Shown one piece after another: positions 1 through 64,000 of a stretch of DNA of 64,000 nucleotides. A program made the translations under genes and the position numbers. Under the pieces are notes generated by a model. That model was not told the DNA's origin, searched no databases, and worked only from the letters and a program-made list of their open reading frames with translations. The DNA comes from Oscillatoria salina IIICB1 (GTDB taxonomy: Bacteria; Cyanobacteriota; Cyanobacteriia; Cyanobacteriales; SIO1D9): positions 1-64,000 of the forward strand of contig NZ_JAAHBQ010000004.1 of assembly GCF_020144665.1 (NCBI RefSeq), in the 5' to 3' direction. Numbering within the stretch: the stretch's first letter is position 1; each line of letters opens with the position of its first letter.

Positions 1-49
1 AGAAAATTTGCTCAAATTAATAAGAGTTAAAATCAATGATTAATTCCTC

Positions 50-82
50 CCCCTTCCCTTCAAGGGAAGGGGTTTGGGGGGT
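50..82. repeat. Palindromic intergenic repeat
   Basis: An 11-bp perfect palindrome (CCCCTTCCCTT at 50-60 against AAGGGAAGGGG at 62-72) is followed by a G-rich tail. It lies downstream of the minus-strand glycosyltransferase gene. Such CCCCTTCCC..GGGAAGGGG palindromes recur between genes in many cyanobacteria; here it may also help end the transcript, although no T-run follows it on the minus strand. The rest of 1-160 shows nothing else I can support. Confidence 0.5.
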
Positions 83-160
83 TAGGTTAGACAATTTTGC
101 GTAGAAAATGAACTTGATGAATTTGAATTAAATATTAGTGATAACTGATAACTAAAAACC

Positions 161-2008
161 TTAATCCGCATTCTCCAAAAAATTTTCTCTAGTAGTGCGA
201 ATGAGTTGATAAGAACCTGTTGTCTCCAAAATTTGCAATCGATCGGGTTGAAGATCGGTTTCTTTAATTTCGCCAAGTTGAGTGAGAATTAATAAGTTTT
301 CCGAGGGGTAACTATCGCTACTGGTTTCGGCTAAATATTCTTTAGCTCGTTCGGTTTTGGAAAGAAAGGTGACGGGTTGCTGACTATAAAAAACAATACT
401 AGGTTTTTTGAAGCCGATCATCAATAATTCTTCTTCTGGTTGCTTGATTTCGGCGATCGCTGCGGACATTTCTCGTAATGGTAATTGACGCGCTCGATCG
501 ACTAAAAAAGATACTGGAGTAAGTACAAAAATGAAAAAGAGGACAAAACCAATTAAATTTACACTCCACAACCAACGCCAATTTTGTTTATGTCTGAGTA
601 AAATTAAACCCGCGATCGCTACTGCTGTCCAAATAATTGCGGCTTTGATTGGTAAGCCTGATTCGGCGTATAATTCAGGTAAATTTTTAGCTGCGGGATC
701 GTAACCGATCAAATTGGGACTGTAAAGAAAAACGGCTGCGAGAATTAATAAAATCGCGATGTTGACAATTCCACTGATTAATAAACCTCGGTTTTTGTGA
801 TGATTTTGTTCAGCTTTTTTCTTGACAAATTCTTGATTTTGTGTTAATAAATCGCTCCAAAGTAAAGCCACAAGAATTGCGGCGGCGGGAAGCAAAGGAA
901 TCACATAACTAGGGAGTTTAGTTACGGCGATCGTAAAGAAAACGAAAATAGCGGTAAACCAGAAAAAAGCAAATAAACCTAATTGGCGCGATCGCGGTTG
1001 TCGTCGCCAAATCGAGCGTCGCCAAAAACGAGAAGACGCGATCGCTAACGGCAGATAAATTGACCAAGGTATAAAGCCAATTAGCACCACTAGAAAGTAA
1101 AAATACCACGGTGCATCATGTCCGTTAACTACACCAGTAAAGCGTTCAAAATTGTGGTAGCCAAAGAAAGAATTAATGTAATCTTGTCCGTTTCTCCAGA
1201 TAACGAGAACATACCAAGGCACAGTAATTAGTAAAAATAAAGGAATACCCCAAAATAGTTTTAACTCAGCAACAACTTCGCGAAACTTACCCAAATAAAG
1301 TAGAAAACTGAGAATAATTAATCCGGGCAAAACCAAGCCCACCGGACCTTTAGTTAATACCGCCAAAGAAATTAGCACATAGAAAGCGAGATACCAAAAA
1401 TTAGGTAATCGTCGAAATTTTGGGGAATCAGAAGCTACATTTTCCTGCGTCGCATAGCCAACAAAAAAGCATAACAAAGCCATGCTCATACAGCCATTAA
1501 GCAGCATATCCGAAACACCGGTACGCGCCCAGACAATCGTTTGGGGATTAAGGGCAATAAAAGCAGCACCAAGCCAAGCAGAAAGCCATAACTGACGCTG
1601 ATTTTGGGCGATCGTTTGTGTTGGGGAAGCAAAAATGGGGAAACCAAAACGACGTAGCGTGTAAAAAGCCAAAAACATCAACGCGATCGCTGCTAGCGCC
1701 GAAGGAAGCCGCACCGCCCACTCATTGACACCAATCAGTTTATAACCAATCGCCATCAACCAATAAACCAAAGGCGGCTTATCGAAACGAGTTTCGCCAT
1801 TGAAATAAGGAGTAATCCAATCTCCAGTTTCCGTCATTTGGCGGGCAGCCTCAGCAAACAAAGGTTCAGTTTCATCAACCAAACCCGTATTACCCAAATG
1901 CCACAAAAAAGCCAACCAACTCAAAAACAACAGCCAAACTAGAGAAAATAATCTCATAGCTTGGGGATACTGCTCAAAAGATTTCCACAAATGTCTAATC
2001 GTCGTCAT
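161..2008 (-). CDS. ArnT-like glycosyltransferase family 39 membrane protein
   Basis: A 615-residue polytopic membrane protein. After a first membrane helix (about residues 20-40) comes the acidic loop DETEPLFAEAARQM followed by GDWITPYFNGETRFDKPPL, the typical N-terminal signature of GT39/PMT_2 enzymes (ArnT, protein mannosyltransferases); Asp/Glu in the first periplasmic loop is catalytic in the family. About 11-12 hydrophobic segments follow, then a soluble tail of about 100 residues. Family members move a sugar from a polyprenyl-phosphate donor to lipid or protein acceptors on the outer side of the membrane. The acceptor cannot be read from the sequence. The ATG at 2008 is well placed. 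The gene stands alone, with repeat-rich DNA upstream. Confidence 0.85.
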   Translation of the reverse strand: MTTIRHLWKSFEQYPQAMRLFSLVWLLFLSWLAFLWHLGNTGLVDETEPLFAEAARQMTETGDWITPYFNGETRFDKPPLVYWLMAIGYKLIGVNEWAVRLPSALAAIALMFLAFYTLRRFGFPIFASPTQTIAQNQRQLWLSAWLGAAFIALNPQTIVWARTGVSDMLLNGCMSMALLCFFVGYATQENVASDSPKFRRLPNFWYLAFYVLISLAVLTKGPVGLVLPGLIILSFLLYLGKFREVVAELKLFWGIPLFLLITVPWYVLVIWRNGQDYINSFFGYHNFERFTGVVNGHDAPWYFYFLVVLIGFIPWSIYLPLAIASSRFWRRSIWRRQPRSRQLGLFAFFWFTAIFVFFTIAVTKLPSYVIPLLPAAAILVALLWSDLLTQNQEFVKKKAEQNHHKNRGLLISGIVNIAILLILAAVFLYSPNLIGYDPAAKNLPELYAESGLPIKAAIIWTAVAIAGLILLRHKQNWRWLWSVNLIGFVLFFIFVLTPVSFLVDRARQLPLREMSAAIAEIKQPEEELLMIGFKKPSIVFYSQQPVTFLSKTERAKEYLAETSSDSYPSENLLILTQLGEIKETDLQPDRLQILETTGSYQLIRTTRENFLENAD

Positions 2009-2054
2009 GCGTCATGCGATCGCGCTTACTTTTTTTCTGCTCTGACTAATTTAG

Positions 2055-2186
2055 CGCTTCTTGAAGGGGATTGGGGAAAGAGTGGGGAGAGGGGGAGGAA
2101 TTAGGGGATAAACTGTTAACTGGTAACTGATAACTGTTCGCTGATAACTGTTCACTGCTAACTGAACCCAATCCCCAATTCCCGAT
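2055..2186. repeat. Short tandem repeat block (GGGGATT / TAACTG heptamers)
   Basis: Repeat-filled gap between two minus-strand genes. In order: GGGGA-rich units, AATTAGGGGATAAAC, then heptamers of the TAACTGG/TAACTGA/TCACTGC type, closing with GAACCCAATCCCCAATT. The same order of modules recurs in other gaps of the window. Confidence 0.85.
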
Positions 2187-2191
2187 AAGTT

Positions 2192-3004
2192 TCAGCCAGC
2201 ACCATTACCATCATGTCCGCCAACGTTAACATCTTCTGGCGAAATCAAATCAGTTAACGCTTCAGACAGCGCCTTCGGGTCCATAAACAATACCTTAGAA
2301 TTAGGACTATTACCTAACTTCTCATTGGCATCCACGTAACGTTGAGCAATGAGAAACTGGAGAAAAGCAGGACTACCAGGATCTACCCTTAAAGCCTGGG
2401 AAAGCATTTGAATTGATTGAACCTTACCTTCAGTTTCGGCAATATCAGCACGCTTTTTACTTTCAGCCGCCCGTTCTAATTCTAGTGACTCAATAATCGT
2501 TTTCGGTGGTGTAATTTCTTGTACCTCAACCCTGGTTACTTTCACTCCCCAGCTATCCGTCGCTTCATCTAACTGATGTAACAACTTTTGGTTAATTTCG
2601 TTTCGAGAAGAGTAAGTTTCCTCAAGTTGCATTTGACCAATTTCCGATCGCAGCGTCGTAACTACCAAATTGCTAATCGCTGATTGCAGATCGTCTACTT
2701 CGTAATAAGCTTTTTCTAAATCAAAAATCCGCCAGTAAACAACCGCATCTGCTTGTAAAGAAACGTTGTCTTTAGTAATGGCGTTTTGTGGTTGGATATC
2801 AATTACTCGTTCGCGAGTAGTTTCTCGAACTACAACTGTCTCAATGATGGGAACAATATAGTTAAGACCAGGCTTGAGTTTTTTATGAAATTTACCAACA
2901 CGCTCTACTAAAGCTTCGTTTCCCTCGTTGATAATTTTTACGGAACTAATTGCATAGCCGATGGCTACAGCAATGGGGATTAAGAGGGAAAGAAAGGAGT
3001 TCAT
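2192..3004 (-). CDS. Stomatin/prohibitin-like SPFH domain protein
   Basis: About 270 residues: one N-terminal membrane anchor (MNSFLSLLIPIAVAIGYAIS), then an SPFH/Band 7 domain (VKIINEGNEALVERVGKFHKKL onward) with the stomatin-type core (ITKDNVSLQADAVVYWRI) and a C-terminal helical part with the ERAAESKKRADIAETEG motif typical of stomatins and slipins. Family members oligomerise on membranes as scaffolds, often next to proteases or channels; cyanobacterial homologues such as Synechocystis Slr1128 are known. I place the start at the ATG at 3004, with a GAGG ribosome-binding site upstream, rather than at the TTG at 3019 that the open frame also allows. It is in the same direction as the MscS-type gene behind it, but a repeat block and a terminator separate the two. 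Confidence 0.9.
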   Translation of the reverse strand: MNSFLSLLIPIAVAIGYAISSVKIINEGNEALVERVGKFHKKLKPGLNYIVPIIETVVVRETTRERVIDIQPQNAITKDNVSLQADAVVYWRIFDLEKAYYEVDDLQSAISNLVVTTLRSEIGQMQLEETYSSRNEINQKLLHQLDEATDSWGVKVTRVEVQEITPPKTIIESLELERAAESKKRADIAETEGKVQSIQMLSQALRVDPGSPAFLQFLIAQRYVDANEKLGNSPNSKVLFMDPKALSEALTDLISPEDVNVGGHDGNGAG

Positions 3005-3075
3005 ACTCGATCCTCGCAAGCGAGAAATTTTAGCTTAGTGCCTCTACGATAGCGCGTTTATGCTCTGAGAGGGAG

Positions 3076-3241
3076 AGGGGATTGGGGATTGGGGATTGGG
3101 GATTGGGGACTGGGGACTGGTAACTGGTAACTGGTAACTGTTCACTGATAACTGTTCACTGATAACTGTTCACTGATAACTGTTCACTGCTAACTGTTCA
3201 CTGCTAACTGTTCACTGATAACTGAACCCAGTCCCCAATTA
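3076..3241. repeat. Short tandem repeat block
   Basis: Four GGGGATT units, two GGGGACT units, then a run of TAACTGG, TCACTGA, TAACTGT and TCACTGC heptamers, ending CCCAGTCCCCAATTA. It fills the gap between the SPFH gene and the TM-helix gene. Confidence 0.9.
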
Positions 3242-3245
3242 CCTG

Positions 3246-3278
3246 AAAAACTCCTGGTGAGGGATACCAGGAGTTTTT
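3246..3278. terminator. Bidirectional intrinsic terminator
   Basis: Perfect 13-bp stem (AAAAACTCCTGGT at 3246-3258 with ACCAGGAGTTTTT at 3266-3278) and a 7-base loop. The stem carries A-runs and T-runs at both ends, so it can end transcription either way. It lies 20 bases past the stop of the minus-strand TM-helix gene. Confidence 0.85.
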
Positions 3279-3297
3279 GTGGATGAGTCAATCGAGT

Positions 3298-4956
3298 TTA
3301 GTCGTTTCTCTTAAACGAACTCAGCCATTCGCGAACTTGTTCGTTGGCGATATCGCGAGTACCTAAACCGAAAGCAAGGGCGATCGCCACAGCGACTGCA
3401 CCGAAGAGTAAGCCAAAAGCTAAATTGACAATACTTTCAGCAATACCCATTTGTTGCAGTGCCATTGCTGTAACTAAGGCGATAATTGCAATACGAGCAG
3501 CTTGTCCCAAAATCCGGGATTGACGACTACCAGAACTAACAATCAGATTGAAGGCGAGATTTGCTAAATACAAGCCGATCGCAAAAACAATCAATCCAGC
3601 TAAAATCTGACCGGAAATTACGACAATACCAGCTACCAGTACAGTTAATGCTTCTATTTCCAGAATATTAACTGCGGCTAGGACTCCAAATAGTACGATC
3701 CCCACCCAAACGATAATTCCTACTAATTCCGATGGTGTTTTCCGAGGTACTTCGGAACCAGGTTGGATAGTGGTAGGTTGTCCGGTTTCTGGTGTGGGTA
3801 CGCCCAAGTCTGGTGTTGGAGTCGGGCGAGTTCGAGGTTCGGGTATGCCGATCCATTGATAGACGTTGTTGAAACCAATTCCGGTGAGAATATTGGTAAG
3901 TAACTCGTAGATATATTTGCCTGCAATGTATGCCAGGATCAAGACTACTGCGGCAGCGAATAGCTTCGGCAGTAGGTTAAAGATTTGGTTGAGCATGGCG
4001 ATCGCAGGTGCGGAAATTGCCTCAATTTCTAAGGTGTTGAGGGCAGCAACCGCGACGGGGATCAAGATCAAAACATAAACGATCGTCCCGATAATCCAAG
4101 AAAGTGATTGACTTTGGGTAGTTCCACTCAGTCCAAATCTTGTCCCGATCCGATCTGCTCCGGTGGCTGCTAACAAGTTGGTAACGACGCGACGCACTAT
4201 TTGAGCCACTAACCAACCCGCAGCGACAATTAACAATGCTCCCAAAATATTTGGTAACATTGCCAAAATTTCGTTGAGTAGTACCAGTACTGGTGCTAAG
4301 GTTCCTTCTAACTCTAATGCGTCGAGAATGAGCGGCAAAAAGAGTAAGAAGATAAACCAGTACAAGGCGTTGGCTATAGTGTCACTGAGAGCATATTGGT
4401 TTTGTTCTCTTCCTTCACCAACTTGCTGCCCTAAACGCTCGTCTAGACGCAATGTTCGCAAGCCTCGCGACACTAAGAGTTTGACTAGGGTTGCGATTAG
4501 CCACGCTACTCCTAACAAAATTGCCGCACCTGCTAGTTTAGGCAGGAAACTGGTAACTTGCCCCAGCAATACATTTAAAGGCTCGGAAACTGCGTCTAGT
4601 TCCAATGCTTGCAAAAAGGCAACGATCGCAAACAGCAGAATTAACCAATAAACTACTCCCGCGATCCAGTCTTCAATCGGGATTGACTCGCTTCCTTCTC
4701 CTCCTCCGGTAATCCAAGAAGCAATTTTGTTGTCAATCTGGGTTTTCTTGAGCAATCCTTTGACGATCGCTTTCGCAATCAGAGCGATAATCCAGCCCAC
4801 AATCAAAATTAAGATTGCTTGGACTAAATTCAGTAGCGATGAGCCAATATCTGCGCCCAACGCTCCCCTCACACTCTCAAAAGGTGAAAAGCCATCTGTC
4901 TGTGCCAATATTTTTGGCGCCAGGAGTGGCACTATTGAGCTAAATGGATGTATCAT
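3298..4956 (-). CDS. MscS-related protein with repeated conserved TM helices
   Basis: A 552-residue integral membrane protein built from about four or five repeats of one unit: a hydrophobic helix of the form LLNLVQAILILIVGWIIALI, a short basic stretch (KAIVKGLLKKT), a LASWITGGG/RIGTRFGLSG-like loop, then a second hydrophobic stretch. This is the TM_helix repeat (PF05552) of bacterial proteins annotated as mechanosensitive ion channel family. A Pro/Thr-rich linker (TRPTPTPDLGVPTPETGQPT, about residues 375-395) precedes the last repeat. The beta-domain of true MscS channels is not visible, so channel activity is an inference from family naming. The ATG at 4956 begins a clean N-terminus. A terminator lies just downstream. 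Confidence 0.8.
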   Translation of the reverse strand: MIHPFSSIVPLLAPKILAQTDGFSPFESVRGALGADIGSSLLNLVQAILILIVGWIIALIAKAIVKGLLKKTQIDNKIASWITGGGEGSESIPIEDWIAGVVYWLILLFAIVAFLQALELDAVSEPLNVLLGQVTSFLPKLAGAAILLGVAWLIATLVKLLVSRGLRTLRLDERLGQQVGEGREQNQYALSDTIANALYWFIFLLFLPLILDALELEGTLAPVLVLLNEILAMLPNILGALLIVAAGWLVAQIVRRVVTNLLAATGADRIGTRFGLSGTTQSQSLSWIIGTIVYVLILIPVAVAALNTLEIEAISAPAIAMLNQIFNLLPKLFAAAVVLILAYIAGKYIYELLTNILTGIGFNNVYQWIGIPEPRTRPTPTPDLGVPTPETGQPTTIQPGSEVPRKTPSELVGIIVWVGIVLFGVLAAVNILEIEALTVLVAGIVVISGQILAGLIVFAIGLYLANLAFNLIVSSGSRQSRILGQAARIAIIALVTAMALQQMGIAESIVNLAFGLLFGAVAVAIALAFGLGTRDIANEQVREWLSSFKRND

Positions 4957-5243
4957 TCTGTCTCAACTTCCTTTGACGGTTTTAGTTAGTCTTTTACCGA
5001 CTCTAGGGGCAAAATACAATATATTTGCCCCTCTTTGTCGCAATTTCTCTCAAATTAACCCTAAAATTTTCTTGCTTTTTTTTTACATCTGTGGTATGCA
5101 AACATCAATAAAAATCTTACTTTCGAGAGATATTAGCAACAATATGGATATTGGGCTAATTTTTTCCTCTATCTTTGTGAGTAATTATCCCAAAAAGGTC
5201 AATATTTGCCAAATTTGTCTATTTGCTACCACTGAAAGTTATT

Positions 5244-5699
5244 ATGTCAGCACGTCAAGTTTTTGAACAGTCTATTAATATAAAAGCGAGTTCTACGGTC
5301 GTGGAACGCTGTATCGTCGATCGCGAACTGATGCACCGTTGGTTAAATCCAGCTTTACGTTGCGAACCAGTAGGTAAGTGGAGTACGGATGTGGGAAGTC
5401 GCAGTCGCTTTAAGATCCAGATTCCCGCGCTCGAACCGAGTCTTAAAAGTGTAGTAGTCGAGAGAGAACCTGGTTTAATTGTCTGGGAATTTGAAGGGTT
5501 TTTCCAGGGACGCGATCGCTGGGAATGTCAACCAAATGCTGAAGGAACTACTTTACTCAATCGCTTTGAATTTGAGATTCCCAATCCCATTATCAATTGG
5601 GGTTTCAACACGTTCGCTGCTAATTGGACTAAAGATGACATGAAAGCACAACTTAGAAGGTTGAAACGCATCGCTGAAGAGATTTATCAAATCGATTAG
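5244..5699 (+). CDS. SRPBCC/START-like fold protein
   Basis: A 151-residue protein that starts at the ATG at 5244; a TTG at 5223 would add seven poorly conserved residues. It has the SRPBCC pattern: an N-terminal strand (VFEQSINIKASSTVVERCI), a helix with LMHRWLNP, central strands with VVVEREPGLIVWEFEGFF, and a long C-terminal helix (WTKDDMKAQLRRLKRIAEEIY). Members bind hydrophobic ligands or act as polyketide cyclase-like or lipid-handling proteins; the ligand cannot be predicted here. It is divergent from the TM-helix gene across a roughly 290-bp AT-rich gap. Confidence 0.75.
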   Translation: MSARQVFEQSINIKASSTVVERCIVDRELMHRWLNPALRCEPVGKWSTDVGSRSRFKIQIPALEPSLKSVVVEREPGLIVWEFEGFFQGRDRWECQPNAEGTTLLNRFEFEIPNPIINWGFNTFAANWTKDDMKAQLRRLKRIAEEIYQID

Positions 5700-5703
5700 A
5701 TTG

Positions 5704-5957
5704 GTGATTGGGTTCAGTTATCAGTAAACAGTGACCAGGGAACAGTTAGCAGTAAACAGTTATCAGTAAACAGTTATCAGTTACCAGTTAACATTGACTA
5801 GCGATTAGGGAACAGTAAACAGTTATCAGTTTATCCTCTGATTCCTCCTTGTCTCCCTTGTCTTCCCCCAGTCCCCAATCCCCAATCCCCAATCCCCAAT
5901 CCCCAATCCCTAATACCCAATCCCCAATCCCCAATCCCTAATACCCAATCCCCAATC
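5704..5957. repeat. Short tandem repeat block overlapping a gene end
   Basis: Heptamers AACAGTT/ATCAGTA/AACAGTG, then TTTATCCTC, TGTCTCCCTTGTC and eight or more CCCCAATCCCCAAT units. It is the reverse complement of the module order in the other blocks. The last units run into the 3' end of the minus-strand SirB1-type gene and encode its final residues and stop codon. Confidence 0.9.
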
Positions 5958-6771
5958 TACGAATATTAATCAATAAAGCGCGAATTGTATCTGCATCTTC
6001 AGCATTAGGAAGCATTTCCAGGTATTGCTGAAAATCTTCCGCAGCCTTAGTATAGCCATTAAGTTGATAATTGAGTAAACCGCGATCGCGCAATTCAATC
6101 GGATGCTCTGGAAACAACAACAACAACCTTTCAACAATTCCTAAAGCTTTCGCTAACTCTTGCTGATTAATATAAATAAACTTGAGATTTGTCAACATTC
6201 GTGCTATAAACTGCTTACTTGTTACAGGTTCCAAAAAAATTGGTTCCAGTTTAACTGGCTGTTGATAAATCTCGCTTAATCTCTCTTCGCAATCTTGCTC
6301 AAATAAAATTTCCCCACCCTCGAATGGATCGACAAAAATGCCTGCATTTTCAAATTCTGGACGAATTATAAAATGTCCCGGCATTCCAATCCCTACCATC
6401 GGAAAATCAATTCGTTTCGCTATTTCTAAATAAACTAAAGATAATGTTATCGGAATACCAGTACGATTGTCAATTACATCATTAAGAAAGCTATTCTTCG
6501 GATTATAATAATCATCGTTATTACCTTGAAAACCTAAATCCTCATAAAAATAGCTATTGATAGTTTGAATAATTTTCATCGGATAAGGCGTATCTGGTAA
6601 ACGTTCTCTCACTTCCTCTGCCATTATGTCAAGAGAATTAAGATATTCTTCAGGATCGAGATCCGGATACTCTTCTTGTGCAATATATAATGCAGCTTTG
6701 GCTAAATCAATTTCTGATTCCGGTTGACTAATTTCGCGAGTGAAATTTTTACGCCCAAGATAAAAGTTCAT
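5938..6771 (-). CDS. SirB1-type protein (transglutaminase-like domain with TPR-like tail)
   Basis: A 277-residue protein of the SirB1 (transglutaminase-like) family found in most cyanobacteria. It shows [19 protein letters not shown] near residues 33-51, then the family core [42 protein letters not shown] and an acidic FVDPFEGG patch. The C-terminal 90 residues form two TPR-like helix pairs. The precise biochemical role is unknown. Its last residues (RRLGIGY) and stop lie inside the CCCCAAT repeat block, so its native C-terminus has probably been trimmed or replaced by the repeat. ATG at 6771. Confidence 0.85.
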
Positions 6772-6838
6772 AATTCAAACATTATTTAATTAAACTATCT
6801 TTCTCTAAATTTTAGACTCTACATTACCACCCGAACCA

Positions 6839-8380
6839 CTAACTATGATAATCTTTACCCGAACCATATTTCCACGCATCAAGCCAACGATGATAAAAAT
6901 ATTGTTGCTGTAAAGGTAAATTTTTCATCAATGGTGCAAAATTCTTTCCGACTGAATATAAACCAGTATAAACAGCTAAATTAAGATAATGTTTCAGCCA
7001 ATCTAATAACATTGGTAATCCCACCTGGGGAATAATTGGTAATACCAAACTTGGTTTTACCCTTGGTAAAGTTTTTGCTAAACCAGAAAATTTTACTACA
7101 TCTTGTAAAAATGGTTTGAGGACATCATCACCCAAATTTTCCATCGCCACAAATACACTATTTAATAGATCGTTAATTTGATTTGGTGGTAATTCTTGAT
7201 TCATTTTTACACTCATGGTACGTTGAAATAACCAAGTTACAGAAATATTCGGTTGATAAGGTTGTAGCAAAGCAAGTTCGTCTTTATTTAAAGCCTCAAT
7301 TTTCAAAGCCTCATCGATACCATTAGTTAAGCGTTGAAGATGTCTTACCATTGCACCAAAACCACCAAAACTAACCGGAGATTGTCCGCCGCTACTATCG
7401 CCAACTGGTAAAATTCTGTTAAAGGAAAAACGTAAAGGACTTTGACGATAAGAAGGAAAGAAACCAAAGAGAAATCGCTCGAATTTTAGTTGCGAAAGTT
7501 CGACTTTTTGATATTCTGGTAACAAGCGCAAATACTCTTCCATGAAAAATTCTAAACTAGGGCGATTTAAATCTGCATCAAGATAAGTAAATAAATAAGT
7601 TGTGCGTCCATCTCGCGCCGGAAATGCTTCCCAAAAATATTGACATTGGTTTTGAATTGGTGTAAAAGAAACAATTAAATCGCCTATTTTATTCTCAGGA
7701 TATCCTTGCGCGCAACTCCCCACAACCAAACAAACTCCTTCCGGTTTTTCACCTTGTCTAGCTTGTTGAGCAATTGGAGAAAAGTTACCCATTGCATCAA
7801 TAAGTAAGCGAGTTTTAATAGTTTTATTTCCTGCTTCCACAACCACACCATTGGGATGCACTATAGCACTGTCAAAAGGAGTATTTTCGAGCAATTGTCC
7901 TCCAGCTTCCAGAAACTTTCCTTTCAGGGTTTCAAGAAGATATACTGGATCGATACCGATATTGAGAACATCTCTTACCCAAACATCTTTTCCACCATGA
8001 AAACTCACTCTAGCTGGATTATACTCTGTTGCGATCGCGTTTTCTAACTCAGCTTCAGTTAATAACCCTAACTCAACAAACACCTTTAACTCTTGACGCG
8101 AGATATTCCACTCTTGATCTCTTCCACGTAAAACACCCTTTTCAATTAAACTAACTTGCCAACCTTGCTTTTGCAAAGCCGCCGCTAATAAAATACCTAA
8201 AGTACCGCCACTAATAACAACATCGCAATCTAGACTTTCTAAACTTAGCGAATTCTCCTTAACCACATTCGGAATTTGTAAATCACCCTCTCGCAAAGCC
8301 CGCCAAAATTGGTCAGCCTTACGCAAACCTGCAAGTATATCACCTGGTTGTTGAGAAAGAATTTCTTCAGTTAAACTCAT
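6839..8380 (-). CDS. cruP: CruP-like lycopene cyclase family FAD flavoprotein
   Basis: A 513-residue protein from the ATG at 8380 (a TTG at 8455 would extend it by 25 residues). Near residues 50-85 it has a Rossmann FAD-binding segment (DCDVVISGGTLGILLAAALQ, then VSLIEKG), a second conserved segment around LLIDAMGNFSPIA, and LPVGDSSGGQSPVSFGGFG, the flavin-contacting motif of geranylgeranyl-reductase and lycopene-cyclase relatives. The C-terminal 150 residues are helical and hydrophobic in patches, suggesting membrane contact. The overall pattern and length match CruP, the cyanobacterial and plant paralogue of the CruA lycopene cyclase, which is linked to oxidative-stress handling more than to bulk cyclisation. 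The paralogue assignment is from memory of the family. Sixty-seven bases separate it from the SirB1-type gene downstream. Confidence 0.65.
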   Translation of the reverse strand: MSLTEEILSQQPGDILAGLRKADQFWRALREGDLQIPNVVKENSLSLESLDCDVVISGGTLGILLAAALQKQGWQVSLIEKGVLRGRDQEWNISRQELKVFVELGLLTEAELENAIATEYNPARVSFHGGKDVWVRDVLNIGIDPVYLLETLKGKFLEAGGQLLENTPFDSAIVHPNGVVVEAGNKTIKTRLLIDAMGNFSPIAQQARQGEKPEGVCLVVGSCAQGYPENKIGDLIVSFTPIQNQCQYFWEAFPARDGRTTYLFTYLDADLNRPSLEFFMEEYLRLLPEYQKVELSQLKFERFLFGFFPSYRQSPLRFSFNRILPVGDSSGGQSPVSFGGFGAMVRHLQRLTNGIDEALKIEALNKDELALLQPYQPNISVTWLFQRTMSVKMNQELPPNQINDLLNSVFVAMENLGDDVLKPFLQDVVKFSGLAKTLPRVKPSLVLPIIPQVGLPMLLDWLKHYLNLAVYTGLYSVGKNFAPLMKNLPLQQQYFYHRWLDAWKYGSGKDYHS

Positions 8381-8525
8381 CACTAATTCCGATCGACAAA
8401 ACTTACTCCTTATTCTCCAATCTTTCACTAACTTATCTCCCAAACACACCTCCAAAGTAATAAATTAATCTCAACTAATAAAATCCCCTTAGCCACTTGG
8501 CGACTTAGCGAGATTAAAAATCAAC

Positions 8526-10850
8526 TTAAACCAACGTACTTCCCTTAACAATTCCTTCAAGAGTAGCAACAGGAACCTGATAAAAATACTCGCGACGAAA
8601 TTGCGCTTCTGTAACAGCAGAAATAAATAAATCAATTGCTTGCTTAACAGTTGAAGATGGTGAATTCAACTCAACCACAGCAAAAAAATCGTCATTTCGC
8701 TCGACAACAAAACCGAGTTGGGAAAGTGCATCTATTCCCAACTGAAGTATCACCTGACTAATTCCTAACTTCACACAAATTTGCTCCGCAGTCGCCATTT
8801 TTCCAGTACGATAGAGATATTTCGCAATTCCCACTAACTGTTGCCAAACTTGCTCGGCTGGGGTAGACTGAGGATGAGAATAAGCGAGGGCGAGTTTTTG
8901 GGAATGTGCGATCGCGTTTCTAAACTTAATTTGCAATTCCTCCCACGCTACGGGACAATTTTCCATTTTTAAGACTTTCTCTAACATCTCCTGCATCTCT
9001 AAATCTTCTCCTTCTCCTCGCCAATCTAAAATCCATTCATTACCAGCTAAACTACTATTAAATTTACTCGCATCAGCACAACTTTTTACTGCTAACAACC
9101 TCACCTCATAATGCGGTTTACCAAAAGTGCTAAAATCCAATTCCACGATCGCATCACACAACTCTTCTTGAGGTAATTCATCTTTATAATGTCCCCACCA
9201 AACCCCTGGAAAACCTTCCTTAACCGTCTCATCCCCAAGTTCAAAATTAGTCTTAATGTATTGCACCTTTTTTTTCTTAAAATCACTGGTGTTTTTATTC
9301 CAAACATTAGTAAACCAGCAATTTTTAATTAATAATCTTGGCGCTGGATTACCCATTCCGCAAGGTTCGAGAAGTTTCAATTCCCAGAAAAGTTCTTTTC
9401 CTAATTCCGCCACAGTCACAATTAAATCCGCCTCAACTATGGGCGCAAGACTGTTAAAATCAACCAAATTTTGCCGTAATTCTTGATTGATTGCTTCTTG
9501 AAACAAAGGTAAATTTGCTACTGGTAAACTCAAACCAGCAGCAAAAGGATGACCCCCAAAACGAGCCAACAAATGCGCTTGAGAATTAACTAATTCATAG
9601 AGGTCTATATTACCAACAGAACGCGCCGAACCACGAGCAAATTTACCTTCAGAATCTATACTTAATAAAATAGTTGGACGACCGTATTCTTGGGCAACTT
9701 GACCAGCTACTAATCCTAACACGCCACCTTGCCATTGTGGATCTGCTAAAACAATCACGCTAGTTGTCGATAAATCGATTTGTTCGAGTCGCTTTTTTAC
9801 ATCTTTAGCAACATTTTTTTGTAATTCTTTCCGACGGGTATTCGCTAATTCGGTTTCTAAAGCTAGTTGCTGCGTGCGAGAATTGTCGCGACTGGTAAGT
9901 AACTCCACACAAAAGCTAGCATCCCCTTGAATGCGACTCACAGCATTGATTCGCGGACCCAAACCAAAGGAAATATCCGTCGGGCGATCGCCACTTCTTC
10001 TACACAATTCTAACAGAGCAGCCACCCCCGGACGAGTGGGTTCGCTTTTTTGCTTTTGTAACTGTTGAATTCCTTTTTGCGCTAAGTAGCGACAATCTCC
10101 ACTTAATTGCACTAAATCGGCAATTAAACCAATCGCTACTAAATCTAATAAATCTTCTACAGGCTGTTTCGGGACATCGGGTAAAGTCTCATAAAGTGCT
10201 TCAATTAACTTATAAGCAACCGCCACTCCCGAAAGATGAAATAAAGGATGATTTTCGGACAAATAGCGAGGATTAATAATTGCTACCACCGCCGGACGTT
10301 CGGGAGGTAAAGTATGATGATCGGTAACAATAATCTCAATGCCTAACTTTTGAGCATAATTTATTTCTGCTAAATTGGTACTACCCGTATCGCAAGTAAC
10401 AATTAATTTAGTTCCCAATTCCGCTAATTTCTCAATCCCTTCCTTATTCAAACCATGAGATTCCGTCAAGCGATTGGGAATATAATAACTTAGCTGGAGA
10501 TGTTGCACAAAAAATTGCCCCAGTCCCTCCCAAAGCACACTTGTAGCCGTAATTCCATCCGCATCAAAGTCCCCCCAAATCGTTACTTTTTCACCTACTT
10601 CACGGGCTTGGACGAGCCTGTTAACGGCACATTTCATCTCCTCGCCAAACTCAAAACAACTCGCAGGTTGATAAAAATCTGGATTCAGAAAACCAGGTAA
10701 TTTTTCCACATCCTGTATTCCCCGTTGCCATAATAATTGCGCTGCATAGCGTCCATTTGTCCCCTTCGTATAACCTTTAACTCCCTCTACAAATGACTGG
10801 GGAACTTCTGGGGCTGGATTAATTTGCCATTGAGGTTGCGGTTGAAACAT
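8526..10850 (-). CDS. recJ: RecJ-type single-stranded-DNA exonuclease (first copy)
   Basis: A 774-residue DHH-family phosphoesterase. Motif I is WGDFDADGITATSVLW (about residue 92), motif III is VTDHHTLPPERPAVVAIINP, and the DHHA1 domain carries ARFGGHPFAAGLSLP, so all metal- and substrate-binding motifs of RecJ are intact. It is longer than bacterial RecJ (about 570) because of a C-terminal extension of about 180 residues with a DFFAVVELN end; similar extensions occur in cyanobacterial homologues. RecJ degrades single-stranded DNA 5' to 3' in recombination, mismatch and excision repair. A second, more canonical RecJ lies at 28976-31039. ATG at 10850, divergent from the PII-like gene by 68 bases. 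Confidence 0.88.
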   Translation of the reverse strand: MFQPQPQWQINPAPEVPQSFVEGVKGYTKGTNGRYAAQLLWQRGIQDVEKLPGFLNPDFYQPASCFEFGEEMKCAVNRLVQAREVGEKVTIWGDFDADGITATSVLWEGLGQFFVQHLQLSYYIPNRLTESHGLNKEGIEKLAELGTKLIVTCDTGSTNLAEINYAQKLGIEIIVTDHHTLPPERPAVVAIINPRYLSENHPLFHLSGVAVAYKLIEALYETLPDVPKQPVEDLLDLVAIGLIADLVQLSGDCRYLAQKGIQQLQKQKSEPTRPGVAALLELCRRSGDRPTDISFGLGPRINAVSRIQGDASFCVELLTSRDNSRTQQLALETELANTRRKELQKNVAKDVKKRLEQIDLSTTSVIVLADPQWQGGVLGLVAGQVAQEYGRPTILLSIDSEGKFARGSARSVGNIDLYELVNSQAHLLARFGGHPFAAGLSLPVANLPLFQEAINQELRQNLVDFNSLAPIVEADLIVTVAELGKELFWELKLLEPCGMGNPAPRLLIKNCWFTNVWNKNTSDFKKKKVQYIKTNFELGDETVKEGFPGVWWGHYKDELPQEELCDAIVELDFSTFGKPHYEVRLLAVKSCADASKFNSSLAGNEWILDWRGEGEDLEMQEMLEKVLKMENCPVAWEELQIKFRNAIAHSQKLALAYSHPQSTPAEQVWQQLVGIAKYLYRTGKMATAEQICVKLGISQVILQLGIDALSQLGFVVERNDDFFAVVELNSPSSTVKQAIDLFISAVTEAQFRREYFYQVPVATLEGIVKGSTLV

Positions 10851-10918
10851 AACAATCTTAACTTCGGCTGTGGCTGATTAAGTGGAATACTGGATATAGT
10901 CATTGTAAACGTTTTGTT

Positions 10919-11218
10919 ATGTCCTCAAACTCCAAAGAAGCCGTTTTAGTTACGATTATCTGTGAAAGCGTATTGCAAGACCGTCTTGCGAAGCTCTTAA
11001 AAGAGTTAGGTATATCGGGTTACACTGTTGTTCAAGCCCAAGGTGCAGGTAGTCACGGCAGAAGGATGGGAGATATTGCTAGTTTTTTAACCAATATCGA
11101 ACTGAAGACAATTGTTTCACTAGAATTGTCGGAAAAATTAATCGAACAGTTACATCAGTACAAGGAAAAATACGCTTTGATTGCTTACCGACAACAGGTA
11201 GATTCTTTTATCGATTAA
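10919..11218 (+). CDS. PII-like signalling protein
   Basis: A 99-residue protein with a ferredoxin-like fold pattern of the PII/CutA superfamily: beta1 (AVLVTIICESVLQDRLAKLLKELG), then GYTVVQAQGAGSHGRR, where a PII T-loop would begin, a central strand (NIELKTIVSLELSEKLIEQLHQYKE) and a closing strand (YALIAYRQQVD). GlnB itself is 112 residues with a PII signature that I do not see; the shorter SbtB type is closer, but the C-terminal cysteine loop of SbtB is absent and no sbtA is next to it. Role: probably nucleotide-responsive regulation of a transporter or enzyme; the target is unknown. Confidence 0.6.
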   Translation: MSSNSKEAVLVTIICESVLQDRLAKLLKELGISGYTVVQAQGAGSHGRRMGDIASFLTNIELKTIVSLELSEKLIEQLHQYKEKYALIAYRQQVDSFID

Positions 11219-11229
11219 TTTAGTTGCTA

Positions 11230-11260
11230 AACTACAAAAGTCGAGTAGACTTTTGTAGTT
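11230..11260. terminator. Inverted repeat after the PII-like gene
   Basis: Perfect 13-bp stem (AACTACAAAAGTC, 11230-11242, with GACTTTTGTAGTT, 11248-11260) and loop GAGTA. There is no clean T-run afterwards, so it is either a weak terminator or a stabilising 3' hairpin. Confidence 0.5.
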
Positions 11261-11286
11261 GAAATTAAAATGATCAATGAATAATT

Positions 11287-11808
11287 ATGACTCAGGAACT
11301 TATCGACTTACGAAATAGTATTCTTGAAGGGCGTTACGAAGATGCGCTCGAAATGGTTGATGAATTAGAGGGAATGAGCAAACAAGCTATTCTGCGGAAT
11401 ATTCAGTCATTTTTACTTAGACTGCTGACGCATCTCATCAAAAACCATGTTGAGAAACGTTTAACTAATTCTCGGGCAACTTCGATATCTGATTCAATTA
11501 GACAAATAAAAAAATTAAACTTGAAAGATAATCAAACCTCTTATTATTTAAAGTCCGACGAGTGGCAGGAGTTAATTGAAGATGAAATGGAAGCAGCTAT
11601 CGATCTCGCAAGTGTGGAAGTATTTGCTGGTGCTTATAGTCGATTTCAACTAGCAGATATGGTTGATAAAGATCGAGTTAGAGAAATAGCTCAAGATTTG
11701 TTAGCTTTGACATATAGTAATTCTGTTAAAGAACTATCATCAATAGTTAATGAATATTTAACCACTTTACCAGGCGGTGAAGATTGGAAAGAAAGTAAAC
11801 AGAGATAG
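11287..11808 (+). CDS. DUF29 family protein (first tandem copy)
   Basis: A 173-residue, helix-rich, acidic protein of the DUF29 family (PF01724), which is abundant and often multicopy in cyanobacteria. The opening TQELIDLRNSILEGRYEDAL and the following VDELEGMSKQA are typical, followed by a SFLLRLLTHLIKN amphipathic helix and a C-terminal LPGGEDW motif. Function unknown. It is followed 38 bases later by a paralogue whose first roughly 108 bp differ at only three positions, while the rest is much more diverged. Confidence 0.8.
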   Translation: MTQELIDLRNSILEGRYEDALEMVDELEGMSKQAILRNIQSFLLRLLTHLIKNHVEKRLTNSRATSISDSIRQIKKLNLKDNQTSYYLKSDEWQELIEDEMEAAIDLASVEVFAGAYSRFQLADMVDKDRVREIAQDLLALTYSNSVKELSSIVNEYLTTLPGGEDWKESKQR

Positions 11809-11846
11809 AATATTTATTGAGAGATTATTTAGATTAGTTGTTAATT

Positions 11847-12368
11847 ATGACTCAGGAACTTATCGACTTACGAAATAGTATTCTTGAAGGGCGTTACGAA
11901 GACGCGCTCGAAATTGTTGATGAATTAGAAGGAATGAGCAAACAAGCAACTTTTCGGCAAATTGAATCTTTTTTAAATAGGATGCTCATTCATTTAATTA
12001 AAAATCAAATTGAAGAACGTTTAACTAATTCTTGGGCAGCTTCTATTCGCGATTCATTACGACAAATTCAAAAGCTAAATTTGAAAGAAAATAAAAGCTC
12101 TTACTATATCAATCGTGATGAATGGGAAGCCGAAATTGAAGATGAACTCGAAGCTGCAATTCGGACAGCAAGTGTGGAAGTTAGGAGTGGTGCTTACACT
12201 CCTGCTCAACTTACAGAATTAGTAGATAGAAGTCCGATTGTGCAAAGAGCGCATGATTTATTGGCTTTGACTTATCTCCATTCAAAAAAGGAATTACCTC
12301 CAATTATTGATGAATATTTAACTCAATTACCGGGGGGTGAAGAATGGAATCAAGGAGGAATAAGATAA
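11847..12368 (+). CDS. DUF29 family protein (second tandem copy)
   Basis: A 173-residue paralogue of the preceding gene, starting at the ATG at 11847 (a TTG at 11838 adds three residues). It shares the N-terminus TQELIDLRNSILEGRYEDAL, the hydrophobic helix SFLNRMLIHLIKNQIEERL and the C-terminal LPGGEEW. Function unknown; the two probably arose by tandem duplication and may be co-transcribed. Confidence 0.8.
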   Translation: MTQELIDLRNSILEGRYEDALEIVDELEGMSKQATFRQIESFLNRMLIHLIKNQIEERLTNSWAASIRDSLRQIQKLNLKENKSSYYINRDEWEAEIEDELEAAIRTASVEVRSGAYTPAQLTELVDRSPIVQRAHDLLALTYLHSKKELPPIIDEYLTQLPGGEEWNQGGIR

Positions 12369-12385
12369 TTGCAAATACAGGGGAG

Positions 12386-12409
12386 AGCTTAGGTTAAGAA
12401 ACCTAAGCT
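12386..12409. terminator. Hairpin between convergent genes
   Basis: Perfect 10-bp stem (AGCTTAGGTT with AACCTAAGCT) and a 4-base loop, placed between the stop of the second DUF29 gene and the convergent His/Gln-rich gene. It probably ends both transcripts, although flanking T-runs are short. Confidence 0.5.
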
Positions 12410-12435
12410 AAACTTGAAAAATTGCGATTAATATG

Positions 12436-12663
12436 TTATCGTTTTTGATGAACTTCTTCGGTAGCACGATTTAACATCGATTCTTGTTGATGTTGTTGTT
12501 GGTGATGTTTTTTCGCCATTAATTCTCTGGCTTCTTCTTCAGTGTTTGCTGTTTCGTGTTGATGGACTTCTTCGGTAGCACGATTTAACATCGATTCTTG
12601 TTGATGTTGTTGTTGGTGATGTTTTTTCGCCATTAATTCTCTGGCTTCTTCTTGGGTACTCAT
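12436..12663 (-). CDS. Small His/Gln-rich protein made of two identical repeats
   Basis: A 75-residue hydrophilic protein composed of two copies of a 38-residue unit: EEARELMAKKHHQQQHQQES followed by MLNRATEEVHQ. The units are encoded by two 88-bp segments (12452-12539 and 12566-12653) with no base difference. A good ribosome-binding site (GGAGAG) precedes the ATG at 12663. Each unit has a charged helix-prone start, an HHQQQHQQ core that could bind metal or form a coil, and an acidic end. No family is recognised and there is no signal peptide or membrane segment. It is a real gene on balance because the duplication keeps the frame and the ribosome-binding site is strong. Confidence 0.65.
   Translation of the reverse strand: MSTQEEARELMAKKHHQQQHQQESMLNRATEEVHQHETANTEEEARELMAKKHHQQQHQQESMLNRATEEVHQKR
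12452..12653. repeat. Perfect 88-bp direct repeat inside a small gene
   Basis: Two identical 88-bp copies, 12452-12539 and 12566-12653, with a 114-bp period (38 codons). The identity includes all synonymous positions, so the duplication is recent or kept identical by conversion. Confidence 0.95.
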
Positions 12664-12764
12664 AAATTAAGCTCTCCGATCGCTGGTTCTCTTTCAGCGT
12701 TACACAATTTTCGGTATACTGTATCGAAATTGACAGAAATCTTAAAGACTTTTAAATATGTTTT

Positions 12765-15700
12765 CTACCTTTGAGTAGATGTACTTGATTGAGCCTGGCA
12801 ATTTGGATGAGTAATTACTACCCCTTGAGGTGTTACTTGGGGTGCATTGGCGGTTAAAACTATTGTACCGTCAGGCATTGTTACCCAACCTTGGGCTTGA
12901 CGAATAACTGGTGTAGCTTGTTGGGTGGCAATTTCTCGCTGACGTACTACGGGAGGAGTTTTTGACTCGGTTTGGACTTGGGGACGAAACCATTCTATTA
13001 TACCTGTTAACGGTGTCAGAGGTTGGGTAGGATTGGTTGGTAAACCGCCTCTTCCGGTGATAATAAAAGAACTTCCCCCGGCAATTTTCCCATCTTCAAG
13101 ACGACACAAATCTCTCGCGACTAACGATTCTACATCGATAGTTTCGGTTGATAGTTCTACTATGCCTTGAGTGGGATCTACTTGAGTGTTAATTTCGATT
13201 GTACCGTCGATGCCGCGTTCGGAAGTAGCAGTAATCGCGCTAGTGTTATCTAAAAAGACACCTTCGGCGGTAATTTGAATGTTACCACCAGATCCGGCGA
13301 TCGCGTTAGCACTGATCGAGCTATTCTCGCGCACAATAATAAACTTCGCATCGCTAGTAATGTTACCCCCTGTCGCACTTCCGGTAGCATTAGTTGTAAT
13401 CGCGCTATTATTTTCTAACTCAAGATTCGTAGTTGTCAGAGTAATATTACCACGATCTGACTGAGCAGTTTCGGCGCTCAGAGTACCTTGATTAAGATTA
13501 ATTTCGTCAGCGATAATATTTAAACTACCAGCAATTCCCTCAGTTGAGCTAACCGCAATCTCAGAATTTTGGAAAACGTCTAATCTTCCTGTCTCAATAT
13601 TCAACGAACCCGCTTCACCTGTAACTGTCGCAGAAGCATTCAAATTACTATTATTATTTAAGCTGATTTCTTGCGGTGCAATTACGGTCAAATTGCCGCC
13701 AATTCCCTCTTGCGTTGCTGCTGAAATCGTCGCCTGATTATCTAACCTCAAAGTTTCGGCTAAATCAAGAATAATATTCCCATTTCCACCCAAACTTGTT
13801 TCTGCACGAATACTCCCACTATCAAGAAAAACATTACTCGCTGTAATACTTAATTGTCCCGCATCCCCACCACCTAAACTATTAACAAATATTCCCGAAT
13901 TTTCGCCATTAATTAACAGCAAATTAGTGTTTACAGCTAACGAACCTGCCTCCCCATCTCCCCTAGCGGAAGCTTCTAAGATACTATCATTATTTAAACT
14001 TACTTCTTGAGGCGCATTGATAATCAAATTACCGCCATTTCCTTCGTTGGTAGCAGCCGAAATAGTCGCCCCGTTATCCAACCTCAAAGATTCACTTAAA
14101 TCTAGGAAAATATTTCCATTTCCACCTAGATTAGTTTCCGCACCAATAACCCCATCATTCAGAAAGATATTCCTTGCTGTAATTTGTAATTCTCCCGCAT
14201 CACCACCACCTAAACTATTGACAAATACGCCGGAATTTCCCCCATTAATTACCAGCACATCTGTATTTACAGTTAACGCCCCTGCTTTACCATCTCCACT
14301 TGCCGAAGCAGTCAAATTACTATTATTAACTAAGTTTACTTCTTGAGGGGCATTGACAATTAAATTTCCCCCAGTTCCTGCTCTCGTCGAAGCTGAAATA
14401 CTCGCATTATTTTCTAAACTCAAACTCTCGGTTAAATCCAGAATAATATTTCCATTTCCACCTAAATTTGTTTCCGCCCGAATACTACCACTATCTACAA
14501 AAACGTTGTTAGCGGTAATACTTAATTGTCCCGCATCACCACTTCCTGCACTATTAACAAATATTCCCGAATTACCACTAATAGAAACTAAATCTGTATT
14601 TACAGATAACGAACCTGCTTCGCCATTTCCTAAAGCGGATGCACTCACATTACTATTATTTGCTAAACTTAATGACTCGGTTAAATTTATTTGAATATTT
14701 GCGTTACTACCTTGATTAGTTTCGGCAATAATACTTCCGTTATTTAGCAAAACATTATTAGCTGTAATTTGCAATTGTCCGGCATCGCCAGTTCCCCGAC
14801 TACTAACAAAAATATTTGAACTTTGACGCACAAATACTTCTTCACTGTTGATAGTTAAACTACCTGCTTGACCTGCGCCAAAAGCTTCCGCAGAAATTAC
14901 GCTATTATTTTCTAAAGTTATGTTTGGTGTCTCAATAATTAAATTTCCTCCGATTCCATCAGTAGTAGTTGCAGCAATAACGGAGTTGTTGAGTAAATTT
15001 AGAGATTCTGAAAGTTGGATAGTAATCGAACCTTCGGAACCATTATTATTAGAAACATTAATAATACTACCGTCAATGAGAAAATTATTAGCTTCGATCG
15101 ATAAATTACCTGCTACTTGGTTTGCCCGAGATTGAGATTCTAAGGTGCTAGTAATAGCATCTTCTCTATTGGTATCTATTATTTGGATGTTGTCGGCAGT
15201 AATAAAGACATTCCCTGGTTTTCCTTCGCTAAAAGTACCCGCAGCTATTGCTGCTCCATCTAGCATTAAAAGCCGCTCAGTATTAATAGTAATATTACCG
15301 CCATCTCCGGTTGCTTCTGTTTGTACATCAGAAAAAAAACCAGTGGGAGATTGACTATTACCAATGATTTCTATTTCAGTAGCATTAATAAGCACATTTG
15401 CGCCGTTACCTTCGCCAAAAGTACCTGCACCTATTCTAGCTCCATTGCTAAGGGTAAAGCGTTCTGTATTAATAGTAACAGTGCCGCCATCGCCACTTGC
15501 TTCTGGTTTTACGTCTGACAATAAACCAGTCAAAGACTGATTATTAGTAAGCGCTCCGATTAAGTTTATTTCTGTACTATTAATTGTTAAAGCTCCAGCA
15601 TTTCCTTCACTAAAACTAGAAGCGGAAATTACGGCTCCATCGACTAAATTGAGCAGGTTACTGTTTACCGTAATACTACCACCATTTCCGGTGGCTTCTC

Positions 15701-17594
15701 GCAAAACATCAGAATAAAATCCGCTACTGGATGAGTTATTATTAGGATTACCAATTAATTCGATTTGGTTAGCATTTACTAATAAATCGCCTGCGTCTCC
15801 TCCACCTAATGTGGAAGAAGAAATTATAGCTCCATTTTGGACAGTTAAATTTTCAGTATTAATAGTTAAAATGCCACCATTTCCTGTGGCTTGGGCTTGA
15901 ACTTCAACGAATAAACCGCTTGATAAATCGGGATTGTCTCCGTTAATTACTGCTACATTAGTAGCATTAATAGTTAAGTTACCAGAATCGCCTGCACCGG
16001 AGGTAAAAGCTTTAATTTCTCCGCCATTAATCACGTTAAAAATTTCAGTATCAATGGTTACATTGCCACCAGTTGCAGTGGCTTCGGCGGTGCTACCTGT
16101 GCGAATTGTACCATCAATTAATTCTACTGTTTCGGATGCTTTAATAATAATATTACCACCCGATCGCGTGCCTCGATTTTCACCAGAGATGCGTGAGTCG
16201 TTAGTCAACGCTAAACGCCTTGCTTGTATTTGCACTTCGCCGCTACCAAAGCCACTGACATCGACGAGGGCGGAATTATTTAGCTCAATGTCGCGAAAGT
16301 TCTCTATTTGCTCGTAATTAAGCGCATATCCTCTTTCTACTGTCTCGATACCTACGATACCATCATCAACGCTACCTAATTCAATCCTACCTTCGGCGAC
16401 TAAGGCAATACCACCATCAAAGAAAATATCTCCGCCAATTAAGGCTAAAGTTTGTTGTGGGGGTACGACTAAACCTGTTTGTTGATTGATAGATTGATTG
16501 ACAATGCTGCCTCTTTCTTCTCCCACCAAAAGATTAAAAGATAATGCTGTTGGCGCTACGGCAAGTAAGTTACTATTTTCGGGATTTGTGGCACTAAATA
16601 AGCCTGTTGTCCCGAAGTTAATGGCATCGGCGGTGCTGGCGATAAATGAACCTGAGACACTTAAACTCGCATTTCCACCAAAGTTAATTCCGTTTGGATT
16701 AAGGAGAAATAAATCTGCTGTTCCTAAAACTCCTAAGCTGCCTAAAATTTCTGAAGAATTTTCTCCGGTTACTCGTGAGAAAATGCGCTCAACTCCTGTG
16801 GGATTTTCAAATAATATTCTTTCGCCTGCTTCAACGTTAAATTCGGAAAAACTATGAAATAAATTTGCGCCGCGAGTTGAACCACCAGTAATATTTTTGC
16901 TTGTATTTTCTGACGTTATTACTAGGGAATTTTCTGTGCCCAAAGTATCATCGGGAATCAAACGCGATGAGTTAGTTGGTTCGCTATTTTCAGCCTCAAT
17001 AGTTAAAACTTCTCCTGGGTTAACTGTAACTCCAGCGATTTGATTTTGTTGGGCGGTTAAAACGGTTAAACTATTAGAAAATAAGGCATTTGGTTGCACG
17101 TTTAATAAGATGCTATTTTCTGGGTTTGTAGCGCTAAATATCCCATTTTCTCCTAGTTGAATAGCGTCCGCGCTGCTAGCCACAAATGAGCCACGAATAT
17201 CTAAGCTAGCATTTTCACCAAAAAAGATGCCGTTGGGATTAAGTAAAAATAAATTTGCGGTTCCTTCGACACCTAAAACACCAAAAATATTACTTGCATT
17301 GCTTCCAGTTACGCGAGTGAGAATGTTTTCAATTCCATCAGGATTAGCAAAATAAACGCTGCTTCCTTCACTAATATTAAATTCAAGAAAGCTGTGAAAT
17401 AAATTGCTTCCTCTGGTTGCTCCGCCAGTAATTAAATCTTTTAATTCTTCAACTGCATTGACTCGGGAATTTTCTGTGCCTAATGTTGCATCGGGAATTA
17501 ATTGTGCTTTGAGTTTGCTAGTTTCACTAATGCTGGCAAGTAAAGAAAAAGCTAATGTTAGCGAAGCTACTGGAAGAATTCGCACGAAGTTCAT
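12765..17594 (-). CDS. Two-partner-secretion exoprotein (TpsA, filamentous haemagglutinin-like) with two TPS domains
   Basis: A 1609-residue secreted protein. Residues 1-31 form a signal peptide ending KLKAQ. Two successive filamentous-haemagglutinin N-terminal (TPS) domains follow: residues about 32-165 (LIPDATLGTENSRV, GSNLFHSFLEFN, LFLLNPNGIFFGENASLDI) and about 211-350 (LIPDDTLGTENSLV, GANLFHSFSEFN, LFLLNPNGINFGGNASLSV). The TPS domain targets an exoprotein to its outer-membrane partner TpsB, which is not in this window. Residues about 390-1490 are a beta-helix of GG(N/D)xxI and SGDAGxLxI repeats, including three 112-residue near-identical modules. The C-terminal 120 residues are Pro/Gln-rich with an unpaired Cys. 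Expected to act at the cell surface in adhesion, aggregation or contact. No clear Shine-Dalgarno precedes the ATG at 17594. Confidence 0.9.
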   Translation of the reverse strand: MNFVRILPVASLTLAFSLLASISETSKLKAQLIPDATLGTENSRVNAVEELKDLITGGATRGSNLFHSFLEFNISEGSSVYFANPDGIENILTRVTGSNASNIFGVLGVEGTANLFLLNPNGIFFGENASLDIRGSFVASSADAIQLGENGIFSATNPENSILLNVQPNALFSNSLTVLTAQQNQIAGVTVNPGEVLTIEAENSEPTNSSRLIPDDTLGTENSLVITSENTSKNITGGSTRGANLFHSFSEFNVEAGERILFENPTGVERIFSRVTGENSSEILGSLGVLGTADLFLLNPNGINFGGNASLSVSGSFIASTADAINFGTTGLFSATNPENSNLLAVAPTALSFNLLVGEERGSIVNQSINQQTGLVVPPQQTLALIGGDIFFDGGIALVAEGRIELGSVDDGIVGIETVERGYALNYEQIENFRDIELNNSALVDVSGFGSGEVQIQARRLALTNDSRISGENRGTRSGGNIIIKASETVELIDGTIRTGSTAEATATGGNVTIDTEIFNVINGGEIKAFTSGAGDSGNLTINATNVAVINGDNPDLSSGLFVEVQAQATGNGGILTINTENLTVQNGAIISSSTLGGGDAGDLLVNANQIELIGNPNNNSSSSGFYSDVLREATGNGGSITVNSNLLNLVDGAVISASSFSEGNAGALTINSTEINLIGALTNNQSLTGLLSDVKPEASGDGGTVTINTERFTLSNGARIGAGTFGEGNGANVLINATEIEIIGNSQSPTGFFSDVQTEATGDGGNITINTERLLMLDGAAIAAGTFSEGKPGNVFITADNIQIIDTNREDAITSTLESQSRANQVAGNLSIEANNFLIDGSIINVSNNNGSEGSITIQLSESLNLLNNSVIAATTTDGIGGNLIIETPNITLENNSVISAEAFGAGQAGSLTINSEEVFVRQSSNIFVSSRGTGDAGQLQITANNVLLNNGSIIAETNQGSNANIQINLTESLSLANNSNVSASALGNGEAGSLSVNTDLVSISGNSGIFVNSAGSGDAGQLSITANNVFVDSGSIRAETNLGGNGNIILDLTESLSLENNASISASTRAGTGGNLIVNAPQEVNLVNNSNLTASASGDGKAGALTVNTDVLVINGGNSGVFVNSLGGGDAGELQITARNIFLNDGVIGAETNLGGNGNIFLDLSESLRLDNGATISAATNEGNGGNLIINAPQEVSLNNDSILEASARGDGEAGSLAVNTNLLLINGENSGIFVNSLGGGDAGQLSITASNVFLDSGSIRAETSLGGNGNIILDLAETLRLDNQATISAATQEGIGGNLTVIAPQEISLNNNSNLNASATVTGEAGSLNIETGRLDVFQNSEIAVSSTEGIAGSLNIIADEINLNQGTLSAETAQSDRGNITLTTTNLELENNSAITTNATGSATGGNITSDAKFIIVRENSSISANAIAGSGGNIQITAEGVFLDNTSAITATSERGIDGTIEINTQVDPTQGIVELSTETIDVESLVARDLCRLEDGKIAGGSSFIITGRGGLPTNPTQPLTPLTGIIEWFRPQVQTESKTPPVVRQREIATQQATPVIRQAQGWVTMPDGTIVLTANAPQVTPQGVVITHPNCQAQSSTSTQR
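13494..14494. repeat. Three tandem 336-bp modules in the exoprotein gene
   Basis: The segment encoding (S/V)IRAET(N/S)LGGNGNI recurs at 14461, 14125 and 13789, exactly 336 bp (112 codons) apart each time, and the modules between them are closely similar at protein level. They form part of the beta-helix stalk and allow length change by unequal recombination. Confidence 0.85.
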
Positions 17595-17855
17595 TTTTTT
17601 AGGTAGATAATGGGATTGGTTCTAACTTGTGAAAATTGTGTAGACTAAAGAAAATTAAGTGTTTTTTAGTTTAATTAAACTTGTAGTCATTATAGCTAAT
17701 ACAGATAACAAATAGGGGGATGTAAAAATATTTTTTTACATCCATCGAGATCGCAATAAGTTGACAAAACGGCAAGTAGTAGTAAGGATTTGGCTTTGGC
17801 TCAAAAAAACGCTATTATCAGTGCTATGTCCATCTGTGGTTTCATCTACAAAAAA

Positions 17856-18539
17856 ATGGTAAAATTGATTTTAATTACAGGGGTTAGTCGCGGTCTAGGT
17901 CGTGCTATGACTGAAGAGTTTATTAAACGAGGACATACAGTCTTAGGTTGCGCTCGTAATGAAGATGCGATCGCGAAATTACAAGCTAAATTTGGTTCTC
18001 CTCATGATTTCGCAGCAATAGATGTTACCGACGATCGCGAAGTGAAAGCTTGGAGTAAAATTTTATTAGCTGAGTATGGCGCACCAGATTTGTTAATTAA
18101 TAATGCTGCGACGATCAATAATCTTGAGCCACTTTGGCAAGTTTCAGCTACAGAATTCGATCGAGTTATTGATGTGAATATCAAAGGTGTAGCTAATGTT
18201 ATTCGTCATTTTCTCCCAGCAATGATCGAACGTCAAAGCGGTATTGTGGTTAATTTTAGCTCTGGTTGGGGTCGTTCTACTTCACCGGAAGTTGCTCCTT
18301 ATTGTACCACAAAATGGGCAATTGAAGGATTAACGCGATCGCTAGCGCAAGAACTTCCGGTGGGTATGGCGGCAATTTCACTTAATCCTGGTGTTATTCA
18401 CACTGATATGCTGGAAATCTGTTTCGGTGAAGAAGCTGCTAATTATACTTCTATTGCGGAGTGGGTTAGCAAATCTGTTCCTTTCCTCTTGGAAATTTCT
18501 CCTCAAGATAATGGTATGCCTTTAACTGTACCAGTTTAA
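17856..18539 (+). CDS. SDR family NAD(P)-dependent oxidoreductase
   Basis: Classical short-chain dehydrogenase of about 227 residues from the ATG at 17856; the frame is open back to a TTG at 17790 but the family starts at VKLILITG. Motifs seen: TGVSRGLGRAM (cofactor loop), NNAATINN after the fourth strand, catalytic Ser in VVNFSSGWG, and YCTTK as the YxxxK active site. The substrate is unknown. It is convergent with the dedA gene across a strong bidirectional terminator. Confidence 0.85.
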   Translation: MVKLILITGVSRGLGRAMTEEFIKRGHTVLGCARNEDAIAKLQAKFGSPHDFAAIDVTDDREVKAWSKILLAEYGAPDLLINNAATINNLEPLWQVSATEFDRVIDVNIKGVANVIRHFLPAMIERQSGIVVNFSSGWGRSTSPEVAPYCTTKWAIEGLTRSLAQELPVGMAAISLNPGVIHTDMLEICFGEEAANYTSIAEWVSKSVPFLLEISPQDNGMPLTVPV

Positions 18540-18548
18540 TTTAACTAT

Positions 18549-18584
18549 AAAGAAAGACAGAGAAATTTTTCTCTGTCTTTCTTT
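18549..18584. terminator. Bidirectional intrinsic terminator
   Basis: Perfect 17-bp stem (18549-18565 with 18568-18584) and a 2-base TT loop between convergent SDR and dedA genes. The arms are purine- and pyrimidine-rich, giving T-rich ends in either direction. Confidence 0.85.
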
Positions 18585-18600
18585 AAGTTGATGACAAAAA

Positions 18601-19224
18601 TTATCCTTCAACTTTTTTTCTTCGAGACTCCAACCAAACAGGTATCGTAATCGAAGCAATCAGTAAAATTAGGGCAATAATGCCAAAATTAGTTACCCAA
18701 GTTACTAATTGCTGCAAAGGTACAATTCTGCCCAAAAAGAATGATAAAGTAACCATTATTGATGCCCAAATAGTAGCACCACCAATATTACAAAGTAGAA
18801 ATTGTGGGTAAGGCATCTGAGCAATTCCCGCTAACGGACCTGCGAAAATCCGCAATAAAGCGACAAAACGACCGAAAAATACGGCTCTGGGAGCGTTTTC
18901 GCTAAATTCGTTTCTTACTTGTTGCAGTTGCTTTTCACTGATACGGAAAAAACGCCCCACTTTAACTAAAAGATGCCAACCACCAAATTTACCAATCCAA
19001 TAACCAAAATTATCGCCTAAGACAGCGCCTCCGATCGCGCTTGCCAAAACGTACCAATACCTTAACTCGCCGCTACCTGCCAGGAAACCGCCAACAATCG
19101 TAATTGTTTCGCCTGGTAAAGGTATTCCTGTATTTTCGAGGGCAATGCCGATAAATACTGTCCAGTAGCCGTATTCGCGAGCAAGATTCTGGATTGCCTC
19201 CAGCGACAAAAACTCAAAAGACAT
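18601..19224 (-). CDS. DedA family membrane protein
   Basis: A 207-residue DedA/SNARE-associated (PF09335) protein with four or five membrane helices and the family motifs ENTGIPLPGETITIVGGFLAG, GDNFGYWIGKFGG and FFGRFVALLRIFAGPLAGIAQMPY; the basic FxGRF..R..ag.lAG segment is essential in characterised members. DedA proteins act in membrane homeostasis as proton-linked lipid transporters or flippases (undecaprenyl phosphate in several bacteria). The ligand here is not determined. ATG at 19224. Confidence 0.88.
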   Translation of the reverse strand: MSFEFLSLEAIQNLAREYGYWTVFIGIALENTGIPLPGETITIVGGFLAGSGELRYWYVLASAIGGAVLGDNFGYWIGKFGGWHLLVKVGRFFRISEKQLQQVRNEFSENAPRAVFFGRFVALLRIFAGPLAGIAQMPYPQFLLCNIGGATIWASIMVTLSFFLGRIVPLQQLVTWVTNFGIIALILLIASITIPVWLESRRKKVEG

Positions 19225-19374
19225 CCAGTACAGCCTTTACAAAGGTTTACCTACCTTTTCATCTTGGCGCGATCGCTACAGTAATGTCAATTACGGTTTC
19301 TACAGATTCCTGCTAATTTCCGATCTCATACCATATTTAACTATTCTTGTCAAGATTATTGACGAAAATAGTTA

Positions 19375-19406
19375 GACGGCAAAAATCCCGCGAGATTTTT
19401 GCCGTC
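19375..19406 (-). terminator. Hairpin downstream of ycf34
   Basis: Perfect 13-bp stem (GACGGCAAAAATC with GATTTTTGCCGTC) and a 6-base loop, 11 bases past the ycf34 stop on the minus strand. The T-run lies within the stem, so efficiency is uncertain. Confidence 0.5.
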
Positions 19407-19417
19407 AGCAACAAACC

Positions 19418-19666
19418 CTAGGTAGGGACAGCTTCTCCAGGGCGTAGTTTCGCCCATTTACCATCCTCCCGCAAGAAACTATGACAGCCGACCACATCCC
19501 ATTCCATCTCGATGTGATCTTCGCGAGGACGGATGTTAACATTGATTGACGGTTCTTTGGGTTCAAAATCCGGGTTTTCCGTCAAATGTTCTTGTTCGTG
19601 TTGCGTTTCTACAGCGTGGTAGGTTTCGCAACGGTCTACAAAGTAACAGTTTACACAAATACACAT
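19418..19666 (-). CDS. ycf34: Ycf34 family protein
   Basis: An 82-residue protein conserved in cyanobacteria and red-algal plastids. The N-terminus MCICVNCYFVDRC has four closely spaced cysteines (residues 2, 4, 7 and 13), reported in Ycf34 to bind an iron-sulfur cluster; a fifth Cys sits in VVGCHSF. The C-terminus is WAKLRPGEAVPT. It is linked to photosynthetic electron flow in Synechocystis; the mechanism is not fixed. Divergent from the CCA-transferase gene. Confidence 0.9.
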   Translation of the reverse strand: MCICVNCYFVDRCETYHAVETQHEQEHLTENPDFEPKEPSINVNIRPREDHIEMEWDVVGCHSFLREDGKWAKLRPGEAVPT

Positions 19667-19752
19667 GGCACAAATTTTCGGAGTGCTTTTCTGTTAATTT
19701 AGCTCAGACCAAAGCGCGATCGCTGGTTCTTTAGATTGATTTTTGTGAATTA

Positions 19753-20985
19753 ATGACTTTACCGTCAGCAGCAAATTTTCCTTTCAGTTTAGAGTTACTA
19801 CCCCAACCAGCTTATCTGGTTGGTGGTGCAGTCAGAGATGCTTTACTCAACCGTAAACGTCGAGAATTTGACTTTGATTTTGTCTTAGCAACTCAAGCGG
19901 TAGAAACTGCTAGCAAAATTGCGCGTATTTGTCAAGCAGGTTTTGTTTTGTTAGACGAACAAAGACAAATTGCGAGAGTTGTTTTTGACGAGGGAACTGT
20001 TGATTTTGCGCTTCAGGAAGGAGATAGCTTAGTCACGGATTTGCAGCGAAGAGATTATACAATTAACGCGATCGCTTATAATCCTCTTACTACTGAATTA
20101 ATCGATCCTCTCGAAGGACAAAAAGACATTCAAAAAGGTATTTTGAGAATGGTTTCCGTTGCCAATCTCGAAGACGATCCCTTACGTTTATTAAGAGCTT
20201 ATCGTTTTGCGGCTCAACTTAATTTCACCATCGAACCCACAACTCGCGCAACAATTAGCCGTTTAAATCAATTATTACCTAAAGTTGCCGCCGAACGAGT
20301 CCAAACCGAGTTAAATTATCTTTTAGCAGCGCCACAATCTTACATCTGGTTAGCTGCTGCAAACGAAGACAAGTTGCTGCAATTTTGGTTTCCCCAAGCA
20401 ACTCCAGAAAATTTCCAACTAATTGAAAAGGTTGACAAAGTTACCGAGAATGTAGTAGAAAAATTTCCCAAATTAGCAAAGCAATTAAACACATCAGTTA
20501 GCGGAAAATCATTATCGAGACTAAATTTAGCCAAACTTGCTTGTCTGGTCTCGACTCAGCCAGCAGCAGCCGAATTAGAGTTAATTCAATTAAAGTATTC
20601 CAAAGCGGAAATTCGTACAGTTACAACTGCATTAAAATCCTTACCAAATTTGCTACCCCAAAGTTTACGAGAAGAATATTTTTTGTTTCAGAATCTCGGA
20701 GATGTCTTTCCCACTTTAGCAATCTTAGCCCTAGCTACAGGAAAAGAAATAGAACAAATTGCTAATTTAATTAAACGCTATCTTAACCCAGAAGATTTAG
20801 TAGCCCATCCTACATCATTAGTTACCGGAAACGACTTAATTAATCGGCTAAAATTGACACCATCACCCCAAATCGGCAAATTACTCACAGAAATCCAAAT
20901 CGCCCGCATCGAAGGTAAAATAGTCACGGTAGAAGACGCGATCGCTTTTGCTAGGGAATTGGGGACTGGTTTCAGTGACCAGTGA
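19753..20985 (+). CDS. cca: CCA-adding tRNA nucleotidyltransferase family enzyme (class II)
   Basis: A 410-residue class II polymerase-beta-like enzyme. Motifs: LVGGAVRDALL (nucleotide and tRNA contact), RREFDFDFV with the catalytic DxD, RRDYTINAIAY, and the head-to-neck motif EDDPLRLLRAYRFAAQL. These enzymes add CCA, or only CC or A in organisms with split enzymes, to tRNA 3' ends. Several cyanobacteria use separate CC- and A-adding enzymes, and sequence reading alone does not settle which this is. The last residues (GTGFSDQ) and the stop TGA lie in the first heptamer units of the downstream repeat block. Confidence 0.88.
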   Translation: MTLPSAANFPFSLELLPQPAYLVGGAVRDALLNRKRREFDFDFVLATQAVETASKIARICQAGFVLLDEQRQIARVVFDEGTVDFALQEGDSLVTDLQRRDYTINAIAYNPLTTELIDPLEGQKDIQKGILRMVSVANLEDDPLRLLRAYRFAAQLNFTIEPTTRATISRLNQLLPKVAAERVQTELNYLLAAPQSYIWLAAANEDKLLQFWFPQATPENFQLIEKVDKVTENVVEKFPKLAKQLNTSVSGKSLSRLNLAKLACLVSTQPAAAELELIQLKYSKAEIRTVTTALKSLPNLLPQSLREEYFLFQNLGDVFPTLAILALATGKEIEQIANLIKRYLNPEDLVAHPTSLVTGNDLINRLKLTPSPQIGKLLTEIQIARIEGKIVTVEDAIAFARELGTGFSDQ

Positions 20986-21184
20986 CCAGTGACCAGTGAA
21001 CAGTGAACAGTGAACAGCGATCAGTGAACAGTTTGTCCTCCAATTCTTTCTTGTCCTGTTTGTTCCAATTTCAAGTCTTAATCGTTATAGATAACTGCTA
21101 ACTGCTAACTGCTAACTGATAACTGTTCACTGCTAACTGATAACTGCTAACTGATAACTGCTAACTGCTAACTGTTCACTGAAA
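20959..21184. repeat. Short tandem repeat block overlapping the cca end
   Basis: CAGTGAC/CAGTGAA heptamers in one orientation (20970-21031), a TTTGTCCTCC..TCTTGTCCTG spacer, then TAACTGC/TAACTGA/TCACTGC heptamers in the opposite orientation (21090-21180). The two halves could pair as a long hairpin. Confidence 0.9.
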
Positions 21185-21257
21185 CCCCCCTACCCTGCAT
21201 TTTGCTCGCAGACGGGATCGGCTAAGATATAAATTCTGTCAAGAAATATTAAGTTGA

Positions 21258-22265
21258 ATGGTTGCTACAAACTCGAACAGCTTCACTGAGAAATCCCTCC
21301 AATTACCACCTTTACCATTAAAACGACCCTTACTGGCGATCGGTCACGGTACCAGAGACACAGAAGGTCGTCAAACTTTCATTGATTTTGCCGAAGCTTA
21401 TCATAAACTAGATTCATCCAGACCAGTAATACCTTGTTTTCTGGAACTGACAACCCCAACAATTCAAGAAGGAGTTGACAACTGCGTCGAACAAGGATAC
21501 ACCGAATTTTCCGTTGTCCCAATTTTATTATTTGCTGCCAGACATAATAAATTTGACGTTACCAACGAACTCGATCGCGCCAGAGAACGCCATCCGCAGG
21601 TAAAATTTCATTACGGACGACATTTTGGGATCGCACCTGGTATTCTCGAATTGTGGCGCGATCGCCTCGCAGAACTCGACAAACCAGAGTATAATCCTCA
21701 CAACATCTCTCGTGCAGAAACAGTTTTGTTATTTATTGGACGAGGTTCGAGTGACCCCGATGCGAATGGTGATGTTTACAAATTAGCCCGCATGATTTGG
21801 GAAGGAAGCGGTTATCATACCGTAGAAACTTGTTTTATTGGAATCACTCATCCACGTCTCGAAGAAGGTTTTCGTCGCGCTCGTCTTTACGAACCAAAAA
21901 GGATTATTGTCTTACCATATTTCTTGTTTACTGGCGTATTAATGAAAAAGATTTTTAACATTACCGCCGAACAACAAGCACAATATCCTCATATTACGAT
22001 GAATTGCTTACCAGAAATGGGCATTCAACCGCAATTATTGCAAATCTTACGTTCCAGAGAAATAGAAACTCAACTCGGAAATGTGCAGATGAATTGCGAA
22101 ATGTGTAAGTTTCGATTAGCTGCTAAAGATAGTGTAAGTAATGGACATTCTCACGAACATCATCATCACCACCACGGTCATCATCACCATCACCACGAGC
22201 ATGATACACCAGATCCTTATGCTAATTTAGACCAATATCATCAACGTATTTGGCAAGCACCGTAA
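21258..22265 (+). CDS. Sirohydrochlorin cobalt-/ferrochelatase, CbiX/SirB long form with His-rich tail
   Basis: A 335-residue protein with two CbiX domains: residues about 25-135 ([32 protein letters not shown]) and about 150-265 ([30 protein letters not shown]). It inserts Co2+ or Fe2+ into sirohydrochlorin for cobalamin or siroheme. The tail carries MNCEMC, matching the MxCxxC motif that holds a 4Fe-4S cluster in the long-type CbiX of Bacillus megaterium, followed by a His-rich stretch ([20 protein letters not shown]), also a feature of that type and probably a metal store. Metal choice is not decided by sequence. It stands alone after a repeat block. Confidence 0.87.
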
Positions 22266-22378
22266 GATGAAATAAGTACCTGCATTTACCAATTCTACCA
22301 GTGGAAAACGAACAACTTTCTGGCGTACCTCGCACCATGTTAACTCTCTCCTAATAAACCACAGTTAAATTAAAACTT

Positions 22379-23566
22379 ATGAACAGCCCTTTAATAAAAA
22401 TTGTTGTAAAAAACTACCGATGCTTGGCAGATATATCAGTGCAAACTAATTCGCTCAATGTTTTGTTTGGACCGAATGGAGTTGGCAAATCAACATTTTT
22501 AGATACAATTTGGTTTTTACGAGATTGTGCAATTCGAGGGGTTGAGTTTGCTTCATCAGATCGAGATCATGGTATTGGCTTGCTTTGGGATGGGGCAGAG
22601 GAACAAGAAAATATTATTATTGAACTTGAAAGTAACTTAGCACGGTATCAGGTTTATTTTGGCTATTCTTCAGGACGAATTGAGCCATTTGTAGGTGAAA
22701 AATTAATTAGCAAAGAAACTGATTTATCAATGATAAATAGAACAATTGGGAGTAATAGAGTCTTATTTAGTTACGAAGAATCAAAAGAAACATTTAGTAG
22801 TCTTAAAGAACCGAATAAACTGGCTTTAACCAAATATGTAGAACTAGCTCAAAATAATTCCGTTGCTTCTGAAATTGATAATTTATTAAGACAAGTTCGT
22901 TCTTACAATTCTCGTTCTTACCCCCTTGATAAGTTAAAGAAGTTTGGTTCTGAAGTAGATTATAGCGATCGCTTACAAGATCGCGCTGAAAATTTGTGGT
23001 CAGTTTTGCGGAACTTACACGATCGCCATGTCATAGACGATCGTTATCAAACGATCCTCCAATTTATGAGAGAAGCCTTTCCAAACTTTGAAGAACTGTA
23101 TTTTGAACAAACAGGACGTTTAAGTGTCTATGCTTATTTTCTAGATAAAAAAAGACGTAAACCAATTCAAGCCTCCGGCATATCCGATGGACATTTACAG
23201 CTATTAATTAACTTAACTGCTTTGTTTTCTGAAGGTAAAAATAGAACATTGATTTTAATGGATGAACCAGAAACATCCCTTCATCCTTGGGCATTAGCGA
23301 TTTTTGGCAAAGCGGTTAAACTAGCAACAGAAGAATGGAATAAGCAGGTATTTATCGCAACTCATTCCCCTGTTTTATTAAGCCAATTTGAAGCCCAGGA
23401 TATCTTAGCTGCCGAATTAGATGCTCAGGGAAAAACAGTTATTAAAAGAGTGAGCCAAATTGAAGAAGTTCAAGACTTACTCGAAAATTATGCAGTAGGT
23501 TCGCTTTATATGGCAGAAATGATTGCCCCTCAAAGTCAGCCTGCAATTAAAGAGGTGAAAGCGTGA
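22379..23566 (+). CDS. AAA/ABC-type ATPase, first DUF4276-linked pair
   Basis: A 395-residue OLD/AAA_21-like ATPase: N-terminal VKNYRCLADISVQ, Walker A LFGPNGVGKST (about residues 29-39), ABC-like signature ASGISDGHLQLL, Walker B LILMDEPETSLHPW and switch histidine ATHSPVLLSQF. Proteins of this kind sit in anti-phage and restriction-linked modules (RloA, AriA, PtuA, AbiLi). Its stop overlaps the GTG start of the DUF4276 gene by 4 bases, showing translational coupling. There is no repeat or housekeeping link upstream. The substrate or trigger is unknown; a defence role is inferred from architecture. Confidence 0.85.
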   Translation: MNSPLIKIVVKNYRCLADISVQTNSLNVLFGPNGVGKSTFLDTIWFLRDCAIRGVEFASSDRDHGIGLLWDGAEEQENIIIELESNLARYQVYFGYSSGRIEPFVGEKLISKETDLSMINRTIGSNRVLFSYEESKETFSSLKEPNKLALTKYVELAQNNSVASEIDNLLRQVRSYNSRSYPLDKLKKFGSEVDYSDRLQDRAENLWSVLRNLHDRHVIDDRYQTILQFMREAFPNFEELYFEQTGRLSVYAYFLDKKRRKPIQASGISDGHLQLLINLTALFSEGKNRTLILMDEPETSLHPWALAIFGKAVKLATEEWNKQVFIATHSPVLLSQFEAQDILAAELDAQGKTVIKRVSQIEEVQDLLENYAVGSLYMAEMIAPQSQPAIKEVKA

Positions 23567-24348
23567 GTGTTCCCTCTAGTTCACGTTCTCCCTGTTATTA
23601 CTTTAAGTTTGGCTTACTGGTGACAGGACGAGGAGAAGAACAATATTTGCCTCAGTTATTTAGGTCATTGATGGAAACAGGTATTTGTTCTTTTGAAGTC
23701 ATTGGTAAAGTAGAACAACTTAATCCTATCACATCTAAAATAAAGAAGTTAAAAATGGTGGGAAGTGGAAAGACAATTTTGAGTAAGGATGAAAAAAGAA
23801 TTGGTATTCCAGCAAGAGAATATATCAAGTCAGATCCTTGTAAATATGTCATTTTGATTGATGATTTAGAAGCAGATCGCCAAGAGATTGCTAAAGAGGT
23901 ATTTGATCGTTATCGAACAATCCTAGATACGATGCTACCGAAACAAAAAAATCAGACCTCTGTTCATTTTTTAGTAAATATGCTAGAGGCTTACTATTTT
24001 GCTAATGCTCAGTCTATCAATAAAGTTTTAGGCACATCCTTACGAGATTTTGCAGGAGATGTAGAAACAATTCGTCATCCTAAAGGAGAGTTGAAACAAA
24101 TTTACTCTGGGTTTCAGGAAGTTAGAGATGGCGGAAAAATTTTACAAGAGCTTGATGTTACCCATATTTTAGCTAATCCTGAAACCTGTGCAGCTTTACG
24201 CACGCTTTTTGCTTGGTGCTTAAAAATTATTCAACAGTATCCCTATGCTGATGATTTAGATTTAAACTCTTTAGAAGAACTTTATCAGATCAAAACTGGC
24301 AAATTATATGAAGTTACTGCTTCTCAATTAGACCTTTTACTTAGTTGA
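23563..24348 (+). CDS. DUF4276-like TOPRIM-fold protein, first pair
   Basis: A 261-residue protein that begins with GTG after a good ribosome-binding site (AGAGGTG), overlapping the ATPase stop. The TOPRIM-like pattern of DUF4276 is visible: strand plus Glu at FGLLVTGRGEEQYLPQLF, the acidic strand KYVILIDDLEADR (DDxxxD), and the family hallmark NMLEAYYFANAQSINKVLG. The acidic residues would bind Mg2+ in a nuclease or phosphotransfer site. It is likely an effector switched by the partner ATPase. Longer than its counterpart at 42246-42803. Activity has to be inferred; no database comparison was made. Confidence 0.7.
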   Translation: MSVPSSSRSPCYYFKFGLLVTGRGEEQYLPQLFRSLMETGICSFEVIGKVEQLNPITSKIKKLKMVGSGKTILSKDEKRIGIPAREYIKSDPCKYVILIDDLEADRQEIAKEVFDRYRTILDTMLPKQKNQTSVHFLVNMLEAYYFANAQSINKVLGTSLRDFAGDVETIRHPKGELKQIYSGFQEVRDGGKILQELDVTHILANPETCAALRTLFAWCLKIIQQYPYADDLDLNSLEELYQIKTGKLYEVTASQLDLLLS

Positions 24349-24542
24349 AATCTCTCTGTATGGGCAGCAAGATTATCCGTGGCTACCACAGCAACAGCCC
24401 ATAATTGAGGAAGCAGAGACTTTTGAGGACGAAGCGCAAAAGTATAATCATCTAAAAAAACTTGCAGATGACTAAGAGAAGCTTTTCCCAGATAAAGAGC
24501 AGGACGTTTTCTTATTTTCTCAATTAAAAGATAAAAATCCAT
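24324..24542 (-). CDS. Possible truncated gene (72 residues, fragment-like)
   Basis: The first 42 residues, MDFYLLIEKIRKRPALYLGK then ASLSHLQVFLDDYTFALR, resemble the N-terminus of a small bacterial family of unknown function (xxFYxLIExIRxRPGMYLGK). After PQKS the sequence loses that character and the frame ends 24 bases inside the 3' end of the convergent DUF4276 gene. This suggests the gene was cut when the ATPase/DUF4276 cassette arrived beside it. It could also be expressed as is. I recognise the N-terminus only by pattern. Confidence 0.4.
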   Translation of the reverse strand: MDFYLLIEKIRKRPALYLGKASLSHLQVFLDDYTFALRPQKSLLPQLWAVAVVATDNLAAHTERFQLSKRSN

Positions 24543-24604
24543 AAGTTTAGCTAAAAATCAATTTCGGTAATTTGAAAACCTTTGCTTAACAAGCTAATCA
24601 TTTA

Positions 24605-25085
<481 letters not shown>

Positions 25086-25211
25086 TTAGCTTTTAGCACC
25101 AAGATTTTCAGGGGAGAATCTGTATTAAACTCTAATTAGTTAGTGCGACTGAAAAGATTTGTTTATAGTTTTACGAAAATTTCTCGGTATAAATTATAAA
25201 TATTTAGGAAA

Positions 25212-25239
25212 TTGACAGCCCTAGTCTATTTGCTATTAT
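25212..25239 (+). promoter_or_regulatory. Probable sigma-70 promoter of sipA
   Basis: TTGACA (25212-25217), 16-base spacer, TATTAT (25234-25239), 30 bases before the sipA start. The -35 box is a perfect consensus. Confidence 0.55.
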
Positions 25240-25268
25240 CAGTTTGAACATCACAGAGCGCAGGATTT

Positions 25269-25487
25269 ATGAGTGAGAAAGAGATTACTGTAGGTGAAAA
25301 AGTACGGGTGGTAACTCTACCTCCTTATCTGAAAACGGCGGAACCGATGCCAATGTTACGTCCTCCGGACATAATTAAAGTTGGTGAAGAAGGTGTGGTT
25401 CTCGATCGCCGTCCTGGGGGATACTGGGGAGTACGTTTTGCTAAGGGTGCTTTTTTGCTGGAAAATCAGTATATTGAACCTGTATAG
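25269..25487 (+). CDS. sipA: Regulatory protein SipA (NblS/Hik33-interacting, DUF3148)
   Basis: A 72-residue SH3-like protein: EKVRVVTLPPYLKTAEPMPM, LRPPDIIKVGEEGVVLDRRPGGYWGVRFAKGAFLLENQYIE. This matches SipA, which binds the sensor kinase NblS (Hik33) and influences stress and high-light responses. A perfect TTGACA box lies upstream. The next gene (SDR) follows after 78 bases in the same direction. Confidence 0.9.
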   Translation: MSEKEITVGEKVRVVTLPPYLKTAEPMPMLRPPDIIKVGEEGVVLDRRPGGYWGVRFAKGAFLLENQYIEPV

Positions 25488-25565
25488 CTCTAACTTTCAG
25501 CAGAAGCGCGTGAATAGCTGAGTAAATTACCATATTTGCGAAGTTTTTACAGTAGCAGTGAAGTT

Positions 25566-26369
25566 ATGCAACGTCTCAAAAATCAAGTAGCTTTGGTTAC
25601 AGGTGCAAGTTCGGGAATTGGTATTGCCGTAGCTAAGGCTTTGGCTGCTGAAGGGGCACAGGTTGTGGTAAACTATCGTAGCTCGAAGTCAGAAGCTTTG
25701 CAAGTTGTGGAAGAGATCGAGGCTGAGGGTGGAGTTGCGATCGCGCTTCAAGCTGATGTTAGTGATGAAAATGCTGTTCAGCAAATGTTTGCGGAAATGT
25801 TCGCGGCGTTTGGTACGATTGACATTTTGGTGAATAATGCAGGTATGCAAAAAGATGCTAATCTCGTCGATATGTCGTTGGCTGATTGGCAAAAAGTGAT
25901 TAATGTTAATTTAGGCGGTACTTTTATTTGTGCTAGGGAAGCAGCGAAAGAATTTATTCGTCGCGGGGTGATTTCGGAACGTTCTTGTGCTGCTGGGAAA
26001 ATTATTTTTATGAGTTCGGTACATGATATAATTCCTTGGGCTGGTCATAGTAATTATGCTGCTTCTAAAGGTGGAATGAAGCTTTTTATGCAGAGTATTG
26101 CTCAAGAACTTGCTCAGTATAAAATTCGCGTTAATAGTATCGCCCCAGGTGCAATTAAAACGCCAATTAATCGCGAAGCTTGGGAGACAGCCGAGGCAAG
26201 AGAAAAGTTGTTGAAATTGATTCCTTATGGGCGGATTGGTGTACCCGAAGATATTGGCAAAGCTGCGGTTTGGTTGGCTTCTGATGATAGCGATTATGTT
26301 CACGGTGAAACTTTATATATTGATGGGGGAATGACTCTTTATCCTGGTTTTGCTACTGGTGAAGGTTAG
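25566..26369 (+). CDS. SDR family oxidoreductase, glucose 1-dehydrogenase-like
   Basis: A 267-residue classical SDR from the ATG at 25566 (the TTG at 25536 is less likely): VALVTGASSGIGIAVAKAL, NNAGMQKDANLVDMS, catalytic YAASKGG, and a C-terminal DDSDYVHGETLYIDGGMTLYPGF typical of glucose/ribitol dehydrogenase-like members. The phrase IDGGMTLYPGF is frequent in glucose 1-dehydrogenases. Substrate is not proven. Confidence 0.85.
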   Translation: MQRLKNQVALVTGASSGIGIAVAKALAAEGAQVVVNYRSSKSEALQVVEEIEAEGGVAIALQADVSDENAVQQMFAEMFAAFGTIDILVNNAGMQKDANLVDMSLADWQKVINVNLGGTFICAREAAKEFIRRGVISERSCAAGKIIFMSSVHDIIPWAGHSNYAASKGGMKLFMQSIAQELAQYKIRVNSIAPGAIKTPINREAWETAEAREKLLKLIPYGRIGVPEDIGKAAVWLASDDSDYVHGETLYIDGGMTLYPGFATGEG

Positions 26370-26374
26370 TTTTT

Positions 26375-26620
26375 TTAGAGGTTTATTTCGCTGATTTTTC
26401 GCTGGTAAATGCTTTGATTAAAAGAGTTTTTGAGAAGTAGAGATTTTGCCAGCCTAGTCTCGACAATCAATAAATGAAGCCCCGGTAATTGACAATCTGC
26501 ATAAAGTTTATTCTTTTCCTGCATAATTTCCGGTTGGATATGGTAGTAATAACCGTCAGTTGAAATAGAGCTTAAGTTTACATTTCTTATTGGTAAGAAT
26601 TGAGTAGAAATATTACTAGA
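26375..26620 (-). pseudogene. Possible relic reading frame in a 341-bp gap
   Basis: The gap 26370-26710 has no annotated gene, but the minus strand is open for 81 codons with protein-like content (FLPIRNVNLSSISTDGYYYH, then IQPEIMQEKNKLY and LPGLHLLIVETRLAKSLL). The only ATG is internal, at 26524, giving 49 residues. No family is recognised; it may be a decayed gene or chance. Apart from this frame I see only AT-rich sequence in the gap. Confidence 0.25.
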
Positions 26621-26710
26621 TTACAAATTTTTTCTTTACGAATTTTGATATTTGTTGCTGGAGAAATTAGTTAAGCTAGAAATATACATAAGAAAGGTTG
26701 AGGAATATTT

Positions 26711-27217
26711 ATGAATGCTATTCCTAGTCAAGGATTAAATAAAGTTAACTGGCAAACTATAGTAATGTTTGCTTTAGGTTTCTGGCTCAGTGGTAGTTTG
26801 CTGTTAGACTTGGCAGTTGTACCAAGTTTATCGGCGGCTGGGATGATGAATCAAGCTGGGTTCGCGGCTGCGGGTTATACTATTTTTGGCATTTTCAATC
26901 ATATCGAGCTATTGTGCGCGGCTTTGGTGATGACAGGAGCTTTGGTATTACACGGATCTCATAAATTGTCTTCTTACCGAGAAATTGTCTGTCTAGCTTT
27001 AGCTGGTGTTTTGTTAGCGATCGCTATTATCTATACTTACATTTTGACACCACAAATGAGTGGCTTGGCGCTGCAATTAAATCTTTTTGCTCCGTCTACC
27101 ACGATGTCAGGATCGATGATTCCCCTACACGAAGCTTACTGGGGTTTAGAAGTTGTCAAGTTGATTGCAGGTGCAACGTTGCTCCGTTGGTGCTATCGCG
27201 ATACTTGCGCGATCTAA
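26711..27217 (+). CDS. Four-helix membrane protein of unknown function
   Basis: A 168-residue protein with four membrane helices at about residues 15-37, 55-85, 94-115 and 148-162. The first loop contains DLAVVPSLSAAGMMNQAGFAAAG and the last helix follows PLHEAYWGLEVVKLIAGATLL; this layout resembles DUF4149-type small membrane proteins. It is conserved-looking but I cannot assign a role. It has a ribosome-binding site (AAAGGTTGAGGAA) and is convergent with the GDT1 pair. Confidence 0.65.
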   Translation: MNAIPSQGLNKVNWQTIVMFALGFWLSGSLLLDLAVVPSLSAAGMMNQAGFAAAGYTIFGIFNHIELLCAALVMTGALVLHGSHKLSSYREIVCLALAGVLLAIAIIYTYILTPQMSGLALQLNLFAPSTTMSGSMIPLHEAYWGLEVVKLIAGATLLRWCYRDTCAI

Positions 27218-27224
27218 AATTGCT

Positions 27225-27252
27225 TTAGAGATGTTGCACCCAACATCTCTAA
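27225..27252. terminator. Bidirectional hairpin between convergent genes
   Basis: Perfect 12-bp stem (TTAGAGATGTTG with CAACATCTCTAA) and CACC loop. Its right arm includes the TAG stop of the convergent GDT1-type gene. T-runs are short. Confidence 0.6.
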
Positions 27253-27548
27253 TCACAGCCTTCGGTTTCTTCTGCTTCCGAGTTAAAAAAGAGGATTCGC
27301 AGTGCGAGAAGTGCAAAACCGAGTGCAGCGATCGCTTTTACAATCCGAGTTGGTAAAAACTCGGCGGCTGTTTGTCCTAAAATAACTCCCAGGAAGCTAG
27401 TTAGCAATAAAGCTGTTACTGAGCCGAAAAATACAGCGCGAGGAGAAATTGAGTTACCAGAAAGCGCGATCGCTGCTAATTGGCTTTTGTCTCCTAATTC
27501 TGCTAAAAATACAGTTATAAATGCCAGTCCGAGTAATTGCCAGTCCAT
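27249..27548 (-). CDS. TMEM165/GDT1 family half-transporter (C-terminal half type)
   Basis: A 99-residue protein with three membrane helices and the family motif FLAELGDKSQLAAIALSG (ExGDKS). Full GDT1/TMEM165 proteins (for example Mnx in Synechocystis, about 200 residues) contain two such halves; here each half is a separate gene, 25 bases apart. The pair should form a heterodimeric cation (Mn2+, possibly Ca2+)/proton antiporter that protects photosynthetic cells from manganese excess. Confidence 0.85.
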   Translation of the reverse strand: MDWQLLGLAFITVFLAELGDKSQLAAIALSGNSISPRAVFFGSVTALLLTSFLGVILGQTAAEFLPTRIVKAIAALGFALLALRILFFNSEAEETEGCD

Positions 27549-27573
27549 TATTTTTTCTCATTCTCAAATTAAC

Positions 27574-27987
27574 TTAACCTTGGATTACATCCCACAACAA
27601 CCAGGCTGAAACTGATAATAACAGCATTCCTACTACCTTGTCTTGAATTCCCGCAGGTAGTCTTTTTGCTAACCAACAGCCCAACATCACTCCTAATAAA
27701 CTGGTAGCAATTAAAGCTGTAGCTGCACCTGCAAAGACAATCCAAGGTGAATGAGATTCCGCCGTCATCAAAAGCGTTGCTAGCTGGGTTTTATCTCCCA
27801 TTTCGGCTAAAAAGATGGTAACAAATGTCGAACTAAATGCGCCCCAAAAGCCCATTTTTTTATTCTTGACAATTTTCTCTTTTTGTGCTATAGCTTCTAA
27901 AGTGCACGATTCGAGTTTTGCTGTCGGCAAATTTTCGGACTGGTTAGTTTGAGAAAGCTCTTTTTCAACTGGCTCTGTATAGGTCAC
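27574..27987 (-). CDS. TMEM165/GDT1 family half-transporter (N-terminal half type)
   Basis: A 137-residue partner of the preceding gene. Motif TIFLAEMGDKTQLATLLMTAE (ExGDKT) in the first helix, then two more helices and a short amphipathic end (WLLWDVIQG). The first 44 residues are hydrophilic and not part of the family core; the GTG at 27987 gives this extension, while an internal ATG at 27855 (MGFWGAF) would give a canonical 93-residue half. Start undecided. Confidence 0.82.
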   Translation of the reverse strand: MTYTEPVEKELSQTNQSENLPTAKLESCTLEAIAQKEKIVKNKKMGFWGAFSSTFVTIFLAEMGDKTQLATLLMTAESHSPWIVFAGAATALIATSLLGVMLGCWLAKRLPAGIQDKVVGMLLLSVSAWLLWDVIQG

Positions 27988-28095
27988 GTTAATTATCAGG
28001 CTAAGTTTACTACAGCTACAAGGCTAAGGTGGGCTATTTGCCAAGGTTTTGACAAATATTAATTTATTTATTATTCCAGAAATTGTCGGCAAATT

Positions 28096-28446
28096 TCAAC
28101 CTGGGAGATCCCGATTATAGCGAAACATTTCCGCAGAATTAAATCCCCACACTCCCGCTATTTGCTGCTGACAGCAGTCAATAGCAAAATCGTTAAACTC
28201 TTCTGGAGAGACTTGATACATCTGCTGAAATGTCTCTGGTTGAACCCGACAAAAGCGAGGACGTTCTTCGTAAATGCGACATTTGCGGGTATGATGGTCG
28301 AAATTCACGCACCAACCATCTTCTCCCACCATCGTTAAATATTGCTTTAGTTCCTCGGATGAGAGATAATCTTCTAAGTCTGGTCGCTCGCTGGGATCGA
28401 GATGACAGCAGGCTCCACAATTTTGCACGCAACGCCAAGTTGACAT
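28096..28446 (-). CDS. YkgJ family cysteine cluster protein
   Basis: A 116-residue protein with the YkgJ zinc/iron-chelating pattern: RCVQNCGACCHLDPSERPDL, GWCVNFDHHTRKCRIYEERPRFCRV and a late DCCQQQ. Nine or more cysteines point to metal or Fe-S binding; function is unknown in this family. It stands alone. Confidence 0.85.
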   Translation of the reverse strand: MSTWRCVQNCGACCHLDPSERPDLEDYLSSEELKQYLTMVGEDGWCVNFDHHTRKCRIYEERPRFCRVQPETFQQMYQVSPEEFNDFAIDCCQQQIAGVWGFNSAEMFRYNRDLPG

Positions 28447-28633
28447 AGTTATTATTTGGCTGATTCCTCAAATAGGGTAGCAAAATTCTCGCGATCGCCC
28501 AGCTAACATAACAAAACTTTATGAATTTTTATGTAGTTTCTGAAAAAAATTTGCGATTTGCCAGGTAATATATTAAACGAGTTTGTGTTTTTGCCTTAAA
28601 CATTGTTTCGGGTTGCCAAAATCGGGAGGAGAT

Positions 28634-28765
28634 ATGGATTTTATTACGAGTGCTTTAACAAGCGTTAACTGGGAAGTAATTTTTCAATTGCTGTTCGTTG
28701 CTTTAATTATGCTCTCAGGACCAGTAGTAATTTTTCTACTGGCTGCTCGCGGCGGCGATCTTTAA
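28634..28765 (+). CDS. psb30: Photosystem II reaction centre protein Psb30 (Ycf12)
   Basis: A 43-residue single-span membrane protein: [20 protein letters not shown], then [16 protein letters not shown], the highly conserved C-terminus of Psb30/Ycf12. It sits at the periphery of photosystem II near cytochrome b559. The ATG at 28634 is preceded by a strong GGGAGGAG site, so the longer frame back to 28583 is not used. A clear intrinsic terminator follows, making it a monocistronic transcript. Confidence 0.95.
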
Positions 28766-28791
28766 ACCTTTTGCAGTTATCCTGGTTATGG

Positions 28792-28822
28792 TATGGACGC
28801 ATTTCGGTGCGTCCATATTTTT
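28792..28822 (+). terminator. Intrinsic terminator of psb30
   Basis: 10-bp perfect stem (TATGGACGCA with TGCGTCCATA), TTTCGG loop and TTTTT tail, 27 bases past the psb30 stop. Confidence 0.9.
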
Positions 28823-28825
28823 AGT

Positions 28826-28990
28826 GAGTGGGGACTGGGGTTTTCAGTGAACAGTGAGCAGTTACCAGTTACCAGTGGGTAGTGGGTGGTTGGTAGTCGA
28901 GGTTGGAAGTGGGAGGGATTGGGGAAATTGTACTAATTGGGAGACAAACTGGTAATTGGTAAATGCGGCTACGTGCTAACTGGTAACTGT
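28826..28990. repeat. Short tandem repeat block overlapping recJ end
   Basis: GGGGACTGGGG, CAGTGAACAGTGAG, CAGTTAC units, GGGTAGTGGGTGG units, then GGGAGACAAACTGGTAATTGG and TAACTGG heptamers. The last units encode the final residues (TVTS) and stop of the convergent RecJ gene. Confidence 0.8.
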
Positions 28991-31039
28991 ATCCAGGGCT
29001 GCGATCGCGGCTTGAATTAAGTTAGAGTAGATAGGTTTGCTAATGTCAACTTGGACAGCATCATCTCTGGTTTTTCCGCGCAAACCCACAGTTTCCCCTT
29101 GACGAATAGCGAGAACTTCACCACGAGAATTTCTAATTCTGAGTTCATTTTCGGGTTCGACAAGGTTACAAAGATAAGAATTTCCTTGATAATCGAATTT
29201 AGCTTTTTTACTAGGAAGAGTCGCGTTTGCAGGTAGTCGCACGCCTACTAATTGTAACTCGATATTCGTGTTGCCTTGAAAATGATTTTCTTGCAACTTG
29301 TAAGCGATATCGAGACGATTAGGTAAAGGAAAATAAGCCCCCCAACGCCACGCGATCGCGCTCATTTTTCTAGTACCATGAGGAGTATCTTGACCGAGTA
29401 CCAGTTTGAGGTGATTTTTGCCAACAATACGCTGTTCCAAAACCCTGACATTTGGAGTCCAAAATATTGGAAAATTATTGGCAATTCCCCAAGGTTGTAA
29501 ACTATCAATTTGTTGGTAGAAACTAGGAGTTAATTGACTAAAATTTGCCTCCCCATCAATTTCCACAAGCGGTTTGAGATGTTCTCGTTCTAAACATTGA
29601 TAAGCAAACTCACTCAACCTTTGTTGAAAAGCAACTAAATTAGCCGCAGATAAACTGAAACCACCAGCCGCATGATGTCCGCCATATTTACCTAGTAAAT
29701 CATCACAATATTCTAAACCCTGAAAAACATTAAATTCGCGAATACCTCTAGCCGAACCCCGAATGTGTGTTTTTTCCTCATCTTCATAAGTTCCGATAAA
29801 CACAGGAACACCATAACGTTCCACCAAACGAGAAGCAACAATCCCAATAACTCCATGATGCCAATTTGGTTGGACAATAACTAAAACTCTCGCTTGAAGA
29901 TAATCATAAAAATGAGTTTCAGTCGGCGCAGTAATTAGATCCGGAGCATTAGTTTTGCGATATAGTGCAGGCTGAGGAGATGCTTGTTGAAATTGCTCAA
30001 TTGCTGAAATCGCCTCATGTTCAATTTGTTCGCAAAGTTGCTGACGCTGATGATTTAATTGTTCGCATTGCATCGCCCTTTCTAAAGCAATACCTTCATC
30101 AGTAGTCGTCAACAATTCGATCGCAATTTGAGGATCGCCAATTCTCCCCACAGCATTAATTCTCGGTCCCAGTTTGAAACCAATATCATCGGGTTTTAAA
30201 GCTTTTTGTGACTCACTAACACCTGCAACCTGAATCAAAGCTTGAATTCCCCGGATTTCCGACTTTGGTAAGATCCGCAAACCACGCTTCAACCAACGAC
30301 GATTAACCCCCACCAACGGCGCAAGATCGGCAATAGTTCCTAAAGTAAATAACTCCAGCAATTGATTCGTCAAACCCTTAAGTAAACCTAGACTTTGGGC
30401 AGTAGTTACCGCCAAAATATAAGCAACCCCAACTCCAGCCAAACTGCGATAAGGCGAATTAGGACGAATTAACTTCGGATTGAGAATCGCATCGGCGGGT
30501 GGTAACTTTTCGGGAATATCATGATGATCGGTAATAATTACCGTCAACCCCAACTCGATCGCCCGCGCGATCGCCTCATAAGCAGAAATGCCATTATCAA
30601 CCGTTAAAATTAAGCCAACCCCAGACTCCGCAAATTCTTCAACAATACGCTGATTAATCCCATAGCCATCCTTCATCCGACTAGGAATCGCATAATCCAC
30701 ATCTATCCCCAAATGAGCAAAAGCACGTAACAATAAAGCCGTGCTAGTCATCCCATCAGCGTCATAGTCACCACAAATCGCCACTTTTTCCCCAAAAGAT
30801 CGCGCTTCTGTGAGCAACTCGACACTTTTCGCCAAATCGGGGAAATCATCCAGTGGTGAGGGTAACTGCTCCACTTCCGGGTCAAGATAAGTATAAGCTT
30901 CTTGGGGAGTATCAATACCGCGATTGACAATTACTCGAGCAATTAAAGGATCGAGTCCAGTAGTTTGAATGAATAAATCAACTTTTTCCTTTGCTGTTGG
31001 TGCTATTTGCCACCGTTGAGCAGGCAATCGATCGATCAT
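28976..31039 (-). CDS. recJ: RecJ-type single-stranded-DNA exonuclease (second copy)
   Basis: A 687-residue DHH phosphoesterase with motif I CGDYDADGMTSTALLLRAF, motif III VIITDHHDIPEKLPPADAILNP, LGPRINAVGRIGDP, DHHA1 segment GKYGGHHAAGGFSLS and a C-terminal OB-like part. It has an insert at about residues 350-375 (PALYRKTNAPDLITAPTETH). All catalytic motifs are intact, as in the other RecJ at 8526-10850; overall resemblance between the two outside the motifs is modest, so they are ancient paralogues. The C-terminal residues come from the repeat block. Confidence 0.9.
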   Translation of the reverse strand: MIDRLPAQRWQIAPTAKEKVDLFIQTTGLDPLIARVIVNRGIDTPQEAYTYLDPEVEQLPSPLDDFPDLAKSVELLTEARSFGEKVAICGDYDADGMTSTALLLRAFAHLGIDVDYAIPSRMKDGYGINQRIVEEFAESGVGLILTVDNGISAYEAIARAIELGLTVIITDHHDIPEKLPPADAILNPKLIRPNSPYRSLAGVGVAYILAVTTAQSLGLLKGLTNQLLELFTLGTIADLAPLVGVNRRWLKRGLRILPKSEIRGIQALIQVAGVSESQKALKPDDIGFKLGPRINAVGRIGDPQIAIELLTTTDEGIALERAMQCEQLNHQRQQLCEQIEHEAISAIEQFQQASPQPALYRKTNAPDLITAPTETHFYDYLQARVLVIVQPNWHHGVIGIVASRLVERYGVPVFIGTYEDEEKTHIRGSARGIREFNVFQGLEYCDDLLGKYGGHHAAGGFSLSAANLVAFQQRLSEFAYQCLEREHLKPLVEIDGEANFSQLTPSFYQQIDSLQPWGIANNFPIFWTPNVRVLEQRIVGKNHLKLVLGQDTPHGTRKMSAIAWRWGAYFPLPNRLDIAYKLQENHFQGNTNIELQLVGVRLPANATLPSKKAKFDYQGNSYLCNLVEPENELRIRNSRGEVLAIRQGETVGLRGKTRDDAVQVDISKPIYSNLIQAAIAALDTVTS

Positions 31040-31185
31040 TGTTTACTTTCCGTTGTTCATCGTTCATTGTCTCTCCTTCGTTGCAAACTGACAAGTACAG
31101 AGATTACACGGTGTATCTCTAAAGAGAGCGTGGTTAAAATCAAAAGAAACCACAGCAAGATTGTTATTCAGTGTTGCGATAGTCT

Positions 31186-34100
31186 ATGTCACTCGAAAAC
31201 CTCGGATTTTACTCACCCACCTTAGAAGAGATTTGCGATCGCTCTCCACTTCAAGTAACTCCCGATACTCCCCTCGAAGAAGTTCTCGATCGAATGTACC
31301 AGACTATCGGCACTCAGTGTTTAGTTGCAGATGGTAAGGCTGAAAGTAAAGTACTTTCTAGCAGCTATGCTTTAGTAATCGAAGCTAACAAAATTGTGGG
31401 GATTTTTACCGAACGAGATTTAGTAAATATTGCCGCAAGCGAAAAAAAACTTGCTCAGTTAACTGTTTCTGAGGTAATGACGAAGCATTTGTTTACCTTA
31501 AACAAAAGTGAATATCGAGACGTTTTCGGGGTTTTAGCAATCTTACGACAGCATCGCATTCGTCACCTGCCAGCGATCGACGAACAGGGAAATATCTTTG
31601 GAGTCATTACTCAAGATCGACTGCGCGAGTGTATGCAACCCCTGAGTTTGCTGAAGTTGCGAACTGTCGCTGAGGTGATGCACGCTCAGGTAATTTGCGC
31701 ACCAGCAACAACTTCGGTGTTAGATTTAGCTCGGTTAATGGCAATGCACCAGGTTAGTTGTGTTGTAATTGTTGAAAATGGAGAGACTTTACAGACAAAC
31801 TCTCCACAAAACTCACCAGTTACCAATTCCCAGTCCCTAATTCCCAGTCCCCAGTCACCAGTCACCAATTCCCAATCTCTCAAACCGATTGGGATGATTA
31901 CTGAGCGAGATATTGTCCAATTTAAAATCTTAGGTTTAGATTTAGCACGTTTACCAGCGTCAGTGGTTATGAGTGCGCCACTATTTTGTCTGAATCCCAC
32001 TGATAGTTTAGCGATCGCTCATCAAAAAATGCAGCGTCGGCGCATCCGGCGTTTAGTCGTAACTGGTTCTGGGGGAGAGTTACAAGGAATAGTTACCCAA
32101 AGCAGTTTATTGCGTCCTCTCGATCCAGTTAATTTGTATGATGTGGTCGAAGTTTTGCAGCAAAAAGTTTGTCGTCTGGAAACCGAGAATTGGCAACTCC
32201 TACAGCAAAAGAATACTGATTTAGAGCAACAAGTGCAAGAACGGGCGGCAGCGCTACAACAACAAGCTCGACGCGATCGCCTCTTGGCAGATATTTCTTT
32301 ACACATCCGCCAATCGATCGATATTAATGACATTCTCAACATTACCGTAACCGAGATTAGAGAGTTTTTTGCTGCCGATCGGGTAATTATTTATCGTTTT
32401 TCTGAAGATTGGAGTGGAATTGTCGTCTCCGAGTCAGTTGCAGAAGGTGCTGAGTCGTTGATGGGACGAGTTATTTACGATCCTTGCTTTGCTCCCAACT
32501 GGGTTGAACCTTATAAAAAAGGTCGCATTCATCCTGTCAGCGACATATATACCGCAGGAATGGCTCGGTGTCACCTCGAACTTTTAGAGCAATTACAAAT
32601 ACGCGCCAAATTGTTAGTTCCCGTACTGACTGGCGAAGAATTGTGGGGTTTAATGAGTGTAAATCAGTGTTGGGAATCCCGACAGTGGCAACCAGAAGAA
32701 ATCGAATTACTAGAAAAAGTAGCTACTCAAGTAGCGATCGCCATTCAACAAGCGACTTTGTTCGATCGCGTCCAAGCCGAACTTGAAGAACGTTCTTTAG
32801 CCGAAACCAAACTCCGCCTTCGCGCTCAACAACAAGAAGCGATCGCCCAACTCGGTCAAATTGCTTTAGCGCAAACAGACCTCGATGCACTCATGGACGA
32901 AACGGCTAAAATCATTGCTAAAACTCTGCAAGTCTCACACTGTCAGGTTTTGGAACTACTTCCCAATCGAGCTGCACTGTCTCTCAAAGCTGGTATCGGC
33001 TGGCAGCAAAATTGGCTTGGACAAGCGATCGTTAGTGTCAACCAACGCACGCAAGCAGGTTATACTTTACTGCAATCTCAACCGATAGTAGTTGAAGATT
33101 TGCGCGTCGAAAATCGCTTCGGCGGTTCCCCTTTTTTACACAACCACGGCATCATTTCCGGCATAACCGTAGTTATTCCCGGCAAAAATAACGAAGCCTA
33201 TGGTGTTTTGGGAGTGCATACCACCACAGCCAGAAATTTTACTACCGACGACGTTAACTTTTTACAAACAGCAGCAAATATTTTAGCGATCGCCATCGAA
33301 CGCCGACAAGCAGAAGAAGAGTTAAATCGCTTTTTCAATATTTCTTTAGATATGTTCTGTATTGCTGGTATCGATGGCTATTTTAAGCGCCTTAATCCTT
33401 GTTTTGAATCCACTCTTGGCTACACTGAAACCGAACTACTCACCAAACCATTTATTGACTTTGTTCATCCTGATGACGTAAATTCTACTTTCACTGAATT
33501 AGAAAAGTTATCCGCAGGTATCCCCAGCACTTATTTTGAAAATCGCTATCGCACTAAAGAAGGTAATTATCGTTGGTTTGCTTGGACATCTCATCCGGCT
33601 GTTGATGGCAAACTTTATTCTGTCGCTCATGATATTACCCAACGCAAAGAAGCCGAAGCCGAACTAAAAAAATTAAATGAAGAACTAGAAACCAGAGTCG
33701 AACAACGCACCCGAGAATTAGTTAAAACCGTCGCCGAACTCATGCAAGAAATTAGCGAACATCGGCGCACCGAAGAAAAACTACGCGAAAGTGAAGAACG
33801 TTTCCGTAACTTAGTAGAAACTAGTAGCGATTATATCTGGGAAATTGACTGCAACGGAAACTTTACTTATCTTAGCCCCAGAGTTTATGATATTTTAGGT
33901 TATCACCCCCAAAAATTACTTGGCAAAAACTTTTTTGATTTAATGCTACCCCAGGAAGCAGAGCGAGTCGAAGAAATTTTTAATCTCCAAGTACGAGCAA
34001 GACAAAGTATTCACAACTTAGAACATACCCTTATTCATCGCCAAGGTTATCTCATTTTTGTCGAAACTAGCGGTACACCAATTTTTAACGCTCAAGGTCA

Positions 34101-35529
34101 ATATAAAGGTTATCGCGGTGTTGAAAGAGATATTACCGAACGCAAACAAGGAGAAGCCGAACGACAAAAATTAGCTGCTTTAGTCGAAAATAGTAGCGAA
34201 TTTATTGTCATGACTAGCGTATCTGGACAGCTTACTTATCTCAACCGAGGTGGTAGGGAATTAGTAGGTTTAAATGAAGATATAGCTTTAGACACCAAAC
34301 CTATTACTGATTTTTATTCACCAGCAGATTTATCTCAAATAGTAACGAAAATTTTGCCCAAATTACGCCAAGGTGAAGCTGATACTGGCGAAATTGGTTT
34401 GCGTCACTTTCAAACTGGAGAAATTATCCCCAGTCTCTATAATGTTTTTCCAATTAAAGAACGAAATACTAAGCAAATTTTAGCTTTTGCTGGCATTTTT
34501 CATAATCTCAGCGAACGGAAGAAATTTGAATTAGCTTTACAAGAATCCAAGCAACAAATTTCCGATATTTTAGAAAGTATCACCGAAGGTTATTTTGCTT
34601 TAGATAAACAATGGCGATTTATTGCTGTTAATTCTTACTTGGAACCAATTTTACAGCGTCCGGCAACAGAATTAATTGGCAAAAATATTTGGTCAGTATT
34701 TCCAGAAGCTATCGGAACTAAGTTTGAAGCTGCTTATCTTCAAGCAACTGAAGAACAAAAAACAGTCGCTTTTGAAGAATATTATCCACCCTTAAAAATT
34801 TGGTTTGAAGTGAGAGTATATCCCTACAAAGATGGCATCTCAGTTTACTTCCGAGATATTAGCGATCGCAAAAAAGCTGAAGAAAAAATTAAAGCTTCTT
34901 TACGGGAAAAAGAATTGTTACTAAAAGAGATTCACCATCGCGTTAAAAATAATTTGCTCGTAGTTTCTAGCTTGCTTGAATGGCAAGCTGATTATTTCAA
35001 AAATCCGAAAATTATTAAAATGTTTGAAAATAGTCAGCATCGCATTCAAACAATGGCTTTAATTCATGAAAAATTATACCGCTCTGACGACTTAGCGCAA
35101 ATTAATTTTGGTGACTATTTAGAAACATTAGTTAATCATATTTTTATGTCTTGTAATCCTGAATCTCAATCAGTTAAAATCGCTCTAGATTTACAACCAA
35201 TTAATTTAAATATTGAAACAGCTAATCCCTGTGGCTTGATAGTTAATGAATTAGTTGCTAATATATTTAAACACGCATTTCCTGGTGACAGAAAAGGCAA
35301 AATTTGGCTAAAATTAGAGAAAAATAAAGCTCGAGAAATAACTCTAATAGTCAAAGATAATGGTGTCGGCTTCCCCGAAACAATCGATTGGCAAAATACA
35401 GAATCATTAGGTTTGCAACTAGTTTGTACTTTAACCGAACAAATAGAGGGTAAACTAGAATTAGAGCGAAGTCACGGCACAACATTTAAATTAACATTTT
35501 CCGAATTGCACTACGAAAGGAGATTATAA
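31186..35529 (+). CDS. CBS-cyanobacteriochrome-PAS sensor histidine kinase (HisKA_2)
   Basis: A 1447-residue soluble multidomain kinase. Residues about 10-140 and 155-315: four CBS domains (GIFTERDLVNI, FGVITQDRLRE, GMITERDIVQF, LQGIVTQSSLL). Residues about 363-530: a GAF domain with DPCF (Cys434) and ARCHLELLEQLQIRAKLLVP (Cys462-His463); the 28-residue spacing matches DXCF-type cyanobacteriochromes such as TePixJ, so a bilin-binding violet/blue-region photosensor is expected. Residues about 550-705: a second GAF without those motifs. Four PAS domains at about 715-820, 868-980, 994-1110 and 1116-1225. HisKA_2 box EIHHRVKNNLLVVSSLLEW near 1248, then HATPase (NPCGLIVNELVANIFKHAF, DNGVGFPE). The third CBS domain carries an in-frame repeat insert at about residues 203-233. 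The next gene starts 4 bases after its stop. Confidence 0.9.
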   Translation: MSLENLGFYSPTLEEICDRSPLQVTPDTPLEEVLDRMYQTIGTQCLVADGKAESKVLSSSYALVIEANKIVGIFTERDLVNIAASEKKLAQLTVSEVMTKHLFTLNKSEYRDVFGVLAILRQHRIRHLPAIDEQGNIFGVITQDRLRECMQPLSLLKLRTVAEVMHAQVICAPATTSVLDLARLMAMHQVSCVVIVENGETLQTNSPQNSPVTNSQSLIPSPQSPVTNSQSLKPIGMITERDIVQFKILGLDLARLPASVVMSAPLFCLNPTDSLAIAHQKMQRRRIRRLVVTGSGGELQGIVTQSSLLRPLDPVNLYDVVEVLQQKVCRLETENWQLLQQKNTDLEQQVQERAAALQQQARRDRLLADISLHIRQSIDINDILNITVTEIREFFAADRVIIYRFSEDWSGIVVSESVAEGAESLMGRVIYDPCFAPNWVEPYKKGRIHPVSDIYTAGMARCHLELLEQLQIRAKLLVPVLTGEELWGLMSVNQCWESRQWQPEEIELLEKVATQVAIAIQQATLFDRVQAELEERSLAETKLRLRAQQQEAIAQLGQIALAQTDLDALMDETAKIIAKTLQVSHCQVLELLPNRAALSLKAGIGWQQNWLGQAIVSVNQRTQAGYTLLQSQPIVVEDLRVENRFGGSPFLHNHGIISGITVVIPGKNNEAYGVLGVHTTTARNFTTDDVNFLQTAANILAIAIERRQAEEELNRFFNISLDMFCIAGIDGYFKRLNPCFESTLGYTETELLTKPFIDFVHPDDVNSTFTELEKLSAGIPSTYFENRYRTKEGNYRWFAWTSHPAVDGKLYSVAHDITQRKEAEAELKKLNEELETRVEQRTRELVKTVAELMQEISEHRRTEEKLRESEERFRNLVETSSDYIWEIDCNGNFTYLSPRVYDILGYHPQKLLGKNFFDLMLPQEAERVEEIFNLQVRARQSIHNLEHTLIHRQGYLIFVETSGTPIFNAQGQYKGYRGVERDITERKQGEAERQKLAALVENSSEFIVMTSVSGQLTYLNRGGRELVGLNEDIALDTKPITDFYSPADLSQIVTKILPKLRQGEADTGEIGLRHFQTGEIIPSLYNVFPIKERNTKQILAFAGIFHNLSERKKFELALQESKQQISDILESITEGYFALDKQWRFIAVNSYLEPILQRPATELIGKNIWSVFPEAIGTKFEAAYLQATEEQKTVAFEEYYPPLKIWFEVRVYPYKDGISVYFRDISDRKKAEEKIKASLREKELLLKEIHHRVKNNLLVVSSLLEWQADYFKNPKIIKMFENSQHRIQTMALIHEKLYRSDDLAQINFGDYLETLVNHIFMSCNPESQSVKIALDLQPINLNIETANPCGLIVNELVANIFKHAFPGDRKGKIWLKLEKNKAREITLIVKDNGVGFPETIDWQNTESLGLQLVCTLTEQIEGKLELERSHGTTFKLTFSELHYERRL
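31795..31884. repeat. Intergenic-type repeat inserted in frame in a CBS domain
   Basis: CACCAGT, CCCAGTCCC, CCCAGTCACCAGTCACC and CCAATTCCCAATC units, the same sequence family as the gap repeats, lie within coding sequence. They encode a Pro/Ser/Gln/Asn-rich insert (NSPVTNSQSLIPSPQSPVTN) between a strand and the GMITERD motif of the third CBS domain. Confidence 0.85.
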
Positions 35530-35533
35530 AATT

Positions 35534-36640
35534 GTGAATGAAGTTAAGATTTTAATTGTTGAAGATGAGCTATTAATAGCCAAAAGTTTGTCACGAAAAT
35601 TACAAGCTTTGGGATATACAGTAGTAAGTGTTGTTTCTTCGGGATTAGCAGCTCTACAAAAAACCATTGAACTTAACCCTGACTTGATTTTAATGGATAT
35701 TGCAATCAAAGGAAACTACGATGGTATCGAAACAGCAAATATGATTCGTGAAAGTCATAATATTCCGATTGTTTATTTAACAGCTTATGCCGATGACGAC
35801 ACTTTAGCAAGAGCTGAAAAATCTGGTTCTTATGGTTATATTCTTAAACCTTTTAAAGAAAGAGAGTTACACGCAACAATTAAAATTGCCTTAAAAAAAC
35901 ACGAGGAACAACTAAAAATTGCCGAAATTCTCGCAGCATCTCAAGCTAGCAATGAAGAAAAAAAGCGTTATATTTCAATTGTATCTCACGACCTAAGTAA
36001 TCCCCTAACTGCAATCCAAATCTCTACAGAAATCTTGCAAAATTACGATCGGCAATTAGACGAAGAAAAAAAGAAAAAGCAGATCGAAAGAATTCAAGTA
36101 GCAGTTAGCAACATGAGCGAGTTATTGGGCGATATTTTAACCTTGAGTCGTGCTGAATCAGGTAAACTAATGTTAAATCCTATACCGCTAAATATTGCTC
36201 TGTACTGCCAAAACTTATTAGCAGAATTTAGCATAATTGCTACAGAAAAGCATAGTTTAAAATTTAGCGATCGCGGAGAATGCCGCCTAGTTTATTTAGA
36301 TGAAAAACTCCTGCGTCACATTCTCAACAACTTACTTTCCAATGCGATTAAATATTCTCCCCAAGGCGGTAAAATTAGCCTCAATCTAGTTTGCAAAACA
36401 GAACAAGTTATCTTGCAAGTAACCGATGAAGGAATTGGTATTCCCTCAGATTATCAAAACAAAATTTTCCAACAATTTGAACGAGCAAAGAACGTAGGCA
36501 AAATTAAAGGAACTGGCTTAGGTTTATCAATTGTCAAGCAAGCAGTCGAACTCCATCAAGGTACAATTTTTGTAGAAAGCAAAGAAGGAGTAGGTACTAG
36601 ATTCACCGTCACTCTACCTACACATTCTCCTCGTCAATAA
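35534..36640 (+). CDS. Response regulator receiver-histidine kinase hybrid
   Basis: A 368-residue protein with a receiver domain first (VEDE at residues 9-12, phospho-Asp55 in LILMDIAIKG, LTAYADD, YILKPFKE) followed by a HisKA domain (RYISIVSHDLSNPLTAIQIS, His152) and a HATPase domain ([50 protein letters not shown]). It starts at a GTG four bases after the stop of the cyanobacteriochrome kinase, behind AGGAG, so it is cotranscribed and is the likely phosphoacceptor. Its own kinase output could then phosphorylate an unlinked regulator. No DNA-binding domain. Confidence 0.9.
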   Translation: MNEVKILIVEDELLIAKSLSRKLQALGYTVVSVVSSGLAALQKTIELNPDLILMDIAIKGNYDGIETANMIRESHNIPIVYLTAYADDDTLARAEKSGSYGYILKPFKERELHATIKIALKKHEEQLKIAEILAASQASNEEKKRYISIVSHDLSNPLTAIQISTEILQNYDRQLDEEKKKKQIERIQVAVSNMSELLGDILTLSRAESGKLMLNPIPLNIALYCQNLLAEFSIIATEKHSLKFSDRGECRLVYLDEKLLRHILNNLLSNAIKYSPQGGKISLNLVCKTEQVILQVTDEGIGIPSDYQNKIFQQFERAKNVGKIKGTGLGLSIVKQAVELHQGTIFVESKEGVGTRFTVTLPTHSPRQ

Positions 36641-36646
36641 CTAATC

Positions 36647-37501
36647 TTAAAAACCGATACGAGAGGAAAATTCAGGTACACCTTGAATACCTAAATTGAG
36701 GTGAAAAATAGCACCAGCACCCGCACCTTCTTCAGCGCGATTATCGCCACCAGCCGTAGTAATAAACATATCTGTATAATCTTCACCACCAAAAGTAAGG
36801 CTAGTAACTTTTTTCGCCGGAAAAGGAACGCGCAAAACTTCTTCACCAAGAGTATTATAACGGAAAAGATGTCCTCCATTCCAACGAGCCGACCAAAGAA
36901 AACCTTCTGCATCGACAGTTAAACCATCAGGTAAGCCTTCCTTTTTAGGAATGGTAAGATGAACTCGTTGATTACTGAGATTCCCACTAGCAGCATCGTA
37001 GTCAAACAGATAAATTTGTCCTACGGTAGAATCGGTATAATACATTTGCTGGCGGTTAGGAGTAAAACCCATCCCATTCGAGCAACCAATCCCATCAAGA
37101 ACACTTGTCAGAGTAGCATCAGTATTAAGGCGATAAAGTCTACCCAGACGTTCGGGTGTAGGCATTGTACCGCAAAAAACTCGTCCTTGAGGATCGGCGA
37201 TCGCGTCATTGAAGCGAGATTCACTTTCGTCGGGAATTTCTGCAATTAAAGTCATTTTCCCATCATCCCAGCGCAGAATCTTACCACCAGCTTTTAACAA
37301 TAGCAAAGCTCCGTCATCTTGAATAGTATAACCCCCAACTGGACTACCTTCATAAATTTGTTCGCTTTTCTTTGTCCCCGGATGATAGCGATACATTCGT
37401 CCCCTAGGAATATCCGTCCAGTATAAGCATTTTTCCCTCTTGTGCCAAAGAGGAACTTCTGCATTATGACATTGATAATCGGCAATAATTTCCGGTTTCA
37501 T
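36647..37501 (-). CDS. SMP-30/gluconolactonase family beta-propeller lactonase
   Basis: About 284 residues from the ATG at 37501 (KPEIIADYQCHNAEVPLWH). A GTG at 37579 would add 26 basic residues not typical of the family. Family features: CLYWTDIPRGRMYRYHPG, FNDAIADPQGRVFCGTMP, GIGCSNGMGFTPNRQQMYYTDS, and LPDGLTVDAEGFLWSARWNGG, with the metal-binding Glu, Asn and Asp residues in place. The enzyme hydrolyses sugar lactones such as gluconolactone with a divalent metal. Convergent with the receiver-kinase gene, 6 bases apart. Confidence 0.85.
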   Translation of the reverse strand: MKPEIIADYQCHNAEVPLWHKREKCLYWTDIPRGRMYRYHPGTKKSEQIYEGSPVGGYTIQDDGALLLLKAGGKILRWDDGKMTLIAEIPDESESRFNDAIADPQGRVFCGTMPTPERLGRLYRLNTDATLTSVLDGIGCSNGMGFTPNRQQMYYTDSTVGQIYLFDYDAASGNLSNQRVHLTIPKKEGLPDGLTVDAEGFLWSARWNGGHLFRYNTLGEEVLRVPFPAKKVTSLTFGGEDYTDMFITTAGGDNRAEEGAGAGAIFHLNLGIQGVPEFSSRIGF

Positions 37502-37750
37502 AATCTTGCTAATTTCTTCCTCCAGCTTCAGATACTCTTTCTTGTTAAATACCTTTTTTCTCCTTAGTAAAATATCCACTAATAGTTATAATTTCCTCCA
37601 TCACCCAGTAATTTTTCTTCTAGTTAAGACTACAGATAGAAGCTAAAATAAGACTAATTCTGGCACAATAAATGTAATCTTTGCTTTTCACGGAAATGAA
37701 TCAGCTCATCTCCCGAACAGCAATTTGTCATAATTAAACTAATAAATTCC

Positions 37751-38536
37751 ATGTCCACAGCTTTAGTTACAGGTGCTTCTTCTGGTATTGGCGAAGCTTT
37801 TGCCATTGAACTTGCCAAGCGCAAAAACGATTTAGTTTTACTTGCTCGTTCCGAACATAGACTATACCAAATTGCCCAAGAATTGCAAAATAAATATCAA
37901 ATTCGTGCCGAAGTAATTGTCCAAGATCTTACTGAAACCGATGCTGGCACTAAAGTATTTAAAGCTGTCCAGGACAAAAAATTGCAAATAGATTTATTAA
38001 TTAATAACGCTGGTTTTGGCGACTACGGTCGTTTTAGCGAAACTGACCACGAAAAACAACTAGACATAGTTAAATTGAATGTCTTAGCCTTGGTAGACTT
38101 AACTCATCAATTTCTCCCTTTAATGCAGCAGCGAGGCAAAGGAAGCATCATCAATGTTTCTTCCTTTGCAGCATTTCAACCTATACCTTATCTCTCGGTT
38201 TACGGAGCAACAAAAGTGTTTATTTTGCATTTCAGCGAAGCACTTTGGGCAGAAAATTTAGATACAGGAGTAAAAATTCTCGCTTTTTGTCCCGGACCTA
38301 CAGAAACTAATTTTTTCAGTCGTGCAGGCTTCGGAAAATTTGCTTCCGGAGGTGAAAAAGAAGGTGCTGCGGCTTCTCCAGAATCAGTAGTTAAAGAAGC
38401 ACTTCAAGCTTTAGAAAATAATAATTCTTATGTCGTCGCAGGTGGAATTCAAAATAAAATTATCAGCCGACTTTCGGGAATTTTACCTCGACCTTTATTA
38501 GTAAGATTAGTTGCCAGACAATTTCGTCCCCAATAA
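37751..38536 (+). CDS. SDR family oxidoreductase (DltE-like)
   Basis: A 261-residue SDR: STALVTGASSGIGEAFAIEL, LLINNAGFGDYGRFSE, IINVSSFAAFQP and YGATKVFI with the YxxxK site. The end PGPTETNFFSRAGF and a C-terminal helix of basic and hydrophobic residues (LPRPLLVRLVARQFRPQ) resemble the membrane-associated DltE/YqjQ type. Substrate unknown. ATG at 37751. Confidence 0.82.
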   Translation: MSTALVTGASSGIGEAFAIELAKRKNDLVLLARSEHRLYQIAQELQNKYQIRAEVIVQDLTETDAGTKVFKAVQDKKLQIDLLINNAGFGDYGRFSETDHEKQLDIVKLNVLALVDLTHQFLPLMQQRGKGSIINVSSFAAFQPIPYLSVYGATKVFILHFSEALWAENLDTGVKILAFCPGPTETNFFSRAGFGKFASGGEKEGAAASPESVVKEALQALENNNSYVVAGGIQNKIISRLSGILPRPLLVRLVARQFRPQ

Positions 38537-38697
38537 ATTTTAAGGCTTTTTTCCTCCCCTAAGCAATAGTTAGCTAGAGGAGGTTATTTCCCACAGTGGA
38601 CTTTTGTTACACTCACGAGTAAAAATGAGGGTGTTATCAAGAATTTCGCTAAATAAAAGCCAAGGCGTATCCGAGTAAGATTCGATCTTAAATTGTG

Positions 38698-38847
38698 TTA
38701 TTCTGATACCCATTTACAAATCAGCTTGCCGTCAATTTTATACCATTTAGCGATAAGTTTCGGTTTCCTAGGACGCGAAATTGATTCTTTAGCAGGGTAA
38801 ACTTCAGGAAGCGATAAACTTAGTTGAGCAACTTGCATAGTTTTCAT
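38698..38847 (-). CDS. Small conserved-looking basic protein (49 residues)
   Basis: An ATG at 38847 opens a 49-residue frame: MKTMQVAQLSLSLPEVYPAK, ESISRPRKPKLIAKWYKIDG, KLICKWVSE. It is basic, with no membrane segment, and its closing KLxAKWxxxDGKLxCKW pattern resembles tails of small hypothetical proteins from other cyanobacteria as I remember them; the match is not checked. Shine-Dalgarno is weak. The 440-bp space between the SDR and hydrolase-like genes is otherwise empty. Confidence 0.45.
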   Translation of the reverse strand: MKTMQVAQLSLSLPEVYPAKESISRPRKPKLIAKWYKIDGKLICKWVSE

Positions 38848-38975
38848 CTCCCAACTCTTTTATTCTTAGTCTGGAAGATATTGCTAGCAATCACTCTGAT
38901 TTTCGTCGCGCTAAGAAGTGATTTAGATCGGTGACTATTTTGCAGTTATCGGTTATTATTGTTAGAAACTCGCCA

Positions 38976-39524
38976 ATGGTTAAACTAATTTGTCCTGGTA
39001 TCCATTCTCCTCAGTTAACCGACTCGTTTGTACAACAATTGTGTCAAAACAGTGAAGAAAATTTAAAAAACTTCATCATTTTTCCAGCCCAAGAGCGACA
39101 AGCATATTCAGCTATTGATATTTTCAACTTTCTGGAGAGCAATGTTACCCTAAATAGTAACTCATCAGTGCTGTTTATTGCTTTTAGTGCTGGCGTTGTT
39201 GGTGCTATGGGTGCAGCTTTAGGTTGGCAGATGCAAAAGCGGAAAGTAAAGGCTTTAATTGCTTTTGATGGTTGGGGAATGCCTCTAGCTGGTAATTTTC
39301 CCATTCATCGGGTTAGCCACGATTATTTTACTCACTGGAGTTCGGCTTTACTAGGTGCAGGTGAAGATAGTTTCTATGCTGAACCAAGTGTAAAGCATTT
39401 AGCATTGTGGGCAAATCCTCAAGCTACACTAGGATGGTGGGTAAAAAGTTCTGGGTGTCGGGTACGTTGCTCGACTAGGGAATTTTTAACTGTACTTCTG
39501 AAACGTTACGAAGAAGAACTTTAG
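38976..39524 (+). CDS. Conserved cyanobacterial protein, alpha/beta-hydrolase-like
   Basis: About 182 residues from the ATG at 38976 (VKLICPGIHSPQLTDSFVQQL); an upstream GTG at 38931 is possible. It contains the strand-turn-helix LFIAFSAGVVGAMGAALGW, where Ser sits in a nucleophile-elbow-like FSAG, then a DGWGMPLAGNFPIHRVSHDYFTHWSSALLG segment with candidate Asp and His. This suggests a reduced alpha/beta hydrolase fold, not proven. Followed by a repeat block. Confidence 0.6.
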   Translation: MVKLICPGIHSPQLTDSFVQQLCQNSEENLKNFIIFPAQERQAYSAIDIFNFLESNVTLNSNSSVLFIAFSAGVVGAMGAALGWQMQKRKVKALIAFDGWGMPLAGNFPIHRVSHDYFTHWSSALLGAGEDSFYAEPSVKHLALWANPQATLGWWVKSSGCRVRCSTREFLTVLLKRYEEEL

Positions 39525-39534
39525 CAGCTAGCAT

Positions 39535-39735
39535 TTATCAGTTAACAGTTATTAGTTATCAGTTATCAGTAATCAACTGTCAATAAAGATGAGGGAGTCG
39601 GACATGATGGAGGGAGACAAAGAGAAATTAGGGGATAAACTGATAAATACAGGTACTTGCTAACTGTTCACTTTTGACTGATAACTGAACCCAGTCCCTA
39701 ATTCCCAATCACCAATTCCTAATCCCCAATCTCCG
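39535..39735. repeat. Short tandem repeat block
   Basis: Starts with CAGTTAACAGTTATTAGTTATCAGTTATCAG in one orientation, then GGGAGACAAAGAGAAATTAGGGGATAAACTGATAAA, TAACTGTTCAC and CCCAGTCCCTAATTCCCAATC. It makes up the first third of the 585-bp gap before ilvB; the remainder (39736-40109) is AT-rich leader without a recognisable riboswitch or T-box. Confidence 0.85.
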
Positions 39736-40109
39736 GCAAATTCTAAAACTTGTATAAAGTACGAATAAAGAGAGATGAATTATGAAGTATTAAGGAGTTA
39801 AAAGGAAATAGTAAAGTCTCAGCTTAATTTTTTAGTATTATCACACTTATGATAATTTGTCAAGGAAACAGATCGAGAAATTTTGATAAGAGGGAAAGCG
39901 CGTACCGCAAGATTGGTGTAGCCATCCCGAGCCAGGGAAAAGTTACAACCTCCAGTTTTTCCGCAAAAAAACTAAATCACCTCTAGACAGTAAGAAAATA
40001 TTAAATTAAAGTAAAAACTTATACCAATATCAAGTTTTGCTCTAAATTGTTGCATCATTAGCAACAAAACCTAAATATTAAAGTTCGCTTAGTTTGGGAA
40101 AGTTATATC

Positions 40110-41969
40110 GTGGTTACTACAAAGATTTCTAATTCAAGATCGTTAACTATGAAGCCATCGCGCCAAACGGGTGCATACGCCTTAATTGACAGTATCGTTC
40201 GCCACGGGGTAAAGCATATTTTCGGCTATCCCGGTGGTGCAATTCTACCAATCTATGACGAGTTATATCGTGCCGAAGCCAGAGGCGACATCGAACATAT
40301 TTTGGTGAGACACGAACAAGGTGCGTCTCACGCTGCTGATGGTTATGCGAGGGCGACGGGAAAAGTCGGAGTTTGTTTTGCTACTTCCGGTCCTGGGGCA
40401 ACAAATTTAGTTACGGGAATTGCTACCGCACACATGGACTCAATTCCAATGGTAGTAGTAACAGGTCAGGTTGCACGAGCGGCGATCGGTACTGATGCTT
40501 TTCAAGAAACTGATATTTTTGGAATTACGTTACCAATTGTTAAAAATTCTTATGTAGTGCGGGAAGCGACTGATATGGCGAGAATTGTCGCTGAAGCTTT
40601 TCACATTGCGAGTACGGGTCGTCCGGGACCTGTTTTAATTGATGTACCCAAGGATGTCGGTTTAGAAGAATTTGATTACATTCCCGTCGAACCTGGTGAT
40701 GTTAAGTTACCTGGTTATCGTCCTACAGTTAAAGGTAATCCTCGGCAAATTAATGCGGCTTTGCAATTAATTGAAGAGTCAAAGCAACCTTTGCTTTATG
40801 TAGGTGGTGGGGCAATTTCAGCGAACGCCCATCCAGAACTTAAGGAACTCGCAGAACGTTTTCAAATTCCGATTACGACAACTTTGATGGGGATAGGAGC
40901 ATTCGACGAACATAATCCCCTTTCGGTAGGAATGTTGGGAATGCACGGGACGGCTTATGCTAATTTTGCTGTTTCGGAGTGCGATTTGTTGATCGCTGTG
41001 GGAGCGAGATTTGACGATCGCGTTACGGGTAAGTTAGACGAATTTGCTTGTCGGGCGAATGTTATTCATATTGATATCGATCCCGCCGAAGTTGGCAAAA
41101 ACCGCGCTCCAGATGTACCAATTGTTGGCGATGTACGTCAAGTTTTGCAACAAATCTTACAACGCGCCGACCAATTAAATTTACCGGAATCGCGCGATCG
41201 CACTGCTGAATGGTTAACGCGCATCGATCGCTGGCGCAATGATTATCCTTTGGTCGCTCCTCAATACCCAGATAGCCTCTCTCCCCAAGAAGTTATCGTC
41301 GAGTTGGAACGACAAGCGCCTCACGCATATTACACCACTGATGTCGGTCAACACCAGATGTGGGCGGCACAATTCTTGAAAAACGGTCCCCGTCGTTGGA
41401 TTTCTAGCGCAGGTTTGGGAACAATGGGTTATGGCTTACCCGCCGCAATGGGCGTAAAAGTGGCAGTTCCTGACGAAGAAGTTATCTGTATCAGTGGCGA
41501 TGCTTCGTTCCAAATGAATTTGCAAGAGTTGGGTTGTTTAGCACAATATGGTATAAATGTCAAGACCATAATTATTAATAACGGTTGGCAAGGAATGGTA
41601 CGCCAATGGCAACAAACCTTCTTCGGCGAGCGTTATTCCTCATCAAATATGCAATTAGGAATGCCTGACTTTGAAATCTTAGCCAAAGCTTACAGGATCA
41701 AAGGAATGGTAATTTCGTCTCGCGCAGAATTGCCAGACGCGATCGCCGAAATGTTAGCCCACGACGGTCCAGTCTTAATCGATGCACGGGTGAAGAGAGA
41801 CGAAAACTGCTATCCAATGGTCGCTCCCGGCAAGAGCAACGCGCAAATGATTGGTTTACCCGAACAAAATCGACTTGACAAAGCCGCCGAATTGATATAT
41901 TGCAGCAATTGCGGCGCCAAAAATATCGCCCTCAACAAATTCTGTCCTGAGTGCGGTACAAAACTGTAG
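40110..41969 (+). CDS. ilvB: Acetolactate synthase large subunit with C-terminal zinc ribbon
   Basis: A 619-residue ThDP enzyme of branched-chain amino acid synthesis (two pyruvate to acetolactate; pyruvate plus 2-oxobutyrate to acetohydroxybutyrate). N-terminal [30 protein letters not shown] and [19 protein letters not shown] (catalytic Glu), central FAD-binding [13 protein letters not shown], and ThDP motif [29 protein letters not shown]. The final 26 residues form a zinc ribbon ([20 protein letters not shown]) that standard IlvB proteins lack. The small subunit IlvN is not here. Start is GTG at 40110. Confidence 0.92.
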
Positions 41970-42029
41970 GGGCAAACCCCCCGTGGTTGCCCCTATTTCT
42001 CGTGGGGGCAAACCCCCCGTGGTTGCCCT
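41967..42029. repeat. Two tandem palindromic repeats, likely ilvB terminator
   Basis: Two copies (41967-41995 and 42004-42029) of GGGGCAAACCCCCCGTGGTTGCCCC, each able to form a 9-bp hairpin. They follow the ilvB stop directly and then abut the mobile-element remnant. Such GGGGCAACC palindromes are dispersed repeats in cyanobacteria. Confidence 0.75.
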
Positions 42030-42031
42030 TA

Positions 42032-42263
42032 ACTCAGCTAGTTTAGTACGCTCCTCGCTCTGAAGAAAGCTTGCAGTGGTTTAGTCATACTGCCGTTAGA
42101 GCCAATCTAACCGTTGTTTCTTACTTACCGGGATTTCGACCTACTAGAGCGAAGAATCACGTAGATTTTCGTTTTACTCGCTATCAACTATTGTACTAAC
42201 TTTCTAGTTTCTTTTCAATCAAAGTCGCCGTAGAACAGCGAGGCTTTAAACCCATTTTTTTTG
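42032..42263 (-). mobile_element. Left-end remnant of IS200/IS605-like element (copy A)
   Basis: 232 bp that match 49757-49988 in inverted orientation with only two mismatches and no gap. On the minus strand it begins directly after TTAC, the IS608-type target, with CAAAAAAAATGGGTTTAAAG. The right end is missing; instead the sequence joins the palindromes behind ilvB. It holds no transposase. Its first bases form the last codons (QKKWV) and stop of the DUF4276 gene. A TTGAAA-N17-TACAAT promoter lies inside. Confidence 0.85.
42190..42218 (-). promoter_or_regulatory. Promoter inside element copy A
   Basis: Minus-strand TTGAAA (42218-42213), 17-base spacer, TACAAT (42195-42190), identical to the promoter in copy B. 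It points away from the DUF4276 gene, into the element. Confidence 0.5.
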
Positions 42264-42803
42264 GTAAGAAGCAATTTCTCTTGCAGCTTGAGATTTATCT
42301 AATCCTCCTAAGTGATATCCGGCTTTTTGAAGGATTGTTTCCAAAGCTTCCCAAGTTCCTCCCTTAATGGCATCAGGATCTCGATATTTAGATTTATTAG
42401 CAAGATTTTTATTGATTCTCGGATAAGCTTTAATTATTGCTTCAATATCTCCAAAAAACCAAGCTTCAAGTTCCTCAATAATAATTCGATTCAAAACTTG
42501 AAATTTTTGTTTATTTGTCGCTGAAGACTTAGTTAGTAAGTCAACATCACTTGCTATTTTTTCTAACTTATGTTTAAGTTTTTGACAATCTTCTCGATCT
42601 CGATCTAATAAAATAACTATTTTCCAATCATCAGTTATCCAAGCTTTATATCCTTTTAGCCTTGCGGGTAATTTCTTAAGTAAATCAGGTTTTCCTTGAA
42701 AGGGGTGAATATTAAAAGTTATATCTCGATCGAGAATTTTGGGTAAGATTAATTCTAAAAATACTTGACTTGAATATTCCTCTACTAAAAACTCTAGATG
42801 CAA
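42246..42803 (-). CDS. DUF4276-like TOPRIM-fold protein, second pair, C-terminus replaced
   Basis: A 185-residue DUF4276 protein: Glu-bearing first strand HLEFLVEEYSSQVFLELILP, acidic strand KIVILLDRDREDC (DxDxxD), and the hallmark IIIEELEAWFFGDIEAIIKAYP. It ends AAREIASYQKKWV. The QKKWV tail is coded by the left end of element copy A, inserted after TTAC, so the usual C-terminal family segment (about 20-25 residues) is missing. The predicted metal site is untouched, so the product may still act. It lies 14 bases after the ATPase gene. Confidence 0.75.
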   Translation of the reverse strand: MHLEFLVEEYSSQVFLELILPKILDRDITFNIHPFQGKPDLLKKLPARLKGYKAWITDDWKIVILLDRDREDCQKLKHKLEKIASDVDLLTKSSATNKQKFQVLNRIIIEELEAWFFGDIEAIIKAYPRINKNLANKSKYRDPDAIKGGTWEALETILQKAGYHLGGLDKSQAAREIASYQKKWV

Positions 42804-42817
42804 AGTAAATCGCTCCC

Positions 42818-44044
42818 TTACATTTTTGTGTTAATTTTTTTCCTAGGCGCACCATGATTTTTAAGAGGATTACCAAATTCAAAAAAGTCTTCCATCCACA
42901 AAGAACCTAATAATGCACCATTTTCTATAAATTCTTTAATACCTTGCATATCAGCAGTACGTTTAGCTTGAGTATAACCCTTTTCATCTCGATACAATAC
43001 CCAGATTTGCTCCGGTTTGAGTCTATTAACAAAAAACGGTGAATGTGTTGTTACCATCAATTGTGTATTTGCAGAAGCATGACGGCACTCTTCAGCAAGT
43101 TCCGGTAATAAACGAGGATCGAGATGATTCTCTGGTTCTTCGATACCAATAAGCTGAGGCGGATCTGGGTCGTACAAAACTGTTAAGTATGCTAACATTT
43201 TTAAAGTACCATCAGAAGCAAATTTAGCTAAGATTGGAGTAGCGAAAGGAGCATCTTTAATCTGTAGTAATAGCCTGCCATCTTGCATAATTGATGGTTG
43301 AACTTTTTCTAAGCGAGGTACGCGAGAAGAAAGTTTCTCCAGAATTTCATTTAACTGTTGCGGATGTTGTTCTTTTAGGTACTGAATCACATTTGGTAAA
43401 TTATCTCCTGTAGGAGAGAGTCTTTCTTGTGCGCCTGCTTCGGGAATACTACGAGTATTGTCTGCTGTTATATACGAAAGATGCCAATCTGTAACGAAGC
43501 GACGTAAGGCACTAACGCGAGGGTGTTTGGCAAACTGTCCAAGGGTGCTTACGGCTAGATATTCAGCAGACTCTAGCTGCTCATATATTCGCTCATCTTG
43601 TTCATCAGGCATTTCTCCAGTAATTACTTTTCCTTCTCCTTCTTTAAAGTCAAGAAACTTAAAAGGTTTACCCCTTTGTCCTCTTCGCCATTGCAACCAC
43701 TCTTCAGCTACGAATGGTCCTTTTACTCTTTCTGCGATCGCTAAGTGATAAGTAATTAAAGGAGATTTTTGGGTTTCTCTATATTTGAGTTCAAAAACTA
43801 TATTTCCTTCTGTATCTCTCGTCCGTAGTTCTCTAAATCTTCCTCGTCTATCCCAAGCTTTTCTTAATCCATCGGTAAAACTTTCTGCTAAAAAAGCAAA
43901 AACATCAAAAATTGTAGATTTGCCGCTACCATTGGGACCCAGAAAAACCGTGAGAGGAGTTAAATTTTTTAATTCTAAGTTATGCAAAGCCAGGTAATTT
44001 TGAACTCGGAGGTATTCAATTCTAGGAATAGATTGTTTAGGCAT
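42818..44044 (-). CDS. AAA/ABC-type ATPase, second DUF4276-linked pair
   Basis: A 408-residue AAA_21/OLD-like ATPase: [18 protein letters not shown], Walker [18 protein letters not shown], a coupling segment [19 protein letters not shown], Walker [20 protein letters not shown] and [13 protein letters not shown]-terminal [18 protein letters not shown] is typical of DUF4276-coupled ATPases. It is the same gene arrangement as the pair at 22379-24348 but clearly different in sequence. Likely a defence or DNA-damage module; inferred. Confidence 0.85.
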
Positions 44045-44184
44045 TGTGTATCTTGTTTTTTTGTTCAGATATTGTTATAGCTATTTTAAGCTAATATCTT
44101 ACTAAATTTAAGTTAGAAGCACTGAGCCTAAGAAAGAAAATTAAGCAAATTATGCTATTATCGAGCCGGAGTCTTAAGCAGTAC

Positions 44185-44207
44185 GTTCCCTAGCAGAGCT
44201 AGGGAAC
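44185..44207. repeat. Palindromic repeat GTTCCCTAGC/GCTAGGGAAC
   Basis: 10-bp perfect stem with AGA loop, between the Uma2 and ATPase genes. No T-run on the minus strand, so it is more like a dispersed palindrome than a terminator. Confidence 0.6.
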
Positions 44208-44229
44208 CAGGGAAAAAAGGTGAATTTGT

Positions 44230-44775
44230 TTAAGCTAGCAATCTAGTAACAGGAAGACTAACATCAGGAAACGCCAGAAGCGAGACAGAACCAGAAGTTA
44301 GCCGTTGTTCGGAGGTATAATCACCATTATTGGGGTGACGATAGATAATCAGTTGACGCGAGATCAAATCCACAACCCAATAATCGTTAATTTCGGCGAT
44401 CGCATAAACAAGGCGTTTCTCTTCCGTATCCTTAGCCAAACTCGAATTAGCAAACTCAATAATCAAGTAAACATCAGCAGGAGAGGGATGCGATCGCAAA
44501 TAAGACTGAGGCTTCACCAAAGCTAGATGCGGTTCCGGTTCGCTGTTACTCTCTTCAATTGTAATCGGTTTCGCCGCACGAACTCGATAGCGACCTTGAG
44601 CAGCACCGATCGATAATTCCATCGTATCGGTACTTTTCTCAGCATGAGCGGGTCCTTCCGGCGACATTTCAACAATTAACCCCTTAAGTAATTCCACACG
44701 ACGAGAGACAAGCAAACCAGTTTCAATCATCCGGTGGTACTCAGCAAGTGTCCAATGGGCGATCGCGGTAGTCAT
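44230..44775 (-). CDS. Uma2 family (DUF820) protein with altered active site
   Basis: A 181-residue restriction-endonuclease-like-fold protein of the family that is expanded in cyanobacteria: TLAEYHRMIETGLLVSRRVELLKGLIVEMSPEGPAH, LIIEFANSSLAKDTEEKRLVYA, INDYWVVDLISRQLIIYR. The family PD-(D/E)xK core needs PDLA; here the position reads EPHLALV, so the usual Asp is His, while the Glu (IIEFA) and Lys (EEKR) remain. Nuclease activity may be lost. ATG at 44775. Confidence 0.8.
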   Translation of the reverse strand: MTTAIAHWTLAEYHRMIETGLLVSRRVELLKGLIVEMSPEGPAHAEKSTDTMELSIGAAQGRYRVRAAKPITIEESNSEPEPHLALVKPQSYLRSHPSPADVYLIIEFANSSLAKDTEEKRLVYAIAEINDYWVVDLISRQLIIYRHPNNGDYTSEQRLTSGSVSLLAFPDVSLPVTRLLA

Positions 44776-44809
44776 GAATTTCCCAACCTCGTAAAAAAGC
44801 CTAGCCTAA

Positions 44810-45841
44810 CTACGAACTTCTAGCCCGCAAAGCCTGAATTATTTCTTCAGCTTTCGGACTCATCTTATCACTTTCCTGAGCAATAGTTTCGCATCTTGCT
44901 AATAATGGCGGAACGAAATCCGGTTCTAATTGACCAATTAATAATTCCAGAGGTTGAGGATTTTCAATTTGATGAGAAATTGCCTCAACGGAAGAATCAG
45001 GAAAATGTACTGAGTGAATTTCGTTAATCACATCTGCGCGAGTTTTATCAGGATAAACCGCTAAAATCATCTCCACCAAAACTTGATTCATAATCGCTTG
45101 TTGAGACTGAGATTTCGTCAAAAAAGCTTCACTTTCCTGATAAATAGTTTCCGGATTGAAATTAGCTGCTTTACCTTGTTTAGCCTCATAAAAACGAGCA
45201 GCAGCATAACCAACCGCATACAGCATTGCCGCATTACTCGCCGCACCAACAAAAGCCCCAACACCAGGAATAATCTCGACAAAATTCAAACCCAGTTTAA
45301 CAGCATTAAAACCACCTGCCAAAGCAAAAATTGTCACCACCTCACCGCGACGAGAAGGTTCTTTTAGATCGAGATTATAAGCAGCAGCAATTTGATAAAC
45401 CAACTCAGCTTGCATTTGCGTCGTTGCAGCTAATTCAACACCAAACAAAATTGCTGCAAAAGGAGGAAGTAAATTCGTAAATAGTCCCAAACGTCCCGCA
45501 TTCAAAGCTTGTTCGACCATCAAACGATGAGCAATTTCGCTTTCACTTTCTTGAGGATATTCTGACTTAAATTTATTTACCTTAGCTTCAACTTCGGCAA
45601 CATCCACCTCACCCAACAAACTTAATAACCAATTTGCCTTAAAAAACTTCACAGTTTGGCGCAAAAAAGGTAAATCTGCGATCGCCTCCAGAGTAGTACC
45701 AGTTCCCGCGATCGCGCCAGCCAGTAATTTTTCCGCCTCCCCAAAAGCAGTTTCGAGAACTTCTTGAGAAGTTTTACCTACTGTCTCAGCAACATCAGTA
45801 ACAGCTTGAATTGGGTCAGGATTATTTTGAGTGTTCGTCAT
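44810..45841 (-). CDS. Membrane-associated protein of unknown function (DUF697/EcsC-like)
   Basis: A 343-residue protein: an amphipathic N-terminus with a Gly/Ala-rich helix (EKLLAGAIAGTGTTLEAIADLPFL), a central region with three hydrophobic Gly-rich segments (LFTNLLPPFAAILFGVELAA, VVTIFALAGGFNAVKLGL, IIPGVGAFVGAASNAAMLYAVGYAAA) and an acidic tail. The middle resembles DUF697/EcsC-type proteins. No enzymatic motif. It ends 34 bases before the Uma2 gene in the same direction. Confidence 0.5.
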   Translation of the reverse strand: MTNTQNNPDPIQAVTDVAETVGKTSQEVLETAFGEAEKLLAGAIAGTGTTLEAIADLPFLRQTVKFFKANWLLSLLGEVDVAEVEAKVNKFKSEYPQESESEIAHRLMVEQALNAGRLGLFTNLLPPFAAILFGVELAATTQMQAELVYQIAAAYNLDLKEPSRRGEVVTIFALAGGFNAVKLGLNFVEIIPGVGAFVGAASNAAMLYAVGYAAARFYEAKQGKAANFNPETIYQESEAFLTKSQSQQAIMNQVLVEMILAVYPDKTRADVINEIHSVHFPDSSVEAISHQIENPQPLELLIGQLEPDFVPPLLARCETIAQESDKMSPKAEEIIQALRARSS

Positions 45842-45924
45842 AGAAATTTAGCTTAATAATTGATAGATTAAACCTAGAATAACACCGATAAAAACCAACT
45901 TACCCCGACCAAAAGAAAGAAAAA

Positions 45925-46013
45925 TTGGGGATTGGGTTCAGTGAACAGGGAACAGTGACCAGTGAACAGTGGTGAACAGTGAACAGTTTATTCCCTAATT
46001 GCTTTTTGTCTCC
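45925..46013. repeat. Short tandem repeat block
   Basis: GGGGATTGGGTTCAGTGAACAGGGAACAGTGACC, CAGTGAACAGTGG, GTGAACAGTG units, TTTATTCCCTAATTGC, TTTTTGTCTCC. It is part of the 428-bp gap 45842-46269. The remaining 250 bp include a 61-codon frame at 46042-46227 with no family likeness; I see nothing firm there. Confidence 0.8.
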
Positions 46014-46269
46014 AATATCTATTGGTAAATGAGTTCTTATAATGAGTAACATAAAAAATATGTATCTAAACATACAATTTTGGGGAAATTTAGCCTATTT
46101 ATCAAGATATGATGACATTACAGCCCCCTTCCACAACTTACCTGCAATAGTTGCGAGCTTCAAAATTCAATCAGCCTTTAGCTTTTATTGTCCGTATAGG
46201 AACTCCGGCGAAACTCTTAGGGTTTAGGAGTCTGTGGAATGGGATGTAAGTTAAAGTTCCCCAAAATCC

Positions 46270-47517
46270 ATGCCAAGAAAAAGATCTTTGGACTACCTGC
46301 CTCATACAGAATCAGCCGATCGCGCAATTCGCCTAAGACAACATCAGTACCTCTTCTATTGGCTTTCGATCGCCGCCGGACTAATTTTTCTACAGGGGTA
46401 TATGATAGCTCCCCTCATTCCCCGTTTAGCTGAAGTATTTAACGTTCCGGTGCAGGAAATCGGCTTTATTGTTCCTGCCTATATGCTGTCCTATGCACTG
46501 ATGGCATTATTCTACGGGCTACTGTCCGATCGCTTTGGACGATGGTCGATTATTCGTCTCTCTCTAGCCATTTTTGTCCTTTGTACAGCTTTAACAGCGA
46601 CCTCTCAAACCGCTTCCCAAATGGCAACCTGGCGACTCTTAACCGGAATTGGAGCAAGTGGGGTGATTCCTCTCACCTTTGCCTTAATTGGTGATTTATT
46701 CCCATTCGATCAGCGAGGTGCAAAGCTAGGATTAGTATTTGCAGCAATGGAGGGAGGAATGGCAGCAGGATCGGCAGGGGGAGCGATTCTTGAACCATTT
46801 ATCGGTTGGCGATCGCTGTTTCTCGGAACGGCTGTGCTGGCGGCGATCGTACTTTGGCGACTTCATCGTTACGGAGGTTTATTTGATACACCAAAAGTCG
46901 AAAAACTACCCACCCTTCGCCAAATCTTTCAAGGATACAGTCAAATTTTAGCCAGTTTTCGGGGACAACGAACCTATGCCTATGTTTTATGGAATGGCAT
47001 TTACCACTCTGGCGTATACACTTGGCTAGGCTTATACTTGTCGCAACGGTACAATATGAATGCCTTGAGTATTGGTTTAACCATTCTTGGGTACGGTGTT
47101 CCTGGATTATTGCTAAGTTCTCTGATTGGTCGAGCAGTAGATCGCTGGGGACGGCGTTGGCTTGTTCCGGCTGGGTTAGTCATGGCTGCTCTGGCTGGAG
47201 TGGTGATGATTTTCGAGATTTCACCCGTGGGAACAACAATCGCAATTCTTGTGTTGTCTTTAGGTTATGACTTGACTCAGCCCTTGTTTGTGGGAATTGT
47301 CACGGATCTGGGAGACGATAATAATCTAGGACAAACGATGGGGCTAAAAGTTTTCACTCTTTTTACAGGATTTGGCATTGGTAGTTTGATATTTGGGGAG
47401 CTACTGCGCTTTGGATTTGTAACGTCTCTGGCTATATTTGGTGGGATTCAACTGATAATAGGTTTGTTTGCCGTTCCCCTCTTCTGGAAAGAAGTTCCCG
47501 ATCGAGTACGAGTTTAG
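46270..47517 (+). CDS. Major facilitator superfamily transporter (DHA1-like)
   Basis: A 415-residue, 12-helix MFS protein: PLIPRLAEVFNVPVQEIGFIVPAYMLSYALMALFYGLLSDRFGRWSIIR with the MFS motif A (GLLSDRFGRW), ATWRLLTGIGASGVIPLTFALIGDLFPFDQRGAKLG (motif C region), a second motif A-like GRAVDRWGRRW. The pattern suggests a drug/H+ antiporter of the DHA1 family. Substrate unknown. Local GC looks slightly higher than its neighbours, and the gene is isolated by two gaps of over 400 bp, hinting at acquisition. Confidence 0.85.
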   Translation: MPRKRSLDYLPHTESADRAIRLRQHQYLFYWLSIAAGLIFLQGYMIAPLIPRLAEVFNVPVQEIGFIVPAYMLSYALMALFYGLLSDRFGRWSIIRLSLAIFVLCTALTATSQTASQMATWRLLTGIGASGVIPLTFALIGDLFPFDQRGAKLGLVFAAMEGGMAAGSAGGAILEPFIGWRSLFLGTAVLAAIVLWRLHRYGGLFDTPKVEKLPTLRQIFQGYSQILASFRGQRTYAYVLWNGIYHSGVYTWLGLYLSQRYNMNALSIGLTILGYGVPGLLLSSLIGRAVDRWGRRWLVPAGLVMAALAGVVMIFEISPVGTTIAILVLSLGYDLTQPLFVGIVTDLGDDNNLGQTMGLKVFTLFTGFGIGSLIFGELLRFGFVTSLAIFGGIQLIIGLFAVPLFWKEVPDRVRV

Positions 47518-47578
47518 CTTAAAATGGGCGAACGATAAGCTTATGTGAGAGTAGCAAGGGCAGAAAGTCGCTTCCGAC

Positions 47579-47728
47579 ATGAATCAGTTTTCTATTCCCG
47601 AGTCAATTAACTTTCAAAAAGCTATCTCACTCACTCAAGCCTTTTACTATTTCTTTGTAGGTGTTGGATGTCAATTCAAGCGCAAAATAAAAAAAACAAC
47701 GCGCAGAACCAAAAGACTTAGCAAGTAA
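47579..47728 (+). CDS. Possible 49-residue gene fragment
   Basis: The 436-bp gap 47518-47953 contains a small frame at 47579-47728: MNQFSIPESINFQKAISLTQ, AFYYFFVGVGCQFKRKIKKT, TRRTKRLSK. The first 20 residues resemble N-termini of some hypothetical proteins in cyanobacteria; the basic tail suggests truncation. Low certainty. I see nothing else in the gap that I can support. Confidence 0.25.
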   Translation: MNQFSIPESINFQKAISLTQAFYYFFVGVGCQFKRKIKKTTRRTKRLSK

Positions 47729-47953
47729 GATATTTTGTTCGGACGTTGGATATATCCCTGTACTTGTACGCTTTTAACATTGACTATTACCACTCCTTGC
47801 CCTAATCTTAATAGACTATTGTTGGAATGGTAGCGATCAAAATGGTAGGAAGCGGAACTTAGGGCGCAAAGCGCATCCGGTGTCGTCAAACGACGAGGTT
47901 TTCTCGCGCCATCTTACACAATAAGGAGAACACCTAAATCGACAAATAACCTA

Positions 47954-49357
47954 ATGAACGAACCAAACTACCGCATTGAAAAAGACTCAATGGGAGAGCG
48001 AGAAATTCCCCAAAACGCCTACTACGGAATTCAAACCTTACGCGCCATCGAAAATTTCCCCATTAGCGGCATCAAACCCCTACCCACGTATATTGATGCC
48101 TGCGTGCTAATTAAAAAAGCTACAGCCATTACTAACGGTGAATTAGGCTGTATTCCCCAGGATATCTCAAAGGCGATCGCCCAAGCCGCAGATGAAATCC
48201 TCCAAGGTAAATTTCGCGATCAATTTGTCGTTGACGTTTACCAAGCTGGGGCGGGTACTTCCCACCACATGAATGTTAACGAAGTCCTCGCTAATCGTGC
48301 CTTAGAAATTTTAGGCGACAAAAAAGGTAACTATCAGCGCGTCAGCCCCAACGACCATGTAAACTACGGTCAGTCTACCAACGATACAATTCCCACAGCA
48401 ATTCGGATTGGCGCATTACTCGCCTTAGAACATTCATTGTATCCAGCTTTGTCGGACGCGATCGCCATTCTCGATCGAAAAGCGATTCAATTTAAGGATA
48501 TTGTCAAATCAGGTAGAACTCACTTACAAGATGCTGTCCCTGTAAGACTAGGAGAGGGTTTCAAAGCTTGGGCAGAAATTTTAACCGACCATTTGGTTAG
48601 AATCGAAAGAGCCTCAGAAGATATCTCTATACTTGGTATTGGTGGTAGTGCGGCGGGAACTGGCTTAAATACACATCCGCAATATCGCTACCGCGTCACT
48701 GAACTACTTACTGAATTTATTCAACAACCTTTACAACCCGCAGAACATCTCATGGCAGCCATGCAGAGTATGGCTCCTTTTGTCAATATCTCTGGAACAT
48801 TGCGTAACTTAGCCCAAGACTGCGTAAAAATCTCCCATGACTTGCGCTTAATGGACTCTGGACCCAAAACGGGTTTAAAAGAGATTCAACTGCCTTCAGT
48901 ACAACCAGGATCGTCGATTATGCCCGGAAAATACAACCCAGTCATTGCCGAAATGACTTCGATGGTCTGTTTTCAAGTTATGGGTTATGACACCGCGATC
49001 GCTTTTGCTGCCCAAGCAGGACAATTAGAATTAAATGTCATGATGCCCTTAATTGCCTACGATCTCATCCACAGCATCGAAATTCTCGGTAATACCATCG
49101 AAGTCTTAGCCAAACGCTGTTTAGCAGGAATCGAAGCCAACCAATCTCGCTGTCTTAGCTATGCTGAAGGTAGTTTAGCTTTAGTTACCGCCCTTAACCC
49201 TCACATTGGCTATCTCAAAGCTGCCGATGTCGCTAAAGAATCCCTCGAAACAGGCAAATCAATCCGCCAAATCGTCCTCGAAAAAGGTTTAATGAATGAA
49301 ACAGAACTCGCCTCTGTTCTCGATTTAGAAAAAATGAGCGCCCTTTCTGGGGATTAG
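47954..49357 (+). CDS. aspA: Aspartate ammonia-lyase
   Basis: A 467-residue member of the aspartase/fumarase family. Motifs: AGTSHHMNVNEVLANRALEI, SPNDHVNYGQSTND (substrate loop; the HVN.xQSTND form is closer to aspartase than fumarase), SGRTHLQDAVPVRLG and the signature GSSIMPGKYNPV with the mobile catalytic Ser. It deaminates L-aspartate to fumarate and ammonia. The C-terminus ...MSALSGD and the TAG stop fall in the first GGGGATTAGGG repeat unit behind the gene. Confidence 0.9.
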   Translation: MNEPNYRIEKDSMGEREIPQNAYYGIQTLRAIENFPISGIKPLPTYIDACVLIKKATAITNGELGCIPQDISKAIAQAADEILQGKFRDQFVVDVYQAGAGTSHHMNVNEVLANRALEILGDKKGNYQRVSPNDHVNYGQSTNDTIPTAIRIGALLALEHSLYPALSDAIAILDRKAIQFKDIVKSGRTHLQDAVPVRLGEGFKAWAEILTDHLVRIERASEDISILGIGGSAAGTGLNTHPQYRYRVTELLTEFIQQPLQPAEHLMAAMQSMAPFVNISGTLRNLAQDCVKISHDLRLMDSGPKTGLKEIQLPSVQPGSSIMPGKYNPVIAEMTSMVCFQVMGYDTAIAFAAQAGQLELNVMMPLIAYDLIHSIEILGNTIEVLAKRCLAGIEANQSRCLSYAEGSLALVTALNPHIGYLKAADVAKESLETGKSIRQIVLEKGLMNETELASVLDLEKMSALSGD

Positions 49358-49520
49358 GGACTGGGGATTAGGGATTAGGGATTGGGGAGGAGGGGATTGG
49401 GGAGGAGGGGACTGGGAAGACAAGGGAGACAAGGGAGACAAGGAGAAATTAGGGGATAAACTGATAACTGGTAACTGATAACTGGTAACTGATAACTGAT
49501 AACTGGTAACTGATAACTGT
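49351..49520. repeat. Short tandem repeat block overlapping aspA end
   Basis: GGGGATTAGGGACTGGGGATTAGGG, GGGGAGGAGGGGATT units, GGGAGACAAGGGAGACAAGGAG, AATTAGGGGATAAACTGATAACTGG, then TAACTGA/TAACTGG heptamers. It is the most complete example of the ordered module chain. Confidence 0.9.
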
Positions 49521-49558
49521 CTTCGATCGCTGAAAATTTCGGAATAAATTAATTTTTC

Positions 49559-49774
49559 ATGACAAATAATGTTAGTTTAATTCGTGCCAATTCTTATAAC
49601 CTCGAAGAATTGCGAAACGATCTTAGGAAATTGTTAGAACCATTAGGAGGAATGGAAACTTTTGTCAAAAAAGGATCTCGCGTCCTCCTGAAACCCAATC
49701 TTCTCACCGGAAGTCGTCCGAGTAAAGAATGTATCACCCGTCCCGAAATCGTTTACCAAAAAAAATGGGTTTAA
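49559..49774 (+). pseudogene. DUF362 gene, 5' part interrupted by a mobile element
   Basis: Codes for the N-terminus of a DUF362 protein (SLIRANSYNLEELRNDLRKL, KKGSRVLLKPNLLTGSRPSK, ECITRPEIVY) up to 49756. The next codons QKKWV and the stop come from the element that enters after TTAC. If the element 49757-50152 is removed, the frame continues without a shift into the 3' part, giving a 322-residue protein with the usual DUF362 sequence. The function of DUF362 proteins is not well defined. Confidence 0.85.
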
Positions 49775-50152
49775 AGTCTCGCTGTTCTACGGCGACTTTG
49801 ATTGAAAAGAAACTAGAAAGTTAGTACAATAGTTGATAGCGAGTAAAACGAAAATCTACGTGATTCTTCGCTCTAGTAGGTCGAAAACCCGGTAAGTAAG
49901 AAACAACGGTTAGATTGGCTCTAACGGCAGTATGACTAAACCACTGCAAGCTTTCTTCAGAGCGAGGAGCGTACTAAACTAGCTGAGTGATGGATGTTTG
50001 AAAGCATAAAACTCAAAAAAGTAAGCGCAATATATGCGGCTATATGTCAACATATTGAGCGTCTAGAGGCAACTTGACTGTGCCTGCAAGAGGAAAGAGA
50101 ACTACTTGTGAATCCCCTCCCTTTAGCAACGCGGAGGGAGGGGAGTAGTCAA
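49757..50152 (+). mobile_element. Transposase-less IS200/IS605-like element (copy B)
   Basis: A 396-bp insertion within the DUF362 gene. The left boundary follows TTAC (49753-49756); the right end is a hairpin, CCCCTCCCT/AGGGAGGGG (50114-50122 with 50135-50143), followed by GAGTAGTCAA, ending in TCAA. These are the TTAC/TCAA cleavage rules of IS608-type single-strand transposons, and the right end looks like those behind IS605-type tnpB genes. It has no open frame for TnpA or TnpB, so it is non-autonomous. It contains a TTGAAA-N17-TACAAT promoter. Its first 232 bp are shared with copy A. Confidence 0.9.
49802..49830 (+). promoter_or_regulatory. Promoter inside element copy B
   Basis: TTGAAA (49802-49807), 17-base spacer, TACAAT (49825-49830), close to the sigma-70 consensus. 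Transcription would run from about 49837 through the element's structured middle and right-end hairpin towards the DUF362 3' part. Confidence 0.55.
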
Positions 50153-50923
50153 TGTGTCGCCCAATTAGTCAAAGAAGCTGGGGGTAAACCGTTTTTTGGT
50201 GATAGTCCCGCTTTTGGTACTGCTAGAGGTGTGGCGAAAAGCAATGGTTATCTGCCTTTAATTGAAGATTTATCCTTGCCAATTGTCGAATTTCATGGTA
50301 AGCGTTACGAAACAGATAGCGATCGCTTTAGCCATCTTCGCCTCTCGAAAGAAGCAATGGATGCCGATGTCGTCATCAATTTACCCAAAGTCAAATCCCA
50401 TGCCCAGCTAAACTTAACTTTAGGCGTAAAAAATCTCTTCGGCTGCGTTCCAGGGAAAATGAAAGCTTGGTGGCACATGGAAGCAGGTAAAGATGTTAAC
50501 CGCTTCGGCGAAATGCTCGTCGAAACAGCACGCACAATTAACCCAGATTTGACCATCATCGATGGTATCATCGGTCACGAAGGTAATGGACCTTCTGGTG
50601 GCGAACCAAGGGATTTAGGTATCCTAGGAGCATCGGCGGATGTGTTGGCTTTAGACCGCTCAATGGTAGATATTCTGCGAGTTTCGCCCGATCTCGTACC
50701 GACAGTAGCAGCTTCGCAACGCTTAGGAATTTGCCCGGAAATAGCCGCAATCAATTTCCCTCTCCAGCATCCTAGCGAGTTAACAGTCGAGGATTGGAAA
50801 TTGCCAGATAACTTAGTAGCGATCGATTTCGGCTTACCGAGAGTCATGCGATCGACATTTAAGCATCTTTATATCCGATTGATCGAGGAACCAATGAGTA
50901 TTTATGTCGGTAAATCTGGCTAG
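50108..50923 (+). pseudogene. DUF362 gene, 3' part
   Basis: From 50153 this is the continuation of the DUF362 protein (CVAQLVKEAGGKPFFGDSPA, VAKSNGYLPLIEDLSLPIVEFHG, VINLPKVKSHAQLNLTLGVKNLFGCVPG, IIDGIIGHEGNGPSGGEPR). The GTG at 50108 lies in the element's right end and could only give a 5'-shortened protein. A terminator follows at 50995. Confidence 0.85.
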
Positions 50924-50994
50924 ACGGTCAATTCTGTTACAAACAATCACCTAAATAGGATCGTATCCTGTGTTAACCCTCCGATTGCTTAACT

Positions 50995-51023
50995 AAACCG
51001 CCCTCTCTTCAGTGGCGGTTTTT
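50995..51023 (+). terminator. Intrinsic terminator after DUF362 gene
   Basis: 8-bp stem (AAACCGCC with GGCGGTTT), 11-base loop, T-run. It sits 70 bases past the stop. Confidence 0.8.
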
Positions 51024-51041
51024 ATTTGTTAAATTATTTGG

Positions 51042-51336
51042 GGATTGGGGATTGGGGATTGGGAACAGTAAACAGTGAACAGTGAACAGTGAACAGTGAA
51101 CAGTGAACAGTGAACAGTGAACAGTGAACAGTGAACAGTGAACAGTGAACAGTGAACAGTGAACAGTGAACAGTGAACAGTGAACAGTGAACAGTGAACA
51201 GTTAGCATTTTATCCTTCTTGTCTCCCTTGTCTCCCCAGTCCCCAGTCCCCAGTCCCCAGTCCCCTCCTCCCCAATCCCCTCCTCCCCAATCCCCTCCTC
51301 ACCAGTCACCAGTCCCCAGTCCCCAGTCCCCAGATA
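51042..51336. repeat. Long short-tandem-repeat block with 20 consecutive heptamers
   Basis: GGGGATT units are followed at 51064-51203 by 20 uninterrupted heptamers (one AACAGTA, 18 AACAGTG, one AACAGTT), a TTTATCCTTCTTGTCTCCCTTGTCTCC spacer, then CCCCAGT, CCCCAATCCCCTCCT and CACCAGT units to 51336. Reading frames across it (51187-51413) are repeat-encoded and not genes. The block accounts for most of the 562-bp gap 50924-51485. Confidence 0.95.
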
Positions 51337-51417
51337 GAGGACAAGGAAGAAAAACTTTATTTAATATTGGTTGCACCGAAGACAATTTGCGACAGCGAAA
51401 GTCGCTAAAATAGTAAT

Positions 51418-51451
51418 TAGGGGGTTATAATTGTTAACCCCTAGCTTTTTT
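51418..51451 (+). terminator. Hairpin with T-run upstream of small membrane protein gene
   Basis: GGGGTTA (51421-51427) pairs with TAACCCC (51435-51441), followed by TAGCTTTTTT. Probably ends transcripts coming through the repeat block. Confidence 0.5.
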
Positions 51452-51485
51452 AGTAATCGATCGAGTTATTTTCCCAAATCATTTT

Positions 51486-51674
51486 ATGGAATCGAGTGGC
51501 CCGTCAGGCAACGCTTCTGAACAACCGCAAAGTAGATTAGCAGGAATTGTCGGAACAGCGATCGCAATCTTGACTTTGACTATCCCGATGTTAGTAATTG
51601 CTTACTATTCTTCCAACAGAAACATCGAAATGTTACCGCGAACCACTTATGTGCTACCGGGCAATCAGAATTAA
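51486..51674 (+). CDS. Small single-span membrane protein, conserved in cyanobacteria
   Basis: A 62-residue protein: a hydrophilic Ser/Gly/Asn-rich N-terminus, one membrane helix ([20 protein letters not shown]), then [17 protein letters not shown]. The form [20 protein letters not shown]..TTYVLP is familiar from cyanobacterial hypothetical proteins. No role assigned. Confidence 0.65.
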
Positions 51675-51948
51675 CTTATCAGAATTTGAGCTAAATCAAC
51701 CAATCATGAAGTAAATCACCAAAAAAGCTCGGAGAAAGCCAAAGCTAACACTACGAAATTCAATCTTTCTCTGATAACAAGTCGAAAATTAGTATTGGTG
51801 ATGACACCAGTAGTCCGTAATGTGCCAATTCTGTGTAGAATGCTTCACGAGGGTTAAAGATGTCGGTCGTAAAATCTGATTCAGGATGTGTAGATTGACG
51901 TCAGTTACTCTGTATACCTTGTAGTGTCTTATTTTTGGGAGTTCATTT

Positions 51949-52461
51949 GTGGATTTATCGCGCATTCCGGCTCAACCAAAGCCCGGTATAGTGAATGTTT
52001 TGATCGAAATTCCGGCAGGAAGTAAGAATAAGTACGAATTTGATAAAGATTTGAATGCTTTTGCCCTGGATCGAGTGCTTTACTCTTCAGTACACTACCC
52101 TTATGATTATGGTTTTATCCCCAATACTTTAGCTGATGACGGCGATCCCCTTGATGGGATGGTATTGATAGACCAGCCAACTTTTCCCGGATGCACGATC
52201 GCTGCTAGACCGATTGGTATGCTAGAAATGATCGACTCAGGCGATCGCGATGAAAAAATTATCTGCGTCCCCGATAAAGATCCTCGTTACACTCAGGTTA
52301 AGTCTCTGGAAAATGTAGCTTCTCATCGCTTGGATGAAATTGCTGAGTTTTTTCGTACCTACAAAAATTTAGAAAACAAGAAGACGGAAATTCTCGGCTG
52401 GCAAAACATTGACAAAGTAATGCCCTTAATCGAAAAGTGCATTGCTGCCGGAAGCAAGTAG
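51949..52461 (+). CDS. ppa: Inorganic pyrophosphatase (family I)
   Basis: A 170-residue soluble family I enzyme that splits pyrophosphate to two phosphates and drives biosynthesis. Motifs: [42 protein letters not shown] with the DxDPxD metal site, [29 protein letters not shown]. Starts at GTG 51949 behind GGGAG at 7-base spacing. Upstream 274 bp hold no gene. Confidence 0.95.
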
Positions 52462-52654
52462 ACAATTACCTCGTGAGTGGGTAAAACTGTTGGATGTGAC
52501 GTATCTCACAAGTTAATGATGATAAGAGCGCTAAGATTAATAAACCTGGTTGAAACTTCCCACAATCTTACCCACTCATCTAGATAATTTTCTTACTGCT
52601 AGTAATTTAAGCTGGGAAGTCCGCTCTGTAGTTGGGCGTTCAAAGAAGTAAAAA

Positions 52655-53557
52655 ATGGCAGATCTCGAGCCAGCAGCACCAAAGTTAGAAAAGTTGATTT
52701 CAGACAGCAAGGAAACTAACCCTGCTGCCTGTTTTCTCGTCAAGTTCTGGGGAGTTAAAAATCAAATTGCTACTCCTGGAAAGGATAACCTGCGCTATGG
52801 GGGTAATACTTCCTGCGTGGAAATGCGCGTCGCCGACAAACGTTTAATTTTTGATGGCGGTACGGGAATACGCAAGCTAGGAAATAGTTTGCTCTCGCAG
52901 ATGCCTGTGGAAGCTCATATCTTTTTTACCCACTGTCACTGGGATCGCATCCAAGGGTTTCCTTTTTTTGTTCCTGCCTTTATTCCTGGAAATTGCTTTC
53001 ACATTTACGGTGCAGATGCCTCGAATGGTTCTTCTTTCCAAGAACGACTTGCCAAGCAAATGACTCATCCTAATTTTCCGGTTCCTATTCAGGTGATGCA
53101 GTCGGAACTCAAGTTTCACTGCCTTACTCCGGGACAAAAGGAAAATTTAGATAATGTTGAGGTTGAGACAATTTTGCTCAATAATACTCATCGCTCTGTT
53201 GCTTATCGAGTGAGTTGGCAAAAACATTCTGTGGTTTACGCTACCGATCTCGAATACTCTTGTGAAAGTTTTCCTCAAAAATTACTTAATTTGGCTCAAA
53301 ATGCAAATTTACTGATTTTGGATGTTCCGGAAGTGGCGAACTCGAATTTACATAATTCGGCTTCGCCAGAATTGCAAGAGAAGGTGTGGTTGTGGAGTGT
53401 GGAAACAGCAAAAGCTGCTCGGGTTAAGCAAGTAGTTTTGTCTTCTCATTCTCCAGATTATAATGACGATCGCCTCGACCAAATGGAACAAAAGATCAAG
53501 TCGGTTTTTGGCAATGCCTGTCTTGCTCGTGAGGGAATGCTTGTGAGTGTTAATTAA
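52655..53557 (+). CDS. MBL-fold metallo-hydrolase
   Basis: A 300-residue beta-lactamase-fold protein: FWGVKNQIATPGKDNLRYGGNTSCVEM, DGGTGIRKLG, metal motif HIFFTHCHWDRIQGFPFF (HxHWDxxxG), VVYATDLEY (metal Asp) and SSHSPDYNDDRLD. The usual second metal-His segment before GYRI is NNTHRSVAYRV, slightly changed. It resembles the phosphodiesterase-like MBL proteins often found next to cyanobacterial regulators. Substrate unknown. Confidence 0.82.
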   Translation: MADLEPAAPKLEKLISDSKETNPAACFLVKFWGVKNQIATPGKDNLRYGGNTSCVEMRVADKRLIFDGGTGIRKLGNSLLSQMPVEAHIFFTHCHWDRIQGFPFFVPAFIPGNCFHIYGADASNGSSFQERLAKQMTHPNFPVPIQVMQSELKFHCLTPGQKENLDNVEVETILLNNTHRSVAYRVSWQKHSVVYATDLEYSCESFPQKLLNLAQNANLLILDVPEVANSNLHNSASPELQEKVWLWSVETAKAARVKQVVLSSHSPDYNDDRLDQMEQKIKSVFGNACLAREGMLVSVN

Positions 53558-53670
53558 ATTTACAATTGAGAAATCCTCAAAGACGAGCTACTGATGATTT
53601 TTGCCGTCGGCGATCGCGATTATTTCCCATACTTGGTTTTTTTGATTTGGTTTTGCTGATTATCTCATTT

Positions 53671-54102
53671 TTAACAAGATTTACTCGGTTTCACGTAGTT
53701 ACTAACAATTGAACGTAAAGTATTAGCATCAAAAGGCTTGGTCAGATATTCTGTTGCTCCAGCCAAACGACCTTGAACTTTATCAAAAGTTCCATCTCTT
53801 GCTGTTAACATCACAATTGGTAACTCTTGAAATTGAGGTAAACTACGCACTGTCCGACAAAGTTCTAAGCCATCAACTCCAGGCATTGATACGTCTAATA
53901 ACAAAACGGCAATTTGTTGATGGTAAATCATTGATAAGGCATCAACAGCGTTATCTGCAACTAACACTTCGTAGTCGTTTCCCAAAATTCGTTTAATCAG
54001 TCCTTGCATGACGGTGCTGTCGTCCACTGCTAATATAGTTGGTTGCTTGTTTAAGGTTGAAGACATATTATTCATCGCATTTCGTGGTGTAGCATTTTTC
54101 AT
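53671..54102 (-). CDS. Single-domain response regulator (CheY-like)
   Basis: A 143-residue receiver: ILAVDDSTVMQGLIKRIL (acidic pair Asp27-Asp28), phospho-Asp70 in LLLDVSMPGVDGLELCR, LTARD, YLTKPFDANTL. It has about 18 extra N-terminal residues (an internal ATG at residue 13 is possible). It is of the PilH/PixH type and is divergent from the sensor kinase of the chemosensory cluster across 360 bp of AT-rich sequence in which I see no gene, so it probably belongs to that pathway. Confidence 0.85.
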   Translation of the reverse strand: MKNATPRNAMNNMSSTLNKQPTILAVDDSTVMQGLIKRILGNDYEVLVADNAVDALSMIYHQQIAVLLLDVSMPGVDGLELCRTVRSLPQFQELPIVMLTARDGTFDKVQGRLAGATEYLTKPFDANTLRSIVSNYVKPSKSC

Positions 54103-54462
54103 TATTTTTTTCTCTAGATAAGTTACAAATGAATAAAACTATTGGTTGTTTCTGGAATTCCTAGTTACATAATGGGTAAAGCAGCGATCGCTAATCACAA
54201 ACATATAATAACTTTTTTAACAAATTTTCGCCAAAAAAATCACTCGGCGAGATTCTTCACCTTAGTAATAAATTGCTCTCAAGTCTTTGATTTAAGAAAG
54301 ATAAACAATTGTCAAGTTATTTAAAGAATTAACTCAAAAAAAAAGAAACTAGGAGAAGAGAGCAAAAACTTAAATAAAAAAATCCAGTAGAATAGGGAGT
54401 AGTAAGCAGCAACAAGATTAAAATCGTTGGTAGAGATAAAGTCTTTTCTGTAGGACAGTGGG

Positions 54463-56853
54463 ATGATGATTCATCTGGAAAATAACAGTATTTTAGACAA
54501 TTTTACGGATGTGTTTTTCGTTTTGGACAGTAGGGGAAGATTCACATACCTAAATATACGAGCAGAACAATTTTTTTTGTGCAGCAGAGCAGAATTAATT
54601 GGTAAGTGTATTTGGGATAAGTTTCCCACATTAGCAAAAACCAACTTGGAGCAACAGTATAGCTTAGTAAAATCAAGTCAAGTGAGTGTTAAATTTGAGG
54701 AATTTTATGAACCTTTAGGCATTTGGTTTGAAGCCAGTATATTTCCCTACCAAGAAAATTTTGTCGTCAGTTGGCGAGATCTCAGTGAATGCACGCAAAA
54801 ATCTCATTTAGCTAGGTTACAAGCAAAACTAACCGAAATTATTGCCGCCGGAGAAAGTTTAACTGCTACCCTGCAAAAATGTACGGAGATAATAGTAAAC
54901 CAGCCAGATATTAGTCGAGCAGAAATCTGGACTTATAACTTGAAAGAAAAACAGCTACAACTAACAGTTTTTTCCGAGAAAGTATCTGCTCGGGAGAATC
55001 AAGAAGACTACAATAATCGTCAAAATCTTAATGGCGATCGGAAGTTATCAAGCTCAAATAATAGGTGCGTTGACGAAAATTTAATTGAGATAATTGCTAG
55101 GACTAGGGAAGCATATTATGGTATTCCTCAGCAAAGTCAAGAAAGAAAAAAGGGAAGTTTATCATTCGATGTAAGTGAAGAAAAAAGCTATTTTATTGGC
55201 TACCCATTGTTACTCGAAGAAAAATTAGTTGGTGCGATCGCTTTTTGGTGCGATAAGCCAGGAAATTCACAAATGGAGGAAACTTGGTCTAGTTTGTTAA
55301 AGCTAATCGCTATAGGGATAGAGCGTTGTTGGGCAAAACAAGCAAAAGCTTCTCATCGAGAAGGCTTAATTTTTTGTCTAGCTAATCAAATACGCAATTC
55401 TTTAGACCTTGATACAATCTTGCAAACTGCTGTCAGTGAAATCCGCAGTTTGTTACAAGTAAATCGTTGTTTTTATTTGTGGTGTTGGTCGAAGCCGAAT
55501 CACCCTAGCTTGACAATATCTCACGAAGCTTGTGACCCTGAAAGTAAGTTAAGTACAATTGGAGACTGTCCGCCGCAAAAGTTAGGGCTTTTAGCCAAGA
55601 CAGTTACTAGTAATACAATTTTATGTATAGACGAGATTAGTAATTATTCAGCTAAGAAAGATGAAGAAACAATCGAATTGCTAACTGAGTTGGGTATTAG
55701 TTCGATACTCTTGTTACCTTTAAAAACTCGCGCTGGACATTTAGGAGCGATCGCCTGTAGTAACTCTGAGGGTAAAAGAGTGTGGAAAAATGAAGAAATA
55801 GATATTTTGCAAGCAGTAGTGGATCAATTAGCGATCGCGATCGACCAAGCAGAATTGTTCGCTCAAGCTCGCGCTACTGCTCTTGCTGCTCAAACTCAAG
55901 CTCAACAACTACAATTAACTTTACAACAACTGAAACAAACTCAAGGGCAACTGATCCAAAATGAAAAAATGTCGAGTTTGGGGCAAATGATAGCAGGGAT
56001 CGCTCACGAAATCAATAATCCGGTTAACTTTATTAGCGGTAACTTAAGCTGTACGAGCGAGTATGCAGAAAACGCGATCGCCCTATTGAAACTTTATCAA
56101 AAACATTATCCTTTTCCTGACCCAGAAATTCAGCAGTATGTAGAAGATATTGATTTGGAGTTTTTGGCTGAAGATTTGCCGAAAACTATTGCTTCGATGC
56201 ACGTTGGTGCAAATCGCATCCGGGAGATTGTACTTTCGTTGCGTAATTTCTCGCGTTTAGATCGAGCAGAAATGAAGCCTGTGGATATCCACGAAGGAAT
56301 TGAAAGTACCTTGTTGATTTTACACAATCGCCTCAAAGAAAAAGCACATCAGCGCGAAATTCAAGTGATTAAAGAGTTTGGCGATTTGCCGAAGGTAGAG
56401 TGTTATGCGGGACAACTCAATCAAGTATTAATGAATATTCTCAGTAATGCTATTGATGCTTTGGAAATGACCTCAGATAAGCAAGAAAGTAATTTAGAGA
56501 TATTGAGCGATTCGAGATTAATACCGATGATTCGCCTCCGCACTCAATTAGTTGAGGATTGGGTGAGAATTTCGATTGCGGATAACGGTCCGGGTATGAG
56601 TGAGAAAATCCGCGATCGCATTTTCGATCCTTTCTTTACTACAAAACCTGTAGGTAAAGGTACGGGTTTGGGACTATCAATCAGTTATCAAATTATTGTC
56701 GAAAAACACGGTGGTAGTTTCGAGTGTATTTCTGCACCCGGAGAAGGAAGTGAGTTTATTATCCAAATTCCTCTTACACCGCTACCTGAGAAAATGAGGG
56801 GACGATCGTTTGAGGGAGCTTTGGGAGAATTCTCCGAATCAGAAGAGGGATAA
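54463..56853 (+). CDS. PAS-GAF-GAF sensor histidine kinase
   Basis: A 796-residue soluble kinase. PAS at about residues 8-105 ([30 protein letters not shown]), GAF1 at about 130-290, GAF2 at about 310-465 (no cyanobacteriochrome Cys-His or DXCF motif), coiled coil of Gln/Ala-rich residues ([20 protein letters not shown]), HisKA box [25 protein letters not shown], HATPase ([59 protein letters not shown]). It is the first gene of the chemosensory operon. The stop TAA lies in an AGAGGGATAAACTGATAA motif, a short relic of the gap repeats. Confidence 0.9.
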
Positions 56854-56902
56854 ACTGATAATTGGTAACTAAACTCAATTCCAATCAAAGAAGGAGAATA
56901 AG

Positions 56903-58297
56903 GTGTCCTTGCTAAGACATTTAGAGAAGGCTTTGCTGGAAAAATTCATCCACTTAATTGCAGCTAATACTGGTTTATCTGTTCGCGAACAAGACAGAAA
57001 TGGTTTGGCTCGCAAAATTTTGTTTCGGATCAAGTCACTGAAATTATTTTCACCAGAAAGTTATTACCAACTCCTAGCATCTGAAAGTAATCAAAGCAGA
57101 CAAGAATGGCAAGAATTAATTGTTCTGCTAACGACGACAGAAAGTTATTTTTTTCGCGATCGCGGACAGCTTAATCTCTTACAGAAGATAATTTTACCCG
57201 AACTAATCCAAAGGCAAAAAGCAACTAAGACGCTGAAAATTTGGAGTGCCGGTTGTTCTACTGGAGAAGAGCCGTTTTCCCTCGCTATTATTCTCCAAGA
57301 AATTCTCCCCGATCTGGCAGATTGGCAAATTTCAATTTGGGGAACTGATATTAATCGAGAAGCGCTTGCTAAAGCTGAGAAGGGCGTTTATACTTCCTGG
57401 TCATTTCGTTTAGTCGAGCGTAAAATTCTCCAGAATTACTTTCACCCAATTTCTCAAGGTTTTCAACTTAAGGATGAAATACGCGAACTAGTTAAATTTG
57501 AGAATTTAAATTTAGTTACCGCTCGCTTCGATAGTCCTAATTATAACATTTACGATCTAGATTTGGTTCTTTGTCGTAACGTTTTTATTTATTTTGATAA
57601 AGAAGCGATCGCGACGGTATTGGCAAAATTTCATCAAACCATAAAACCTGGCGGATATCTCCTCACGGGACACGCAGAATTATACGGTCAAAATCTCCAA
57701 AACTTCCAGACAAAAATCTATCCAGAATCAATTGTTTACCAGCGTAGCAAACAGCGATCGCTATTGAAAAGTCCCAGCGATCGTCCGGTGAGAGAGCGGG
57801 CGAAAATAATCGAAAAACCCCCCATTCGTCAGTCAATTACTCCAGCACCGACTACAGCCAAAAATCTTTACAGCGAAGCCCAAACCAGGTTTCAGCAGAA
57901 AGCATACACCAGCGCGATCGCCAAAGCCAAACAAGTGCTTCAGTTAGAACCTCGTAACTTTCGAGCTTACTTTCTCCTCGCTCAAATTTATGCTAATCTG
58001 GGCAAGTATGAGCAAGCAATCCACTATTGTCACCAAGCAATATCCATCGATTCATTTGCTATCGAAACTTACCAATTGCTAGCTAAAATTGCTGAAGAAC
58101 AAGGAGATATTCAAACAGCCAAAAATTTGTTAAAAAAAATTATTTATCTCGACTATCGTTGTATCTCAGCTTATTTAGAACTTAGTCACTTATACGCCAG
58201 AGAAGGAGACAGCAAACGTGCCGAAAAAATGGAAGTAGCTGGGAAAGAACTTCTCAGAGAATTAACCAATGATTCTTCTTTCGCAGAACCCGGTTAA
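56903..58297 (+). CDS. cheR: CheR-type methyltransferase with TPR tail
   Basis: A 464-residue protein: N-terminal CheR domain (FIHLIAANTGLSVREQDRNG), SAM-binding core (KIWSAGCSTGEEPFSLAIIL, WGTDINREALAKAEKGVY, DLVLCRNVFIYFDKEA, GGYLLTGHAELYG) and three TPR units at about residues 325-450 (AYTSAIAKAKQVLQLEPRNF, YEQAIHYCHQAISIDS). It methylates receptor glutamates with SAM. Such TPR-tailed CheR enzymes occur in cyanobacterial and myxobacterial chemosensory clusters. GTG start behind AAGGAG at good spacing. Confidence 0.92.
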   Translation: MSLLRHLEKALLEKFIHLIAANTGLSVREQDRNGLARKILFRIKSLKLFSPESYYQLLASESNQSRQEWQELIVLLTTTESYFFRDRGQLNLLQKIILPELIQRQKATKTLKIWSAGCSTGEEPFSLAIILQEILPDLADWQISIWGTDINREALAKAEKGVYTSWSFRLVERKILQNYFHPISQGFQLKDEIRELVKFENLNLVTARFDSPNYNIYDLDLVLCRNVFIYFDKEAIATVLAKFHQTIKPGGYLLTGHAELYGQNLQNFQTKIYPESIVYQRSKQRSLLKSPSDRPVRERAKIIEKPPIRQSITPAPTTAKNLYSEAQTRFQQKAYTSAIAKAKQVLQLEPRNFRAYFLLAQIYANLGKYEQAIHYCHQAISIDSFAIETYQLLAKIAEEQGDIQTAKNLLKKIIYLDYRCISAYLELSHLYAREGDSKRAEKMEVAGKELLRELTNDSSFAEPG

Positions 58298-58469
58298 ATG
58301 AAATTAAACTCCCTAAAAATTACCATTTTTAATCGCTGGAGAGCAAAAAAAACACAAAGATTGCCAAAATTAACTTTTTGTGACTAGAACTTAACTACTG
58401 TCAAGGCAGGATAAATAATAGAAAATGAGGGTGGGAAATTAGGCACCGAACGCCGAGTTAAGCAAATAT

Positions 58470-59579
58470 ATGAAAGAAAACCCCTATCTGATCTTTAGCT
58501 TGAATAATTCCTTGTATGGTGTAGAAGCACTCTCAGTTGAAGAAGTTTTTTTTCTACCTGAATTGACACCAGTCTTGGATGCCGATCGCTACCTAGTTGG
58601 TGTAGTTAATCTTCGAGGAAAAATTATTCCAGTAATCGATCTGCTTCTTCGCTTAGGCTATCGCACTCGAAACTACCAACTAACTGATAGCGTGGTGGTA
58701 TTAAATTGGCAAAATCAACGTTTTGGGATCGTTGCTCATCAAGTTCGTGAAGTACAAAATATTGCCGAGGAAGAAATTAGCCGACGCCAAGAGTTTTCTG
58801 TTCGCTTAGCGTCTCCAACAAATTTAGAAGAAGAAGAAAATCGTCTTTCTTCTTCTTCTCTAGCTGAGGTAAATACTGATTCTTCCAGCAGTTTCTTATC
58901 TGGTATAGCTCGACTTGAAACGGAGATAGTTCTGTTATTAAATTTAGAAAATTTACTGCATTTAGAACCAATCCAGTCAAATTTGGTTTCCGAACTAGAT
59001 TCCCAAACTTTAGCAGAAAAAGAGTTATTAGCAGAACGATTATTTGCTCCTCATGCTACTCCAGAAGAAAAAGCAATTTTTCGGCAACGAGCTAATCATT
59101 TAAGGCAAGTTAGCGAAAGTGAAAACCTTACTGGTGCGCTTCCTTTAGCAGTGATTAATTTAAACGGGGAATTGTTAGGAATTAACTTGCATTTAATCCG
59201 GGAATTCACCGAGATAGAAAGAGTAACTCCTATTCCCTGCACGCCAGAGCGGATTGTCGGAAATATGAATCTCCGAGGCGAAATCGTCACCTTAATTGAC
59301 CTACGCAGTGCGTTAAACTTGTCTTTAAGTAATGCTCGATCTTACTCAAAAGCAATGATTGTTGAGGTAGAAGATTTAGTGGCAGGAATAACTATCGAAA
59401 ACGTTCGTGATGTAACCTTTATTTCTCCAGAAAAAGTGACTGCTGTACCTGCTGCTCTCCATTCTACTAACGATGAATATTTTCAAGGAACAGCAAAATA
59501 TTGCGAGCAGATCGTGACGATTCTCAACTTGCCCAAAATTTTCCAAGAAGGTGGCTTAATAGTAGACGAAGAAGTTTAA
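58470..59579 (+). CDS. cheW: Coupling protein with two CheW domains
   Basis: A 369-residue protein: first CheW domain about residues 1-165 ([36 protein letters not shown]), acidic Glu/Ser-rich linkers, second CheW domain about residues 215-365 ([45 protein letters not shown]). Two tandem CheW units could bridge receptors and kinase in the signalling array. The first domain holds a roughly 45-residue Ser/Glu-rich insert. Confidence 0.9.
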
Positions 59580-59610
59580 AGTTAGCTCGAAAAAAAGAGG
59601 TGAAATAGCT

Positions 59611-61065
59611 ATGTTAGCTAAATTAAAACTGCGCGATCTAATTTTATTAGGATATGGAGTGCCTGTAGTCGTTTTGTCTATCGGAGCAGCCGGATTTATT
59701 TACTCGACAACTCATCAAGTATTTAAAACCTTAAAAGATGTCAAAAGAGTACAGTCGGTGATTATTCAAGCAAATGAAATGGGGCTGGAAACTCAGGATA
59801 CTATTCGGAGCGTACGTGGTTATTTTGTCGATCCAAATCCCCAGTTTTTAGCAGAGTATCAACAGTCGAGAGAATCATTTACCCAAGCAGCAAATGTTTT
59901 AGATCGACTGATAATTAACGAAACTCAAAAAAGACGTTTGAATAGGATGATTTACCTGAATTCAGAATATCAAAAACTTTCCGAACGAATGTTAGAATTA
60001 TTAGATAATGGTCAAGAAGAGCAGGCAGTAACTTTGTTTCAGCAGGGATTAGGTAACTCTTTTGTCGAAGAATTCGATCGCGTGAATGAAGAATTTCTGC
60101 AAGCAGAAAGCAATTTACTGGAAACAGAAACGCGACGAGCAGAAAAGGCTTTAGAATTTCTGCTGACAATACTGATTCTCGGTTCGTTGTTACTGGCTGG
60201 TTTAGGAGTAGGTTTAGCTTTTTGGATTTCTTCGGGAGTAACGAGAGCTATCGATCGCGCGACAAATGCGATCGCCACCTCTTCAAGCGAAATTGCTAGT
60301 ACCATCGAACAACAAGAGCGTACTTCTAACCAACAAGCGGCATCAGTTAGCGAAACGACAACTACGGTGGATGAGTTGGGAGCTTCTTCGCGTCAGTCAG
60401 CCGAACAAGCTGAAGCTGCTGCAAATGCAGCAATGCAAGCACTTCATCTCACTGAAGGCGGAAGCCAAGCGGTAGATCGTAGCTTGGAGAGAATGTCAGA
60501 GTTGAAAGAAAAAGTAGGCGCGATCGCCGAACAAATTTTGTGCCTCAGCGAACAAACAAATCAAATTGGTAATATCTCTCTGCTGGTGTCCGATCTTGCC
60601 AATCAGACTAATATGTTAGCTCTGAATGCTGCGGTGGAGGCAGTGCGTGCGGGCGAACAAGGTAAAGGTTTCGGCGTCGTGGCAAGTGAAATTCGCAAAT
60701 TGGCTGACCAAAGTAAGCAATCTGCGGACAAAATTAACACTTTGGTTGGCGATATTCAAAATGCAATTAATTCAACAGTGATGGTGACAGATGAAGGAAC
60801 CAAAACTGTCGAAACTGGTGTAGAAATTGCTCGCCAAACTGCTGATGCTTTTGCTGGGGTTGCCGATGCAGTTAATAATATGGTTTTGAGCAATCAACAA
60901 ATTTTACTTAATATCAAGCAGCAAGCTAGTGCTATTGAACAAATCGTCCAAGCTATGAACAGCATCAACCAAGGTGCTCAAGAAACTGCTAGCGGCATTA
61001 GTCAAACGAAAATTGGCACTGAAAAATTAAATGATGCTGCTATCGAGCTAAAAGCCATTGTCTAA
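59611..61065 (+). CDS. Methyl-accepting chemotaxis protein with CHASE3-like sensor
   Basis: A 484-residue receptor: membrane helix at about 12-32, CHASE3-like helical sensor ([49 protein letters not shown]), second membrane helix at about 187-209, coiled coil without an obvious HAMP domain, then a signalling hairpin with tip [20 protein letters not shown] and [22 protein letters not shown]. Output region is 98% identical in DNA to that of the next gene. Ribosome-binding site GAGGTG. Confidence 0.92.
60468..60912. repeat. Near-identical signalling-domain segment, copy 1
   Basis: 445 bp of the first receptor gene match 61916-62360 of the second with about 8 substitutions and no gap, while the rest of both genes is unrelated. 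Confidence 0.9.
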
Positions 61066-61151
61066 ATTAACTATTTTAATTGTTGATCGTTTATGAGTTT
61101 ATTGATTTCAAGTTTCTTTTTAATTCAGTTTGTTGAACGCCAGGTAAAGAC

Positions 61152-62513
61152 ATGACTCAAGTTATTGCTCGGTTACGTTTAATTGTAATAGTTCTCTTTA
61201 TTTTTGCCTTATTCAACTTAGTTACTATCTACACTCAAATTAAGACAATGACAAATGATAGTAGGATTATTAATTTAGCTGGTGTAGTTCGAGGTAATAG
61301 CCAAAGAGTAGTTAAATTAGAATTACTGAGGCAAGATTCAACGGAGCAAATTTTAGCAATCGAGGAAATTATTGAAGGTTTGCTGGTTGGCGTTCCCGAC
61401 ATTGATTTAGTCAAAACTAGCAATGAAGATTTTTTGACTAAAATGCGCGAAGTTAAACAACAGTGGTTAGAACTCGAAGCAATTCTTCAAGCAGTAAATA
61501 TAACTCCTGAAAATTCCAACAAGCTTTGGCAAGCAAGCGAAGTTTTTTGGGAATTAACCAACGAAGCAGTAGCTGCTGCCGAAGCTTTTGCTAAAGCCAA
61601 TGTTATTAAAACGGAAAATTTAGCAATTTTAATGTTTATTTTTCACTTATTTATTTTAACAATTATTTGGCTAATTCTGCGTAAAATTGCTTCAAGACTG
61701 CAAAGAACTACTTCTACTATTGCCTCTACTTCAACAGAAATTGCTTCCACAGTAACCGAACAAGAGCGAGTAGCTACCCAGCAAGCTACTGCTTGTAACG
61801 AACTAGCAATTACAATGGAAAATTTAGGCGAGTCTTCTGGCAATTGTACCCAACAAGCTCAGGCAGCCGCTAGTGCAGCTCAAGCGGCGCTAGAACTTTC
61901 AGATCTAGGTAGTAAAGCGGTAGATCGTAGCTTGGAGAGAATGTCAGAGTTGAAAGAAAAAGTAGGCGCGATCGCCGAACAAATTTTGCACCTCAGCGAA
62001 CAAACAAATCAAATTGGTAATATCTCTTTGCTGGTGTCCGATCTTGCCAATCAGACTAATATGTTAGCTCTGAATGCTGCGGTAGAGGCAGTGCGTGCGG
62101 GCGAACAAGGTAAAGGTTTCGGCGTCGTGGCAAGTGAAATTCGCAAATTGGCTGACCAAAGTAAACAATCTGCGAACAAAATTAACACTCTGGTTGCCGA
62201 TATTCAAAATGCAATTAATTCAACAGTGATGGTGACAGATGAAGGAACCAAAACTGTCGAAACTGGTGTAGAAATTGCTCGCCAAACTGCTGATGCTTTT
62301 GCTGGGGTTGCCGATGCAGTTAATAATATGGTTTTGAGCAATCAACAAATTTTACTTAATATTAGGCAACAAGCTGGTGCTATCGAGCAAGTTTGGCAAA
62401 CTACGAATGATATTAATCAAGGTGCTAAAGAAACAGCTACTGGGATTAGTCAAACTAAATTTGGGACAGAAAGATTAAATCAAATAGCTTTAGCTCTCAA
62501 GGAAATGATCTAG
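61152..62513 (+). CDS. Methyl-accepting chemotaxis protein with PilJ-like sensor
   Basis: A 453-residue receptor: membrane helix at about 8-28, PilJ-type N-terminal domain (SRIINLAGVVRGNSQRVVKLEL, as in type IV pilus receptors), second helix at about 155-173 (NLAILMFIFHLFILTIIWLI), then the signalling hairpin. The PilJ-like sensor ties the operon to twitching motility. Confidence 0.92.
   Translation: MTQVIARLRLIVIVLFIFALFNLVTIYTQIKTMTNDSRIINLAGVVRGNSQRVVKLELLRQDSTEQILAIEEIIEGLLVGVPDIDLVKTSNEDFLTKMREVKQQWLELEAILQAVNITPENSNKLWQASEVFWELTNEAVAAAEAFAKANVIKTENLAILMFIFHLFILTIIWLILRKIASRLQRTTSTIASTSTEIASTVTEQERVATQQATACNELAITMENLGESSGNCTQQAQAAASAAQAALELSDLGSKAVDRSLERMSELKEKVGAIAEQILHLSEQTNQIGNISLLVSDLANQTNMLALNAAVEAVRAGEQGKGFGVVASEIRKLADQSKQSANKINTLVADIQNAINSTVMVTDEGTKTVETGVEIARQTADAFAGVADAVNNMVLSNQQILLNIRQQAGAIEQVWQTTNDINQGAKETATGISQTKFGTERLNQIALALKEMI
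61916..62360. repeat. Near-identical signalling-domain segment, copy 2
   Basis: Counterpart of 60468-60912; see that entry. The match begins at AGCGGTAGATCGTAGCTTGG and fades after the LLNI(K/R)QQA codons. Confidence 0.9.
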
Positions 62514-62540
62514 AAAATAGCAAATTATCTAAGATTGAAA

Positions 62541-63986
62541 ATGAAACTAAGCAAAAAATTATATGTGGGTTTAGCAATACCAGTCATTTGCATACTAGGC
62601 ATTGGCGTATATTCTCTCAAAGCTTTCACGTTGATCGATCGGCAAGTAGGAACAATTTATGACGATCGCGTAATTCCTTTACAACAGCTTAAACTGATTT
62701 CTGACGACTACGCCGTGTATATTATCGATGCAGTAAATAAAGCAAATTCTGGTATATTCACAAGCGCACAAGCGTTAAACTCGGTCAATCAAGCGATGAC
62801 TAGGATTGAAGAACACTGGCAAGAGTATAAAAACACAAACTTGACAGAGCAAGAAGTAGCAATTGTTGCCGAAGTCGAAAAATTGTTTGTCACAGCCGAT
62901 GCAGAAATAAACCAGCTCGTAACAGCCCTAGAATCAGGCGATCCCGAGCAAATAGAGAATTTTGATGGCGAACTCTATGCCGTAATCGATCCTTTAACAG
63001 CGAAAATTCAACAATTAATTAGCTTACAATTAGAAGTTGCCCAAAACGAACGAGAAAAAGCAGCCCAGCTATACAATAATATTCGGATTTTTTTTTCAAT
63101 CTTGTTAATTTTAGCCATTGTCTTAGCATCGCCAATTGGCTCGATCCTCAGCCGTTCAATTACTGCGAGTATCCAAGAAGTAATTAACTCCTTAGTTTCA
63201 GCTTCAAGCCAGATTGCCGCCGCTACCGAACAACAAGAACGCATCGCCTCACAGCAAGCCGCCTCAGTAAATGAAACTAGCACGACAATGGATCGACTCG
63301 AAGAAGCAGCGCAAACCACAGCTACACAATCAGAAACCGCAGTAGCAAATGCTCAACGGGTGCTCTCTTTGGCACAAGAAGGAATGGAAGCGGTGAATAG
63401 TACCCAGTCGGGAATGTGGGAATTAAACGAAAAAGTAGGCGCGATCGCGGAATTGACTTATCGTTTAAATGAACAAGCCGATCGAATTGGGATCGTCTCT
63501 CAATTGGTCTTCGAGTTAGCAAATCAAACTAATATGTTAGCCCTCAACGCCGCCGTAGAAGCGATTCGCGCTGGAGAACAAGGAAAAGGTTTTGCTGTGG
63601 TTGCTAGCGAAATTCGCAAACTAGCAGACCAAAGCAAACAATCTGCTGACAAGATTAATGTTTTAGTTGCCGATATTCAAACAGTAATTGGTAAAACTGT
63701 CACCGCTACCGAAGTGGGGACAAACAAAGTTAAACAGGGACTAAGTAACACCGAAAAAACTGCTACAGTTTTCCAAGAAGTCGCTGAAGCGATCGACGAA
63801 ATCGTTCTTAGTTCGGAACAAATTTCTTTAACAGCCCAACAACAAGCGATCGCGATCGCCCAAGTTGTCCAAGCAATGAATGCCCTTAACCAAGCAGCTA
63901 AAGAAAGCGCCGAAGGTATTAGCCAAACCAAAATCGGCACTCACAAACTTAACGAAACTGCTTTAGAACTTAAAGAAATGGTTTAG
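62541..63986 (+). CDS. Methyl-accepting chemotaxis protein with four-helix-bundle sensor
   Basis: A 481-residue receptor from the ATG at 62541 (TTG at 62535 is an alternative). First membrane helix at about 8-26, four-helix-bundle sensor ([53 protein letters not shown]), second helix at about 183-205 ([20 protein letters not shown]), then a signalling hairpin ([20 protein letters not shown]) that is more diverged than in the two upstream receptors. It ends 14 bases before the window edge; further operon genes (CheA, CheB) are expected beyond. Confidence 0.92.
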
Positions 63987-64000
63987 TCAATTTTATATTT

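Follow-up and report, generated by a model that had tools for sequence, protein, structure and literature searches.

Cells that live by photosynthesis have to balance the colour of the light against their own energy state. The gene at 31186..35529 of the window, by which we mean the whole 64,000-nucleotide stretch of DNA analysed, raises the question of whether a single kinase could receive both signals, with a cyanobacteriochrome (CBCR) GAF domain for light and a head of CBS domains for adenylates.

Architecture of the protein

The open reading frame lies on the forward strand, starts with ATG and is intact, encoding 1447 aa. Pfam annotation gave four CBS domains, GAF domains at residues 379–520 and 565–706, four PAS domains, HisKA_2 at 1248–1322 and HATPase_c at 1351–1439, which is the order set out in the original prediction: four CBS, a CBCR GAF, a plain GAF, four PAS and HisKA_2. 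The transmitter scores (HisKA_2 E = 2.3e-28; HATPase_c E = 3.7e-10) place it in the HisKA_2 class of histidine kinases, and beyond the general PAS model all NCBIfam equivalog matches to the protein fell below threshold. The product is a soluble cyanobacterial histidine kinase that takes several inputs; its features and neighbouring gene are as follows.

31186..35529 (+): multi-sensor histidine kinase, 1447 aa, CBS4-CBCR-GAF-PAS4-HisKA_2-HATPase (ORF, Pfam)
31186..32175 (+): four-CBS head, residues 1–330, AMPK-gamma-like disk (Pfam, AlphaFold2, PDB match, conservation)
32233..32790 (+): DXCF cyanobacteriochrome GAF, residues 350–535 (Pfam, PDB sequence match, tree, AlphaFold2, Foldseek)
32485..32487 (+): Cys434, the second Cys, in DPCF (aligned with TePixJ Cys494)
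32569..32574 (+): Cys462-His463, the canonical predicted bilin-linking Cys and adjacent His (aligned with TePixJ Cys522-His523)
32878..33303 (+): second GAF, residues 565–706, without DXCF or Cys-His (Pfam GAF_3, sequence)
33373..34872 (+): four PAS domains, residues ~730–1229 (Pfam and TIGR00229, four stretches)
34927..35502 (+): HisKA_2 and HATPase_c transmitter, residues 1248–1439 (Pfam; motifs EIHHRVKNNL, N-box and DNGVG)
35534..36640 (+): REC-HisKA-HATPase partner kinase, 4 bp downstream of the CBS-CBCR gene (Pfam)

The cyanobacteriochrome GAF domain

The first GAF had been assigned to the DXCF type on the basis of two cysteines spaced as in TePixJ, and a gap-free alignment upheld that spacing. 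Cys434 in DPCF (D432-P-C434-F) and Cys462-His463 in ARCHLELL are exactly 28 residues apart and fall on TePixJ Cys494 and Cys522 over 144 residues with zero gaps and 42.4% identity. When the window GAF was searched against the PDB with phmmer, the CBCR kinase 6OAP came first (E = 1.8e-49), and TePixJ was matched at E = 1e-36. Chance spacing of two cysteines was ruled out by homology, given these E-values and the conservation of the cysteines in relatives. The family-conserved columns are intact, as are Cys434, Cys462, Asp432 and His463.

The GAF tree comprised 65 GAFs, including TePixJ, AnPixJ, NpR6012g4 (6BHN) and 6OAP together with the GAFs of the source genome and both of its phytochromes. 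The window GAF nested within the CBS-linked CBCR GAFs (98/85), not outside the cyanobacteriochromes, and the two phytochromes stood apart from it on a branch of 2.9. Pfam found no PHY domain in the 1447-aa protein, leaving a GAF that stands alone as in DXCF cyanobacteriochromes. Phytochrome identity was ruled out by the lack of this domain and by the placement of the phytochromes in the tree. Because the deeper forks of the tree were without resolution, no closest characterised subtype is named. The AlphaFold2 model of the GAF had a pLDDT of 91, and its first Foldseek matches were 6OB8/6OAP, TePixJ (4FOF/4GLQ), AnPixJ and miRFP670nano proteins; tree and model thus both agree with the cyanobacteriochrome assignment. 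One Fe-bilin reductase family member and two heme oxygenases are encoded in the source genome, so a chromophore route is present. In typical DXCF domains phycocyanobilin (PCB) is isomerised to phycoviolobilin (PVB), the second Cys binds C10 and the switch is blue/green (PMC11284453). The window GAF is an ordinary member of the DXCF family, and bilin attachment is predicted from its residues.

The TePixJ GAF (3VV4, 4GLQ, 2M7U) shares with it the two cysteines 28 residues apart, DPCF followed by W-V-E-x-Y, the Cys-His pair and the fold. TePixJ is, however, a chemotaxis-type receptor, whereas the window protein is a CBS-headed histidine kinase, and the TePixJ GAF is not the nearest branch in the tree. 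The dual-sensor histidine kinase CBCR 6OAP/6OB8 is the best PDB match by both sequence and fold, but DQYF replaces DXCF, so that the second Cys is absent, and the solved chain is without a CBS head.

The CBS head

The guess that the CBS part may sense adenylates gained support from an AMPK-gamma-like model and conserved motifs. In the AlphaFold2 model (pLDDT 84, pTM 0.81) the four CBS repeats fold as one disk, for which the best PDB match was AMP-bound SSO3205 (3DDJ; Z 26.9 over 264 residues, 2.6 A), followed by MJ1225 (Z 26), with the gamma chains of AMPK at Z 21–24. AMPK gamma and these archaeal proteins thus share the four-CBS disk (Z 21–27 over ~240–264 residues) and TxxD in two CBS domains. 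They differ in that identity is 15–19% and in that the window head is fused to a photosensor and kinase, with an adenylate as its putative ligand.

In CBS proteins, T-x-x-D holds ribose. The motif occurs in CBS1 (T75-D78; T in 32/36 heads, D in 36/36) and CBS3 (T239-D242; T in 33/36, D in 34/36). CBS2 and CBS4 have T-x-x-R/S with the Asp absent, leaving one TxxD per CBS pair, which counts against the adenylate reading. A basic RHLP strand in CBS2 (R126-H127-L-P) is conserved at R in 29/36 heads and at H127 in 34/36, and R289 in CBS4 is conserved in 28/36; these residues presumably sit where AMPK gamma has phosphate-binding His-Arg pairs. Other CBS ligands include SAM, metal ions and NAD, and some CBS domains bind nothing. 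On motifs and model, AMP, ADP or ATP may occupy the disk, the ribose sites of CBS1 and CBS3 being the likeliest places.

A 7-bp tandem repeat (unit like CCAATTCCCAGTCC) was detected by TRF at 31823..31877 (+), in frame inside CBS3. The loop that it encodes is disordered in the model (pLDDT <50 at residues 208–211 and 213–228), and its opposite strand falls in an ORF at 31686-32000 that is probably spurious.

Distribution of CBS-linked cyanobacteriochromes

The N-terminal 538 aa were used as a query against 148 genomes, and a protein was counted as CBS-GAF where the match started at or before residue 300 and ended at or after residue 480, with neither all four CBS domains nor both cysteines required. 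Among the matches listed, such proteins occurred in at least 60 of the 147 other genomes of the order, and the head was also found in other orders of the same class. A one-off fusion is ruled out by this presence in many genomes. The architecture is therefore common within the order rather than special to the 31186-35529 protein, a point that goes beyond the original prediction. In fourteen full-length relatives annotated with Pfam, this head led into HisKA_2, into HisKA (alone or joined to REC), into GGDEF or into GGDEF-EAL. A contig scan with the whole protein as query yielded a single locus, which was irrelevant. A plasmid search returned only distant CBS or CBCR matches, the best from Pseudanabaena galeata (33.5%), annotated only as CBS domain-containing, and a literature search of non-subscription papers found CBS-linked cyanobacteriochromes discussed nowhere. 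The CBS-CBCR layout is widespread and the group little discussed; the present analysis adds the resemblance of the head to AMPK gamma and the putative output cassette described below.

Alignment with the CBCR family, which the original prediction had proposed as a check, gave both cysteines in 32 of the 37 GAFs behind CBS heads, the window GAF included (Cys434 in 33/37, Cys462 in 34/37). The second-Cys motif is altered to DxYF in L060 and L064 and to DPCV in L056, L077 and L078. The CBS-CBCR-GGDEF-type protein at L053 5068-5625 (+) has DTCF, but its canonical Cys, retained in the three close relatives L054, L055 and L057, is replaced by Gly; this replacement is a natural test of single-Cys attachment. 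The CBS-GAF kinases at L129 3763-6222 (-) and in L041-L044 have a GAF without either bilin Cys, so the layout persists without the photosensor.

Two proteins of the same order, L069 and L072, share CBS-GAF-GAF-PAS-HisKA_2 with a downstream REC-HK, L072 being collinear with the window protein over 1245 columns at 38%; they belong to other families of the order and differ in the number and type of PAS domains. A more divergent 772-aa protein (L138; CBS-PAS-DPCF GAF-GGDEF) is encoded by the Thermosynechococcus-like genome G345, which also has a TePixJ-like GAF (69% identical). L138 is probably a CBCR diguanylate cyclase of the SesA (Tlr0924) type. Like the window protein it has CBS domains and then a DPCF GAF, but a PAS lies between the two, the output is GGDEF and the CBS part is just 27% identical. 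SesA of Thermosynechococcus is a diguanylate cyclase activated by blue light (PMC5871770). No GGDEF was found by Pfam in the window protein, whose output is HisKA_2; it is therefore a relative of SesA in layout and not SesA.

A probable output cassette

The gene 4 bp downstream encodes a receiver with its acidic pocket, Asp, Thr and Lys intact and a kinase with its own HisKA His motif. All ten of the other CBS-CBCR-HisKA_2 genes have a REC-HK homologue directly downstream (46–51% identical), compared with none of the 27 members with other outputs. The gap is mostly no more than ~20 bp, with 110 bp at L079 and an overlap at L069. Fisher's test of this pairing gave 2.9e-9, a value that overstates the evidence as the loci are related. 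The pattern points to HisKA_2 and REC-HK as a fixed output cassette, with the 35534..36640 product the likely phosphoacceptor judging from motifs and gene order. The partner could instead receive from another kinase, REC-HK-like genes numbering 258 first-look candidates in the genome.

Elsewhere in the same genome, a second HisKA_2 kinase (1656 aa; C26:38545-40280) also has a REC-HK gene directly downstream.

Proposed mechanism and alternatives

The reading that we favour, and regard as reasonably probable, is that the protein is a violet/blue-green photosensor, that adenylate level tunes the output of its kinase, and that this output goes to the adjacent REC-HisKA partner. Sequence and models supply its parts, namely four CBS domains, a DXCF GAF, a second GAF, four PAS domains, HisKA_2 and the neighbouring REC-HK; from these we infer the ligands, colours, sign and coupling. 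Phycocyanobilin would be linked through Cys462 and may be isomerised by the domain to phycoviolobilin. The addition of Cys434 to C10 would be reversible, with a dark state that absorbs violet/blue light and a photoproduct that is green or possibly orange. With AMP, ADP or ATP bound in the disk, the CBS-GAF helix would relay nucleotide state to signalling helices also moved by the bilin. Light and adenylate would then converge on a single helical spine that runs to HisKA_2, and this domain would phosphorylate the receiver of the partner.

A working DXCF photosensor could also sit behind a CBS head that serves dimerisation or structure and senses no nucleotide. The missing ribose Asp of CBS2 and CBS4 would fit such a head, and a shared fold shows no function; nevertheless, the CBS1 and CBS3 motifs are conserved across four output types, a pattern that scaffolding by itself would not easily account for, and the best structural match is AMP-bound. 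We judge this rather unlikely, though by no means negligible. Still less probable is that domain shuffling has made CBS and CBCR mere neighbours without functional coupling. The same head does occur in proteins whose match to the query breaks off ahead of the GAF (many end near residues 340–390), and outputs are freely shuffled behind it. Against this, CBS context is clustered on the GAF tree (8 changes vs 21.9 in shuffles), and distances between CBS heads correlate with those between GAFs (Mantel r 0.50, equalled in 0/2000 permutations). Clustering and correlation fit joint inheritance as a unit and fall short of proving coupling; the Mantel correlation may reflect shared descent alone.

Lastly, the GAF could have ceased to bind bilin in vivo, leaving a kinase that is tuned by nucleotide or by redox state. 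Precedents are the relatives without either Cys (L129, L041-L044) and the lost canonical Cys of L053, but the window GAF keeps both cysteines, Asp432, His463 and the family-conserved columns, and the genome encodes the bilin enzymes. We consider this highly improbable.

An AMPK-gamma-like module beside a photoswitch in one protein allows a direct biochemical test of how light is weighed against energy. As the same head drives both kinases and c-di-GMP enzymes, with relatives in at least 60 of 147 genomes, one result would extend to a large group. A more tentative proposal, which we hold to be possible while leaning against it, is that these proteins form a widespread class of cyanobacterial receptors. 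In them the AMPK-gamma-like module, as adenylate sensor, would gate the blue/green photosensor directly, making the light response of the cell depend on energy charge inside a single polypeptide, and kinase, c-di-GMP and hybrid outputs would be attached to this unit.

Other observations in the window

A PAS-GAF-HisKA kinase at 54463-56853 (+) has a GAF without DXCF or Cys-His and is by these marks no CBCR. The 1609-aa product of 12765-17594 (-) contains a TPS secretion domain and is likely a two-partner-secretion exoprotein.
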